The notes beneath the pieces were generated by a model. That model had not been told where the DNA came from. It saw nothing but the letters and a program-made list of their open reading frames with translations, and did not search any database. Shown here in pieces: positions 1 through 64,000 of a DNA stretch of 64,000 nt. Every line of letters starts with the position of its first letter. The first letter of the stretch is position 1. This DNA is from Ilex aquifolium. Lineage: Eukaryota > Streptophyta > Magnoliopsida > Aquifoliales > Aquifoliaceae. The stretch spans positions 27,530,311 through 27,594,310 of the forward strand of contig OX637403.1 in assembly GCA_951799425.1 (NCBI GenBank), given 5' to 3'. The position numbers were made by a program, and so were the translations under genes.

Positions 1-1909
1 CCATGCGCTTTAGAACTTCGTAATACATCACTTCAGAGGAACTCCCAGAGTCCACCAGGATTCTCTTGACATCAAAGGTGCCGACCTTTAGGGTGAGGAC
101 CAAGGCGTCCTCATGGGGCAGCACGACGCCAGTCAGGTCGTCATTAGAGAATGTGATGTCCTTGTTGCTTTCCCGGACCCTCTTGCTGGGTCGTTCCCCC
201 TTCTCCTCGTCTAGCTTCCTTGTGAAAGTCACTCTCTTAAGATCCGATCTGAGGGTATTTGACGTTGGGCGATCCGTGGGACATACGTGGATGACATCGA
301 TGACATTGTCCTGAACGTTTACCTGACCATCGGCGACACGGGTCTCCTTTGGTGCCGCCTCCTCAATGTACTCCCTCAGGTGCCCCTCCCGTACCAACTT
401 TTCCAGGAAGGACTTGTAAACCCTACAGTCCTCGGTGAGGTGTCCCACATCCTGGTGGTATGAGCACCTTACTTTCTGATTCCTGGTGGACGGGTCACCC
501 AGCATCTTAGGCGGCCACTTAAAGAAGGGCTCCCTCCTAATCTTGTTGAGCAGCCTGTAAATGGGCTCCTTGAACACGGTTTGAACCCCTTTGAAGGAGC
601 CACTAGATGAGGGCATCAATCCCTTTCGGGGGAGGTCCCCTTTCTCAACGTCTCTTCTCCTTGGGGCCAAGAGTTTTCCTTTGCCCCCCAGCATTTCGTC
701 TTCCACTCTGGAGTACTTATTTATCCGGACCATCAACTCCCCCATGCCAGTAGGCGTCCTTTTTGTCAAGGATCTATAGAGGTCGGTGTCCCTCGAGAGG
801 CCAAGTCTGAAGGAGGCAGCCGCCATGACTTCGGAGCACCCCTCTACCTCGTTGACTTCCTCCCAATAGCGGGTAGCATATTGGCGGAGAGTCTCTCCTT
901 CCTTTCGTCTCAAAGTTAACAACGACCCGACATCTTTCGGGCGTTTACTCCCTGTAATGAACCGAGCCAAGAATTGCTTGGTTAACTCCTTCCAAGACCC
1001 TATACTGCCGGGTGGAAGGGTCTCAAACCACTTCATAGCAGAGTCGCCTAGACTCATTGAAAATACCCGACACAGCAATCGGTGGTCCGAATGGTAAAGA
1101 GACATCATTTGCTTGTACTGCCTTAAATGAGCTTCGGGGTCTGATCGCCCGTCATAAACTTTAAACCTTGGCACGACAAACTTCTTTGATACCTCCATAT
1201 TCGCGATAGCCTCGGTGAAGGGCGACTGAATGAGCTCGTCATCCGCGTCTTCTTCTATCATGGTGTTGCCCCTTCGGGTGGAGTTCAAATGTACCCGGAG
1301 ATCTTCTTGGCACCGAGGTCTTACTTCTTGCTCATCCCGGCGTCTGATGGGACGTCCTGACCTATTGTTCCTTACAGAGAGTGTAGACCCCTCCTCGGAT
1401 TCCTCCACGCCCCCTCGCCCGGAGAGTCTCCGACGGAGGTCGTTCCACGCCAATGACTTTGTCTTCTTGGCTGGGACCTCCGGGAGCTCCCTCCTGGCCC
1501 TCGGGCGCTTAGAAGCCCTGGAGCTATTCGATCCACCGCTGAGGCGATCTCTGAGGTCTCGAGCCTTCATTCCCTTGACAGGGGGCTCGTGTGATTGCCC
1601 CTGGTCTCGAGATCCTCCGCCGGAAAGTGTGAACTCATTGAGCCGGTTCAGGACATTGACGTTGTCCTCTTCCAACTGCCTCAGGCGATCCCCGAACTGG
1701 TCCTCTATCACTTCAGCAAGTTGCCGTGCCAACGGGGCTGCCTTTCCAGAGCCAACGCCCATGTTGGTCTGGTGGGTCGGTCCTTTGGAGTGAACAGAAC
1801 ACTCCCTATTCACGCTTTCCACGCGATCCTTCGTTCTTGACATGGATGGGGCTGTTAACTCAACGTTCCTTTGCTGAGTGCTCTTTCCCTTTTGACGAGT
1901 ATTCACCAT
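1..1909 (-). CDS. Gag-protease of Tat-like retrotransposon (3' end beyond window)
   Basis: An open minus-strand frame runs from an ATG at 1909-1907 to base 1, about 636 codons. I stepped through the left 1.26 kb codon by codon and read the first part, and saw no stop. The protein starts MVNTRQKGKS. It has a retrotransposon Gag core around residue 290 (WFETLPPGS), a CX2HX4HX4C zinc knuckle near residue 480 (CSYHQDVGHLTEDC), and ends in an aspartic protease active site near residue 620 (ILVDSGSS). The start is the first ATG about 30 nt downstream of the PBS. Gag packages the element RNA; the protease processes the polyprotein. The frame looks undamaged, so the element may be fairly young. Family assignment rests on motif order and on its similarity to the second element. 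Confidence 0.85.
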   Translation of the reverse strand, partial: MVNTRQKGKSTQQRNVELTAPSMSRTKDRVESVNRECSVHSKGPTHQTNMGVGSGKAAPLARQLAEVIEDQFGDRLRQLEEDNVNVLNRLNEFTLSGGGSRDQGQSHEPPVKGMKARDLRDRLSGGSNSSRASKRPRARRELPEVPAKKTKSLAWNDLRRRLSGRGGVEESEEGSTLSVRNNRSGRPIRRRDEQEVRPRCQEDLRVHLNSTRRGNTMIEEDADDELIQSPFTEAIANMEVSKKFVVPRFKVYDGRSDPEAHLRQYKQMMSLYHSDHRLLCRVFSMSLGDSAMKWFETLPPGSIGSWKELTKQFLARFITGSKRPKDVGSLLTLRRKEGETLRQYATRYWEEVNEVEGCSEVMAAASFRLGLSRDTDLYRSLTKRTPTGMGELMVRINKYSRVEDEMLGGKGKLLAPRRRDVEKGDLPRKGLMPSSSGSFKGVQTVFKEPIYRLLNKIRREPFFKWPPKMLGDPSTRNQKVRCSYHQDVGHLTEDCRVYKSFLEKLVREGHLREYIEEAAPKETRVADGQVNVQDNVIDVIHVCPTDRPTSNTLRSDLKRVTFTRKLDEEKGERPSKRVRESNKDITFSNDDLTGVVLPHEDALVLTLKVGTFDVKRILVDSGSSSEVMYYEVLKRM

Positions 1910-1937
1910 GGTCACTGATCTTCGGGAAATATGATCT

Positions 1938-1955
1938 TTCCCACAGACGGCGCCA
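1938..1955 (-). other. Primer-binding site of the left element
   Basis: The plus-strand sequence TTCCCACAGACGGCGCCA gives a minus-strand PBS starting TGGCGCCGT. It lies three bases inside the LTR end (TG at 1959). Only the first nine or so bases match the 3' end of plant tRNA-Asp, so the priming tRNA is not certain. The same 18 bases occur at 16118-16135. Confidence 0.8.
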
Positions 1956-2310
1956 GATTGTGCGTACAGATTTTTGCACAATATAAATGTTCGAGCGGAA
2001 GCAGGACTAGGGTGAACTCGTCTTGACCATTGACGTCGAATCCTAGCGATGAAGTGGATTGGCGTGACGTAGGCCAAAAGGAACTGGTTGGATTGACGGT
2101 GGCTCCTCCTTGTGGAACGGTTGAACCAAGCCTCACAAACGGCGTTGGATTCCGGCTTCTCCTGGACAAGAAGAGAAGAGTTAGAAGGGTGCCGGAGTGT
2201 CTCCGGCGTTTCCCCTCCGACGGACAAGTCAGTAGTCGTTTTTGAGAGGGAGAGTATTCGGAGCACACTTGTTTGCATGTATTGCGTACCTTCGATTTGC
2301 CTCTCAGAGG

Positions 2311-2320
2311 GCTATTTATA
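2311..2320 (-). promoter_or_regulatory. TATA box of left LTR
   Basis: Minus-strand TATAAATAGC lies within the LTR, at a suitable distance upstream of the PBS for a retrotransposon promoter. It is called from sequence match and position only. Confidence 0.6.
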
Positions 2321-2801
2321 CCTTTGTTGGTAGTAATCATTGCGGGCTAGTGCACAGTAGGAGATGTCAGTCATGGGGAAGCGTTTTTCCCCTTTTGCAG
2401 AGATATTTGAAGGCTCTTAACTGCTCGGAGTCCCGACCAATCAATGCCCCTTCCCTCGGGCGCCCGAGCAATAAATGCTCTTATCCCTATGCAAATGTAT
2501 TGAATGCTTGATCTTCGTAGCACTTAATGCGCCCCTTTCCGGGCTATCCCAGTCATCAAGGACATCCCATCATACTGAATGTTTATTAAATGATCCCCCG
2601 TATACCCGGACAATGACTGGGACCTTTGTGTAAAGCTATGTACTGCTCTGCTCACAGTACTACGTGTCCTTATCCCCTTGGTTGTCAACTCTGCTTACCC
2701 TGCCTGCCTTACTGAGTTGACGGAAAGGACAAGCCAGTGACTCCTTCCTCGCCTTAGTCTCCATAAGCCGAAGACGTCGGGGAGCTTTTGGAGCCGAGAT
2801 G

Positions 2802-3033
2802 ACGTGTACCGGGCCTTGTATCCCGAGAAGACATATGCGCCGAGGACACGTGTGAGATGAGGCAGCACCGAGGTTCATTGAGTGCCGAGATTACGTGTCA
2901 TCAATCTAAACCACCCAGTGGTATCCGGACGCCGAGGACACGTGTCACCATTCTAGTACCGGGATCACACGACGCCGAGGACGTGTGTCGTGACATCAGT
3001 CGTCGGAGCACAGCGATCCCCCGAGAACACGTG
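2802..3033 (-). promoter_or_regulatory. Array of six ACGTG/G-box cores in U3
   Basis: ACGTG cores begin at 2802, 2848, 2893, 2940, 2981 and 3029, that is every 41 to 48 bp. Most follow a GCCGAG or close variant, so this is a diverged tandem repeat of roughly 45 bp. Three are full CACGTG palindromes (2847, 2939, 3028). Such cores are bound by bZIP and bHLH factors, including ABA-response factors. A role as enhancer of this LTR is inference. Confidence 0.6.
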
Positions 3034-3067
3034 TTACCATCTGCTGAACCCACAGAATGTCCCATCA

Positions 3068-3480
3068 TCATTCATGGAAACAATAAAATAGGAAGACATT
3101 ATGTTGTTATGAAAAACACAAAAAAAAAAAAAAAAAAAAATTTATACCATACTAAAAGTTACGATTTCTAATGACAAACCTTCTAAACTTATTAAAAAAA
3201 AAAAAGGCAATACTTATAGTTTTGTCGTTACTTGGCTATCATGTGGGCTGTAAAATTATTATTTTTGGTTAATTACCTTTAAATCTACTAAAGTTCAATC
3301 CTTGTTGTTTTCAATCTAAGAGATAGTGAATCTTCTCAAACAAGGTGGAAATAACATCGTAGTTGACTAGCCAGAACCAAAAGAGCCTGATGTTGTCTGT
3401 CTAATTAATCTTTTGAATGTATGGTCTATTTTCACAAGAATCCATGAAAAATTTTATACCCAAAAATTGTATAATATATA
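3068..3480. other. Non-coding spacer with a repeated 115-bp segment
   Basis: No gene is visible. The first part (about 3068-3180) resembles 17006-17130 in the same orientation, including the shared stretch GGAAACAATAAAATAGGAAG. It also holds A-rich runs. The remainder is unrecognised AT-rich sequence. Confidence 0.5.
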
Positions 3481-4036
3481 TGATGATGCACAAAATATGT
3501 TTATGCACTACCTGTTAAGTATTTAATGTAGTAATTAAGAAAGAGACTCAACACAAGTAAACACAAATTAAGTGGTTCGGTCAGAGTTATCTATTATACT
3601 ATGAAGGGCTACAATGGCCTGAGTGGTTTATTGCTTAAAGAATGTAGAGTGTTCAGATGTGAGTCATGTCTTCCATGTGTAGGCGGGGTTTATAATTTAT
3701 AAACAAGTGAAGTTGGCTTCGAGGGGCTCTGATCGAGTGTCATCCTTGTAACTGATTCCGTGAAGCTTGTCTTATTCTCGTAACGGGCAAAGTGATATCG
3801 AGGTGATTCCTTGAAGCTTGTCTTATCTCTTAACGGGTGAGGTGATCTCGCGAGACTGGTGATATGCCCCTGATGACTGCATCTCCACGGATTTCCTCTC
3901 CTCGAATGGAGATTCTCACGTGCACTGATGATGAGCTAAGTCTCTCAGGAAGGTGGGCTTGACCCAATTGGAATTGTTGCTGAGTTTTTATTGGTTTGCA
4001 TCTGTGATCCGTGCATGATTTGAGCCAGACTCGTCA
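3481..4036 (-). mobile_element. Solo LTR of a Tat-like element
   Basis: The segment starts TGATGATGCACAAA and ends GACTCGTCA, like the LTRs of the complete element at 6619-16823. It shares internal blocks with them (an AACACAAG segment followed by GTGGTTCGGTC). It is flanked by the direct repeat ATATA (3476-3480 and 4037-4041). There is no internal coding region or PBS next to it. This is the signature of a solo LTR left by LTR-LTR recombination. It is 556 bp, against 685 bp in the intact element, and well diverged, so it is a different subfamily or an old copy. Confidence 0.8.
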
Positions 4037-4104
4037 ATATAGATGATCACAAGAAAAAATATTTGAACTCACTCTTCATAATTTTAAATGCTTCTAATAA
4101 TCAC

Positions 4105-4372
4105 CTCAACTAGTGGTCTAGTGGTAAGTTGTATATGTTTAGGGTCATCACTGACTCTCATGTGGTTACCATTAAGCATGGTTCGATTTACGGGAGCAAC
4201 GCGATTTGCTGCTTGACTTAAGTGGTGCTGTAATGACTGGCTGCCCTTTCGGATTAATAACTATGGCTCAAACTGGACATTCCACAGTGGGGACTCTCAT
4301 AGTCACCCCTAGAAAGAGTTATTACCTACTTGTCGCCCTTTCCTCTTTTTCCTTATCCCAAAAAAAAAAAAA
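4105..4372 (+). mobile_element. tRNA-derived SINE candidate
   Basis: An internal pol III A box (TGGTCTAGTGG, 4114-4124) fits the plant consensus exactly. A B-box-like GGTTCGATTTA follows at 4180-4190. The segment ends in an A run at about 4360-4372. The A-B distance is a little long. No second copy was seen in the window, so the call rests on boxes plus tail. Confidence 0.5.
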
Positions 4373-5649
4373 TTCCTAATCCAAAAAAAATGATTATCCT
4401 TACACGGGTCCATATTAACCGTAATATCCCGAGTCCAATTGTGGCAACGAAAAAATCAACTTTTGGGATCTCATAAAATGAACATAATATGTATAAAGTT
4501 TTTAAATTTTATTATTTCACTTACCTTTGTTATTTTCAAAAGCAACGATTACAAATTAAAATTAATAGTTGGAATTTATTTTTCAATATGATGCTTATTA
4601 TTATTTTTTTTTGATACGATAGTAATTCCTAACATCTCCGTTCATGTTCATCATGATTTCTTTATGTGTCAGAGAATTCAGATATCACAGAATCCGGTCT
4701 ATATCTGATCTGTTGACATACCTAATTGACACTCCTTAGTATAACAATTTCTCTTTTTTTTTTGTTTAACGGTTATGAGTATTCGGATTAGCTTACGCAT
4801 ATATCGATTAATTTCTTTCCAGGTTCGGTCAAATGCAGGTCATCGACGCCAAAACTAGGCTATTTATGAGAGATAATTCTCTAATGGTGTGACCGCAAAG
4901 AGTTAATAAGATTCAAATTCACAACTCGTCTGAATTTATAACTCGCCTTTATTACCATTCGAACAATTTTAGATTGTGACATATTATCAATTTCAATGCT
5001 GAGGGTATATTCGAAATTAGAGTCTTTTTGACGTTTCATGCACTTGGGGGCAAAATTGTATTCACATGTGAGGTAGGTTTAGACAAGTTGCCAGTCAAAC
5101 AAATACAACGGCCAAAATGAGACGATGCCTTTTTCATGGATTCCACCGACACACATATTCCACTTGCTAGTGACTAGTGATGATGACACCTTATTGGAGC
5201 TATTCAACATAAAATTGTGTTGTCACGACTTAATTTTATGACATCATATTAAACAATTAATAATAATTTGTGTCTGAAATTATTTTATAATATCAAAAAT
5301 TAAATATTTATTATGCAATAATTATATTTTTAATAACAAGTTTTTTTTAATTAAATAATTTAAAATTAAAGCGAAGAGAGAGAAAATAATAAAGATGTAT
5401 GTATAGATTAGTGAATTTATTTGGTATTGGGAGTTGTGTAGAAAAAAATGATATTTTTTAACGAAATTTTTTTTAAGATAAATTTTGTACCATTTGATCG
5501 AAGTATATGAAAAATTTATTAATCTTGACCGCTGTTATGCTTTGATAAGTTGAAAATTCAATTTCTTAGCTATAACAATAGATAATTCTCAGCTTTAATA
5601 TTAGATAGATAACTTCTCAACTTTAAATTTTAATTTGAGTTATTTAAAA
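4373..5649. other. Gene-free AT-rich intergenic sequence
   Basis: No coding frame, RNA gene or clear repeat boundary can be supported. Part of 5380-5640 looks loosely like 41370-41640 (similar word order around an 'agagagag...ggattagt' block), suggesting a shared old repeat, but no ends can be fixed. Confidence 0.35.
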
Positions 5650-5658
5650 TTATTAATA

Positions 5659-6610
5659 GGGGGAAATTTCAGCCACACCCGTTTTAGTTTATTATATCTT
5701 CAAGGATACTCCCTACTATAGAAAACATTACTGACACACTTTTTAATTTATATTTAAACATCATTAACACTCCATGTCATTAAACCACAATTTCTAACAA
5801 CTAAAAATTCATCTAAAATACAAAAAATATCCCTATATAAATCTCAAACAATCTTTCTACATAAAATTCAAGCTGATTAAAATTTATTTTTTTACATATT
5901 AAAATTCAAGTTGATTAAAATTTATTTTTCTACATATTAAAATTTGAGTCGATTAAGATTTTCATTCAAACTGATTAAATTTTAATTTTTTTATGTAGTA
6001 AAATTCTAGCCGATTTGAGCCTACTTGAGCTGTTAGCACCGATTAAAATTGGCTTTGAGTCGATTAAAATTTATATTTTTTTACTTATTAAAATTTATGC
6101 CAATTAAAATTCGATTCAAGTTGATTAAAATTTATTTTTTACGTATTAAAATTTGAGTAGATTAAAATTTGTATTTTTTTATGTATCAAAATTCTGGTAG
6201 ATTAAAATTTAAGGGTGAGTTGATTAAAATTTAATTCGAGTTGATTTTTAATCGGTTCGAATAGAATATTAATCCGCTCAAATTTTAATACGTAAAAAAA
6301 TATAATTTTTAAACAACTCGAATATTAATACGTGAAAAATAAATTTTAATTAACTTGAATCAAATTTTAATCGATCCGAATTTTAATACATTAACAAAAA
6401 ATTAGAAAACAGAGGGGATTTCATTGAAGATATGTCTATCTAGAAGGGGTGTAAATGAAGTTTTTTCTCAAATATATCATGAGCAATTTAATAAGATTGC
6501 TTTCTAATTGACACCTTTAATCTGACAAGGGGCGTCAGTGAAGATTCAAAAAATAAAAGGATATCCTCGAAAATATGGTAAACAAGAAAGGGTGCAGCTA
6601 AAATTTTCCC
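5659..6610. mobile_element. Fold-back Mutator-like (MULE-type) element, copy 1
   Basis: The left end (GGGGGAAATTTCAGCCACACC) and the reverse complement of the right end (GGGAAAATTTTAGCTGCACC) match with a few changes and continue to do so for more than 50 bp. The interior is AT-rich, made of repeated GATTAAAATTT words on one side and AAATTTTAATC words on the other, so most of the element can fold back. Flanks are TTATTAATA (5650-5658) and TTGTTAATA, 8 of 9 identical; the right flank is split by the LTR element inserted at 6619 (its last base is 16829). A 9-bp duplication is characteristic of MULEs. No coding capacity. Confidence 0.7.
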
Positions 6611-6618
6611 TTGTTAAT

Positions 6619-7303
6619 TGATGATGCACAAATTGGTCTTCGTGCAAGATCAACAGTCAAGTATGCGTACGAGTATAATTAATAAGCAATTAATAGGCAA
6701 TCACTGGCGAAACTGTAAATAAGGAGATTAACACAAGAGATTTATAGTGGTTCGGTCTCGGATGACCTACGTCCACTCTTCGAACGGCGACAGGGGCCTG
6801 GATGTTTTATTGATCAATCATGATGGTACTCCGGAGAGTTTTACAATGCTTGAGAGGGAGAGAGAGAGAGAAGCTAACACTCAATAGTAAGCTCACAACT
6901 TACACTCTCAATCTCTAGAAACCTTTTCTGATGTGGCAGATCAGTCTAAACTGCAACCACAGAGCATACTAGGAATTTCAAGAGAACTCTCTCTCAAACT
7001 CACTCTTAGAAGCTTTGCTTCTTTCCTGATGCTAGAATACCCAAATGGGTGGTCTATTTATAGTAGTAGGGAATCAATCCTAGCCGTATAACGTGAATCA
7101 ATCCAAACCACACAAATTAAATAATACCTATCTAACATTCAAATCTAACATTCAAATTCTTATCTAACATTCAAATATTTATCTAACATTCTCTAGAATC
7201 TTCTCTTTAGTGGGCTTGGGCTTGGGTAACGGATTGGACTCTTCTTTGGGCTTTCTTGGCTTATTTGAATTGGGCTTTGGCCCAGTGAAATTCGGACTCG
7301 TCA
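6619..7303 (-). repeat. 3' LTR of the complete Tat element
   Basis: 685 bp, ends TG...CA. On the minus strand a TATA box CTATAAATAG lies at 7054-7063. The U3 part contains four copies of a 14-bp unit TCTAACATTCAAAT or close variants (about 7130-7195) and a GAATCTTC pair of heat-shock pentamers near 7197. Confidence 0.95.
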
Positions 7304-7320
7304 TTTGCCCCCCATGCCCC
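7304..7320 (-). other. Polypurine tract of the Tat element
   Basis: The minus strand reads GGGGCATGGGGGGCAAA directly before the 3' LTR, the position where plus-strand DNA priming occurs in LTR retrotransposons. Confidence 0.85.
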
Positions 7321-7663
7321 GAGCCTTTTATCTTTTCGAAAGGCAAGGGTCGAGGGCATGTGTTCATCTCTGTTTGAGTGAAACTGGATTTTCCTTGCCA
7401 TTCATGGTATCCTCTGACCCTCGTGGATTTGTTGTTTAGGGACTTTGCTGAACTTCCCAGTGTCGAAAAATATGTATTTATATATTTTTATCTGCTTCTC
7501 CATAAATAGATATTATTATTCCATCGTCCTCGTCTTTGCCCGCCTTCTGAGACTTTTTCTCAAATGGGGTTCTTCTGAATTTATCCAAGGAGCTAAACCA
7601 ATCTGGCTTCCTCAAGAAGCTTAGTGAGGCTTCTTTAAGAAGCTTTGTAAGGTTTTCCACCTC

Positions 7664-7672
7664 TATTTAAAG
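7664..7672 (+). promoter_or_regulatory. Candidate TATA box of the antisense gene
   Basis: TATTTAAAG lies 76 nt upstream of the ATG at 7748. A pyrimidine-rich stretch (about 7690-7730) lies between, as in plant core promoters. It is outside the LTR, so the antisense gene would have its own internal promoter. Called from position and sequence only. Confidence 0.5.
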
Positions 7673-7747
7673 GGCTCAAAAACACCGTTCATCTCATTTT
7701 TTCCTTCTTCCTTCTTCCCTCACTCTCTCCTTTTGTTACTTGAGAAC

Positions 7748-10292
7748 ATGAGGACTAGAGGCTCATTCATCCGTAAGGGTCTTCGCGTTGAAGGTTCCCA
7801 TGGGGAAGGGAGCTTGGCCGGCGGCACTCATGCCGATGGAGGCTTGCTAGGCGACACTGTTGGCGACAGAGGCGAAGCGGGCGGCGCTCAGGCCGAAGGA
7901 CAAGTGGGCGGCGCCCATTGTGGCAGCCCAGATGGTGTGCTTCGTGGCGCAGACGGTGGGAACGGACGGGCAGACGCACATCCTGTGGGCGGCTCCCCTT
8001 TGGGCTTCGGCCATTTTGGCGCCTGGTCTCGCGGTGGCTTTGGCGCAGCGCCGGTGACCCATGAGAGACCCTTTGGTACCATCTGTGGGGGGACAGGCGC
8101 GAGTACGAGGATTTCAAATAATCCTTTTGGCGTATTTAAAGGGACGCTGCGCCTGAGTGAGCGGCAGAGTGGGTCTCCAGGTGACGCCGAGAATGTCCGT
8201 TTTGGACTGGGTGGTGCTACAAGTACTTCAGGAGGTGTCCAGGATGCACTGGGCGGCGCCCATGGCATGGTTCAGTCCCCTCCTATCAAGTCTAGGAAGC
8301 GACCGATCAATGCCACGGATGGTCCTGGCTCTCAAGGTAGGTTCCCGGTACTTCCTTTTCTCTTTCATGGGTACGGGTATTCTTTTTTTATCAGAGTGTA
8401 ATTTTTCTTCTTGATGAATTTTTACCCAGACGAGCAGGAGACTGCCAAGGATCCTGAAGAAGGTCCGATTGATGACGGAGGCAGTCTTTCCGAGGTAGCC
8501 TCTCTCTTTAGCTATTTTAAGTATGACGAGGATATTTTGGAGTTGATTTCCTTGTATCGTATTCCTCCCTTGGTACTGTGCCGCCATGCGGAGGCTGATG
8601 AGTCAGCTTGCTGCGACTCTTCGGATGACATAGTGCTTTATGAGGGGGCCTTGGAGGCGGGTCTGAGATTCCCGATTCCCGGACCTATATGTCGGGTCTT
8701 TGAGCGTCTTTCCTTAGTTCCTGGGAAGCTGGCTCCGAATGGCTGGCGAGTTTTATTAGCTTTCTTTGCACTGTGGCGGTTGACCCACGGATCTAGTGCT
8801 CCTCCCCCGTTCGAGGAATTCTTGGTTACCTATATACTTCTGGAAAACCCCGTTTCACACCAGGGGTGGTACCGATTTTCCCCGAGGTTAGGGAGGAAGA
8901 AGTTTATTACTGGGCTCACCTCCAATTACCATAATTGGAAGAAGAAGTTCTTTTTTATTGGAGGCGAGTGGGCCTCCGAGTCCGATCGCGACAGGGTGCC
9001 TACCAGTTGGAGTACGATTCCAAAAACTAAGCAAGGTAAGGATTCTAACTTTTGACTTTTTCTTTGATTATCAAGTGTAACCATGTGCCTATCCTTACGA
9101 TGATTGTTTCCTTGCAGCTCCGCCAACCCTTACTGAGGACCAGAAGAGTCTACTTGAGATGGTCCTGAACAGCCCATGCAGGGGGCACTCCGAGATCATG
9201 TCAACAGTTGGCTGTTCCACAGCTTCCTTGAGACCGAAGAAGAAAGGTATTTTGACCATCGACTAGTCTCTTTGAATAGTCCGTGTAGTAGGATCCATTG
9301 GCTTACACTGTTTTCTTTAGGCCCTCCAATTGTCAGATCTTTTGTGGAAGAAGTGTATGTCTCCAGGACAGTTCCTTCTCCTTCTCCTCCTGCCCTCAAG
9401 AGGGCGAGGACAGACGCCGCTAGCTTGGATGGCCCTGCGGAGGCAGAGCCAGGCGATGCTCCTCCTTCCCCTCTAGCTGATATTCCGTCACCTTCGAGGG
9501 GCGGTCCTAGCGCCGTTGAGGCCGAGGTTCCGACTCCATGCTCTACTAGGGCAAAGGGTCCGCTTATTTCTCAGGAAGGTGCCTTATCGTCCATGCTTAG
9601 TAACGTGGAGTTGGCAAAGGAAAGATTATGTACCTTCGTGACCGGCGCTGAGGCTCGAGAGATAGCCTCCCTAGGTCCACAGGGAGTGGTCGACGCCGCC
9701 GTGGAAGGCTTTGCTCTGGTATGTCTTACATTCCTTCTTTGTATATGACTTTCTTCGGCATACCCGGGCTTAGTTTTTCATCTCTCTTTGTTTTGCCTTT
9801 GAATGTCAACAGGTGGCTGCTACTTTGCCTTACCTCTTCAATCATACTCTGACTATCGGGGATGTAGTCCAAGGTCGAGCAGCTGAGAGGCAGGCACGTG
9901 AGACTGCCGAGGACCAGCTTCGGCAAGAGCGGCAGGCACGGGAGAATGCTGTGGGGCTAGCTCGACAGGCGCGAGAGGATGCCGAGAAGCAGCTTGAGCT
10001 CGAGCGGCAGACACGAGAGAGTGCTGCTGAGCAGTTGAGGCTGTCACAGGCGAAGGTTATTCAGCTTGAGACTGACCTTCGAGTTGCACTTGAGAGAGCT
10101 GTCAGAGCGGAGGCTCAGAGGGATGCCGCTGAGAGAGCTAGGGCTAGTGCTTTTGTTGATGGCTATGAGGAGCTGAGGAGGAGGGCATCAGTATCATATC
10201 CTTATAATGATCTCTCTGACCTCAAGCCTTACGAGGCCCCTGAGTCTGATGACGACGGTGATTACGTGAGTGGAGACAGTGAGGGTCAGTAG
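7748..10292 (+). CDS. Antisense five-exon gene of the Tat element (Transposase_28-like)
   Basis: Exons 7748-8336, 8430-9035, 9118-9246, 9321-9718 and 9813-10292 join through four GT-AG introns (74 to 94 nt; phases 1,1,1,0) into 2202 nt: 733 aa plus a TAG stop. The short exons, clean junctions and exact frame argue for a real spliced gene. Residues 1-196 are Gly/Ala/His-rich with loose repeats and end in a basic patch (KSRKRP). Residues 197-398 (exon 2) resemble the plant 'putative gypsy-type transposon' family (Pfam Transposase_28), with the segments PICRVFERLSLVPGKLAPNG and GWYRFSPRLGRK. Exon 4 is Pro/Ser-rich with KRAR. Exon 5 starts a long Arg/Glu/Gln/Ala coiled coil (about residues 590-690) and ends acidic. 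Function is unknown. Antisense frames at this place are known in Tat elements; the splice model is my inference from sequence. Confidence 0.75.
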
Positions 10293-10351
10293 GGGTGTGA
10301 CTCTTTGTATTTTTTTTTTTTTTTGACAGACTATGTTTTTACCCTTTTGTA

Positions 10352-10369
10352 GAAGCTTCTAGAATATTC
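10352..10369. promoter_or_regulatory. Perfect heat-shock-element-like motif
   Basis: GAAGCTTCTAGAATATTC is four alternating GAA/TTC pentamers with 2-nt spacers, the ideal HSF binding arrangement. It is part of a 27-bp direct repeat (10344 and 10371 starts); the second copy keeps TTCTAGAA. It lies between the 3' ends of the antisense gene and gag-pol, so whether it regulates anything is open. Confidence 0.45.
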
Positions 10370-10501
10370 TTTTGTAAAAGCTTCTAGAATTTTGAATGAA
10401 ACACAATTATTTTGAGCAAATACTAAGAAACTTTATTTCATAATCCAAAGTGGATATTCGGACTAAGCAGTGGACACCACCTCATGACCTACTGCCCCCA
10501 G

Positions 10502-13500
10502 TTACTGATAGTATTTTTTCAAATGTTCTGCATTCCAGGGGTGGAGTAAGGCCTTTCCTTCAAAGTTCTGGATCTTGTAGGTGCCCGGCCTCACTACTTC
10601 TGTTATGAGGTAAGGTCCTTCCCAATTTGGTCCCAGTTTCCCCTCGCGTGCATCCTTTGTGGCGAGGATCACTTTTTTGAGGACCTGGTCCCCTGGTTGG
10701 AAGGAGCGAGGCTTCACCCTCGAATTGTAATACTTCGCCATGCGTCTTTTATACTCTGCGTTGCGAACCGTAGCCATCTCCCTTGCCTCCTCCACTAAGT
10801 CGAGGTTGATGCGGAGTCCTTCTTCGTTGGTGATGGGGTTGTGGTGTTGGACCCTTAGAGAGTGTACTCCTATCTCGACTGGGATGACTGCCTCAGTTCC
10901 AAAGGCGAGGGAGAAATGGGTCTCCCCAGTAGGAGCTCTTGGCGTGGTTCTGTAGGCCCACAATACGCCTGGTAGCTCGTCCACCCAAAGACCCTTCGCT
11001 CTTTCGAGCCTTGTCTTTAAGTTACGGAGCACCGTTCTCACCATGACCTCTGCTTGTCCATTTGCCTGCGGGTGTGCTGGGCTGGAGTGAGGTTGTTTTA
11101 TCTGAAGATCGGAGCAGAAAGAGTTGAGTAGTTTATTGTCGAATTGCTTCGCGTTGTCACTGACGATGGCGTGGGGTATCCCGAAGCGGCAGACCAGGTT
11201 CTTCCAGATGAAGTCTTTCACCTTTACCTCTGTTATTCTTGCTAAAGGTTCGGCTTCTGCCCATTTGGTGAAGTAGTCGACTGCCACCACCACGAATTTG
11301 CACTGTCCCTTGCTTAGAGGTAAGGGGCCTAGTATATCAATGCCCCATCTGGAGAAGGGCCATGGACTTATGATAGCTGTTAGCTCCTCCGGTGGTTGTC
11401 TAGACACAGTTGCGAAGCGTTGGCACTTGTCGCACTTTTTGGAGAACTCTTGGGCGTCCCTTGCCATGGAAGGCCAGAAGTAGCCTTGTCTGAGTGCCTT
11501 GTAGGCAAGGGAGCGCCCTCCAGAGTGGTTCCCGCAGATCCCTTCGTGAATCTCTCGTAGGGCATATTGAGCTTCTTCCGGTGCAAGGCACCTTAGCAAA
11601 GGTAAGGAATATCCTTTCTTATATAAGGTATCCTGCAGGATGGTGAACTTGGAGGCTCTCATCCTTAGTTTCCTGGCCTCTAACGGATCATCTGGTAGTA
11701 CACCTTCTTGGAGGTATGCCCTTACTGGGGTCATCCAACTCGACTCGATTGATGCACAGTTGACATTTGTGGTCACTATGTCCAACTTGCTTGGCTCGAG
11801 TTGGTGACCAATGAATGCTGGTTCCTCTTGTGAGGCTTGCAAGGTTGAGGCGAGTCTTGCAAGTGCATCGGCTGCCATGTTGTCTTCTCTGGGGATATGG
11901 CTAATCTGAAAGTAGTGGAACTTTGCCGTTAAACTTTTTGCTATAGCAAGGTACTCCTGCATCCTTGCTCCCTTTGCTTCGAACTCGCCGTTCACTTGGT
12001 TAACTACCAGCTGGGAGTCACTGTATGTGGCAAGTTGTTGGGCTTCCATTTCGGCTGCCAACCTTAATCCCGAGAGGAGGGCTTCATATTCCGCTTCATT
12101 GTTGGAGGCGAGAAAATGAAGTTTTACCGCATACTTGAGAGTGGTGCTATCTGGACTGATCAAGACTAGGCCTGCTCCTCCTCCCTCGTTGGTTGAGGAG
12201 CCATCAACGTAGAGTTTCCAGAGTGATGAAGAAGGCTGGGTGTCATCAAGGGTGGATGAGGAGGTTTGGGCGCCATCAGGAGTGGCTGAGGAGGTTTGGG
12301 CGTCATCAGGGGTGGCTGAAGAGACTTGTGCGCCATCAGGGGTGGCTGAGCGAGTCTCCTCCTTTGCTGGTGTAAGCTCGGCAATGAAATCCGCCAACAC
12401 TTGTGCTTTGATGGCCGCCCTTGGTTGATATTGAATGTCAAATTCACCAAGTTCCACTGCCCACTTAAGGAGTCTTCCGGATACGTCAAGCTTTCCCAGA
12501 ATTCTCTTCAGAGGCTGGTCTGTGACAACAACGACACTGTGACTCTGAAAGTAGTGTCGTAGGCGTCTTGCTGCTGAGATCAGGGCGAGTGCTAGCTTCT
12601 CAAGTTCAGAATATCTCACTTCTGCCCCCCTATATGCCCTGCTCACATAATAGACTGGCCTCTGCACTCCATCACTGTTCCTGATCAGAACTGAGCTCAC
12701 TGCCGATGAGGAGGCAGACAAGTACAAATACAAGATTTCTCCTGAAGTGGCATGCGAGAGGAGGGGAGGTGTAACTAAGTAAGCCTTGAGCCTCTGGAAG
12801 GCTTCCTCTGCTTCAGGTCCCCATTCAAAGGCCTTTCTGAGTATCTTGAAGAAAGGCAGACACTTGTCTGCGGATTTGGAGACGAATCTGTTAAGTGCTG
12901 CAATTCTTCCATTGAGGCGTTGGAGCTCCTTGGTTGAGGTTGGCGACTTCATGTCAAGGATTGCCTTGATCTTGTCAGGGTTCGCCTCAATTCCCCTTTG
13001 GTTGACCATAAAGCCTAAGAACTTTCCTGACCCCACGCCAAAAGCGCATTTCTCAGGATTTAGCTTCATGTGGTATGACCGTAGGACACTGAAGGTCTCT
13101 TGGAGATGGTTCACATGTTCTGCTGCGTCAAGACTCTTCACCAGCATGTCATCAACGTAGACTTCCATCGTTCGCCCAATCTGGGACTGGAACATTTTGT
13201 TTACCAGCCGCTGGTAGGTTGCCCCCGCATTCTTTAGCCCAAAGGGCATCACCCTATAGCAGTAGGTACCCTTTGGAGTAATAAAGGAAGTCTTCTCTTG
13301 GTCAGGGGGGTGCATGCTGATTTGGTTGTATCCAGAATAGGCATCCAGGAATGTGAGCAGTTCATGCCCTGCTGTGGCGTCGATGAGGAGATCGATCCGT
13401 GGTAACGGGTAGCTGTCTTTTGGGCACGCCTTGTTAAGGTCTGAGAAATCGACGCAAAGGCGCCACTTCCCATTAGTCTTAGTGACCATCACCACGTTGG

Positions 13501-16069
13501 AGAGCCACTCAGGATACGTTACTTCCCTGACGGCCCCGTTGTCTACTAGTTTCCCCACCTCTTTGTCCATAGCTTGGGCCCTTTCAGTGGATGCGCCCCT
13601 TAGCTTTTGGCGAATAGGCTTGTGGCGTGGGTCAACATTGAGTCGGTGTGTGACCACTTCTGGGTCGATGCCCTCAAGGTCTGCATGTGACCATGCAAAG
13701 ACGTCCATGTTTCTTTTCAAAAAATCTATCAGCGGGCCAACCAGATTTTCAGAAAGGGAAGAGCCAACGTATACTCTTCTGTCTGGGTGATCTTCATTCA
13801 GAACCACGGGGGTGAGCTCTTCCACCGGTTCTCCTCTTTCTATGGTGGAGTCATCCCTTGGGTCCAGGATTTCAACTTGCAAAGCTTCATGTGGCTTCCT
13901 GGTCTTCATGGAGGAGACATAGCATTCCCTAGCTGCTACCTGGTCTCCTCTGACCTCTCCAACTCCGTTAGGGGTTGGAAATCGGAGAATGAGGTGGTAT
14001 GTGGAGGGCACGGCTCTTAATGTGTTGAGAGCAGGTCGCCCTAGTATGATGTTATAAGCTGATGGACAGTCTATCACCAGAAAGTTGACCATGACTGAGG
14101 AGCTTCGGGGTGCTGCTCCGGCTGTGACTGGTAGGGTGATGGATCCTAGGGGGTACACCTTTTCCCCCGAGAACCCAATGAGGGGAGATCTGATGGATTG
14201 CAGTCTTTCCCTGCCCAAGTTGAGCTTGTCAAAAGCTTCTGCAAATAGGATGTCGGCAGAGCTGCCGCTGTCCACTAGGATTCTGCGCACTTGGAAATTG
14301 GCAACTGTCATGGTGAGCACTAGTGGGTCATCATGGGGGTGCTGAATTCCTTCTAGGTCCTTATCTGAGAAAGATATAACCTCCTTGGTGCCTTGCCTGG
14401 GCGCTTTGGACGGGCGTCCTTCGTCAAGGTGCCTTGCCTTCCTGGCATGGGCCTTCATGGCAGAGAGGGACTCTCCACCTCCTACTAATCCTCCCGAGAT
14501 GGTGTGAATTTCCCCAACGGGGTGTTGCTCTTCCTGGTTATGGGGTGGTGGCGGAGCCTGTCCTCTACCAGCAACATAATGGCGTAGGTGGCCGCGTTGA
14601 ATAAGATCCTCAATTTGCCTTTTGAGTTCATAGCAGTCGTCGGTGTCGTGCCCGTGGTCGCGGTGGAAGCGGCAATGCTTGTTAGGATTTCTGCGATTGG
14701 GAGGGGACTTCATCTTCCTTGGCCACTTCACTGCGGGGTCATCCTGAATTTGGAATAGGATATGCCCGAGGTCGGCATTGAGGGGTGTGAAGGCTTGTCG
14801 ATCCTTCTGAGGGGCTGGGCCTAACCGGTCTCTGACGGGAACCTTCTCTGTTCTACCGTGCTTGTTGCTAGCTTCCTTCTTATCGTCCCTCTCTCTTTCC
14901 TTCCTCTTGTCTCCAGATCTGGAGGACTCACCTCGCCTGGCCCTTGTGATGTCCTCCGCGTTTATATATTTCTGGGCTTTCGCTAGCAGCTCTGGCATGC
15001 TCTTTGGTGGGCGCTTCATCACCGAGAAAAGGAAGCTTGATGAGCGGAGACCTCCCAGGAAGGCAGTCATCGTCACTTTGTCATCGGGCTCATCAACCTC
15101 AAGTACCTCCTCGTTAAAACGAGTGAGGTAGCTCCTCAGGCTCTCCTCACGGTCCTGTTTTATGCTAAGCAGGTGGGTGACTGGCTTCTGGTGGCGACGT
15201 CCCCCGATGAAATGGGACACGAATGACCTGCTTAGCTCATCAAAGGAGGCAATGGATGCAGGGGAGAGCCTAGCAAACCATTGTCGGGCGGATCCCTTTA
15301 GTGTGGTTGGGAACGCCCTGCACATGATTTCGTCTGGGACGTTGTGCAACTGCATCAGAGTTTTGTAGGTGTCGAGATGGTCCAGCGGGTCCTTTGCTTT
15401 TGTTCCATCAAAGACCTCAACAGAAGGCATTTTAAACTTTTGAGGGAGGGGGTAGTTCGACACGTCCGGCTTGAAAGGTGTGTCAGTTCGCCTAACAAGA
15501 TAGTCCACAGTCTCAGGTCCTTGTGCTTTCATGGCGTTGAAGACGTCACCTAGCTGGTTTTGCACTTCCTTGATTTTCTTATCCCAAAGGTTGGGAGCTC
15601 CTCTGGGATGGTCATGAAAGTGACTCCCATGCTCCACGCTTTGGTTTTCGCCCTCGTCCTCTTGGAGAGGAGGGCCCTCACCATGGGAAGCAGGAGGAGG
15701 GGGTAGAGGTCCTTCATGACGAGCCTCCTTGTATAGAGCCTCCCTGTGCATGGCGCCTGGGGGGACTCCAATGGGGGCGTCCAATCTTACGGGGGCACCT
15801 AGATGTGGAGCATCAGGGCGTGGAACTCCTGGACCCCCAGGACGTGGGACTCCTCCAAGCTGTGCTCCATCGAGTTGTGCTCCTCCTCGTCCGGCGAGCA
15901 TAAGTTGTAACATCTGCTGGTTTTGGGCCACCAGCTGCTGCATGGTCTCCAGCATTTGTTGAGGATTCGGAGCTGGAGCATTTGGCACATGGTTGACAGG
16001 CGGAGGAACCTCCTCCTCTCGTGGAGGATTGCCTTCATGCTGGTTCATGGATCTGGTAGGGATCGCCAT
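10502..16069 (-). CDS. Gag-pol polyprotein of Tat element, intact
   Basis: The frame has 1855 codons plus stop. The chosen start is the ATG at 16069-16067 (MAIPTRSMNQ); the frame is open further upstream, but only into PBS and LTR sequence. In order: Gag core (WFARLSP near residue 262), CX2HX4HX4C zinc knuckle (CRFHRDHGHDTDDC, about 465), aspartic protease (ILVDSGSSAD, about 598), reverse transcriptase (FGLKNAGATYQ, YVDD near 971), gypsy RNase H (about 1090-1190) whose first catalytic Asp is replaced (YLSASSSA), a linker of four 10-residue repeats, a second archaeal-type RNase H (YVDGSS near 1290, NNEAEYEAL, YSDSQL, PREDN), integrase with HHCC zinc finger (about 1510-1555), D-D-E (GIDILGP, VSDNAKQFD, NGQAEV) and a GPY/F-like end (WEGPYLI). 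No chromodomain. All parts needed for retrotransposition appear present. Confidence 0.95.
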   Translation of the reverse strand: MAIPTRSMNQHEGNPPREEEVPPPVNHVPNAPAPNPQQMLETMQQLVAQNQQMLQLMLAGRGGAQLDGAQLGGVPRPGGPGVPRPDAPHLGAPVRLDAPIGVPPGAMHREALYKEARHEGPLPPPPASHGEGPPLQEDEGENQSVEHGSHFHDHPRGAPNLWDKKIKEVQNQLGDVFNAMKAQGPETVDYLVRRTDTPFKPDVSNYPLPQKFKMPSVEVFDGTKAKDPLDHLDTYKTLMQLHNVPDEIMCRAFPTTLKGSARQWFARLSPASIASFDELSRSFVSHFIGGRRHQKPVTHLLSIKQDREESLRSYLTRFNEEVLEVDEPDDKVTMTAFLGGLRSSSFLFSVMKRPPKSMPELLAKAQKYINAEDITRARRGESSRSGDKRKERERDDKKEASNKHGRTEKVPVRDRLGPAPQKDRQAFTPLNADLGHILFQIQDDPAVKWPRKMKSPPNRRNPNKHCRFHRDHGHDTDDCYELKRQIEDLIQRGHLRHYVAGRGQAPPPPHNQEEQHPVGEIHTISGGLVGGGESLSAMKAHARKARHLDEGRPSKAPRQGTKEVISFSDKDLEGIQHPHDDPLVLTMTVANFQVRRILVDSGSSADILFAEAFDKLNLGRERLQSIRSPLIGFSGEKVYPLGSITLPVTAGAAPRSSSVMVNFLVIDCPSAYNIILGRPALNTLRAVPSTYHLILRFPTPNGVGEVRGDQVAARECYVSSMKTRKPHEALQVEILDPRDDSTIERGEPVEELTPVVLNEDHPDRRVYVGSSLSENLVGPLIDFLKRNMDVFAWSHADLEGIDPEVVTHRLNVDPRHKPIRQKLRGASTERAQAMDKEVGKLVDNGAVREVTYPEWLSNVVMVTKTNGKWRLCVDFSDLNKACPKDSYPLPRIDLLIDATAGHELLTFLDAYSGYNQISMHPPDQEKTSFITPKGTYCYRVMPFGLKNAGATYQRLVNKMFQSQIGRTMEVYVDDMLVKSLDAAEHVNHLQETFSVLRSYHMKLNPEKCAFGVGSGKFLGFMVNQRGIEANPDKIKAILDMKSPTSTKELQRLNGRIAALNRFVSKSADKCLPFFKILRKAFEWGPEAEEAFQRLKAYLVTPPLLSHATSGEILYLYLSASSSAVSSVLIRNSDGVQRPVYYVSRAYRGAEVRYSELEKLALALISAARRLRHYFQSHSVVVVTDQPLKRILGKLDVSGRLLKWAVELGEFDIQYQPRAAIKAQVLADFIAELTPAKEETRSATPDGAQVSSATPDDAQTSSATPDGAQTSSSTLDDTQPSSSLWKLYVDGSSTNEGGGAGLVLISPDSTTLKYAVKLHFLASNNEAEYEALLSGLRLAAEMEAQQLATYSDSQLVVNQVNGEFEAKGARMQEYLAIAKSLTAKFHYFQISHIPREDNMAADALARLASTLQASQEEPAFIGHQLEPSKLDIVTTNVNCASIESSWMTPVRAYLQEGVLPDDPLEARKLRMRASKFTILQDTLYKKGYSLPLLRCLAPEEAQYALREIHEGICGNHSGGRSLAYKALRQGYFWPSMARDAQEFSKKCDKCQRFATVSRQPPEELTAIISPWPFSRWGIDILGPLPLSKGQCKFVVVAVDYFTKWAEAEPLARITEVKVKDFIWKNLVCRFGIPHAIVSDNAKQFDNKLLNSFCSDLQIKQPHSSPAHPQANGQAEVMVRTVLRNLKTRLERAKGLWVDELPGVLWAYRTTPRAPTGETHFSLAFGTEAVIPVEIGVHSLRVQHHNPITNEEGLRINLDLVEEAREMATVRNAEYKRRMAKYYNSRVKPRSFQPGDQVLKKVILATKDAREGKLGPNWEGPYLITEVVRPGTYKIQNFEGKALLHPWNAEHLKKYYQ
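12230..12349 (-). repeat. 30-bp minisatellite coding for the linker between the RNase H domains
   Basis: Four in-frame units of ten residues (ATPDGAQVSS, ATPDDAQTSS, ATPDGAQTSS, STLDDTQPSS) separate the gypsy RNase H from the archaeal-type RNase H. Being a multiple of three, unit gain or loss would keep the frame. Confidence 0.85.
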
Positions 16070-16117
16070 TGTTTCAGTAGAGAACTGGATTGTGTTTAGG
16101 AATGAGAATTCTGTTGT

Positions 16118-16135
16118 TTCCCACAGACGGCGCCA
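16118..16135 (-). other. Primer-binding site of the complete Tat element
   Basis: TTCCCACAGACGGCGCCA on the plus strand gives a minus-strand PBS beginning TGGCGCCGT, three bases from the LTR end. It is identical to the PBS at 1938-1955. Confidence 0.85.
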
Positions 16136-16138
16136 AAC

Positions 16139-16823
16139 TGATGATGCACAAATTGGTCTTCGTGCAAGATCAACAGTCAAGTATGCGTACGAGTATAATT
16201 AATAAGCAATTAATAGGCAATCACTGGCGAAACTGTAAATAAGGAGATTAACACAAGAGATTTATAGTGGTTCGGTCTCGGATGACCTACGTCCACTCTT
16301 CGAACGGCGACAGGGGCCTGGATGTTTTATTGATCAATCATGATGGTACTCCGGAGAGTTTTACAATGCTTGAGAGGGAGAGAGAGAGAGAAGCTAACAC
16401 TCAATAGTAAGCTCACAACTTACACTCTCAATCTCTAGAAACCTTTTCTGATGTGGCAGATCAGTCTAAACTGCAACCACAGAGCATACTAGGAATTTCA
16501 AGAGAACTCTCTCTCAAACTCACTCTTAGAAGCTTTGCTTCTTTCCTGATGCTAGAATACCCAAATGGGTGGTCTATTTATAGTAGTAGGGAATCAATCC
16601 TAGCCGTATAACGTGAATCAATCCAAACCACACAAATTAAATAATACCTATCTAACATTCAAATCTAACATTCAAATTCTTATCTAACATTCAAATATTT
16701 ATCTAACATTCTCTAGAATCTTCTCTTTAGTGGGCTTGGGCTTGGGTAACGGATTGGACTCTTCTTTGGGCTTTCTTGGCTTATTTGAATTGGGCTTTGG
16801 CCCAGTGGAATTCGGACTCGTCA
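16139..16823 (-). repeat. 5' LTR of the complete Tat element
   Basis: 685 bp, essentially identical to the LTR at 6619-7303. Minus-strand TATA box CTATAAATAG at 16574-16583 would drive the genomic RNA. Followed by the TTAAT duplication at 16824-16828. Confidence 0.95.
16574..16583 (-). promoter_or_regulatory. TATA box of the 5' LTR
   Basis: CTATAAATAG on the minus strand, a perfect TATA consensus, about 435 nt upstream of the U5 end. It should set the start of the retrotransposon genomic RNA. Confidence 0.7.
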
Positions 16824-16829
16824 TTAATA

Positions 16830-17298
16830 ATGTAATCAAATGAACAATACATAAAACTTTTCACGTTGTACATTGTGATTAGTTTAAAATAAGAGGCACA
16901 ACATTGAAAAATAATTTTTTGGTACCAAAAATACGGATAATAGTCTTCAATTTCATATTGCAAAAATCATTTTTCAATTAGAAATTTAGTTTAAGTCATT
17001 TATGTCATTCATGGAAACAATAAAATAGGAAGACATTACGTGCAACCTAAGCTGAGCATATGAAAAGTAAAAAAGAAAAAAGATTGTACCGTACTAAAAG
17101 TTACAATTTTTAATGACAAACCTTTGAAACTTCTTCCTTAATACAGAAAGTTAAAGGTGACTTATATCTAATTGATGGAAGTCCATTATCTATCACGAGA
17201 CTCCATCAATCAGTTGTAATTTTTTTTTAGGAGTTATAAAATTAAAAGTTAAATCACGAGACTTTTAATCTTTTAAAAGATGGGGAGACTCCATCAAT
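16830..17298. other. Gene-free AT-rich spacer with old repeats
   Basis: Position 17006-17130 resembles 3068-3180. The word AGACTCCATCAATCAGTT occurs at about 17200 and again at 17285, a local duplication. No gene is seen. Confidence 0.4.
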
Positions 17299-17451
17299 CA
17301 GTTTCAGACACTTAAAGAGAAAGTCTGCAAAACACCGATTATGACCATGCCAGACATTCAGAAGCCGTTCGCAATCAAGACGGACGCTTCTGCTTATGCT
17401 TTGGGAGGCCATTTTATGACAAGACAGTCGAGTGGTCGTGTACCACAGTGA
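17299..17451 (+). pseudogene. Ty3/gypsy reverse transcriptase-RNase H shard
   Basis: One short frame reads FQTLKEKVCKTPIM...FAIKTDASAYALGGHFM and then a stop. This is the end of RT and the start of a gypsy RNase H, where TDAS holds the first catalytic Asp. Unlike the complete Tat element, the Asp is present, so it comes from another gypsy lineage. It is about 50 codons long, with no recognisable retroelement sequence on either side. It is a relic. Confidence 0.65.
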
Positions 17452-18134
17452 GATGTTTAATACAGCTCTCTTAAACTATCCCACATTATAATTTTCATGT
17501 TCGATTTCAATGTTTTAGAATCGATCAAGTCTTGGTAAATCGTAACTTAAACCTCAAAAAATTATAATTTTACCATAAAAAATTATAATTTTCGATGCCA
17601 TACTACCATTATTACCCTAATCTTTTCCCCTATAACAAAACTTGAAAACTCGTAAACAAAAGTTTTTAAGGGGTGCATCACAACAGTGAGGTTTGCAAGA
17701 GAGAATTAATATTAAATCATTGATTCATCAGCAACTCCAAATGTCATTGGGCTAGGAATCTATCTAATATTACAGATTGAAAATTAAATTCTCAATTTAT
17801 AAAAATACAATAATAATTAAAATTGATGTAATTGTCTTCTACTCTAATTTAGCAGTACAAAATTCATCCTAAATATTTTGTTTTCACTAAAAAATTTCAT
17901 ATTTTTTACACGGTTCTCAATGTTAGACAACTCAATCAACCATCAACACTCTGCCCTATGCAAACAATTCAATTAATCCACGCCTACCTTTCTTTTCTCT
18001 CTCATATTTTCTCCATCTTCACTTTAATTTTAAATTGCGTAATTAAAAAAAATATTATTTAACATATAAATATTACATAACCAATATTCGATTTTTAGTA
18101 ATACAAAGTGTCTTTAGGAACGAATTATTGCTAA
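17452..18134. other. Gene-free AT-rich spacer
   Basis: No coding frame or repeat boundary can be supported here. Confidence 0.4.
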
Positions 18135-18428
18135 TCTATATAATAAGATAAGAAAGAAGTTGAAGTTTTATCCCTTATATATTTTTTCCCTAAAAAAATC
18201 ACATCACCTAATTTTATGACATGTTTAATAATTTAATATTTCATTAATTTATAATTTAACACAATTTTTATTTCATACATTGTCCATACACGATAGTGTA
18301 CAAGTGTTAAAAAAAATTTGTCGAGTTATGCATTTTGAAAAAAAATTGATGGTATTTTTAGTGGGATCAATTTTTTTAACGTTCGAATCTTATATTTTAT
18401 TATATTTTTATGCACGGGTTATAACTAG
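18135..18428 (+). mobile_element. Short non-autonomous Helitron candidate
   Basis: It begins TCTATATAATAAGATAAG after an A and ends GCACGGGTTATAACTAG before a T, the A|TC...CTAG|T pattern of plant Helitrons. It is 294 bp and has no coding capacity. The 3' hairpin is only partly preserved. Confidence 0.55.
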
Positions 18429-18787
18429 TATAACAATATAGCATCAAAGGTGTTCCTAGGCATTTACATTTAAAACATAAGTCGGTGGGGATTTTCGGGG
18501 TTTAGGCCATTGAGTGATGAGGGAGATGGCTTTTGCAATTAGGCTTGTTCACATTTGAATTCGGGGTAATGATATAATTCGGATTTCCATTGTCACGCTT
18601 AGTAGCAAATGGTTGGGCTTGTGGAGCCATTAGGGTTTAGGGTTGGGAGTTCAATGGGTCTTGAATGGGCTCCAAGTGTGGTATTTGTGAAAAAACCCAT
18701 TAACAAAAAGGCCCAAAAACCCAAGCATCTAATCTAAATGACATGTTTTATATGAAAAAACATCCTTAAAAATGAATTTCACAAATA

Positions 18788-19119
18788 TCTATCTAATAAA
18801 ACACCTAGTATTTTGAATTTTTATCCACTACATATTTTTCTGCTAATTTCTATCGCATCACTCATTTTTATTACAACTTAAATTATTTAATTTTTAATTA
18901 ATTGTGGCATTGTTCATGTACCATAATTTATACATACTGATATTGGTCATGCATTTTAAGAAATTTTTTAATTTTTTTTTGTAAAATAATGAGTTAATTT
19001 CAAATCATGTAATTAAAGAAAGGGAAGGAAAAAAAAATACAATTTAATATAGTGGTATCGATTTTTTGGACGATTGAACTTTATGTTGCATCGTACCTTC
19101 AAGTACGAGTTATTACTAG
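18788..19119 (+). mobile_element. Short non-autonomous Helitron candidate
   Basis: It begins TCTATCTAATAAAACACC after an A and ends CTAG before a T. Just upstream of the end, CGTAC-cttcaa-GTACG forms a 5-bp-stem hairpin, followed by 8 nt and CTAG, the classical Helitron 3' end. It resembles the element at 18135-18428 in the last 100 bp. The exact start could be four bases further right. Confidence 0.6.
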
Positions 19120-19656
19120 TTATTATTAAAAAAAAAAACGGCTTTGTTTGGCGTGGCATCTAAATGAGCTTTTCAAAAATAAAAGTCTATTTTAAAAAGT
19201 TCCTAAATATTAGAGGGTTTGGCGGGTGGAGCGTGGCGAGGCGATTCTTCAACGTGTGTCAGTGTGTGAGCTATGCTATGTAAGTGAGAGAACAGAGAAT
19301 AGTAAAAATATATGCCCGAGGGTAAAATTAGAAATTTAGATATTGTTTGGTTTGTGTCTCAAAAAATAGTATCTGAAAACTGTTTTTCAAATTTTTTGTG
19401 TTGTATAACTTGTTTGGTTAGATGATTATAAAAACAATTATATGGAATAGAAATCAGTAAAACTTGTTTTGACACTAACCTAAAAAATAATGAAAATAGA
19501 AATGTAGTGATAGTGGAAGTGTGGTGGTGGTGGAAGTGTGATGATGGTGGACATGGTGATAATGGTGATGTGTGGACAGTGGTGGTGGTAGTGTTTTCTA
19601 AATTTTGGAAATGTTGTTTAAAAAAACATAAAAAATTGTTTTAATTTGTAATCTAA
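19120..19656. other. Gene-free spacer, GGT-rich in part
   Basis: Low-complexity GGTGGT and GATGGTGG words occur at about 19510-19590. No gene is visible. Confidence 0.35.
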
Positions 19657-20341
19657 GGTGTCGTTTGACAACCGCATGTTTGTGATTTTTTTCACTTTTT
19701 ACAAAAAAAAAAAAAAAAACATGTTTGGAGAGTATTTTTGTTTTTTTTTTTGCTGGTCTGTTTTGTAAACAATCCCAAATTTTAAAAACATGAAAATAGG
19801 TGTTTTTAAAAACACACAAAAGCGGAAACATGCGCGCCCCTTGGAACCAATTAATGAGGTATAGTCTTCGAACCCCAATAGTAGCAAAAAAAAAAGGGTT
19901 TTTCTTACTCCAACTATAAAAGCAAGATTTATGCATTTTTACTTCTTCTCTCTCGTTCATCGCTCTGGTTCATCTCTCTCTTTCTTTCTCACGACGCTAG
20001 TGATGAAGGTAGGAGCTCTCAGATCTCACAAGGTCAGATATTCGGTGGTGGGGTTGGGGGTGGGTTTCGGTGTTGGGGTTGGGTGGTGGTTTTAGGTGGT
20101 CAGTGGGGTTGGGTGGTGGGGGTGGGTGGTGGTTTTGGGTGGTCAGTGGGGTTGGATGGTATGGTTTGGGTGGTGAATTTTTAGTACAATACCAAACAAA
20201 TTTTTTTTTTTCACAATTTTTTAAATATAAATGACTATCAAACATGTTTTCTATTTTTAATTTTTATCCCCAAAAAAATAAAAACTAGTTCTGTTTTTTT
20301 TATAAACAAATAATAAAAACGAAAACGTTACCAAACGCACC
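19657..20341. mobile_element. Possible TIR/MITE element with G-rich core
   Basis: GGTGTCGTTTGACAAC at the left pairs with GGTGCGTTTGGTAACG (reverse complement of the right end), an imperfect terminal inverted repeat. The core (20045-20165) is a G-rich array of about 60-bp units. No target duplication was found, so the call is tentative. Confidence 0.35.
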
Positions 20342-20800
20342 ATAAATCTATTATAATCTATTGTGTTTTTGTTCTCAATTTTCAAAAAACAAAAATAAAA
20401 ACCAATTGCCCAAATAACTTTTATCTCCGAAACTATTTTTGAAAATATAAAACAGTTTTTGAGATTCAAACCTGGGCCTTAGCAACTCTGTTTGTTCTAT
20501 TCAAAAACTACATGGGCATTCTTTGCAAATCCTATATACTATGGGTCTGTCAGTGTAATATTTCCCTACAGGAAAAAAAAAATCTAAAACGCCGACTAAT
20601 TCCAACCAATACATTCTCTCATACTTCTTTCACACACCCGTTGTTATTCATGTCTTCTCCACTCGGCTGCTGGTGCTAATTAGACGGTAATTTTATCAGA
20701 AGTCTGAACTATTTGCCTTTTTTGTTTTTTTTCATTAGAGTGGCTTTTTCCAGGTTTAGGGTTTAAGATTTTGTTTAGTAGCGTTGCAGTGGTTCTGATA
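20342..20800 (+). promoter_or_regulatory. Upstream region of SPP
   Basis: A CCAAT word lies at about 20604 and a weak TATA-like CTATATAC at about 20534. The stretch from about 20620 to the ATG at 20801 is probably 5' UTR. No transcript start can be fixed from sequence. Confidence 0.35.
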
Positions 20801-23800
20801 ATGGAAGCAGCGACTGCTCTCGGAGTATGTGGTGGACAACCAAATTCGATTGTTCGGTTGCCTATTTCGACTTCGAATGGATCCAATTTCGTCCGCTTCG
20901 GTGCCAAATCTCGACTCTCAACTGTTCGGATTAAGGTATTTAATGTTGGGTTATTAGAATTACTGTTCTTCGTGTTCATTGGAATTCAGTATGGGTCCTT
21001 TTGTTTGCTTGCCAAGAAATTGAGGAAATAGAAAGGTAATATGTAAAATATACAAATTGAGTGCTGCTACATATGCTGTTGTTTGAGAAAAAAGGATTGG
21101 AGTATGCGTAGTACTTGTAGCTCTATATGCTGTGTTTGGGAATTGGGAGTGTGGAATTTATGTATTGGAATGGATTTTAGCAAAATTATTTGGTATTTCA
21201 AGTAAATGTGGATTCCAATTACAATTATATGACATGGATTCCATACTCCCAAATGCAGCGTTACTTTTCAATTCGTGTATCCATATGTCAGTTCTTGGGT
21301 ATTGTTGATTACTTATCGTCTCTGATAAGTATTTTGGAGATGTAGTAGTAGGCACTTCTAGGCCCCTTCCTGGCTACTGGATCATTCCAGTGCTTCGGGT
21401 ACTACAGACCCGCTGCTATCCATTGCAGCAGAGCCGTTTCATGCGTGGCACATTAGAGGCGGAGCTGCGGAGGTATCCAACACGAACACAGTGTTTTGCT
21501 TAGAAGTGTCCAAGTACTTGTATAGAGAGATAAGAACTTAACACGTTGGAGAGACGGGGTTGAGGACTGGATTATCGAGTCGACCTACCGAGACGTGGAT
21601 ACAAGAAAAATGGGAGTTTATTTTCTTGAGAGGCTTTTAGGAAAAGTGCTAAAGGACGAGCATAAAGATATTAGGAGTATGCCACATACACCAAAAACTC
21701 CAACAAAATGTGAACAACAAACTTCCAGCAACTTACAATTTTGAATCTTATCAAAAATTAAGACTCAAATTAACCTTAGGTACAATTAGACAAGGTCTAG
21801 GGCTTTAGGGTGCTCCATATAAAGTTCAAACTGTCCTTTGTTCCTCAAATGTTTCTCGCATCACTTAGTGAAGGAGTGTTCTTTTTTTATTTTTATTTTT
21901 ATGGTACTAGAACGAAAAAAAGATGTTAGAGAACAAAATTCACAATTAAGGCTAATCAGAACATTCATTGCATATAAGCCTTATAAAGTTATAACACCAG
22001 ATAAATATGTAATTCTAATTAAGAAGAGATAACCTCAATTCCACCTAGTTTGCACCTTGCTGGCTTAACCAGCAGTCTAATGTCCATATATTTTTGGAGG
22101 GTAACATTTATTTTGTTCGTTTTCTTGATTTCTCATATTATTTTATTCTTTCATCCTTTTATTTGTCTTACTAAATTTTATTTTTCCTTTTTTGTAGAAT
22201 GCAAGTAAACAATATATACCTGAGCTAAATGCTCAGTTGGTTCGAGGGACTTTGTTGGAACAATATAACCGCATCTTTTGCTCTCGTTACCAGCACAGGA
22301 AACGGATTGATATCAGTAGATGTAGAACAGGAGTCTTGGTTGACAAATCTACATTTCATTTTTCGAAGCATAAAATTGACGATGTCATTGTGAGTTAGCT
22401 AATCCCAGTTCATGACATTGGTCATGGAATCTGTCAAGAGCTGTTTCTGACATTTACATCTTGTCCTGGATCTTCTTTCTTTCCAAGAATTTTAACATAG
22501 TCACATGTCATCTATGAGAAAGCTCATTTTATCTAAATGTTGATTTAGTTTCTTTTTTTAAGTCTATTAATTTTGAGAGTGAATTTGAAAGCACAACAGT
22601 CACATTAGCTTTTGTTGCTGCTGCTGTTGTAATAAATGTTTTTGTCTGTCATCCTTTCATATGGGTGCCACCTTTTCATAAAGCTGTTTTGTTAACTTTC
22701 CCATGTGGTGTGCCTATTTTAATCGGCACTACGGCAATTAACGAAAACAAAACAATCTAGCTGGATGCGGGGGTAGGACTGTGTATAACTGACCTTCTCT
22801 AGACCCCACAGGAGCAAAACTCTTGTGTATATAGGCTGCCCTCTTTTTATTGAGAAAGTTCAAAAAGGGGTTCATCTTATGACGACTTACATAGCTGTTT
22901 TCACTCCCTAGAGGAGGTGAACTTGGGCAATCTGACCCCTGTACTGTTGCCCTCAAAGGATATTCTATATTTCCTGCCTTGTATTTCTTGTTGCAGTAAG
23001 ATGTGCATGTGTTCATTTCTAGAAGACTTCTATATACATATGTTTTTTTTTAATAATAAATAATAAGGTGGTAACTTCTTTGTTAGTTGCATAGTAGGAC
23101 CTGTGCTATATGACTGATTTTGTGGAATACACTCTGATAATGGGATACTCTTTCATTTGCCATTTGTGGAAATGCTCATCTGGGCAATCTTCATATTGTT
23201 CTACTTCGAATTTTGGAGAGTGCTTGTATGACAAATAAAAATAGATTCCATTTTCCCCTGCCTCTAGAATGATATTTATCTCATTCATTATAGCCCTTGG
23301 TGTTTTAGGTGAAGCAAGCTCATGTGTTACGTGCAACTGTGGGTCCGGATGAGCCACATGCAGCAAGTACAACCTGGCCAGATGGTGTTTTAGAGAAGCA
23401 GGGTTTGGATTTATTAGATTTTCAAATAAAAAGAACAGAGTTAGAGGGGTTTCTAAGCTCCGAACTTGCCTCTCACCCGCAGTTGTATAGAGGGCAGTTA
23501 CAAAATGGACTCCGATACCTTATTCTACCCAATAAAGTGCCACCAAACAGGTATCATACTTCAGCGGCAGCTGACATTTAAAGTCAATTACTCATTGATA
23601 TAAATATCTTCATATGAAACTGGGATTGTAATGCCATGTAATAATGAGGTGCTAGGCACATGGTAGGTTCAGCTTCTAAAGACCATATAATGATGAGGCG
23701 CTGGACACATGGTAGGTTCAATGTCAAGAAACAAATGTATAACTATTCATTGATATCATCTTGGCTCCGTTTCCCTCCATATCCCCCCTTTCCCAAATGA

Positions 23801-26800
23801 CATTTTCCCCGATTAGGCATGATTTGAGCCGAAAACACACCTAAACCACCCCATCCCATACCTTTACCCCTCAAGCCAAGTTCCGGGGTCATTTGAAGTT
23901 CTTTCCCCTGGTCACTTGATTGCTGAAGATGGAAGCATTAATCATTATTTGGGTGCTCACCGACCTGGAATACCTCTTGAGATCCATCTATAATTCAGGA
24001 GGATATAATTCATGTTACGATAATCTCCACTATGATGATGTTTACTTTTCATTATTTCTTCCCTCCCTTTTGAATCAGAAGTAAAGCTCAAATCTTGACT
24101 GCATTGGCGTTCAATCTCTTCACACATTGGCAATCCACTTTTACTAGGGAAAGAAGATTGTCAATATCTCTCAACGATTCCTGGTTGGCTTGCTTTACTC
24201 GCGAGTTTATGAAGGTCATTAAGGACAGTTGAGGAGAGGATCTACGTATATGTTGTGGAGTGGAATAAAAGACTGTCTTTTCCCCTATAATGAAGAGAGT
24301 GAAATTTCCAAAGCTTTGATAATGGAGGCCCAAACATAACTAATAAAAATTCCATCCTCAAAAGTTTTCAAAGTAACATTACCATCACAAAATGTTTCCT
24401 TGTTCCTTTATATCACCATGTGGCATGTAGTGGTCGTGAACAAGGTTTTCAACTCTCGTTGTTCTCATGTGCCCCCGAACCCAAAGCCTAGGAAATATGA
24501 AGCACTGAGGCAAAGAATATTGTTGAAAGGCACTTGACTAGTACTAGCTGTTTTAAAGATAGTGAATAACCATTATTTGCTGAGTAATAGGAAGCTAAAA
24601 CTGGTGGATTTTATTTCCTATACAAGAGACATATGAGGGGATGGTCCCTTTGCTGAGGCCTAGGAAGTACAGATGCCTTTGCCGGACTTGTGTTTCAGTG
24701 TTGGACACATGTAAGATACATACATGCTATGCTCCAAGCACGCACAAACACTTGAAAAGTCTATAGAATTCTTTTTGAATTTGGCACACGTTGAGACTCG
24801 TCACAGAAATATTAGGGCGTGCTGGCAACATTGGAGGATACATTTAGGACAGCATATATTTTTATTTTTGAGAAATGAGGGTCAAGTGTGAAATATAGAA
24901 AACTACAGAGTTAAATAAAAACTAGAGTTAAAACTAAGGAGAATAAGAAGATAAAGAAAAGATAGTATTACCTTATGACCGTAGGATGAAAATGAATAAA
25001 CAATAGGAAAAGCAAAGGAGAGGGAGAAAAATAGAAATGTTCTCTCTCATGACCATGATCTTCAACAACATTGGTTGTCAGCTAGTGGCTACCTGTGAAT
25101 ATTGACGAATATCGGTTATCCTACTCCTTTCTGTTAAAGTTACTTTTTTCCCGATTTTAATTTCATAACTTTGTTGTGTTGATTTTGCTAAATGTCAACT
25201 GGTGTCATGTCGTTGTCGTGTCCTATCCGTTCTTCTTAGGTAGAGGACCTAGAGGGAGACTGGAGTAAATTATTTAAAAAAATATGTACAAGCAATACAG
25301 TGGATTAAAGTTGTGAAATCTAACATGGATGAATGGTGACATGCATGGTGCATTTGAGAAGCATAGCAAGATTTTATGTCTATATACCTGCTATATATAT
25401 TCATGCAGCTGTGTATATATACAGATCTTTCGCTCTTAAGCCTCACACGCAATTCCTTGTCAATCTTTTCTCTTTCTATCTCTCATATAGGCATATTTTT
25501 CGAAGTTTAGGTTTGAAGCGCACATGGAAGTTCATGTGGGATCAATCGATGAGGAAGATGATGAGCAAGGAATTTCACATATGATTGAACATGTTGCATT
25601 TCTTGGAAGCAAGAAGCGTGAGAAGCTTCTTGGGACAGGGGCAAGATCAAATGCTTACACAGATTTCCATCATACTGTATTTCACATCCATTCACCGACT
25701 AGCACAAAGGTTTGTTATATATATATTAATGTATTTCACATTGATGTATTCTTATTCTTTCATATTTTAAGTTCTGTTGCATAGGCAATCTTATAATTTT
25801 TTGTCTTTTACACTCTTCATTGAAGTTGGCATACATCAAGCCAAATTCAAGTTAAAGTAACGGCCTGTCAAAATTGACATTAGAGCTACTTTTTCCTGTG
25901 CTGGTCTGTGAACAATATGCAAAAAATGGGCAATTTGATTCTGTTTTTATTACATATATCTAATGGAGTAAGAGAAAAATCTGAAGTTGTTAGACGAAAT
26001 AATTTAATAATTCGGCTTTTTTACCTGCGAGTACTGTTTGTATGTTATCAAGGGCTTATAAAAACATGATGCACATGGCATGAAGACATTTGATTGGGGC
26101 ATTGAAAATTAACATATGGTAGATATCACATTTTTCACTTTTTTTTTCCGGAATAATTAGCCTTATTTTTATGGTATACATATACTGACCTGTCGAAATT
26201 CTCTTTTATAGGACTCTGATGGTGATTTGCTTCCAATGGTTTTGGATGCTTTGAATGAGGTATGTTTTGCGACTCATTGGATTTGATGTATATTCTAAAC
26301 TATTGTAATGTGTAGTAGATTTCCTTTTTATCTAAATATACCTTAGTATTTGAAATATTGTTGTCTTATCTACGCAGTGGAGTTTGATAAACCTTATAAA
26401 TCCTGTCTTTGTCATGCAACAGATAGCTTTTCACCCAAAATTCCTTGCTTCTCGGGTTGAGAAAGAGAGACGAGCCATATTATCAGAACTACAAATGATG
26501 AATACCATGGAGTACCGTGTTGATTGCCAGGTATTTTCAGCAAGAGATGGTCAAAAACTCCTTTACTTGTTATGCTTTCTGATCTTGTTGCCCAGTATAA
26601 AAATTTTCTCCCTTTTGTTTTTGTGGACCTTAGCTGTTACAACATCTGCATTCTGAGAACAAGCTGAGTAAAAGATTCCCAATTGGCTTAGAAGAGCAGA
26701 TTAAAAAGTGGGATGCCGATAAAATCAGGAAATTCCATGAGCGTTGGTACTTTCCAGCAAATGCCACCTTATATATAGTGGGGGATATTGATAACATTTC

Positions 26801-28697
26801 TAAAGCTGTATACCATATTGAAGTATGTCAAGATCCTACTTTCTTTTTAATTCATGGTATTTGAATGCATTTGTAAATTGGAACCACTGTTTTGTGATTG
26901 AAGGAATTACTTCTGCCCTTAATTTATATTGTGTTTATCATGCAGGCTGTCTTTGGGCAGGTTGGCATGGAAAACAGGACAGCTGAAGCACCTACACCGT
27001 CTGCATTTGGTGCTATGACCAGTTTCCTAGTTCCTAAAATCACATTAGGGTTGGCTGGTAGTTTATCTCATGACAATTCATCTGTTTCCATGGAACAATC
27101 CAGGATTTTTAAGAAAGAAAGACATGCTGTTCGTCCTCCCGTCACGCATAATTGGTCACTTCCTGGGAGCAATGGGGATGCAAAGTCTCCACAGATATTT
27201 CAGCACGAGTTGCTTCAGAATTTCTCAATTAATATGTTCTGCAAGGTATGAAGAGAACTTGATTCTTCCTTTTATTTTTTTAATTCAAATAATTTTGAGT
27301 TATGTTATATGAATTTGTTATATATATATATATATATATTTTTTTTTTTTTGTTTTTGAAAGGATATTTGCTTTATAATATTTTCCATGTTCACCCCTTA
27401 AGTGTCTTACAATTTCTTTTAAGAGTCATTTTTATTACTTTTGGTAGCCTATTGAACAAAATGCTTAATTGGTTAAGGTTGAAGTGACAGAGAATATATT
27501 GAAACGTGAAATATTAACGAAATTGCGCTCGTATTGTTTGGAAGTCTAGTAGTTGCATAAGAAAATTATTCACAAGTACAGTAATACACTGCGTTGACTT
27601 GTTAATTATTGTTCATAACTCAACTCAACAAAACCTTGTAATAACATTTTTGGGGTCAGTTAGACTGATTGTGTTTCGTCATTGTGCTTTATTGAGTTAA
27701 TTATCTTTCATAACCTACCATAATATCCCATTTGCTATGAAGAAATTGGGATATCAGCATATCACCATGCTCAGGCATACTAAATGCAAGAGTTATACCA
27801 GGCAATGGGCTCAAATCAATACGAGGAATCTATGATAAGTTAAATATTCGGAGATCACCATGTACTCTAGTGGCTTAAAAAATTGAATCCAATAGCTTAT
27901 AGTGCTCCTTTAGTTACTTATTATGTTTTTCAACATGGAATGTCAAAAAGATTTAAAGGGCCATTAGGAAAAGTGTCAGGGTAGCAATTGTCAAGTTGTA
28001 GGCTGAGTTTGAATATGAGTGTCGCCTCGGTGCAAATAATGCCCACTCTCTTCCCAGTCCACTCTTGGCACTCTCGATTAACAGGTACCTAAATTGGTAA
28101 TGACCTTATAGAATATGAAAAACGTTTGAGAAAAAATGTGTTGAGGCCTTTTGAAAACCTTTTTGAATAAATTTCCTCAAGACAAACCATTGTTCGAAAA
28201 CTATTCACATTTTGAAAACTCAGCTTCATTGAACCTTAAACGGCCTTTTTTGGAATGACTCTATGTAGGTTGTCTTGTGCATAAATTTGCTTCATTTTGT
28301 GGTCCTATTTCCTTGTCCTTTTGATTTTGAGGCTCTAGCTAACAGCTCATTTCCATACTTGTTTTGAATGCAAATGCAGAGGCATGTGCTTTGGGGGCTG
28401 ACTAGAATGTTCTACTGGTATTGTACAACAAATTTTATTATATAAATAAGCAGGCATGCAAGTTAAATGTTGCCCTTGATAACTCCATCATTTCCTTGTT
28501 GGGGGTAGCGGTTTCCCTCTCTGTCCGATTGACAATAAAATCGAGAGAGAAAGAAGGAAAGATATATTTTGTGGGATTCCACTATTGTCAATTATTTATG
28601 ACAGATGTACCAGTGCACGCCCTCCCTTTCCTCTCCCAATACCTTTTTTCAGTACTTCTATTTTGGATTTGATTATCTAGTAGATTGAGCATCCGGG

Positions 28698-28737
<40 letters not shown>

Positions 28738-31700
28738 TGGCACAGCTGTTAAAGCAAGTCTCACACTATCCTAGAATCCAATCAGAAATTTGTCTCTCCT
28801 CATCAGATGAAACCTAATTTTTCATTTCTAGTCGAATATTCTCCCCTTTTCATTTTTGATAATATATTGAAATCTGAGATCTTTTTTTGGTCTTAATAGT
28901 CTTCTTTTTGAGACAAATTTATTGTACCAATATGAATTCCTAACTTTTTTTGGGAGTTTGGAGGTTTGCTGTTTTGGTCCTGTAGTAGTAGTAAGCAGGA
29001 GTTTATTCTTTTTATATTTGTCTCTACTGATTCACACCTTATACTCTTGTTTCGATCTGTAGTTTATATCGTTTCTGTTGCAGATTCTTGTGGTTCTGAA
29101 TTGTGCTTGCGGTTGCTGTTGTGGTCCTGTAGTAGTAGTGGCAGAATTAATTCCTATAGTAGTATCTGCTGATACACAATATATAAATTGTTTTCAAGCT
29201 GTATTTTATATGATTTCTGTTGCAGATTCCTGTCAACAAAGTCCAAACCTATGGCGATTTGCGGGGTGTTCTGATGAAGAGGATATTTCTTTCTGCTTTG
29301 CATTTCCGGATTAATACAAGATACAAGGTGCAATGGATTGAATTGATGAATTTTACCCTTTTCAGGGAACAAAGTTAACTACGAGCCCATATGCCATTGT
29401 CAATGGTGGTTACTTTGCAGTTTAGTGGCTCTTGGACAAACCCTATCAGTTACACGTGGTTGCTTCTGTTTTATGATTGTGATTTTCATAATGTATTTAG
29501 GTGGTGATTTAAACAAGGATTGATTGATCACCCACTCTAAGAAAAGGTTTGCCAAGCATATAGAGAAGTTGGAGTAGATAGAGTTATTGAGACCGTGACT
29601 AATTATAAACCTGAACTGTTACTCTTTTCAATGGCCTTTCTGGCTCTATTTTAAGTCTATAATGATGATAAATACCAATCTTAAAATTAGTAGTTTATAT
29701 CAGCGTTATCTGATTTTTTTTAATTATATGTTGATTCGGATTTTGTTAGTACTTGTACTCTCTTGAATCTGTAACATTTATTTTGAACTAATTTGAGAAT
29801 TTATCAGAGTTCAAATCCTCCATTCACCTCAGTTGAATTGGATCATAGTGATTCTGGAAGGGAAGGTTGCACTGTGACCACTCTTACAGTAACTGCTGAA
29901 CCCAAGAACTGGCAAAGTGCAATTAAAGTAGCTGTTCACGAGGTTTGTACTTTCTTTTCTGCTCCTTATGGTGTCTTTGTCCCAACAAATGCTCATTTTT
30001 TGAGACAGGTATTTGTCTTTAACATAATTAATAAAATCAAACCTCATACATTTTTTTTCTTCGATAACAAGAAATTGGGGAGCAAGTGTCTGCCACTGAC
30101 ACTTGTCTTACAGAGCAGTGCACGTCTCGTGGCCCATTCTTAGGAAAAAAAGTATATATTCTGAATTTATCTATGGAATGGCAGCCACAATGAGATGTCT
30201 TCTCTGCATTTGTTCTTTGTCTATTACTTGAGACATCTCATTTTGTACAGGTTCGAAGACTTAAAGAATTTGGTGTCACCAAAGGTGAATTAGCTCGTTA
30301 TATGGATGCATTACTGAAAGATAGTGAACAGTTGGCGGCCATGATTGATAACATTTCTTCAGTGGATAATTTGGATTTCATCATGGAAAGTGATGCACTT
30401 GGCCATACAGTAATGGATCAGAGACAAGGACACGAGAGTTTGGTTGGTGTTGCTGAAACAGTTTCTCTTGAAGAAGTAATCCTCATTCTTGGTGTTTCTA
30501 CCCTAGAAGTGAAACTTTCTCTTCCTTTAAATGGTGCCTTCTGACTAATAATTTTCATATTGATGTTGACAAAGATAGTTCTTAGTACCATCCTCCTCAC
30601 AGCCATTTAAAAGTAATGGCTGATAAAAAACAGCTATATACCGATGACAGTAAAGCGGTGTTGTCATACTTTGAGGCTTAATTTCACACTGATTGTATTT
30701 TGTGTCACATATAACTCTTTGGATCAGGCTGCCTTTTTTTTTTTTTTTCCGGAAGGTATCAGGCTGCCTTTTTTACTTTGCTTCTGACGTGCCTATTATA
30801 TTCCTGATATCAAATTTGAAGTTGTTTTCATTAACGATATTGTGGAAGTTTCAAGCAGGGAAAAAGTTTGATTTTATTTTTAACAAACTCATTTTTTAAA
30901 TATTTTTAAATATCTTGTGTTGCAGGTCAATTCTACTGGTTCCAAGGTGTTGGAATACATCTCTGATTTTGGAAAACCATCTGCACCCCTACCTGCAGCA
31001 ATTGTTGCATGTGTTCCAAAGAAAGTCCATGTTGATGGACAGGATGAAACCGAGTTCGAGATTACGCCGGATGAGATTACGGCTGCTATTAAAGCAGGTT
31101 TGGAGGAACCCATAGAAGCTGAGGCAGAGGTTCCCTTTTTAAGATCTTTGCTTGCTTTGGGCTTTAAACTTTTATTGCTTGATATATTCATGGAAAGGCC
31201 ATAGACATTCTAATTTTTCATTGACATCATATCTCTGTTTACATGTGCAGCTTGAGGTGCCAAAAGAATTGATATCCGCCGTACAACTGCAGGAGTTAAG
31301 GTTGCAGCGGAGGCCATCCTTTATTCCTGTAAGCCAGGAAGTAAATGTGACCAAAGTCTATGACAAAGAAACAGGGATCATTCAGCGGCGACTTTCGAAT
31401 GGAATTCCTGTAAATTACAAGGTACTTAGTGTTTTCGGTCTAATTGGATAAACGTAGTTATTCACACATTTTGAGGTATTTCTATTCTTACAAATCCTTA
31501 TATCTTTACATGACACTATATTTCAACTTCCATCATCAAAGAAAGGAAAAAGAGCCTTGTGGCTTCATAGAGATAGTGTTATGGTGTTTGCAGCTGAACA
31601 TCATACATTGTAAAGATATAAGACAAATGGGTAGTGGTAATACTGAATTTATATCTTGACAGTGCTTTAAAGAGGACGTTATGTGTCTAGCTTAATGCAT

Positions 31701-32860
31701 GTATGTTTTCTATTCCACAAGAATACTATTCACAAGCTCCCATAATGTAACTAACATTTATTTTTCAAAGCACCATCACTGTTGGAAATGGATCTCTCTC
31801 AATGCTCTCTCTCTGTAGTGGAAAGTGGAACACACATGATGATGGTTTTGACATTGGTCTTATATTGTTTACTTTTGTATTTAATATTGTTCACATATTT
31901 ATACTTGTATGTTTTTTATAAAAGATCTCAAGAAATGAGGCCCGGGGTGGTGTCATGAGGCTCATTGTTGGTGGTGGACGAGCAGCTGAAAATTCAGAGT
32001 CAAAGGGAGCCGTTGTTGTAGGTGTTCGGACTCTAAGTGAGGGTGGTCGAGTTGGCAACTTTTCTAGGGAACAGGTGATTGATTCAGTATTTTCTCCTGG
32101 AGTCGTCATTTGACACTTCTTTTGTCACACTACGGCAATTTCCCTTTTTCTTTTTGTGTGTGCAACTGTACAAGGTTCTGTTACCATAAATTCTTTCATT
32201 GTGTATTTATCTAAGTTAAGCTAGCCATAGTATCTTTTCTGCCAAGTATGTCTGGCTGAGATTCTAGCTAGAGCTACACATATGATTAAGAAACGTATAC
32301 TTGGTGTTGCTGCCTTTACTAGTGCATTAGTGCAATTGGTAAAACTATTACCATCTATGGTCTCTTATTTACGTGATATTATTTCTATTTATTTAAAAAA
32401 ATAACACTCAGTTTAGTCCCCAGTAATGGGGGTCTCGGAGGGGACATTTTTACTAACTCTTGACAGCATTTTATATCCTTTAGTTGAAGTATCTGTTTTA
32501 ATACTTTGATATGCTTCTCTAGGTAGAACTGTTCTGTGTGAAGCACCTTATAAATTGCTCATTGGAGTCCACAGAAGAATTTATTTGTATGGAGTTCCGT
32601 TTTACGTTAAGAGACAATGGGATGCGTGCTGCTTTCCAGTTACTTCATATGGTACTCGAGGTAAGCTTAACATCAGTCATATTCTATTTACTAAATTTCT
32701 AAATAATTTGTCCTTTCTGTGTTGATGTGTATCTCTTTGACATGGTTGGCAACATATATTGCTAAAAAAATCGCCTATCAGTCTGATTCTAAGTTCTCTG
32801 TGCTATGTATATATTTATTTCTTGAGTTTTTTTTCCTTTTTTTTTTTTGGGATTTTTTTT

Positions 32861-32891
<31 letters not shown>

Positions 32892-35800
32892 GTAAGAGGT
32901 ACATGTTGGTATTAACCAATGAATTCCCCATATTTATAAAAGTATATCATATGTTATCGCTATGTTGCATACAATAGTCGGGCGCCTAGGGCCGGGTCAA
33001 TTATCAGGGGCCCCAACTCAACCATTCAAGTCCAACCTTATGTCTATAAAGTTTTAAACTCTGGGGGTTTTATTGGTATGTCTGGGTTGGATTTAATATT
33101 TTCTGATGCCGTCTACTTTTATCAGGATCAACATATTATTATGAGTATCTTAATGTTCAATGTTCCTTTAGTTGATATTTAGTGCTAACTTGCAGCATAG
33201 TGTCTGGCTTGATGATGCATTTCACAGAGCAAGCCAGCTGTATTTGTCATATTACCGATCTATTCCAAAAAGCTTAGAACGCTCAACTGCCCACAAGCTC
33301 ATGCTAGGAATGCTGAATGGGGATGAGCGGTTTGTCGAGCCCACACCACATTCATTACAAAATTTAACATTGGAATGTGTAAAAGATGCAGTGATGAATC
33401 AGTTTGTCAGTGATAACATGGAGGTATGCAATTTTTTGATTTTGTATTTGTTTTATACTTTTATATCAATGGTACTGCTTGATGTTTCATGTCGTCATTC
33501 CATGCAAATGGGATTTCTTCCCCTTCTAATTTTGAATTTGTTCATTAATCAGGTGAGTATTGTCGGGGACTTCTCAGAGGAGGATATTGAATCTTGTATT
33601 ATTGATTACCTGGGAACAGTTAGAGCAACAAGAGGTTTTGAGAGAGCCCAAAAATATAGCCCGATCATATTTCGACCATTTCCCTCGGATTTGCAGTCTC
33701 AACAAGTGAGAAGCAATGCTATTTTGATGAAGACATGTGTAACTTAAGAGGGTTTAGATGTTTATATTGCATGTGATGTAATCTTTTGTTGTACTAGTCT
33801 GATGCGTTATTGCTTCATGTGAGTTGGTTTTCCTTCAAAGCTTCCTTCAACCATGCAAGGTCTCACTATTTATTTGGTATTTGACAGGTATTATTGAAGG
33901 ACACTGATGAGAGAGCATGTGCATATATTGCTGGGCCTGCCCCAAACCGCTGGGGATTTACTGTCAAGGGGGAAGATCTTCTTGAGTCGATAAATAGTGT
34001 CTCAGCTGATGATGGTGAGTTTTTGCATTACATATGGAATCATAAATAAGCTTTGTGTTGCTTTAAGGTATAAAAGAATAGGGGAATGGGGTTAGGGTGT
34101 GGGAGGGGTCCTGGTCTCTCTCTAGAATTTTATATAGGTTTCCAGAATCTGGGAAATAACATGAATGATAGAATACAATTCACATTGGTGCCCCCTCTGG
34201 AAGAAAAGACAGGCACCATTGCCCCCATGCACAGGGTTGTATATTTTGTCAAATTTCGTTTCTTTTAGTTTCGTTATTTTCAAATGATTTCAGTATCATT
34301 TGTCATGCCAAAGACAAAGATAGAAAGATACAATTCTAGATTTCTATTTTGATTCTTCACCTCACGTCAACTCAAAAAGCTTCGTCCCAACATTATTGGG
34401 GTCGGCTAGAAGAAGCATATTTTGCCCTCGTGCTCTATTAAGGTCTGTACTTTTTGTTAGATTATAGGTTGTCATATCTTTTCTTACTATTTCTCTTAAT
34501 GTTAGTTTTGATATTCTTCTACCTTTTTTATTATTGTCAATAGTTAAAATATCACTATTTCTCACTAGCTCTGTAGTAGGCCGTCTGCAAAAATGTCTTA
34601 AACCAGCTAAGTCAATTCTTCATTAGTTTATCTCCTATATATGCTACCCTTACTTTTTCACGAATATTTTCATTCTAATTCTATCTTTTCTATTTTTGGC
34701 ACACATCCACCTTTACATTCTCATTTGCGTCACACTTATTTTGTAGATATGTTGTTTCTTAATAATGCCATAAAGTATAGCCGGTCATATGGCTGTTTTA
34801 TAGAAATTTTCTTTTAGCCGGTCAGATGGCTATTTTGATTTTTCACATATTGTTCAAATTTGTAGTGGTTTGAAATTTGGGTTCAACACATATAAACTTA
34901 AATGGGAGTAATAAACAGGCCAATTGAGAAAGAAGATTGGTGCCACATCTGTAATGCTAGAACCATAACTTAGGCAACAGAACTGGACTCATTTTTGGTC
35001 CAAAGCTATGTGATAGGGGAGTGACCAAGTGTAAAAGCTTCAGTTTGGTTTCCAATCTTCTTATTTCCGTTCTTTGGGAGAGGAAATTTTTTTTTTAAAG
35101 GTGGGGGGGGAGATTAAGGTGGACTCCACGCCCAACTTTCAACTTCAAAATCCACCTTAGCAAGTGCTTTCTGTGTGAAAATTTATTCTAAGAAATGTCT
35201 CCAAAATGTGTGGGGTTGAACTTATACTTGCGATTCGGGCTCCTATATATTTGTGGACATGATTAGACTAATGCAAATACTTTAACACCCCAAATAATTG
35301 AAAGTTGATAGATTTCTATGCAGATGAACAATTACAATCTGAGGAACAGCCAGTCAAGATGGACCATGTTGCAAAAGATCTGCGCGGAAGGTATCGCAGT
35401 CATCCACTTTTCTTTGCCATCACAATGGGACTATTGGCCGAGATCATAAATTCACGGTAATTCTTTCTTCACTGCTGCATTAGAGCAGTTACTCCTTTAA
35501 GGGAACTGTATTACCCATTATTTTATTAAGTAATGCATATAAATGTGATGGTTGGGTGCATACGTCCTTGATATGATCACAAATACTTGATGTTTTTTTC
35601 GTAAGTATTATAATAGATAGACCTTCAAGGGAATAGCTATTGCCACCGGTTCTGCACTTTTGCAAACAAACTTGCTTTTTACGTGTAGTGTTCTGAGTCT
35701 GCTAATATCTTCAAGCAAATCTCTATGTCCACGTATTATATGGTCGTGCAAGTATACCGTTTTGAGGGTATTTACAAGGGGAATTTCAGGAAGCCCAAAT

Positions 35801-38800
35801 ACCCAGGGGTAGTATCATTCTCAACCCTAGCAACAACCTAAACTAAAACTAGAGAGCTTACGCTACCAGGGGTAGTGAGTCCACTTTCTCTCTCTTGCCT
35901 GACTGCTTCTGCTAGTCTGGGGCGTCATTGCTATAGTCAGGACAAATATTGCTGTACTTTTTCTCACATTGCTTTAACCATAGGGCATGAGACTAGAGAC
36001 CCAGATGAAAAAACAAGTGTTGATCCTAGGCCTTCTTCTGAGGCTCTGGTTAATCAGAATTCTGAATGAGGACGTTGTATTTATAGGGTTAATTCTGACA
36101 TTATGTTTTATTAATTGCTCCTTCTAATTCCTGTCCTGAGTGTGATAGACTATTAAATTTTAGCTTTGCGTTTGTGTTTTTTAATTATCAGGCATTGTCT
36201 CTGATGATTGTTATCTTAGATTACCTTTAACTCGAATTACTGATTCTATGAAATGTACATTTGCTTTTGTACAGGCTTTTCACTACGGTCAGGGATTCTC
36301 GGGGGTTGACATATGATGTATCGTTCGAATTAAACCTGTTTGATAGGTTGAACCTTGGGTGGTATGTGATCTCAGTAACATCAACTCCGGGCAAGGTGTG
36401 CTTTCCTAGATTCTCATGTAGTCGCAATTTGTGTCATTTGGGTGCTGTCTCACCAGTTTTACATTGAATAAACATCCAGGTACATGAGGCTGTTGATGCT
36501 TGCAAGAATGTCCTTAGAGGCTTGCATGGAAACAAGATTGCTCCAAGAGAGTTGGACCGGGTTAGTTGCTTTGCAAAATCAGAGGACTCTTAGTCTGTTT
36601 AAATGTTGGTTATGGAGTCAAAGATTGTGCAATTGTTGGAATCTGTCATTTACAGTAGGGGTTGCTGCAAAGAAAAGATTCAACACTACTATTAAAATAA
36701 TGACTCCCCTAACAGCTAGATGTTCCTGCTTTACTGAACCCCTATGAGGAAAATTTGCGCCGTGTATTGTCACATCTGATAAACATGCATTTGAAATTTG
36801 GCAAAAAAAGGGTTTTTTTTGAAAAGGGGGGGGGGGGGGGGGGGGGGGGTTGGATTGTTGATGCCACATGGATACAAAAAGGCTGTTGTTTAGTTGGATT
36901 GTCACAATGATTTAAATTTGACTGACAGGCAAAACGGACCCTGCTGATGAGACATGAAGCTGAAACCAAGTCTAATGCTTACTGGCTTGGATTGTTGGCT
37001 CACTTGCAAGCGGCTTCTGTTCCAAGAAAGGTGAAATAAAGAAACATCAGAAGCTCTATATCATGTCATTCAGTCTATAAATTTTTTCAGTACAAAATCT
37101 ATCATATATTTTTGTTTCTGCCAAAATTTTTTCAACTTGAAATGTGTGTGGTCAATCTTTCTAGTAATTTCACTTTAATCGATGTCCTTAAACATACTTT
37201 TGTTTTTACTAGTTGATGCCCACGTGGGTTGCACGTGAACCATTGTAATTATAATTTGATAAAAAATAAAATTTATTGGTTAAATAAAAGTTACAAAAAG
37301 GGCTACAAAGAGTCAAAAGATCAAAATATATCTAATAAATAGGAGCAAAAATGTTGATCTTCTAGAACTCAAATTCGAATTGAACATAAAGAACAAAACT
37401 GAACTATTTTTCTCAACTCATCTCCATCCTCTTTATAGGCATATCTTTATACTGCATTTCTCACAATTACTAGCATGGATGACATGCAACCTTTTGTTAA
37501 TATCTCATGCAATATATGAATTGAAATATATGGCTTAACTTCGAATGATAAAAAACAAAATCTACGGTGAAATATTCATAGAGGAAACATCGACCAATAT
37601 TCCTTGACAACTTATGGTATAGTTTGATATAATTTGCAGTTTTTAATTCTAAGGACCAAAAATGTAAGGAAACGAAGTAATTGTTTGTTGAACTTAGTTT
37701 TTGGGAAGCAGTTGAACAATTAGTTTGCAAATTTTTGGATCAGGATTAATAATTGGGTATGCTTTATAAGTGACCTAGGGCATTAGTTCATCCTGATTCT
37801 CATAAAACCTTTTGTATAGGAATATTTACTATGATTAATTGTGGTCTTAATAGTTTTTGACTTTCCAGGAAAAAAAATGTGGCAAATATACACTCAAATT
37901 AAGAACTCCTAAAACTATCAAACCACTACCACAAATTACATTTTCTTTAGGTATTAACACTGAGTACATGATTGATGATTTCATTCAAATTATCGACGTT
38001 AATGTTCAAGCCAAAAGAAAACTGGAATAAGGTGGGGGGAAAATGTGCAATCATACAAGTTTTATAGTTTTAGTCCACCATCAACTAGTACCAATTTGGA
38101 TTTTTGGATATCTGCTAGGTATAAAAAACTTCCAGAAACCCTTCATTATTACCACAACAAAACTCTTGTATTCTGACAACAAATACCAACCAATATCAAA
38201 ACACTAAAAGAACGGTTAATTTGGAATCAGGATTATGTATACAGAAAGAATGGCTTATCCCTACGTCAGTCTAATAAATTTATCTTTCCAATCTATTATG
38301 ACATATCTGTTAGAGAAAGAAATTTGAAACTAAAACATCAAGTGGGTCCCTAATATTCCTTAAATACCATTGAAAAAAAAGAACAAATTTATGTGTGCAC
38401 ATACTTTCCTAAATTAATGAAATGAGCCTGGCATTTAGTCAATAATCATTTTTTTCTCAACCACTTCTCATACTTGAGCTGAAAACCAAATCATAAAATG
38501 AAATTTTCTCAACCATTTATAGGAATTATTGGAAAATGGTAAACATCTCTCTCTCTCTCTCTAAATTGACTGGGCCGTTTGTTGGACTGGTATCTTTGCA
38601 CTGAATTTTCTTTGTATTCTTCATCTTCGTTTATCCCCACAAAATCCTTACAATTGAGCAATCGATGGCGTGGCTAATTGCAATGAACTGACTGCAAGTA
38701 CGCTGAAAAGCTACTTCAATTTGGCTACAGAAGATCAAAAGGGGTATTAGGGTCAAAGAGTGGGGTTTGGCGGAAGATGCCAATTTGCAATACGAAAACA

Positions 38801-39875
38801 CCCAGCTGGTATTGATTGAAGCCTCTTCAATGTCTATTCTTCTTATAGCAGCTCTAGGTTGTAAGCAACAAATGAAGAGATGATACTTCGGGTTGAAACC
38901 ACAAAAAGCTACCATCATTCTGTTACACAAACATGAATCAGGAACTGTCAAACAAGAATTATGAGTAGAGATTGGGGGAACATTTTGAGTCAATAGGGCC
39001 AACGCAAGGGTGCAATTTTATAGGTGAACTATGTTGTTTTTAAAAGGAATCAAATCCAAAAATGGTAACAGAAAATTAGTCATTTACTCTTAGAATCTGT
39101 AAAGTATAAAAGTAAATTAGCTAAGGTAATTGAAAGTCCTAAAATTAGTAGTGTAGTTGTAGGGTCTCACTTTTATTAGTTGCAATAATTGTAGTTAAAA
39201 AAGAATAGTATGGATATTACTAGTTTTATTGAGGCTATTATAGTCAATCAAAAGTTTTTCACTTTTGTTGACATTTTATAGTAGTATAGATTTAGATAGA
39301 TATAGATATAGATACTTACATTATTTGTTATTCTTGTGATCAGGACATATCATGCATTAAAGATCTCACTATGCTATACGAAGCTGCCACTATCAGCGAC
39401 ATATACCTTGCATATGACCAGCTTAAGATTGATGAAAATTCCTTGTACTCTTGCATTGGAATTGCTGGGGCTCAGGCTGGAGAAGAAATTTCAGGTATGC
39501 ACATAGTGGTTTATAGAGGCTGTACTATGTGGTATTCCTTGTTTGCATGAAGAAATTTGAGGTATGGACATAGTAATTAAATATTAATTATTGTTTCCAT
39601 GAAGATTGGCTCTTAATACATGGACACTTCTTTCGAGGTTTTATTACCTAGATGTGTCTGATTAGTTTTTTTGATTCCCCAAATTTTTTTGTAGCAAATT
39701 ATTAATTATTAGGTATTTCAAAGCATCTTTCCTTTGCATGGACTAAAATTTTCCCTACCAATAAATTAATCTATATTCTGCAGATCCTTTAGAAGGGGAA
39801 GAATCAGTTGACGGCCTTTATGGTGCACTTCCTGTGGGGCGTGGTTCATCCACTATGACACGACCGACAACATAA
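20801..39875 (+). CDS. SPP: Chloroplast stromal processing peptidase, 24 exons
   Basis: M16-family zinc metallopeptidase of the chloroplast stroma that removes transit peptides from imported proteins. Exons: 20801-20935, 22198-22389, 23309-23550, 25511-25709, 26212-26259, 26423-26530, 26634-26822, 26946-27245, 29226-29327, 29808-29942, 30251-30475, 30926-31129, 31251-31421, 31925-32074, 32523-32660, 33196-33423, 33553-33705, 33888-34014, 35324-35456, 36275-36395, 36480-36560, 36929-37030, 39344-39494, 39784-39875. They sum to 3726 nt: 1241 aa, close to the roughly 1265 aa known in Arabidopsis. Residues 1 to about 115 are basic and Ser/Thr-containing, a plausible transit peptide. The inverted zinc motif HXXEH is H213-E216-H217 (25578-25592), with E294 at the right distance as third ligand. 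The end GRGSSTMTRPTT is typical of SPP. All introns are GT-AG; intron 12 has a weak donor (GTTCCC). No frameshift or stop was seen. The exon model is by eye from family conservation. Confidence 0.95.
22760..22855 (+). mobile_element. SINE 3' fragment in SPP intron 2
   Basis: The stretch GGGGTAGGACTGTGTATAAC, then GACCCCACAGGAGC and GGCTGCCCTCTTTTT, looks like the 3' half of the widespread plant tRNA-derived SINE type (Au-like), ending in a T run. No A or B box remains, so it is a truncated copy. Confidence 0.5.
28699..28737. repeat. Compound (TC)n(AC)n microsatellite in SPP intron 8
   Basis: About eleven TC units are followed directly by about nine AC units. Likely polymorphic. Confidence 0.9.
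32848..32892. repeat. T-run joined to 22-bp poly-G in SPP intron 15
   Basis: A run of about 18 T passes directly into 22 G at 32871-32892. G is on the coding strand, so the run would be in the pre-mRNA. It may form G-quadruplexes, and its length is likely to be unreliable in assembly. Confidence 0.8.
34362..34680 (-). pseudogene. RTE-type LINE 3' shard in SPP intron 18
   Basis: A minus-strand frame (34565-34362) contains TLREIVRKDM and then LLLADPNNVGTK. This resembles the C-terminal end of plant RTE-clade reverse transcriptases (GRP..TW.E.V..DL...L, followed by HVADP). The DNA word CTAGCCGACCCCAATAATG is near the common 3' end of these LINEs. It is truncated and inactive. Confidence 0.6.
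36826..36849. repeat. 24-bp poly-G tract in SPP intron 21
   Basis: An uninterrupted G run lies on the coding strand, 80 nt upstream of exon 22. The exact length may be an assembly effect. Confidence 0.8.
37209..39290 (-). mobile_element. Non-autonomous Helitron in SPP intron 22
   Basis: On the minus strand it begins TCTATACTACTATAAAATG after an A and ends CTAG before a T. Near the end, two CACGTG words around a 4- to 5-nt loop form a hairpin, then about 8 nt, then CTAG. The 2082-bp element makes up most of the 2.3-kb intron. It has no Rep/helicase frame. A 123-codon frame at 39002-38631 (minus) is not recognised and might be a captured fragment or chance. Confidence 0.7.
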
Positions 39876-40026
39876 CATAACCTTGCTGCACAACATTCCA
39901 AGTCTTGTGCTGCAAAAATAGATCAAGCATTATGAGGTATGTATCTTGGGTATTTGCTGATGCCAAAGATAACTTTGTTTTCCTATTCCAATATTCCAAC
40001 AGCAAATGAAGTTTGATTGACTTTTG

Positions 40027-40032
40027 AATAAA
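40027..40032 (+). terminator. Polyadenylation signal of SPP
   Basis: AATAAA lies about 150 nt after the SPP stop codon. It is the nearest canonical hexamer downstream, so the mRNA probably ends shortly after it. Confidence 0.5.
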
Positions 40033-42659
40033 GCCTAAAAGAAAAACAACAAAGAGTGAAATACTAGTGTAAAGTAATAACTACCATTTCCTAATGATCG
40101 TTAGAATTAATTTCAACTAGGGTGCTTTATGCTCGTGTAGAACGTCCAATTGATTTAAGCGGGTAAGGTATTCATGTCATCAATTGACAGGTGGCTTTAG
40201 ATTAAAATCTCTTGCTGTTCTTTTTTCTGAGGCGCTCTTCTTGTTTAAGAGAGAGATTCCATACAGCTCAAAATGAAATTGTACGGTTTTCATCGTGTTT
40301 TTAGTTTTTGTTAGGATGCGAGGAATCGACAAAGTCTTGGACTTAAAGGGTTTGATCATTTTCACTCCAACAAATGAAAATCCATTTTCAAAGAAAAGTA
40401 GGTGGACAGTAGGGAGAGGGATAGTGATGCCTCTATTCTTTTCCTAAAGTTGATAGGTTTGGCTAAATGAGACACTACATACTTGACCTAGATAACCATT
40501 AAGTATTCTATATTCTGACCATGTTAGCATGTTTCAGGTAGACACTTGAAAAGTCATTGATGCAAAAATTGTTCCCAATGGCTTGCTGTGAAGGGCTCAT
40601 GGCAACCTTGTTAAACTATATCAGAGCAAGGTCATTCGGAGTCAGTAAGAGCCCCCTTCCATTAACTATTGGTGTCCAAGGAGTTAATTTTCTTATGATA
40701 GGTTAGTACATGCAAGCTATATTATTCTTTTTTAAGTCGATAGGTACGTGCAAAAATAATTTTTCCTTTCTTTATATCGGTTATGCAGGTTTACTATTAT
40801 TGGTTGAAAAGCCAAATTTGTTGTGTTGCATAGGTACATTAAGGTTAAAATTATTGGTATACCGACTACTGTATACTTGTACCATCAGCAATTTATTTTC
40901 TTTTTATACATGTTTGTTTTGCTGATAGAAATGCCTATTTTTGGTATGATGTTTACCCACTGAGTGTATATTATTATTACCGAGATAATTGTAATTAATT
41001 GCTTTACACTAATTAGTGCAGCTTGATTATTTTGTATCATGCTTGATATATATATTTTTGAAAACTTGATTTCATTATTGACATTCGTGTGATGATCTGG
41101 GTAAAAAAGGAATGAAAAAGCGTTTGGTTCTTTATTTCAGTTCAATGAAGAATGATCAATAATTGTCAGGTATTCCTCCCCCCCCCTCCTCTGTGGTACA
41201 TAGGGAACGGTAGAAAGGAGGAAAACTATAGGTGCACTAACAATGACTATGTATTAAAGACACTCTACAATACTAAATCTACATCGAGCATTAATCGTAT
41301 AACATTCATATTTTAAGTAATATTTTTTTATTTACGTAATTTAAATTTAAAATAAAATGAGAAAAAAAATAAGAGATAGGAGAGAGAGAGAAGAGAGATA
41401 GAGGTGTGGATTAGTAGAGTTGTTTGACATTGAGGAGTGTGTTGATTAATTATCTAGTATTGGGAGTCGTGCAAAAAAAAAATTTTTGAATGAGAAAAAA
41501 TATTTTAGCATGAATTTTGTATTATTGGATCAAATTAGATGAAAATAAATTGATTTTAGTTGGTGTTGTGCTTTTAAAAATTGGAAATTGAACTTATGAG
41601 TTGTAATATTAGATGAAAAGTCTAAGAGAGAGTTAGATAGTTAATTGCGGTTAAAAGAGTTTTATATATAATATAAAATAGGATAGGTTGAAATAATTTC
41701 ATTCAACGATTTTAAATAGACTCATCCAATGACTATCAATATTCTTCTTAAAATTATTTAAATTACATCGTGGTTTTCATGCACGGGTTAGTCCTAGTGA
41801 GTAGCTCAAAGAGAGAGAAAAGAAACGGATCATAAATATTTCATAGGTGGACGATATAGTTAGATGCTTCTAGAGGTGTCCATGGCCTGGGCTGGGTGAG
41901 TGGCTGGGCCAAATGTTTTTTGGGCCAGGCCTGTGTTGGCTGCCCCAAGCCCGTGCTGTGATGAAGTTGGGTTAGGTGTTTGCCACAGCTCATAGCCGTT
42001 GTTGTTAGCGAGCTGGGCTGGAGACAACAGTATGGTCCATGACTACGAGATTGGGGCAGACCGGTAAATTTTCGGGTCGGGCTTGATATGGGCCAGATTT
42101 TGAGGGTCGGAACCTTACCGCTACGACGCTACATACTTCTTCGGACTATAACCGCTGACATCTGTTGTTCTGCATCAAATGATGAATATGACGGAATTAA
42201 ATTTAAAAAATATATGATAATTGATTCCTAAACTGTATCATTAATTTTAATTTAGTCTCTAAATTTTTAATTATTTTAATTTAATTTCTCAATTATTAAT
42301 TTTATCTTAATCAAGTCTTTTCGTCTGTTTTCACTGTTGGATCAAAATGAAAACATGATTTAACGGTAAAAATAAATGAAAAAATTGAGACAAAATTGAT
42401 AATTGAGAGACTAAATTGAAACAATTGAAAGTTTAAGGATCAAATTAAAATTGTAGACAAAGTTTAAGGACCGATTATAATATTTACCCTTAGATTTGTA
42501 TAACAGATACCCTATATCTGAGACAAGATTCATAAACAAAACAATGTCGTGAATGCCACCATCCTGAGCTAATGTTTACATTCCATATATACAAACATCT
42601 ATAAGAAGCACCATTTTATGTCTACACACAGTACGATGAAGTTCAAAAGATTACACATA
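40033..42659. other. Convergent intergenic region between SPP and the GH127 gene
   Basis: No gene is seen. A Helitron-like 3' end (GCACGGGTTAGTCCTAG before T) lies at 41780-41797 on the plus strand, with no clear partner start. From about 41871 to 42110 there is a GC-rich block starting TAGAGGTGTCCATGG with many GGGC words, typical of hAT-type MITE ends, but its right end is not visible. Confidence 0.4.
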
Positions 42660-42800
42660 TTTCCTCCCTCTCCTTTCTTTTCCTTTTTTTCACGGTTGGG
42701 TGGAGGGAGATTTGAACCCTCGGGACACACGTCGGGGGTAGTCCATAGGCCCCGAGTGATCTCCCTAGCTATAAGCAAGTGTTTAAAAGAGTTAAAAGCA
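42660..42800 (-). mobile_element. Possible SINE near the GH127 3' end
   Basis: The minus strand has a B-box-like GGTTCAAATC (about 42709-42718) and an A-rich tail towards 42670. The A box is a poor match. Weakly supported. Confidence 0.3.
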
Positions 42801-42852
42801 GCTAATGATATCCTCAAGGCCTCACAAGCCAAAAAAAAAAGAAAATTTATTT

Positions 42853-45800
42853 CTAGTAGTGTTGGTGCAATCTTGGCCTTCCACCTCCTCTCCCTTCGCC
42901 TTCTTGAGACTGAATGTTAAAATAAACAGTATAAGATTCATCTCGCAAGCTCAGCAACGGAGCTAGAAGAAAATTTCTTGTTGCGCTGTTTGCCACGAAA
43001 CTAATAGGATGATACTCACTAATTCCCCCATTCAGCATAAAACTGGCTGCCTGATTGAACCAAACACCTGATGAACTAGAAATGCAGCCTAGCTTAACGC
43101 TTGCACCTGAATAATGGTGCACACCACTGTGCACAAAGCAACCCTTTTGGCTTTTTGACTCCAACGAAACTGTTTTATCATTTCGGTCTAGTCCTGGGAC
43201 CAAGCGAAAAACAGAATTCCTGTCATTAGTTGAATCTGCAACTACAAGTTTTTCATCTGTTTCTTGGTGCACCACAAACATGCCAGGAAAATCAAATGGC
43301 TCAAGCATGACTGATTGGCCGATAGCATCTTTTGGTGATGAGAAGTTTGAGAGAGTCGGGTCTTTCAAGATGAGTCTGAAAGTGGCGTGGATAGAGGAAT
43401 CAGTGCCAGTATCAGGGAAGTCCTCCATTGTTATTGATTTATCTGAGTTACTGAAAACCAATGTTGAATTTCTGGATACTTGGGATAGAGAGACCAGATG
43501 AGAATTGTAAACGGGGAGAATTGGAGTTATCCAGCTGCAAACTGACTTAGGTGACCCAGTTTTTATGTCCCAGTCACCACTAGTCAGACCAGCAAGAACG
43601 TAGGGGCCATAAAGAATTGCCTGGACGGAAGCATACTTTGGCCGGTCATCTGAAATTTCATTCAAGGAGTTTGTGTGTTAGCTCCTAATGCAAACGATTT
43701 TCTGCTTTGGGAAATACTTGGCAACTGATATGTCAAAAATAATTGGTTTTTTAAGTAAGTCACTCGCCAGTAGAAGTACCTTTAATGGCCTCCAGTCTTA
43801 GAGTAATGGGCAGCTCAAGCATGATTCTGTCACCAGGGAGCCATTTTCTACTGAGAGATAGGAAGTTACCTGCATCAAGAATAGAAAAGTTAAGAACCCA
43901 AACTTTTATTCTAGAGATGTAACAACATAAAGAAGATGGGACAAGTCTTTGTCAAGTGAAAAGGATCAAAAGAAAAGAAGCGAAACAAAAATCTACATTT
44001 TTTTCAGCAGATAGGACATGGAGAAAGATGCAAGTTTGCACCTGGAGCTGGTACAGACAGATCTTGATCATTTAACAGAGCAGTGGCACCATTCAAATTT
44101 GTCCAAATTGGTATCCGTAAATTCAAAGTAGATTCTAAGCCAGTGCAATTCTTGCATAGACCAAATATCATAAGAAAATTAGTCAAACTCGTTGAGCCAG
44201 AAGAACAAGAAGAATTTGAAGAAGAAAAAGAGAATAACTTCTGCAGCTTGTGAGCTTAATTAGCTGGCAACATTTACCTCCTCCATGGAAATTGTCAAAG
44301 TCACTCGAAGGCGAGGATCCCATGAAACAGGACGATCAACTTTCTGATTTATCTTGATCTTCCCTGTTTTCCAGTCAAGCAAGCTTGATATATACTGAAT
44401 GATATAGAGCCCTGGAACCTTGCCCTCCCCCTCAAAGTATATCGAATCTCCTAACTTGGAGAATGATTCGATTCCTGGACAGGCAGGATGAGAAAACCAA
44501 AACTACAGTTACAACATGTAGAACACGAGGCTAAAGCAATTGCCAGTCAAAGCAGGGATGTAACAACAAGGCAAATCATCCATTGCAGGTGTAGCAAGGG
44601 AAATAGCAGGCTGACAGATTGCTTCATCAGATCACCGGATGGAGAAGATCAAAATGTTTGAGAATTCCAAGATTTTTATAATGAAGTGACAGACTTTGGG
44701 TGGAAATTCATGTTCTGATTAAGTTACCAAAATGAGTTTGAAAACGTTAATTCAGGCACAGACCTGTCCCGTAACAGCACCAGAAAGAATCAAATTTTGT
44801 TCCCCATCCACTATTGCTTCGGGCTTTGGATTTTCCATGGCCTAGTGGGAGCATGTAGATCATCACCCCAGGTTCCCTTCCTCTTTGGATGCCCAGAATA
44901 CCATTTGTCAAGGCACGCTCATAATAATCTGCATATCTAGTATCTTTGGTCCATCTAAAAAGTTGGCGTGAGACCTACAAAATCACATAGGTACATGTTT
45001 CTCATGTGGAAATTATCTAGTGAAAGATCATGTTGTCTCCGACAGAAATCAACATGAAACTCCAAAGCAAGATAACATTCAACGGTCAACTTTGCTTTGT
45101 CTTGAGATCTCAAAACCACACATTAGATTTGAGAACTTCATCTTAAGAAAATTAGATGGAGTTAAATCACCATCTACTCTGAAAGATTATGCAGTTAACG
45201 AGAGTACAACTTAGGTATTTATACTTCAATATATCCCCTCATGTGCAGGCTTTAATTTGGGTCTAGCACGTCAAAGTCTTTCAATAATCAGGGAGATAGC
45301 AAGATTTAAATATAGGACCTTCTGTTCTGATACCATGTTAAATCACAATCTACTCTAAAAGATTAAGCAGTTAGAGAGAGTATAACTTAAGTATTTATAT
45401 TTCAACATATATCATAGAACATCCCTTGGTGCATTTAGTAATGTGGTTTACATACTCACTCTGAGAAACTAATGTCCTATTTCAAACGTCTGCTTCAAGC
45501 TATGAGAAGTAACCTACATACCTTCAGCATATTGTAAGTCGTACAGGATTCTTGATTCTCAGTTCCTAGAGTGCTTGCTAACCGCTTTGGTTCTGACCTG
45601 ATTATAGGTAAACAGTCTATGATCAGAAATTGAAATATGTACCAGAGTTTTAAATAAATATACATAGATTAAAACTACTATTAAAATTGCAAGTATTAGT
45701 ACCAGAATTCATCAACTGATGTACCTCCCGTTGCATAGCTGTGAGAAGAGTTCACAATATCCATAAAGAACATCCCTATTTCCTGGAACATCACTTTGCT

Positions 45801-48800
45801 GAGTTAATTGACACAGAACATGATCTCTTGATGAAACTCAAGCAGCTTACCTTATGCAGTGGATCACCGGTAACTTCATGCCTCATAAGAGCTCCAATAA
45901 CGACTGGGATATGTGTATTGGCATGAAAGCCAGATATTCCATCAGCCTACAGGCAAATAGAGAGAACATTGATATACTATTGAGAAATAAGTACAAAGCA
46001 AATGATCTTATTTTTCTTTCAAAAATAGGACAAACTGGAAGTTAAATGATATGCACAGAAGGGGCACAACATCGGTAAAATAGTTTTAAGAAATACAGGA
46101 TAATGACTTTACAGCACCTTTAAATTAGACTGGTGCATTCCTTTTTCACATCAAACACTAGCCCCAAAACTTACATCCTTCAAAAAGACATACTCTGATA
46201 ACTGTATACCAATGGAAACTAAGTCCAATTAAAATAAGTCTCAATCCGTTAGCTAGATGCGTCCCAGTGTGGGCCTTCACTGATTCATTATCAAGTGAAA
46301 TTTCCAAGTTCCCATTTCCACCTTTTCTTTTTGTCGTGTACTACTATGTACTTTGGAGCATATGAAGTCTTGAAATTCTGTTAAATAGCAATAGTAGGAC
46401 ATGCTCTGCTTTAAGAACATTACAGCAAGTAACAATTTTAAAACATAGTTCAATGCTAATTCAATTATTCAACTGGCAAAATTCAACTCCAAAATGAAAA
46501 AAAGAGGGGCTAAATCCAATGATTGAACCTCCAATATTACTCCACGACACACACTTACATTGAAGCAAAAATTGATAGAAAGCCACTCAGTGCTACAACC
46601 TCTTGGGACGGGCCAGAGTTAGCAACACAACTGGGGTAAACAACTCCATACATATGCATACTGAACTTCCTATCTCACGATAATGCAGTCATGCAGACTT
46701 GTATTAAAAATCCTAGTCACTATGGTAAAAACATCTCCTGATTTACCAAATGCAGCAGAAGAGAACTCCACACATCAAAGATCATATTTAGACAAGGCTA
46801 ACAGTGCAGCATGGAACAAATTCTGTTCCTCTAGAAGATAGATATGTACCTTACCGATTCATGTGTACTAGCGATAATCATCGAATCTAATAGACAAAAG
46901 CAGAGTAAACAAACAGGTAGGATAGTTATAGCCACCTTTACTGCAAGCAGTCCAAGAAAACAAGGTTTATCAAAAAGGTGAGCCAACAATAAATGTCTCT
47001 GATCTCCCTGCACAGTGTCCTCAGCATAAAGGAAAGGTCTAATGTCAGTATTTGGAAAAGCTCATCAATATAAAACTACACAAGTGATACCCAACAAAGT
47101 AACCAAAGATAATACAAAACTAAACCGAGTAATAGCTAATAACCTAAGGGAACAACATCATCACATGTTGCCGTCTTATCAAACCAAACAAACTTCATAC
47201 TTGTTTACATCTTGCAGTCTGAAAACAATTTGAGATTCTTACGTTTTTAAACATTTCAAAATTGGAGACTCTAATGTACAGTACAGGACATTTGAATTCA
47301 GGGAAGTTATCTGAAGCATTAGCTGAATTCCATGGAAAAACATAGCCAATGAAAATTCATGAGAAATTATCAAGTGCCATTAAGGAAGCCATGATAAATG
47401 ATGCAAGCAAGTGAAATGGCATATTTGACTGAAGTCTTGAAATAGCTTATGAACTTTTGTCATTCTGGCTGATTTTTTGATTGAAAAAAAGAATAGAACA
47501 TTATTGATCGACTAATGAGGAACCTGGAAGAAAATTTAAAGGATCATAAACCCATCTTACGTACAGTTAGCCTGTATAACCTGTAAAGGACATCGTTCAT
47601 GCCACCAGTTTCTTCATTTAGTGATTGCCAGTGTTGTTCAATACTGTATTTTGAAATCACATTTTGCACACGGGTGTAGAAGTACTCAACCATCCATGTC
47701 ACCATTTTTAACGCTTGAGCATTTCCAGCCAATATATGTTGATCCAAAAGACCAGCCAATATCTGTCACAGCAGACAAGAACAAGGGTGGTTATTCAAAA
47801 TGACCACTTATAGAAACAAAGAAAACGCTAGAAGAAATATCTACCTTGTGAATGGTGTAGTATGGTGCCCAGACTTGTTTTAAAGCTTCCACACGATCAA
47901 AAAATTCAGATGGGAATGCAGATAGATAACCTGTACTCATTTTATGCTGACAGGCAGACAGAGCTGAAACCACTGCAGACATTTTCTCTTTGAGACTATC
48001 ATTGTGGGTGCTGGCCCACATATGAGCTGATGCACTCATGTAATGCCCTTCAAGATGCCAAAAGCAAGTAACAAGTTACAGCCGATGCAATATAAAATCT
48101 CAAAAATCAGAAAGGAAGGTTAAAAGTAATGCAACTGCCAGAGTATAGTATCAAAAACTTGAACTATTGCAGAAATATGATGGAAGAATGGAGTAGTAAT
48201 CAAACTCGGGCAGCGGAAGCTAAAATTTATAACACACTGATAAATTAAAAAGAATCCTATTCCTATCCAAAGCCACAAATAAAACTCCAGCAGTGCAATA
48301 GGTGGGTTTTAGAAGAGCTCTCTCAAGGTAAACGAAACAGCAGATGGTGAGTGTATACTACCACTAAGCCCAATGAAATGGAAAATGGAATACAAATTAT
48401 CTCCAACAGAGCTCAAATAAAAAATATATGCATAAACTGACTTTCACAGCAATAAATGCAGTTAACCAATACATATGAGGCCGAATACAAGAAAAATAAT
48501 CACTGTATCCAAGAGCACTACTACTAGCTTGCTGTGCCATCTTTTGCTTAACAATTGGTGCAGGAGAAGTTGAATGCCCATTATGGGCACCACATGAAAA
48601 ACACAATGTGATTCTGGGATTATCAAATGCTCTAAAGCCTTCTCAGGCATATAGCAGCCTCCCTTCAGAATTGGGCACATATATTCACAACTCTATAGAT
48701 TTTGGGGAGAGATAAGAAAATCAAATTGATCAACATTCATTTTTTGTAGGGGTGTCAATTGTGTCGTGTTCGTGTGACCCACATGTCGTGTTTTTCGTGT

Positions 48801-49594
48801 CGTGTTCCTGTCAAGACTCACGAAAAAGAAAATATATTTAATGTATTATGAGTATTAAACATTAGTCTAAACTATTTATTATGCATATTTAATAATCGTG
48901 TCAATTTTATAATCGTTCATGTCTGGTTCGTATCAACGGGACAGAGTTAACATCCCTAATTTTTTGCATCATCTATAAGAGCCAGAAATGAAATTAACAG
49001 AGTGTAATCTAATAAAATTCCAACTACGAAAATTAAGGCAATGAATCAAATTAAGAATGAAAAACAAGACTCACCCACAAAATGACCACGAAGTTCACAA
49101 TCTTGGGCCTCCCACCCTCCATATGGCTTCCCAGGAGTTGGCAAACCAGCAGTCTTCCTGAAACTCCAAACCAATCTATCCACATCCAACATCAACAAAT
49201 ACTCCAAATTCGTCTGCTGAGCCTGACCGTGAATCGAATTTGGATCCAATCTCACATCATGCAACGACACTTCCTTCAGAAACCCCCCAGCCAATTCAAA
49301 TTTATCCGAATTCTTAACTTTTGTGACCCTAATTGCCCATTCGGATTCATCTTCTTCCCTTAAAATCTTCCTGGGAATCAAATCGGACTGCACAGAAACC
49401 TCTAGTGGATCCGATTGGTACTGTGAGAGCAATTTTTGCTTCTGAGATTCGTTGTTTGAAGCTAAGAGCTTGGCTCGTAGAGTGTGTGATGATAGGTTAG
49501 GGAAGGAGTTAGTACACTCCTTACATAGAACACATCCACAAACCATAAACACAATACTAGTAGCAACTAACACCATAAGAGATCTCATCTTCAT
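42853..49594 (-). CDS. GH127 (DUF1680) beta-L-arabinofuranosidase-like protein, 12 exons
   Basis: Exons (5' to 3'): 49594-49075, 48047-47845, 47762-47565, 47007-46936, 45946-45851, 45782-45703, 45597-45522, 44974-44764, 44474-44278, 44150-44042, 43869-43780, 43649-42853. Total 2649 nt: 882 aa. Residues 1 to about 24 are a hydrophobic signal peptide, so it should enter the secretory pathway and act in the wall or apoplast on L-arabinofuranosyl groups. The zinc/nucleophile set of GH127 enzymes is kept: E406 and C408 (ESC, 45551-45543) and C481-C482 (WCCYGTG, 44779-44774), where the first Cys of the pair is the nucleophile in characterised bacterial enzymes. Residues about 730-865 form an AbfB arabinose-binding domain. 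It is close in layout to Arabidopsis At5g12950-type proteins. Exon 10 could start 90 nt earlier in frame. Substrate is inferred from family. Confidence 0.93.
48747..48958. mobile_element. hAT-type MITE in GH127 intron 1
   Basis: 212 bp with inverted ends TAGGGGTGTCAA and TAGGGATGTTAA (right end read on the other strand), flanked by the perfect 8-bp duplication ATTTTTTG (48739-48746 and 48959-48966). Eight-bp duplications and TAGGG ends are typical of plant hAT MITEs. It has no coding capacity. Confidence 0.85.
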
Positions 49595-50567
49595 GAAAGA
49601 ATCAGTGAAAACTATCTCAATTCCAGTAAATTGGGCAAGAAGCAAGATCAAACAAACAAATCTTATTGCAACACATATAGTCCAAGAAATATTAAAGTCA
49701 ACCAAGTATGTGTCCTCTTTCACTGCAATGACATAAGTAGGTTTGGATTTAACGACTTTTCGGTTTAGGAGATTGCTAAGAAATAAATTTTTCATATTAT
49801 ATTCAAGTTTAAAGGATTTATCAAAATTAAAATTCAGAATATTTGATTTTACAATTCGTTTCTGTTATTACTTGAACTATTTCTTGGGTTAACTCTCGTT
49901 ACTTTCACTAGTAACTTTGTAGGCTATGATTCGACTTGTGATTTTCCACCGTCTAAGCCCCTCTAATGAACTTTTCTCGTGGCTTCGAACTATTATGGTT
50001 ACGTTTAGGTAGATGTTTCACCCCATTTATCTCCTTGAACCATTTTTTTCTAACAAAAAAAAAAAAAAAAACCCAATTATGCAAGAGTACAAGCCTTAAT
50101 TGTATAACAATGATGTAAATTGGCTAGGCTTAACCCACTTGGACACCTAACCAAGAGGTCCAGTGTCAATGCTTGTCAAAGGCAAAAAAACCTATTTATT
50201 ATATCATTTTTTCAAAAATTTATTGTGACTTCATTTGGACTTTACTTTAATCTTATAGAGTTGTTTTTTCATCTGTTATGAACAAATTATTTGGAAGTTG
50301 TAGTAGCTAATTATTCATTGTACTAATCATTTAAGGATATCTTTTTTCTTAAAAAACAAAGCTATGAAGGAACTAACATAAAACCCACATTTTGCTCATT
50401 CGCCTCATCAAGTTTTCTCAAAGATATCTGAGACGAGAAAGAAGAAAAACAATTATATTGGACTTAGAAAACAACATAAAGGGTTAAACGAGTTTTTGTC
50501 ATGAATTACATTTATTTACATAATAAAATAGCCATTCTTGTCATCCTATTGAAGCTTTTGTAATAAT
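49595..50567. other. Upstream region of GH127 gene and spacer
   Basis: It should contain the GH127 promoter and 5' UTR, but no convincing TATA box was fixed. The frame is open upstream of the chosen ATG to an earlier ATG at 49795, without family support. The rest is AT-rich with no gene. Confidence 0.4.
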
Positions 50568-50780
50568 AGGGTAGTTGGTAATAGGGATGAGCTGTAAATT
50601 CAGACGTCCTGAGTTTAAATTTTGGCGACTTCTTGGGCCCAGACCATGCGGGATTTATCCCTCATGAATACTCTAGTTCCGACGTGGATGATCTGTTTTT
50701 GACTAGACCAAGAAGAGATTAATCGAGATGCAAATAAACTGACTTAGATACCGCCGAACTAAAAAAAAAAAAAAAAAAAA
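50568..50780 (+). mobile_element. tRNA-derived SINE, family A copy 1
   Basis: It begins with an A-box-like GTTGGTAATAGGGATG, then a B-box-like GAGTTTAAATTTTGG, and ends in 20 A (50761-50780). It is clearly related over its length to 57313-57522 and 62082-62248, sharing words such as ATTTATCCCTCATGAATA-like and TTAATCGAGATG. Confidence 0.65.
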
Positions 50781-51566
50781 GGGGAAGAAGCTTTTGCACT
50801 TCCAAGGCACATTGGTATCCTCGGAGGAAGAAGATAGGAAACCATTGACGCCCACAAATCCAAAGACTACAAACAATCATCATCTTAAAGCCCAAAAATT
50901 TTGGGTTGGAAATCCTTTTAAAAGCCCTCCTCTTGAAGACTTGCGCAAGTGACTACCACCTTTGGTCACCCCTTAATTGGGCTAAGGATTAATTAAATTA
51001 AAGGTGTTTAATCCATTTAGCCAATGTAAAAATGGAGCACTAAAGCTTTGTCTAAATGCAAAATGCTAGAAATATTAAATCCCTATACTTTTCCCAAAGT
51101 TATTCCACTTAATATGAGCAACTACGTGTTTCGATGATTTTGGTTTTTGTTGATGTATATAAATCGGGTCAACAATTGATCGAGGAGAGAAGATGAATCG
51201 TAAGTAACCAGCAAGACGAGGGAACTGGGATTCTATGTCGAGGGAGGGGCAGGACAACATCTAGTGTGATAAGGGGTACTCGTTTATAGAATAAATCAAA
51301 CCTAAAGTCAGAGTGTTTTTTGGACACCTTTTAATAAGTTTTGATTGATTCGTTGGCTGAGTTGCTAAGCTTGTTTCATATTGAACTACCTTGGTCGATA
51401 TACTAAGCTGACCTTGATGTGGCCTTAATGTTGGGCTGAACTAAATATATTTAGCCCATCTCAGTTTTTCCCTTTATCTCTATGATTTTTAAGATGGTTA
51501 TTTTCTAGGGAAAATCCCATTTTACCCCTGAAAGATACAAAAAAGTTTAGTTTACTCCATGAATGA
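50781..51566. other. Gene-free spacer
   Basis: No coding frame, RNA gene or bounded repeat can be supported. Confidence 0.4.
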
Positions 51567-51575
51567 TTAATTTTT

Positions 51576-52461
51576 GGGAAATTTCAGCCATATCTCTTCT
51601 AGTTTACCATATTTTCATGGACATTCCCTCTATTATAAAAAATATTATTGATACCCCCTGCCATTAAACCGCTATTTATATCAAAAATAAATTATCTAAA
51701 ATACTAAAATTACCCCTACATAAACCCCAAATAATATTTCTACATAAAATTCGAGCTGATTAGAATTTATTTTTCTACATATTAAAATTTGAGTTGATTA
51801 AAATTCTTTTTTCTACATATTAAAATTTAAGTCGATTAAAATTAGATTCGATTCGATTCGAGTTGATTAAATTTTATTTTTTTGACATATTAAAATTTGA
51901 GCCTATTAAAACTCTTGTTTTACGTATTAAAATTCAAATCAATTTGAGCTCTATTTGAGCTGTTAGTCTTGATTAAAATTCGCTTCGAGTTGATTAAAAT
52001 TTATATTTTTTTATTTATTAAAATTACCTTTAAGTTGATTAAAATTAATTTTTTTACATATTAAAATTTGATTTGTGCCTCGAGTAGAATTTTAATCGGT
52101 TCAAATTTTAATATGTAAAAAAATATAATTTTTAATCAATTCAAATTTTAATACATAAAAAGAAATTTTAATTAGCTCGAATCGAATTTTAATCGGCCTA
52201 AATTTTAATACGTAAAAAATTTAGAAAATAGAAAAGGTCTCATTGAAGATACGCCTATCTAGAGGGGGTGTCGATGAAGTTTTTTCTAAAATATTTCATT
52301 GGCAATTTAGTAAATTGCATTGTAATTAACACATTTAATCTGACAGGGGGAGTCAGTGAAGATTCAAAAAATAAAGGGGGATGTTCTTAAATATATAATA
52401 AACTAGAAGGGGTGTCCTTAAATATATGATAAACTAGAAAGGGTGTGACTGAAATTTTTCC
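51576..52461. mobile_element. Fold-back Mutator-like element, copy 2
   Basis: Same family as 5659-6610: starts GGGAAATTTCAGCC, ends as its inverted counterpart, interior of GATTAAAATTT/AAATTTTAATC words. It is flanked by identical 9-bp repeats TTAATTTTT (51567-51575 and 52462-52470). It is 886 bp and has no coding capacity. Confidence 0.75.
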
Positions 52462-54079
52462 TTAATTTTTCTATATTGCCCCCCAAAGAAATAAAAAAAC
52501 GTTGTAATGTGATATACTATCTAATTTTCATTTGACCGTCTATCTATTTTGTGCCAAATTAACCAATCAAGAATTATAAAATAGACGGACAACTAAATAG
52601 AAATAAGATGGTGGACCACATTGTAACATTTTTTATTTTTTTGAGGGACAATATGAAAAAATTAATCATTCGAGGGATCACCTTAGAATTTTTGTATCTT
52701 TCAAGGGGTAAAATGTGATTTAGCCTATTTATCTTAGGAGTTAACTATACATATGACCCATAAAACTAAGTTATTTGTGTCAATGTTGAACTAATTTTTG
52801 TTTCAATTTAATCCCTCAACTATGCAACTTAACTCAATGTGGCCATTCGTTTACTTTAACAGAAAATCTCACCTGCACATTACGTGATTCAAGGATTAGG
52901 ATAGTTAAGTGCATACACACGATGTGCAAGTGAGTTGGTCCATTAAAGTTAAAAACGAATTTAGAAAACATGGGTACATTGAGTTAGATTACATAATCAA
53001 TGAGTTATATTAACACAATAATTAGTTCATACGCTGAATTGACACACATCACATAGTTTAGGACTCATTGTATAGTTTAATCTTATCTTAGCAAGTTGCT
53101 TGTATTATATATTTAATCAAGATTATTTCATTATGTTCCATATTTTATGGAGGGATTCTCAAACCACCCCCTAGCACTTTGGTTTGTGCAATTGTCATAT
53201 TGACAGCTGATAATTAATTATTTATAATATCATTAGCTAAAATATAATTGGATTTTTGAATATTCACATTAAATTAAATATTCTTTCAGCATATTATATA
53301 AACCATTTGGTTCCAAAAGTTGATGTGTTGAACCACTAGGGCAAGGACTTTTTATTGATGGGGGACCCATAGTCCATATTTTTAGAACATTGCTTTGTAC
53401 CTTATATTTAGCTTTTTATGTGATGAGGATCTGGAGATAATCTCCAATAAAGAAGGCATCTTCATGCGTAAGTCTTTCATCACTTATCCTTACGTGCAGT
53501 GACGAAACTAGAAAATTCAAAGTGGGGGGACCATATAGAAAAAAATTAGTTGAAAACATTAAAACTTTAAAGGGGCAAATAGAAATTACATTAAATTTAA
53601 GGGTCCAAAATAAAAATTTTGAGAAGGGTTGGGTAGGTATTTTTGGGTTGGGTTGGGTTGGGTTGGGTTGGGTGGGGTGGGATGGGGTGGGGACGGGGTT
53701 GAGATATGGATCTCCTTGGCCCAAACATGGGTACGTCCCTGCTCGTAAAAAGAAAGACTATTTTTGAAACTCAAATTTCATATAAGCATAGAACAACGTA
53801 ATTGCTACGTTCATAACAAAGTCTTAAAAATTTAATGATCCCTGTAGACTAAATAAAATAAGTTTGACACATAATTTTCTATTGTGGTGATGGACCAAAC
53901 ATTATAAGGAAAAATGATAAAAGAAAGATTAGAGGTCAAGATCATGGTGGATAAGTTGTTGACTAGTTCTAATGAAAATGCCTAATTAATTGGTCGTTAT
54001 CTGCCTTTAGGAGGAGCATTAGATATTTTTTTGAAAATTAGATTTCAAGCACTATCCTATTTTAATGCATGTGGTGGGA
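52010..54079. repeat. Tandem segmental duplication, left copy
   Basis: From within the fold-back element to the word AATGCATGTGGTGGGAA, this block reappears at about 54087-57099 in the same order and orientation with scattered substitutions. It has a unique GGGTT array at 53645-53700 that the right copy lacks. Confidence 0.8.
53645..53700. repeat. GGGTT/GGGGT minisatellite
   Basis: About five GGGTT units followed by GGGGTGG variants. The equivalent place in the right duplicate copy has a poly-G run instead (56699-56712). It is not the plant telomere repeat TTTAGGG. Confidence 0.85.
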
Positions 54080-54086
54080 AATTATA

Positions 54087-57000
54087 TTTTGTTATTATTA
54101 AAATTACTTTTAAGTTGATTAAAATTTGAGTCAATTAAAATTTATATTTTTTTTATGTATTAAAATTCGGACCTATTAAAATTTAATGCGAGTTGATTAA
54201 AATTTGATTTGCACCTAGAGTAAAATTTTAATCGGCTCAAATTTTAATATGTAAAAAAATATAATTTTTAATCGATTCAAATTTTAATATATAAAAATAA
54301 ATTTTAACTAACTTGAATTGAATTTTAATCGGCTTGAATTTTAATACGTAAAAAATTTACAAAATAGAAAGGGTTTCACTGAAGATACACTTATCTAGAG
54401 GGGATGTCGATGAATTTTTTCCTAAAATATATCAGAGGCAATTTAGTAAAATTGCATTGTAATTAACACTTTTAATCTGACAGGGGGCGTCAGTGAAGAT
54501 TCAAAAAATGGAGAGAGTGTCCTTAAAAATATGATAAACTAGAAGGGGTGTGGCCGTCTATCTGTTTTGTGTCAAATCAACCAATTAAGAATCACAAAAT
54601 AGACGGACAACTAAATAGAAATAAGACAGTGGACCACATTGAAACGTTTTTTTATTTTTTTGAGGGACAATATGAAAAAATTAATCATTAGATAGTCAAC
54701 TTAGAATTTTTGTATCTTTCAAGGGGTAAAATGTGATTTAGCTTATTTATCTTAGGAGTTAACTACACACATGACCCAAAAAACTAACTATGTTATTTGT
54801 GTCAATTAAATTCTTAAACTAATTTTTGTGTCAATTTAGCTCTGCAACTATGCAATATGACTCAATATAGCCCTTCCATCCAAATTCATTGTTAACTTTA
54901 ACAAAAAACCTCACTTGCACATTACGTGATTCAAGAATTAGGGTAGTTAAATGCATACACACGATGTGCAAGTGAGGTGATCCGTTAAAGTTAACAACGA
55001 ATTTATAAAACATGGCTACATTAAGTCAGATTACATAGTTAATGAGTTATATTAACACAATATTTAGTTCATACGCTGAATTGACACACATCACATAGTT
55101 TAGGACTCATTGTATAGTTTAATCTTATCTTAGCAAGTTGCTTGTATTATATATTTAATCAATATTATTGCATTCTGTTCCATATTTTATGGAGGTATTC
55201 TCAAACCACCCCCTAGCACTTTGGTTTGTGCAATTGTGATATTGAAAGCTAATATTTAATTATTTGTAATATCATTAGCTAAAATATAATTGGATTTTTG
55301 AATATTCACATTGAATTAAATATTCTTTTAGCATATTATATAAACCATTTGGTTCCAAAAGTTGATGTGTTGAACCACTAGGGCAAGGACTTAATTGATG
55401 GGGGAACCATAGTCCATATTTTTAGAACATTGCTTTGTACCTTATATTTAGCTTTTTATGTGATGAGGATCTAGAGATAATCTCCAATAATTCATTTCAA
55501 AAAAGGTGAATTAAGAATAATATTTGAAAAAAAAGCAATTTAAAGATTACTTATTCATTTTTACACCCCTAAAGAGGGAAAAAATATTCAATGCAACGAC
55601 GATACCATGTCAGTAATAAAACCCAAAAATGAATAAAGTGAACTTCACTTACGTAGTTATTTACTTACATTGAAGAAAAGTAGGTAATTATTATCTTACA
55701 TGCACAACTAGTTATTAGTTTGTGTGGCGTTTGTTTTCTTATTTGTTTATGCATTAAACTAGTTTGATATTGCTTTATTAAACCCAATTTCTTAACTTCT
55801 CTATCGGGAATGAGAGAACTGACTCATAGCTCTCTCCCCATAGTCTCCTGATTGGTAATACCACGTGGGAATACTGATGTGGAATTATCGTTGTAATGAA
55901 TATTTTTTCATAAAGTGGAGGAAAAAGTGTCTAATTTTTTTTTTTTAATTTTATGTTACCCTTATTGGAACCATTGGTACATATTCTTGATTCCACCTTT
56001 GTGTTAAGCGGGGCGGTTTAAGCCAATTTGAGGTCTAAAGCGAAAATATTAAATGAATGCCTTTTTTATTTTTAATTTTCTATGTGAGAGGGAGACAAAA
56101 TTAGAATGTGTTAATCTTGTCGAGAAAGAGATTTCAATTTTTGTTTTTCTTTTTTACCACAAAGAGGGAGAGAGAGTGTTTAATTTCAACTTTTGTTTTT
56201 GTTTTTTATTTTTTTTACCGAAGAGAGAGAGAGTAAATATGAGTTGACTTTTGAGTAATTTTTTTTATTTTTTTAATTTCTAAGTTTTTAATGTTATGGA
56301 TTGTATTATAGGGCCAAATTATTACAATAAAATTTTTGATTGGATTTAATTTTTTGGAACTTTTTTGTAGGACTTAAAATTTAATAGATTTAATTTTTTT
56401 TGTGGGCTAGTGATGTACCTAAAATTATAGGGCCTTTTAAAAATATGGGGCTTAAAACTCTTGCTTTTTTGTCCATACTGTTGGGCCGGCCCTGGTGTTA
56501 AGATATTGTCGATTATGTTCATGCGTAAGTCTTTCATCAGTTATCCTTCCGTGCAGTGACGAAACTAGAAAATTCAAAGTGGGGGGGACCAAATAGAAAA
56601 AAATTAGTTGAGAACATTAAAACTTTAAAGGGGCAAATAGAAATTACATTAAATTTAAGGGTCCAAAATTAAAATTTTGAGAAGGGTGGGGCGGTTTTGG
56701 GGGGGGGGGGGGCAGGGTTGAGGTATGGCTCTCCTTGGCCCAAACATGGGTCCATCCCTACTTGTAAAAAGAGAGACTATTACTAAAACTCAAATTTCAT
56801 ATGATCATAGAACAACGTAACTATTATGTTAAGAACGAAATCTTTTAAATTTGGTTTTCCCTGCAGTCTAAATCAAATAAGTTTGACACATAATTTTCTA
56901 TTGTGGTGATGGACCAAACATTATAAGGAAAAATGACAAAAGAAAGACTAGAAGTCAAGACCATGGTTGATAAGTTGTTGATTAGTTCTAATGAAAATGC

Positions 57001-57099
57001 CTAATTAATTGGTCATTATCTGCCTTTAGGAGGAGCATTAGATATTTTTTTGAAGCTTAGATTTCAAACACTATCCTATTTTAATGCATGTGGTGGGAA
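54087..57099. repeat. Tandem segmental duplication, right copy
   Basis: It matches 52010-54079, starting with the right half of the fold-back element (54087-54548), which here lacks its last bases and about 75 bp beyond. At about 55491-56515 it has roughly 1 kb with no counterpart in the left copy, then similarity resumes at the word TTCATGCGTAAGTCTTTCAT. No gene lies in it. Confidence 0.8.
55491..56515. other. About 1 kb present only in the right duplicate
   Basis: It separates the two halves of the duplicated block. It is T-rich and AG-rich, with no recognisable gene or transposon end. It is either an insertion in the right copy or a deletion from the left one. Confidence 0.5.
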
Positions 57100-57312
57100 C
57101 CTAGACATAGACCACTATAAATAAAATGGTTTAGTAGACCATGCAAGACCTTAATCCATGCTTTCATTTTTAAATTTCAATACAAACAAATGTAGGGTCA
57201 ATTACTAGAGGTCATAGCTACTTATAATATTGGTGACACTACTGACAAGACATCTCTCTCTCCCCTTCTTTTTTGATATCAATTTTGTCTTTGATTTGTT
57301 GAAGATACTTTT

Positions 57313-57522
57313 AGTTTGTAGCAGAGACGAGCTGTAAACCTAAACGTCTGTAGTTTGAATTTTGACAACTTCTTGAAGTTAAGTCATGAGGATTTTATCT
57401 CTCATGAATACCTTTTTCGGCGTGGATGGTCTACCTTTGATTGGACCGATGAGAAGATTAGTCGAGGTGTGTGCATAAGCTGACCCGAATATCTTTGATC
57501 GTTGCATAAAAAAAAAAAAAAA
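57313..57522 (+). mobile_element. tRNA-derived SINE, family A copy 2
   Basis: The A-box-like TAGCAGAGACG and B-box-like TAGTTTGAATTTTG are about 38 nt apart, and it ends in an A run at 57508-57522. Related to 50568-50780. Confidence 0.65.
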
Positions 57523-57586
57523 CTCTGGTTTGTGCATTTTGTTTTTGGAATCCATTTATGGGGAACAAATTTTATTCGTGATTGGT

Positions 57587-57592
<6 letters not shown>

Positions 57593-57646
<54 letters not shown>
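57593..57646. repeat. (TA)n microsatellite
   Basis: About 26 TA units, preceded by two ATAC units. Likely highly polymorphic. Confidence 0.95.
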
Positions 57647-57648
<2 letters not shown>

Positions 57649-60128
57649 TTGAAATTGTTTGGGATTGATTGGCTAGAGTTTATAGGAGTGTAACAATTGT
57701 TGTTTTTGGCAAATTTGAGAGGCAAATCTGAGCTTAAACCTAGGTTATAAAACTCTTTAACACAAACATTTCAAATCAAATATTACGTGTATTTAAAATT
57801 TGAACTCGAATTCAGCAATTTAGGTTTATTCTCAAGGCCAATTATCTGGTTGAAATTTGAATTCAATTGAAATTCAGATTGAGTTTGGGTTGCATTACTC
57901 AAATTAAAAAATTGAGTTAAACCAGAATTAATGAATTTGAGACTTGTTTGATTTGGATCCCAAAAACCCTAGATCAATGTAAATGTTGCTCTATTTTTTT
58001 TTTTTTTTCTTTTCTGAACTCGACTCATAGACTGGATTTTTTTATTAATATTGAATATTTTCGAGTTGAATTTGTAATGATTCACCATAACTGTCAAGAT
58101 ATTGTCCACTTTAGGTGCTTATACATACTCACGGTTTTGTTCTTATGGGATTTGTCTCAGAAAAAACCTCTTAACAGTTAAGGATAAAACACCACATTCC
58201 GAGTTAATGTAAGATGCAACACATGAAACTATAAACACCTCCTCACCTACTAAGCCCTGTTGGCTGGCTGCTACGGGTTCGCGTCATGGCAAGCTTGGAC
58301 CAAGGTAAGTTCCAAACCTCCCCACTGTTAATGAAAGGCATCAGTGGATTTGACGTAGAATGATTCTCAGCGGTGATTTACCTAATCAACCACTCATTGA
58401 ATCTAGTCCCTTTGTTCCATAACCTTGTGGCTAATGACTTTCTCACATGACTTTTGATACAACCAATTGATCGATACTTACTTATTACCTGCCCTATCTT
58501 TATGTTTTAAGTATTAGGGTAGTTATTGACAATATCGATAAGATTATTTTATTATTTTGTGAGCATCATACGTTTGAATAATAGAAATAATCTATGTTTA
58601 AGATTTTATACATCTGACTTTTCTTAGACCCGACATTAATAAATTTACCCTTTACCATTCAGTTTCTTTGGAAATAAAGAACAAATTGTTTGATGACTAG
58701 TGAGTCTTTTATCTGGTGAGTTTGGTTGAATATCTGGTGTAGCATAGTGGCATGTGTATGATGTGTTCCTTGTGGAAATGGTAACAAACCAAATTACAAA
58801 TGCTTTGTTTTGTGGAAACATAACCCCACCACAAAGTGGATAAAATTCTACTGTTTTAAGTTTACTTTTCAAGTTGGCCCCACATGCCATTAAAACTTGG
58901 ATGAGTCTAGTGTGCGACTCCGAGAGCTAACATTATCTTAATTCTAGCGTAAATAATTTGTATTTAATCAGATTGGAGAAGAGTTTAATTAAAATTTGCG
59001 TAAATTGACTTGACCATTTTTAATCGTTAAATCCCAAAAAAAAAAGCCAATATTACGAAGAAAACTGTGGTACAAATTTTTTTAAACAAAACTACACAAA
59101 CTTAAAAAAATTGACTTAAAAATTTGATTTGATGATGCGACTGTTATATTTTTCAATGATTTTAAATGTAGGTCACAATATTTATTAGAATCTACTATCT
59201 ATTCAATAGTAGTGATTTATCGAGTCAAGTTTTTAAGTCAGTTTTTTAAGTTTATTTAACATTTTTCTAATTTTTACTTTTTAGGCTTAAATTATAATTT
59301 TTTTTGACCTGGATATCACTTTTGTAATAACATGTTTAGAATCGATTGCAAATTATCAAAAAATTATAAAAAAAAATTATAAAAATTTATAATAATAATA
59401 ATATGATACAATACGATATAATTTTTTTTTTTTTTTTTTGATACCTTAGACTTCTCCCCAATATTAGGTACAAAAGTGAACACAAAACTCATTTGGGATT
59501 TCATTTCCTTTTTCCGTATACTGCTGAATTTGACTTTCTGATGATGTTGTGGCCAGCATTTGCACAATCACATCAAAGCCAAAATCAATTAATTTGGTTT
59601 TCCGTGGTGTCTCATTGTGCAAAACTTATCCCATAGAAAGGAAGATAGGATGGTTTCTGGATAATGTTTCTCTGCTTAATCATATGATTGCCAACTCAAG
59701 AAAGGAAGATAGGGTTCAAAGTTCCGGGCGATACCAATACGAGTTAGTTGGATGTATTCAATTTGGTATGTATATTCTATTTTCATACAATGTATTTCAC
59801 TTTTTTGGGATTCATTGATAATATTGTTTATGTGATACATAGTATTTATATACCTTGATTTGGAAAGTCGTAATGTTCCATATAAAGCAATATAAAATTA
59901 TGAAAGTCAAATCGTAAGTAAATAGAAACTAAAATCTAACTACGAGAAAAATTTTGGAGTGATAATTGCAATAATATAGTCTTTTTAATTTCACTCGAGA
60001 ATAGTCATAAAAAGTGAATTTGTTTATATAAAATGCACCGTTTATAAGTGAGTCTCCAATTATTATTGGTGTAAAATCTATACTTAAATAAAATTAAAAT
60101 AACATATTTGAAGAAATTTATATTGCCA
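57647..60128. other. Gene-free intergenic sequence
   Basis: AT-rich sequence with T and A runs. Frames such as 59549-59818 show no recognisable family or splice context. Nothing else can be supported. Confidence 0.4.
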
Positions 60129-60395
60129 TTTTTTTTTGGGTACAAGAAATGGATATGTAGATAGACTACTCCACATATCCGTTAGGAAATATTGTCCTTC
60201 AACACCACACAACTATCTGCAGGAGATTCCACCACACCTAAGTTGGGGCTAAAATTAAAGTCCCACCGCGTACTCTGGGTGCTGAAGAGTAGATTTAACT
60301 CTAACAAACTGTCATAACTATAAAAACTCGAACTCAAACATTAAGCGAAAAGATTCAAATTCTTACCCATTGAACCAACAACTCGTTGGTTATTG
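60129..60395 (-). mobile_element. tRNA-derived SINE, different family
   Basis: On the minus strand an A box TGGTTCAATGG (60377-60367) fits the consensus exactly and a B-box-like GAGTTCGAG follows at 60335-60327. It ends in an A run (plus-strand T run from 60129). Confidence 0.6.
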
Positions 60396-60760
60396 CCAAA
60401 TTTTTTAGAATAATACTATTTGAACTTAAAAATTTGACCTAACTTACTGATATAATAAAGTGATTTCATAAAATATTATTATATCAACACTAAATTTTAA
60501 TATTTGATGAGATTTATAATGAGTCTAAAGATCACAGTAAAAGAGTATGTGTCTTAGATAGAATTTGCTAAATGTTAAGATAATGGACCACAAAATTCAC
60601 ATACCAATCCCAATGAACCATCACTGTCTCCAACACCAAAAGCATTTTCTTTGCCATTGTCACACATTTCAATTTCACACATTTTCCAAGACCCCAATAC
60701 TTTTTGCCGGGGATACTTCAAGTAATAATAAAGATGGATTATAAATTGAGAAATATTATA

Positions 60761-60837
60761 AATGAGGGACCATTGGATGAGTGAATCCCCTCAATTTTTT
60801 TAAATGGGACTCACTGATCCAATGGTTCCCCTTCATT
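60761..60837. repeat. Near-perfect 30-bp inverted repeat (hairpin or tiny MITE)
   Basis: The left arm 60761-60790 and right arm 60806-60837 are reverse complements with few mismatches around a loop of about 15 nt, both centred on ACCATTGGAT. It may be a very short MITE or the core of one. No target duplication was identified. Confidence 0.65.
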
Positions 60838-60894
60838 TGGGATAGAAATTTGGGTTACAAATTTGGGATACATAGCGTTGCTCTTATAAATTTA

Positions 60895-61482
60895 CTAGTT
60901 ATTGCATGTGGTTGAAGGCACAGAGTAATAAAAAATGGTAAACAATAAATATATTTGTATTCATATCCAAAATCAAATCACAAAATATAGAGGAGAAATA
61001 AATGAATTTGAACATCGGTTGTAGTGGGGTGAGATGTGGTGGTGGTAGAAGACGGTGATGGTTGTGGTGGATGACAATGACCGTGGTGGTGATGGCGGTG
61101 GTGGTGGCGGCGACGACGATGGTGGTGGCGGTGACGGTGGCGGTGGCGGTGGCGATGGTGGTGGCGACGGCGACGATGACGAAGGCGATGGTGGTGGTAG
61201 AAGTAGTGGTGGTAGGGGTGGTAGTGGTAGCGGTAGTGGTGGAGCGGTTTCAAACACTATTTTTTTTTTAAAATACTTATAAAAAATAATTTGTAGAAGT
61301 ACTTTTAAAAAGTCACTCCAAACACACCCTTAGAAACCTATTTTTCCTATTAAATTTAGGGTGTTAATATTAGCCGTTAGATTAACTTTAAAGTAAAATT
61401 TAAAGCGATCTGAACCGCGAAAAACAAAAGTCATTTTGTTTATCTTTTGAAATTTGAATTGTAAGGTACTTTATTATATAGA
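60895..61482 (-). mobile_element. Helitron-like element, tandem unit 1
   Basis: On the minus strand it starts TCTATATAATAAAGTACC and ends GCAATAACTAG before a T. The interior holds a GGT/GGC-rich core of about 220 bp (61030-61250). It shares its whole layout with unit 2, which directly precedes it on the minus strand with no base between. Confidence 0.65.
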
Positions 61483-62081
61483 CTAGTTATTGTTTGTGTC
61501 TGAAGGCACAGTGTAATAAAAAATGGTAAATAATAAATATATTTGTATTCATATCCAAAATCAAATCACAAACATAAAGAAGAGATAAAAGAATTTAAGC
61601 ATCGGTTTGTAGTGGGGGTGAGAAGTGGTGGGCGACAGAGGTAGTAGTAAGAGACGGTGATGGTTATGGTGGGTGGCAATGACTGTGGTGATGGCGAGGG
61701 CGGCGGCAATGGTTGTGGTGGTGGTGATGGTGGCGGCGGCGACGGTGGTGGCGGCGGTGGAGGAGGTGGTGGTGGTCGTGGTGGCGACCGTGGTGGTGGT
61801 GGTGGCGGCGACGACCGTGGTGGGGTAAAGGTAGTGGTGGAGCGGTTTCAAACACTATTATTTTTTTTAAAGTATTTATGAGAAATAATTTCTAGAAGTA
61901 CTTTTAAAAAATCACTCCAAACACACCCTTAGAGCCCTATTTTTCCTATTAAATTTAGGGTGTTAATATTAGCCGTTAGATTAACTTTAAAGTAAAATTT
62001 AAAGCGATCTCGATCGCGAATAGCAAAAGTCATTTTGTTTATCTTTTGAGATTTGAATTGTAAACTACTTTATTATATAGA
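61483..62081 (-). mobile_element. Helitron-like element, tandem unit 2
   Basis: On the minus strand it starts TCTATATAATAAAGTAG after an A and ends ACAATAACTAG, immediately followed by the TC start of unit 1. Near the end TGTG-ccttcaga-CACA can form a short stem. It has a GGT/GGC core like unit 1 (about 61625-61840) but with a different internal arrangement. Confidence 0.65.
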
Positions 62082-62248
62082 TATTTGAATCTTAACAATT
62101 CTTTATGGTCAGACCATGATAGATTTATCTTTCATGAATATCATAATCCTGACTATATGATCTGCCTTTAATTAGATTAAGATAAAAATTAATCGAGATG
62201 TACGTAAATTAATCTGAATACTTACTACCGTTAAACCAGGAAAAAAAA
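62082..62248 (+). mobile_element. tRNA-derived SINE, family A copy 3 (5' truncated)
   Basis: It matches the 3' two thirds of 50568-50780 and ends in eight A. It begins at the Helitron border with the B-box region; the A box is missing. Confidence 0.55.
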
Positions 62249-63540
62249 GTACCATCATTGCTCCAATTTCTCGAAATTTTAAAAAAGAAAATATTCATGA
62301 GCAATTCGATTTAGTTTACAGCCTCATATTACAAATTAATAATGTCAAAATCACATAATCTGATTTCAAATAGCTGAAAACTAAGTATGCGGAAGTCAGA
62401 TATTGAAACGACGTTTTGAGACTACGTACTAGGTAGCTCGTCACCTCACATTACCATCAAGTAGTCATATAGAAGTGCGATAAGATTATCGTACTAAAAA
62501 AAAATAATATTTTTGTGTTATACAAAAATTCAAAAAATAAAAATTAAATTAAGTTACAATTTTTTGAATCTACGTTGTAATAAAATAAAGTTTTTAGAAT
62601 TAATTTTAATTTTTATTATGGTTGAACCACAAAAAATTATACTTTTAATTCAAAGTACTAGATAAAAACTAAAGTCTTGTTATTTTTTGGTAGGGTTGAT
62701 TATCGAATTGAGCTACTCAAACTCGATTTAGATTCGATTCAGGCTCGATTCGTGTTCATTTTTTAAGCAAGTCAAACTTAAACAATTTTTTAGGCTCTTT
62801 TAAAAAATGAGCTCGATTCGACTTAGATTTAACTTATTTTGAGCTCGTTCAAGCTAAGTTTGTTTTTTTTAAACGGGTTAAATTTGAATAATTCTTAAAA
62901 TTATTTTTAAAAAAATGAACTTGACAAACTTAACGTAATTATTGGCCCGGTATCTTGGATACCAAGTTCCCACCCAAAAGAATGAGATGACCAATTACAA
63001 TTTCCACACATATGAATTGCATTTTCCATTTTAGGAACATTCCCACACAACTCTACACTTTTTATTAAAAAAAAAAAAAAAAAAGGGGTGGGGGGGGGGG
63101 GGGGGGGTTAAGGATGAGAGTTCAAAGATCACTCCGTTAAGCCCTCACCGGTGGAATTATAAGACTCCTGATCGCGCCTAAAACATCTCTTGAGATTAGA
63201 CCTAGTTAGACTAGTATAGAGATTAACCACCGAATCTTAATAGAGACTCCAATGCTCAAGCTCTAAGTAAAGAATAAGGCCGATATCGCACCACCATACT
63301 CGGTGCTCACAACTCCACACTGTACCCAACCACCCATGATATAACTTGAAAGACCGACCACACAGTCCATGGTGAAAAAAGAAAAAAAAAGTCTCTTTTT
63401 CTCTCTCCTAAACTTCAATCGGAGTTGACCACATTATTAATCTCAACCATCCATTCTATATCACGTCGGAAAAATCCAGCCCTCCATTTCTACGCGTTCC
63501 TTTGTGCCGCAGGAATCAGCACTATCCTCCCTGAATATGC
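62249..63540. other. Gene-free spacer upstream of the ITPK gene
   Basis: The part 62690-62900 has repeated CTCGATT/GAGCTCG words seen in hAT-type MITEs, without visible ends. An A run joined to a G run lies at 63068-63107. No gene is visible. Confidence 0.4.
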
Positions 63541-63825
63541 CACGTGGACATTCGTATCCCCTAATCACAGTTACTTTATCAAACCCCACCTCCACCTCCC
63601 TTTCTCCCTCCTCCGCCTCCTATATATACACCCATTACAGATTTCATAATTCTTCCTCCTCCTCCTCCTCATCTCTCTCTCTCTCTCTCTCTCTCATTTT
63701 CGATTTTCTCGAAGTGCACATAGATACTGAAAATCTTTTTTTAATTTGTATATTTCGATTTCTCGTGGAATTAGGGTTCAAATTCTCAATGTGGTTCAAT
63801 ATTTTCTTGAAATTTTGAGTTTCCA
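63541..63825 (+). promoter_or_regulatory. Promoter and 5' UTR of the ITPK-family gene
   Basis: A G-box CACGTG lies at 63541-63546, and a TATA box (TATATATAC) at 63621-63629, then CT-rich microsatellite sequence (about 63653-63697), typical of plant 5' UTRs. The ATG follows at 63826. Confidence 0.6.
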
Positions 63826-64000
63826 ATGGAAGAGTCAATGAAGAAATTCCGAGTTGGATACGCTTTGGCACCGAAAAAGGAAGCGAGTTTCGTTCAAGAT
63901 TCCCTCATCAATCTTGCGAAAGAGAAAGGAATCGATCTCATTAAGATAGATACCAGCAAACCCTTAATCGATCAAGGACCGTTCGATTGTGTTATTCACA
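63826..64000 (+). CDS. ITPK: Inositol-tetrakisphosphate 1-kinase family, N-terminal part
   Basis: The first 58 codons from ATG 63826 are open to the window edge. Segments [22 protein letters not shown] and QGPFDCVIH match the N-terminal lobe of plant ITPK1-type kinases, which phosphorylate inositol tris/tetrakisphosphates on the way to phytate and pyrophosphates. The start is chosen because it follows the CT-rich leader; a second in-frame ATG lies four codons later. Catalytic ATP-grasp residues are outside the window. Which paralogue it is (ITPK1 or another) cannot be decided from this part. Confidence 0.85.

Follow-up and report, generated by a model that had tools for sequence, protein, structure and literature searches.

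We refer to the whole analysed stretch of 64,000 nt as the window. It contains an LTR retrotransposon at positions 6619–16823, inserted with its gag-pol on the minus strand and flanked by a target-site duplication, TTAAT, at 6614–6618 on the left and 16824–16828 on the right. Both minus-strand LTRs, the 3′ LTR at 6619–7303 and the 5′ LTR at 16139–16823, are 685 bp long. They differ at a single one of 685 sites, so the element is young; this single difference corresponds to roughly 50 thousand years if plants substitute at 1.3e-8 per site and year. A polypurine tract, read directly on the minus strand, adjoins the 3′ LTR (7304–7320), and the primer-binding site TGGCGCCGTCTGTGGG (minus-strand letters) lies at 16120–16135. 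One open minus-strand frame (10502–16198, stop to stop) encodes gag, RT, RNase H, RVT_3 and integrase, with Pfam matches to Retrotrans_gag, RVT_1, RT_RNaseH, RVT_3, Integrase_H2C2 and rve; no Pfam match to a protease is listed in this frame.

The gag-RT-RNaseH-integrase order together with a second, RVT_3-type RNase H is the hallmark of Retand/Tat elements, and both are present in the window element. The region between pol and the 3′ LTR (7304–10501, 3198 bp) and the LTRs (685 bp) have lengths inside the ranges published for Retand elements, 2,933–6,566 bp and 315–1,194 bp, respectively (PMC11963269). An antisense TRP28-type frame, judged by position and homology, is also present in the region between pol and the 3′ LTR. 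By its architecture, on which the lineage name is based, the element is a Retand-like (Tat) Ty3/gypsy retrotransposon.

The antisense gene sits on the plus strand between pol and the 3′ LTR. Five plus-strand exons (7748–10292) join to 2202 nt, i.e. 733 codons and a stop codon, without an internal stop. Exon 1 (7748–8336) is Gly/Ala-rich, variable in length among copies and has a basic patch towards its end; exon 2 (8430–9035) carries the TRP28 (PF04195-like) region; exon 3 spans 9118–9246; exon 4 (9321–9718) is basic and Pro-rich and then has a conserved stretch; exon 5 (9813–10292) encodes a heptad-like stretch (coiled-coil type, by eye), an acidic tail and the stop codon. Introns 1 to 4, also read on the plus strand (8337–8429, 9036–9117, 9247–9320 and 9719–9812), are 93, 82, 74 and 94 nt long and have phases 1, 1, 1 and 0. 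All four are GT-AG introns of 61–65% AT, and each contains an in-frame stop when read through. The TATA-like sequence TATTTAAA (7664–7671, plus strand), putatively the core promoter for this gene, ends 76 nt before the ATG. At the other end a spacer of 209 bp (10293–10501) separates the gene from pol, the two being convergent. The initial annotation had proposed a gene of five exons, four GT-AG introns and 733 codons opposite gag-pol, with a TATA-like box 76 nt upstream; this model turned out to be exact, and the box is where it was described.

A spliced frame of this length could in principle arise by chance. In the test of this possibility the thresholds for donors and acceptors were set at the lowest score that each kind reaches in the gene's four introns, with splice weights for plants. 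Four donors and 11 acceptors exceed these thresholds in 7701–10350; all four donors are used by the gene, and the best spliced frame of the region is the one of 733 codons. Among 100 simulated first-order Markov sequences the best frame had a median length of 80 codons and never exceeded 154. In 34 tests covering both strands of 17 other stretches of the window, no frame was longer than 249 codons, and the opposite (gag-pol) strand of 7701–10350 gave 126 codons with no donor above threshold. Origin by chance was therefore rejected.

Sister copies were collected in a genome search (800 Mb, 103 contigs) with positions 8000–10000 as the query. The search gave 40 places in 41 rows, i.e. the window and 39 others, and all 39 others were fetched. 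These are the best 40 of 595 first-look candidates; as only these 40 were scored, the list favours close copies. The copy counts leave out L001–L008, all of them either the window or truncated versions of places among those fetched. The spliced frame runs uninterrupted from ATG to stop in 35 of the 39 listed copies (the exceptions are L032, L039, L041 and L042), and all eight splice dinucleotides are kept in 38 (intron 2 of L044 ends in AA). Exon 1 has changed its length, in frame, in 12 copies; L032, L042 and L046 are the three with a length change in another exon. Stop codons or shifted splice sites in most sister copies had been named, together with a lack of spliced reads, as grounds for abandoning the gene; with these counts the opposite is the case, and the view that the gene was kept intact in a recently moved family holds for most of the copies. 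Intactness in young copies by itself says little.

For the identity of the product, the Pfam cut-off for Transposase_28 (PF04195) is 26.2 bits, and the window protein scores 18.4 bits as a whole and 21.1 bits with exon 2 alone, in both cases below the cut-off. The protein is homologous to a family found elsewhere in the genome, family B (best E-value 9e-62, with L056 at 34% identity), and the L056 exon reaches 48.4 bits. Thus, the proposed likeness to Transposase_28 stands by way of family B and does not stand on the protein's own score.

The PF04195 profile had at least 150 hits in the genome, among 5837 first-look candidates. Twelve loci were fetched (L048–L050 and L055–L063), with L055, L056, L060 and L061 making up family B. 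Proteins of family B are 33–39% identical to the window protein over long aligned stretches (L061, 53% over 125 columns), and those of families C and D 24–30%. The basic patches, coiled coil and acidic tail pointed out earlier for the window protein were seen again, the coiled coil as a heptad-like last exon, and all three recur in these distant relatives. Tandem repeats were reported in the scanned stretches of L038, L040, L044, L045, L046, L055, L056 and L061, and none in those of the window copy, L020 and L031; the layout of the protein is a conserved domain plus a variable region with tandem peptide repeats in several copies. Neither viral contigs nor prokaryote genomes or plasmids yielded a relative in the searches, and none came up among solved structures.

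Introns in the relatives were searched for with reading frames fixed only on either side, and the best-scoring intron was taken. For intron 2 the top choice has phase 1 in all ten testable relatives (12 in all; L055 and L062 excluded), and for intron 4 it has phase 0 in all eight (L048, L049, L050 and L059 excluded). Five gene models were aligned, those of the window and of four of the 12 relatives (L056, L061, L057 and L058; L063, a model without an acceptor, was left out). Intron 2 falls in columns 411–413 and intron 4 in column 670 in 5/5, with the second-ranked intron 2 donor used for L058 (same phase and acceptor) and the third-ranked intron 3 candidate for L057. Intron 3 has phase 1 in all five models at columns 472–501, a poorly aligned stretch where its position in relatives is uncertain. 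It is perhaps shared; since its top choice has phase 1 in just five of eight testable relatives, one of them (L050) with a weak and implausible intron of 335 nt, we do not claim that it is conserved. Intron 1 has no equivalent in L055 of family B, which reads through the site in one frame. Introns 2 and 4, common in position and phase to families B, C and D, are old, judging from relatives at about 24–38% identity. Three of the four aligned relatives, L056, L057 and L058, have an early stop in the last exon and so look like decayed gene copies; the next 2 kb at L057 hold another TRP28 frame in the same orientation (40.8 bits). At all four family B loci pol follows downstream of the gene and antisense to it; near families C and D it was found in 0/8 on the fetched stretches of 3.5–3.7 kb.

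Reverse transcription is expected to remove introns. The exon 2/intron 2 border, searched for genome-wide as a pattern with up to three mismatches, occurs in 83 copies (82 with GT, one with GC), and the spliced junctions 2 and 4, searched for in the same way, occur in none. All 120 matches of a 429-nt query spliced over junctions 2 and 3 (matches from the best 40 of 284 candidates) end at or within a few bases of exon borders. Taken together, these searches give no sign of spliced antisense RNA being copied back into DNA. The initial annotation had explained the survival of the introns by genomic RNA being the other strand, and this explanation is supported by the gag-pol strand having no donor above threshold and by no intron-less copy being found in these searches. 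We propose that the introns are protected because the gene sits on the strand that escapes reverse transcription: only gag-pol-sense RNA would be copied, and in it they are not introns. A retroelement gene could in this way keep its introns across long divergence through its place on the uncopied strand.

The 39 listed sister copies differ in what lies next to the gene. The pol of the window element adjoins it in 19, a distant pol in three (L020, L037 and L045), and 17 are essentially without pol. In these 17 copies unrelated sequence separates the gene from the 5′ LTR. Of the stop-to-stop frame, no more than roughly the first 56 codons survive in that interval (much of this being leader), six copies keep its last 13 codons there, and L043 also retains part of gag. 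Four of the 17 were fetched on the other side as well, where the second LTR was found, giving about 5.6–6.4 kb end to end. The LTRs of three of them differ at 0/654, 0/674 and 2/679 sites; the 16 differences counted for L051/L021 include end misalignment and were not used as an age. The frame is uninterrupted in 16 of the 17 pol-less copies, and in 15 all splice sites are kept too. These copies look like recent elements that borrow their enzymes and have the antisense gene as their only sizeable gene. The proportion of 17/39 calls for caution, as the copies were searched for with the antisense gene itself. With an LTR query, whose rows are the best 40 of 2555 candidates, we read 18 LTR pairs from the positions in 40 rows: 12 full-size, four gene-bearing mini copies and two short. 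The short pairs, C20:21156949 and C6:38556867, have 3.4 kb between LTR starts and no match to the exon 2/intron 2 border pattern, which suggests that some derivatives lack the gene. Whether the protein benefits the very copy encoding it could be tested naturally in the gag-pol-less copies, and the answer would bear on the role of TRP28 proteins.

The gene and its neighbours do not always have the same relatives. L020 and L037 carry genes 97.6 and 95.6% identical to that of the window, next to a pol of 76% protein identity with saturated silent sites; in L045 a pol at a silent distance of 1.19 stands beside a 97% gene. Family B has the reverse pattern: its integrase end has 85–92% protein identity (silent distance 0.67–0.99), and its antisense protein mostly 33–39%. 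Upstream, copies of the L021 and L032 types have another leader, which meets the common gene at the ATG and contains a TTTTTAAG of its own that begins 64 nt ahead of this codon; there is no BLAST match between this leader and that of the window, and a forced alignment gives a weak resemblance. The histories of gene, upstream region and pol are partly separate, with gene and pol exchanged between lineages.

As a separate observation, the AGAAGCTTCT palindrome and a heat-shock element are enriched in non-coding parts of the window element. Considered as the target of the protein, both are absent from the examined stretches of the mini copy L021 and were set aside as a lead only; the absence of the repeated palindrome there means that one fixed target motif is not supported.

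Selection was estimated at two depths. Within the family, plain dN/dS among cluster heads is 0.56, with a silent-site difference of 0.051 and an intron difference of 0.025. When mutation types are allowed for, 97 shared missense changes are seen at variable sites versus 99.7 expected, and 175 singletons versus 168.4. Within-family missense change is thus near the neutral expectation, and the ratio of 0.56 is largely mutation bias. Premature stops at variable sites are depleted, with three seen versus 15.8 expected (singletons, 3 versus 10.8; shared, 0 versus 5.0). In families C and D the dN/dS of the TRP28 exon is 0.10–0.25 in 20 of 21 pairs from seven loci, several of them rough as dS is near or above 1, and 0.40 at a dS of 0.05 in the remaining pair, L050–L063 (L062 left out). 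Three family B pairs have 0.22, 0.22 and 0.42 (L061 left out), and between the window and family B silent sites are saturated. By these ratios the TRP28 exon is clearly under purifying selection in the distant families. The selected function suggested at the outset is therefore supported by the low dN/dS of related families and by the depletion of stops, and not by missense change within the family.

We put the probability at a little under 0.6 that the locus carries an old, intron-containing accessory gene of Retand elements that has its own promoter, is spliced by the host and has a TRP28 product, acting, less certainly, as a nuclear, self-associating chromatin- or DNA-binding regulator against silencing. 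The sequence establishes the spliced frame and the intactness of this frame among sister copies, as well as introns 2 and 4 shared with distant relatives, purifying selection in those relatives, retention after loss of nearly all of gag-pol, and exchange between lineages; the further steps are predictions. The gene would be transcribed from its own promoter opposite gag-pol and spliced by the host, and translation would give a TRP28 protein that has basic patches, is heptad-like in the part encoded by the last exon and carries an acidic tail. With less certainty, this protein may be a nuclear, self-associating regulator that binds chromatin or DNA; DNA binding is predicted for TRP28 residues (PMC11963269). 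It might favour the element's own expression, most plausibly by countering host silencing, as VANC does for VANDAL. A regulator working on the chromatin of its own copies would explain the conserved domain, the variable part, the exchange between lineages and the retention without gag-pol. Against this reading, the two short LTR pairs seem to manage without the gene. A narrower proposal, which we consider possible but doubtful, is that of an anti-silencing gene acting in favour of its own copy, an LTR-retrotransposon counterpart of VANC. Its antisense place would keep host-type introns and regulated expression through unending cycles of reverse transcription; as it would mainly help its own copy, it would be kept without gag-pol and traded between lineages as a module.

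The best-surviving alternative, in our estimate unlikely, is a nuclear regulator of the HBZ type, that is, an antisense spliced protein that damps sense transcription and holds the element at a tolerated level. HBZ of HTLV-1, a spliced antisense product, inhibits transcription that depends on Tax and c-Jun (PMC1459196), and the gene described here resembles it in its antisense orientation, its introns, its heptad-like C-terminal part and its acidic and basic stretches; regulatory roles have also been proposed by Vicient (PMC11963269). HBZ starts in the 3′ LTR, however, whereas here the TATA-like box and the ATG lie outside, 361 and 445 nt inward from the LTR boundary, and retention of a repressor by gag-pol-less derivatives is harder to explain. 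Improbable as well is a replication helper made from the antisense RNA, serving, for example, nuclear entry of the cDNA complex or guidance of integration. The near universality of the frame in recently active Retand elements fits a helper (PMC11963269), and nuclear entry of the pre-integration complex has been raised by the authors of a review (PMC7264820); a helper that is freely shared, though, need not stay in borrowers of gag-pol, yet the gene is kept in the 17 of 39 copies (found with the gene as the query).

The two readings in which the protein matters least fare worse. The antisense RNA itself could matter, through double-stranded RNA or interference, with the frame incidental. Antisense RNA as a regulator is raised in PMC7264820, and near-neutral missense change within the family would suit it; the dN/dS of 0.10–0.25 in 20 of 21 C/D pairs, the depletion of stops, the in-frame length changes of exon 1 and the conserved intron phases all speak against it, and we regard it as very unlikely. 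We find it at least as hard to credit that the introns are real and the gene is silent now, in copies too young for decay. LTRs differing at 1/685 sites and missense change near neutral agree with such a state, but stops are depleted even within the family, and introns 2 and 4 shared across long divergence, together with low dN/dS, indicate that expression was needed over most of the gene's history. A recently caught host gene carried as a passenger, which introns and promoter-like upstream sequence might bring to mind, was rejected, because TRP28 frames are nearly universal in Retand elements (PMC11963269) and all four family B loci have, antisense to pol, a relative that shares these introns.

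The initial annotation had noted that Tat elements can carry an extra antisense frame between integrase and the 3′ LTR, and this is an already described Retand trait: antisense TRP28 frames were reported in 97% of recently active Retand clusters, along with elements that lack gag or pol domains and still carry TRP28 (Vicient 2025, PMC11963269). The gene of the window agrees with those frames in its position between pol and the 3′ LTR, its antisense orientation, TRP28, the sizes of the LTRs and of the pol–3′ LTR region, and the single gag-pol frame. It differs in its five exons, in its partly conserved introns, in its exchange between pol lineages and in its retention, in the window family, by copies that have lost most of gag-pol. 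The published survey worked with ORF Finder, and the word 'intron' has no occurrence in its main text (PMC11963269). Provided that expression is as predicted, the gene will have been split into pieces in surveys of unbroken frames. We found no report of introns in these antisense genes in the literature searched, which consisted mostly of titles and abstracts and lay outside the primary papers on Grande and on extra ORFs; within that literature, the antisense TRP28 frame is known in Retand and the conserved introns are the new part.

Grande gene23, RIRE2 and ORF4 of the Silene Retand element are antisense accessory frames of the same class (PMC7264820). According to this review, the Grande product is nuclear and its gene is transcribed from its own promoter. 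The review, published in 2020, calls for a search for spliced antisense transcripts; in contrast to the gene described here, it names no intron for these frames by word search, and the primary papers may do so. Ogre elements, with a spliced intron in the sense direction, are likewise plant Ty3/gypsy elements in which splicing matters (PMC6317226). HTLV-1 HBZ is also an antisense retroelement gene, spliced opposite gag-pol (PMC1459196), but it starts in the 3′ LTR and belongs to an animal retrovirus; the comparison concerns possible function. The same applies to VANC, for which DNA binding and demethylation have been demonstrated in VANDAL elements (PMC5735166, PMC10398659): VANDAL is a DNA transposon, and VANC is compared for its function rather than as a homologue. 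Like the gene described here, VANC is an accessory gene of a transposable element, with introns and with a conserved domain next to a variable region rich in tandem repeats. Both diversify fast, in elements whose non-coding parts diverge quickly (PMC5735166, PMC10398659). We infer that VANC is the closest working model for how the antisense gene may act.

Three sister copies of the element that lack gag-pol (L023, L024 and L026) lie within ∼27 kb on contig C3 of the same genome (46928577-46955684) and, among the matches listed, form a local cluster. Two short LTR pairs of the element's family, with LTRs 3.4 kb apart in each, were found at C20:21156949-21161006 and C6:38556867-38560902; neither matched the pattern for the exon 2/intron 2 border of the antisense gene (up to three mismatches allowed), and the two are perhaps a second, shorter class of derivatives. 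Inside the gag-pol frame of the window element there is a 30-bp tandem repeat (12237-12350), whose number of units appears to vary among sister copies.

Heat-shock-type sites and a recurring palindrome were located at window positions 10352-10369, 7615-7645, 7008 and 16528. The whole window contains only two perfect three-unit heat-shock-type sites, which overlap (GAAGCTTCTAGAATATTC) and are situated a short way 3′ of the antisense gene. The non-coding parts of the element carry repeated occurrences of AGAAGCTT/AAGCTTCT; this repeat is absent from the examined stretches of the mini copy L021, which have repeats of their own, centred on GAGCTC.

Downstream of L057, a distant TRP28-bearing relative (family C), the stretch L064 contains a further TRP28 frame (40.8 bits). 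It has the same orientation as L057's own TRP28 frame, and family C elements may thus have two TRP28 genes each.

At the window edge, a partial gag region of a second gypsy element (2-1225, − strand), truncated by the window boundary, aligns with residues 240-659 of the window element's frame at 32% identity.
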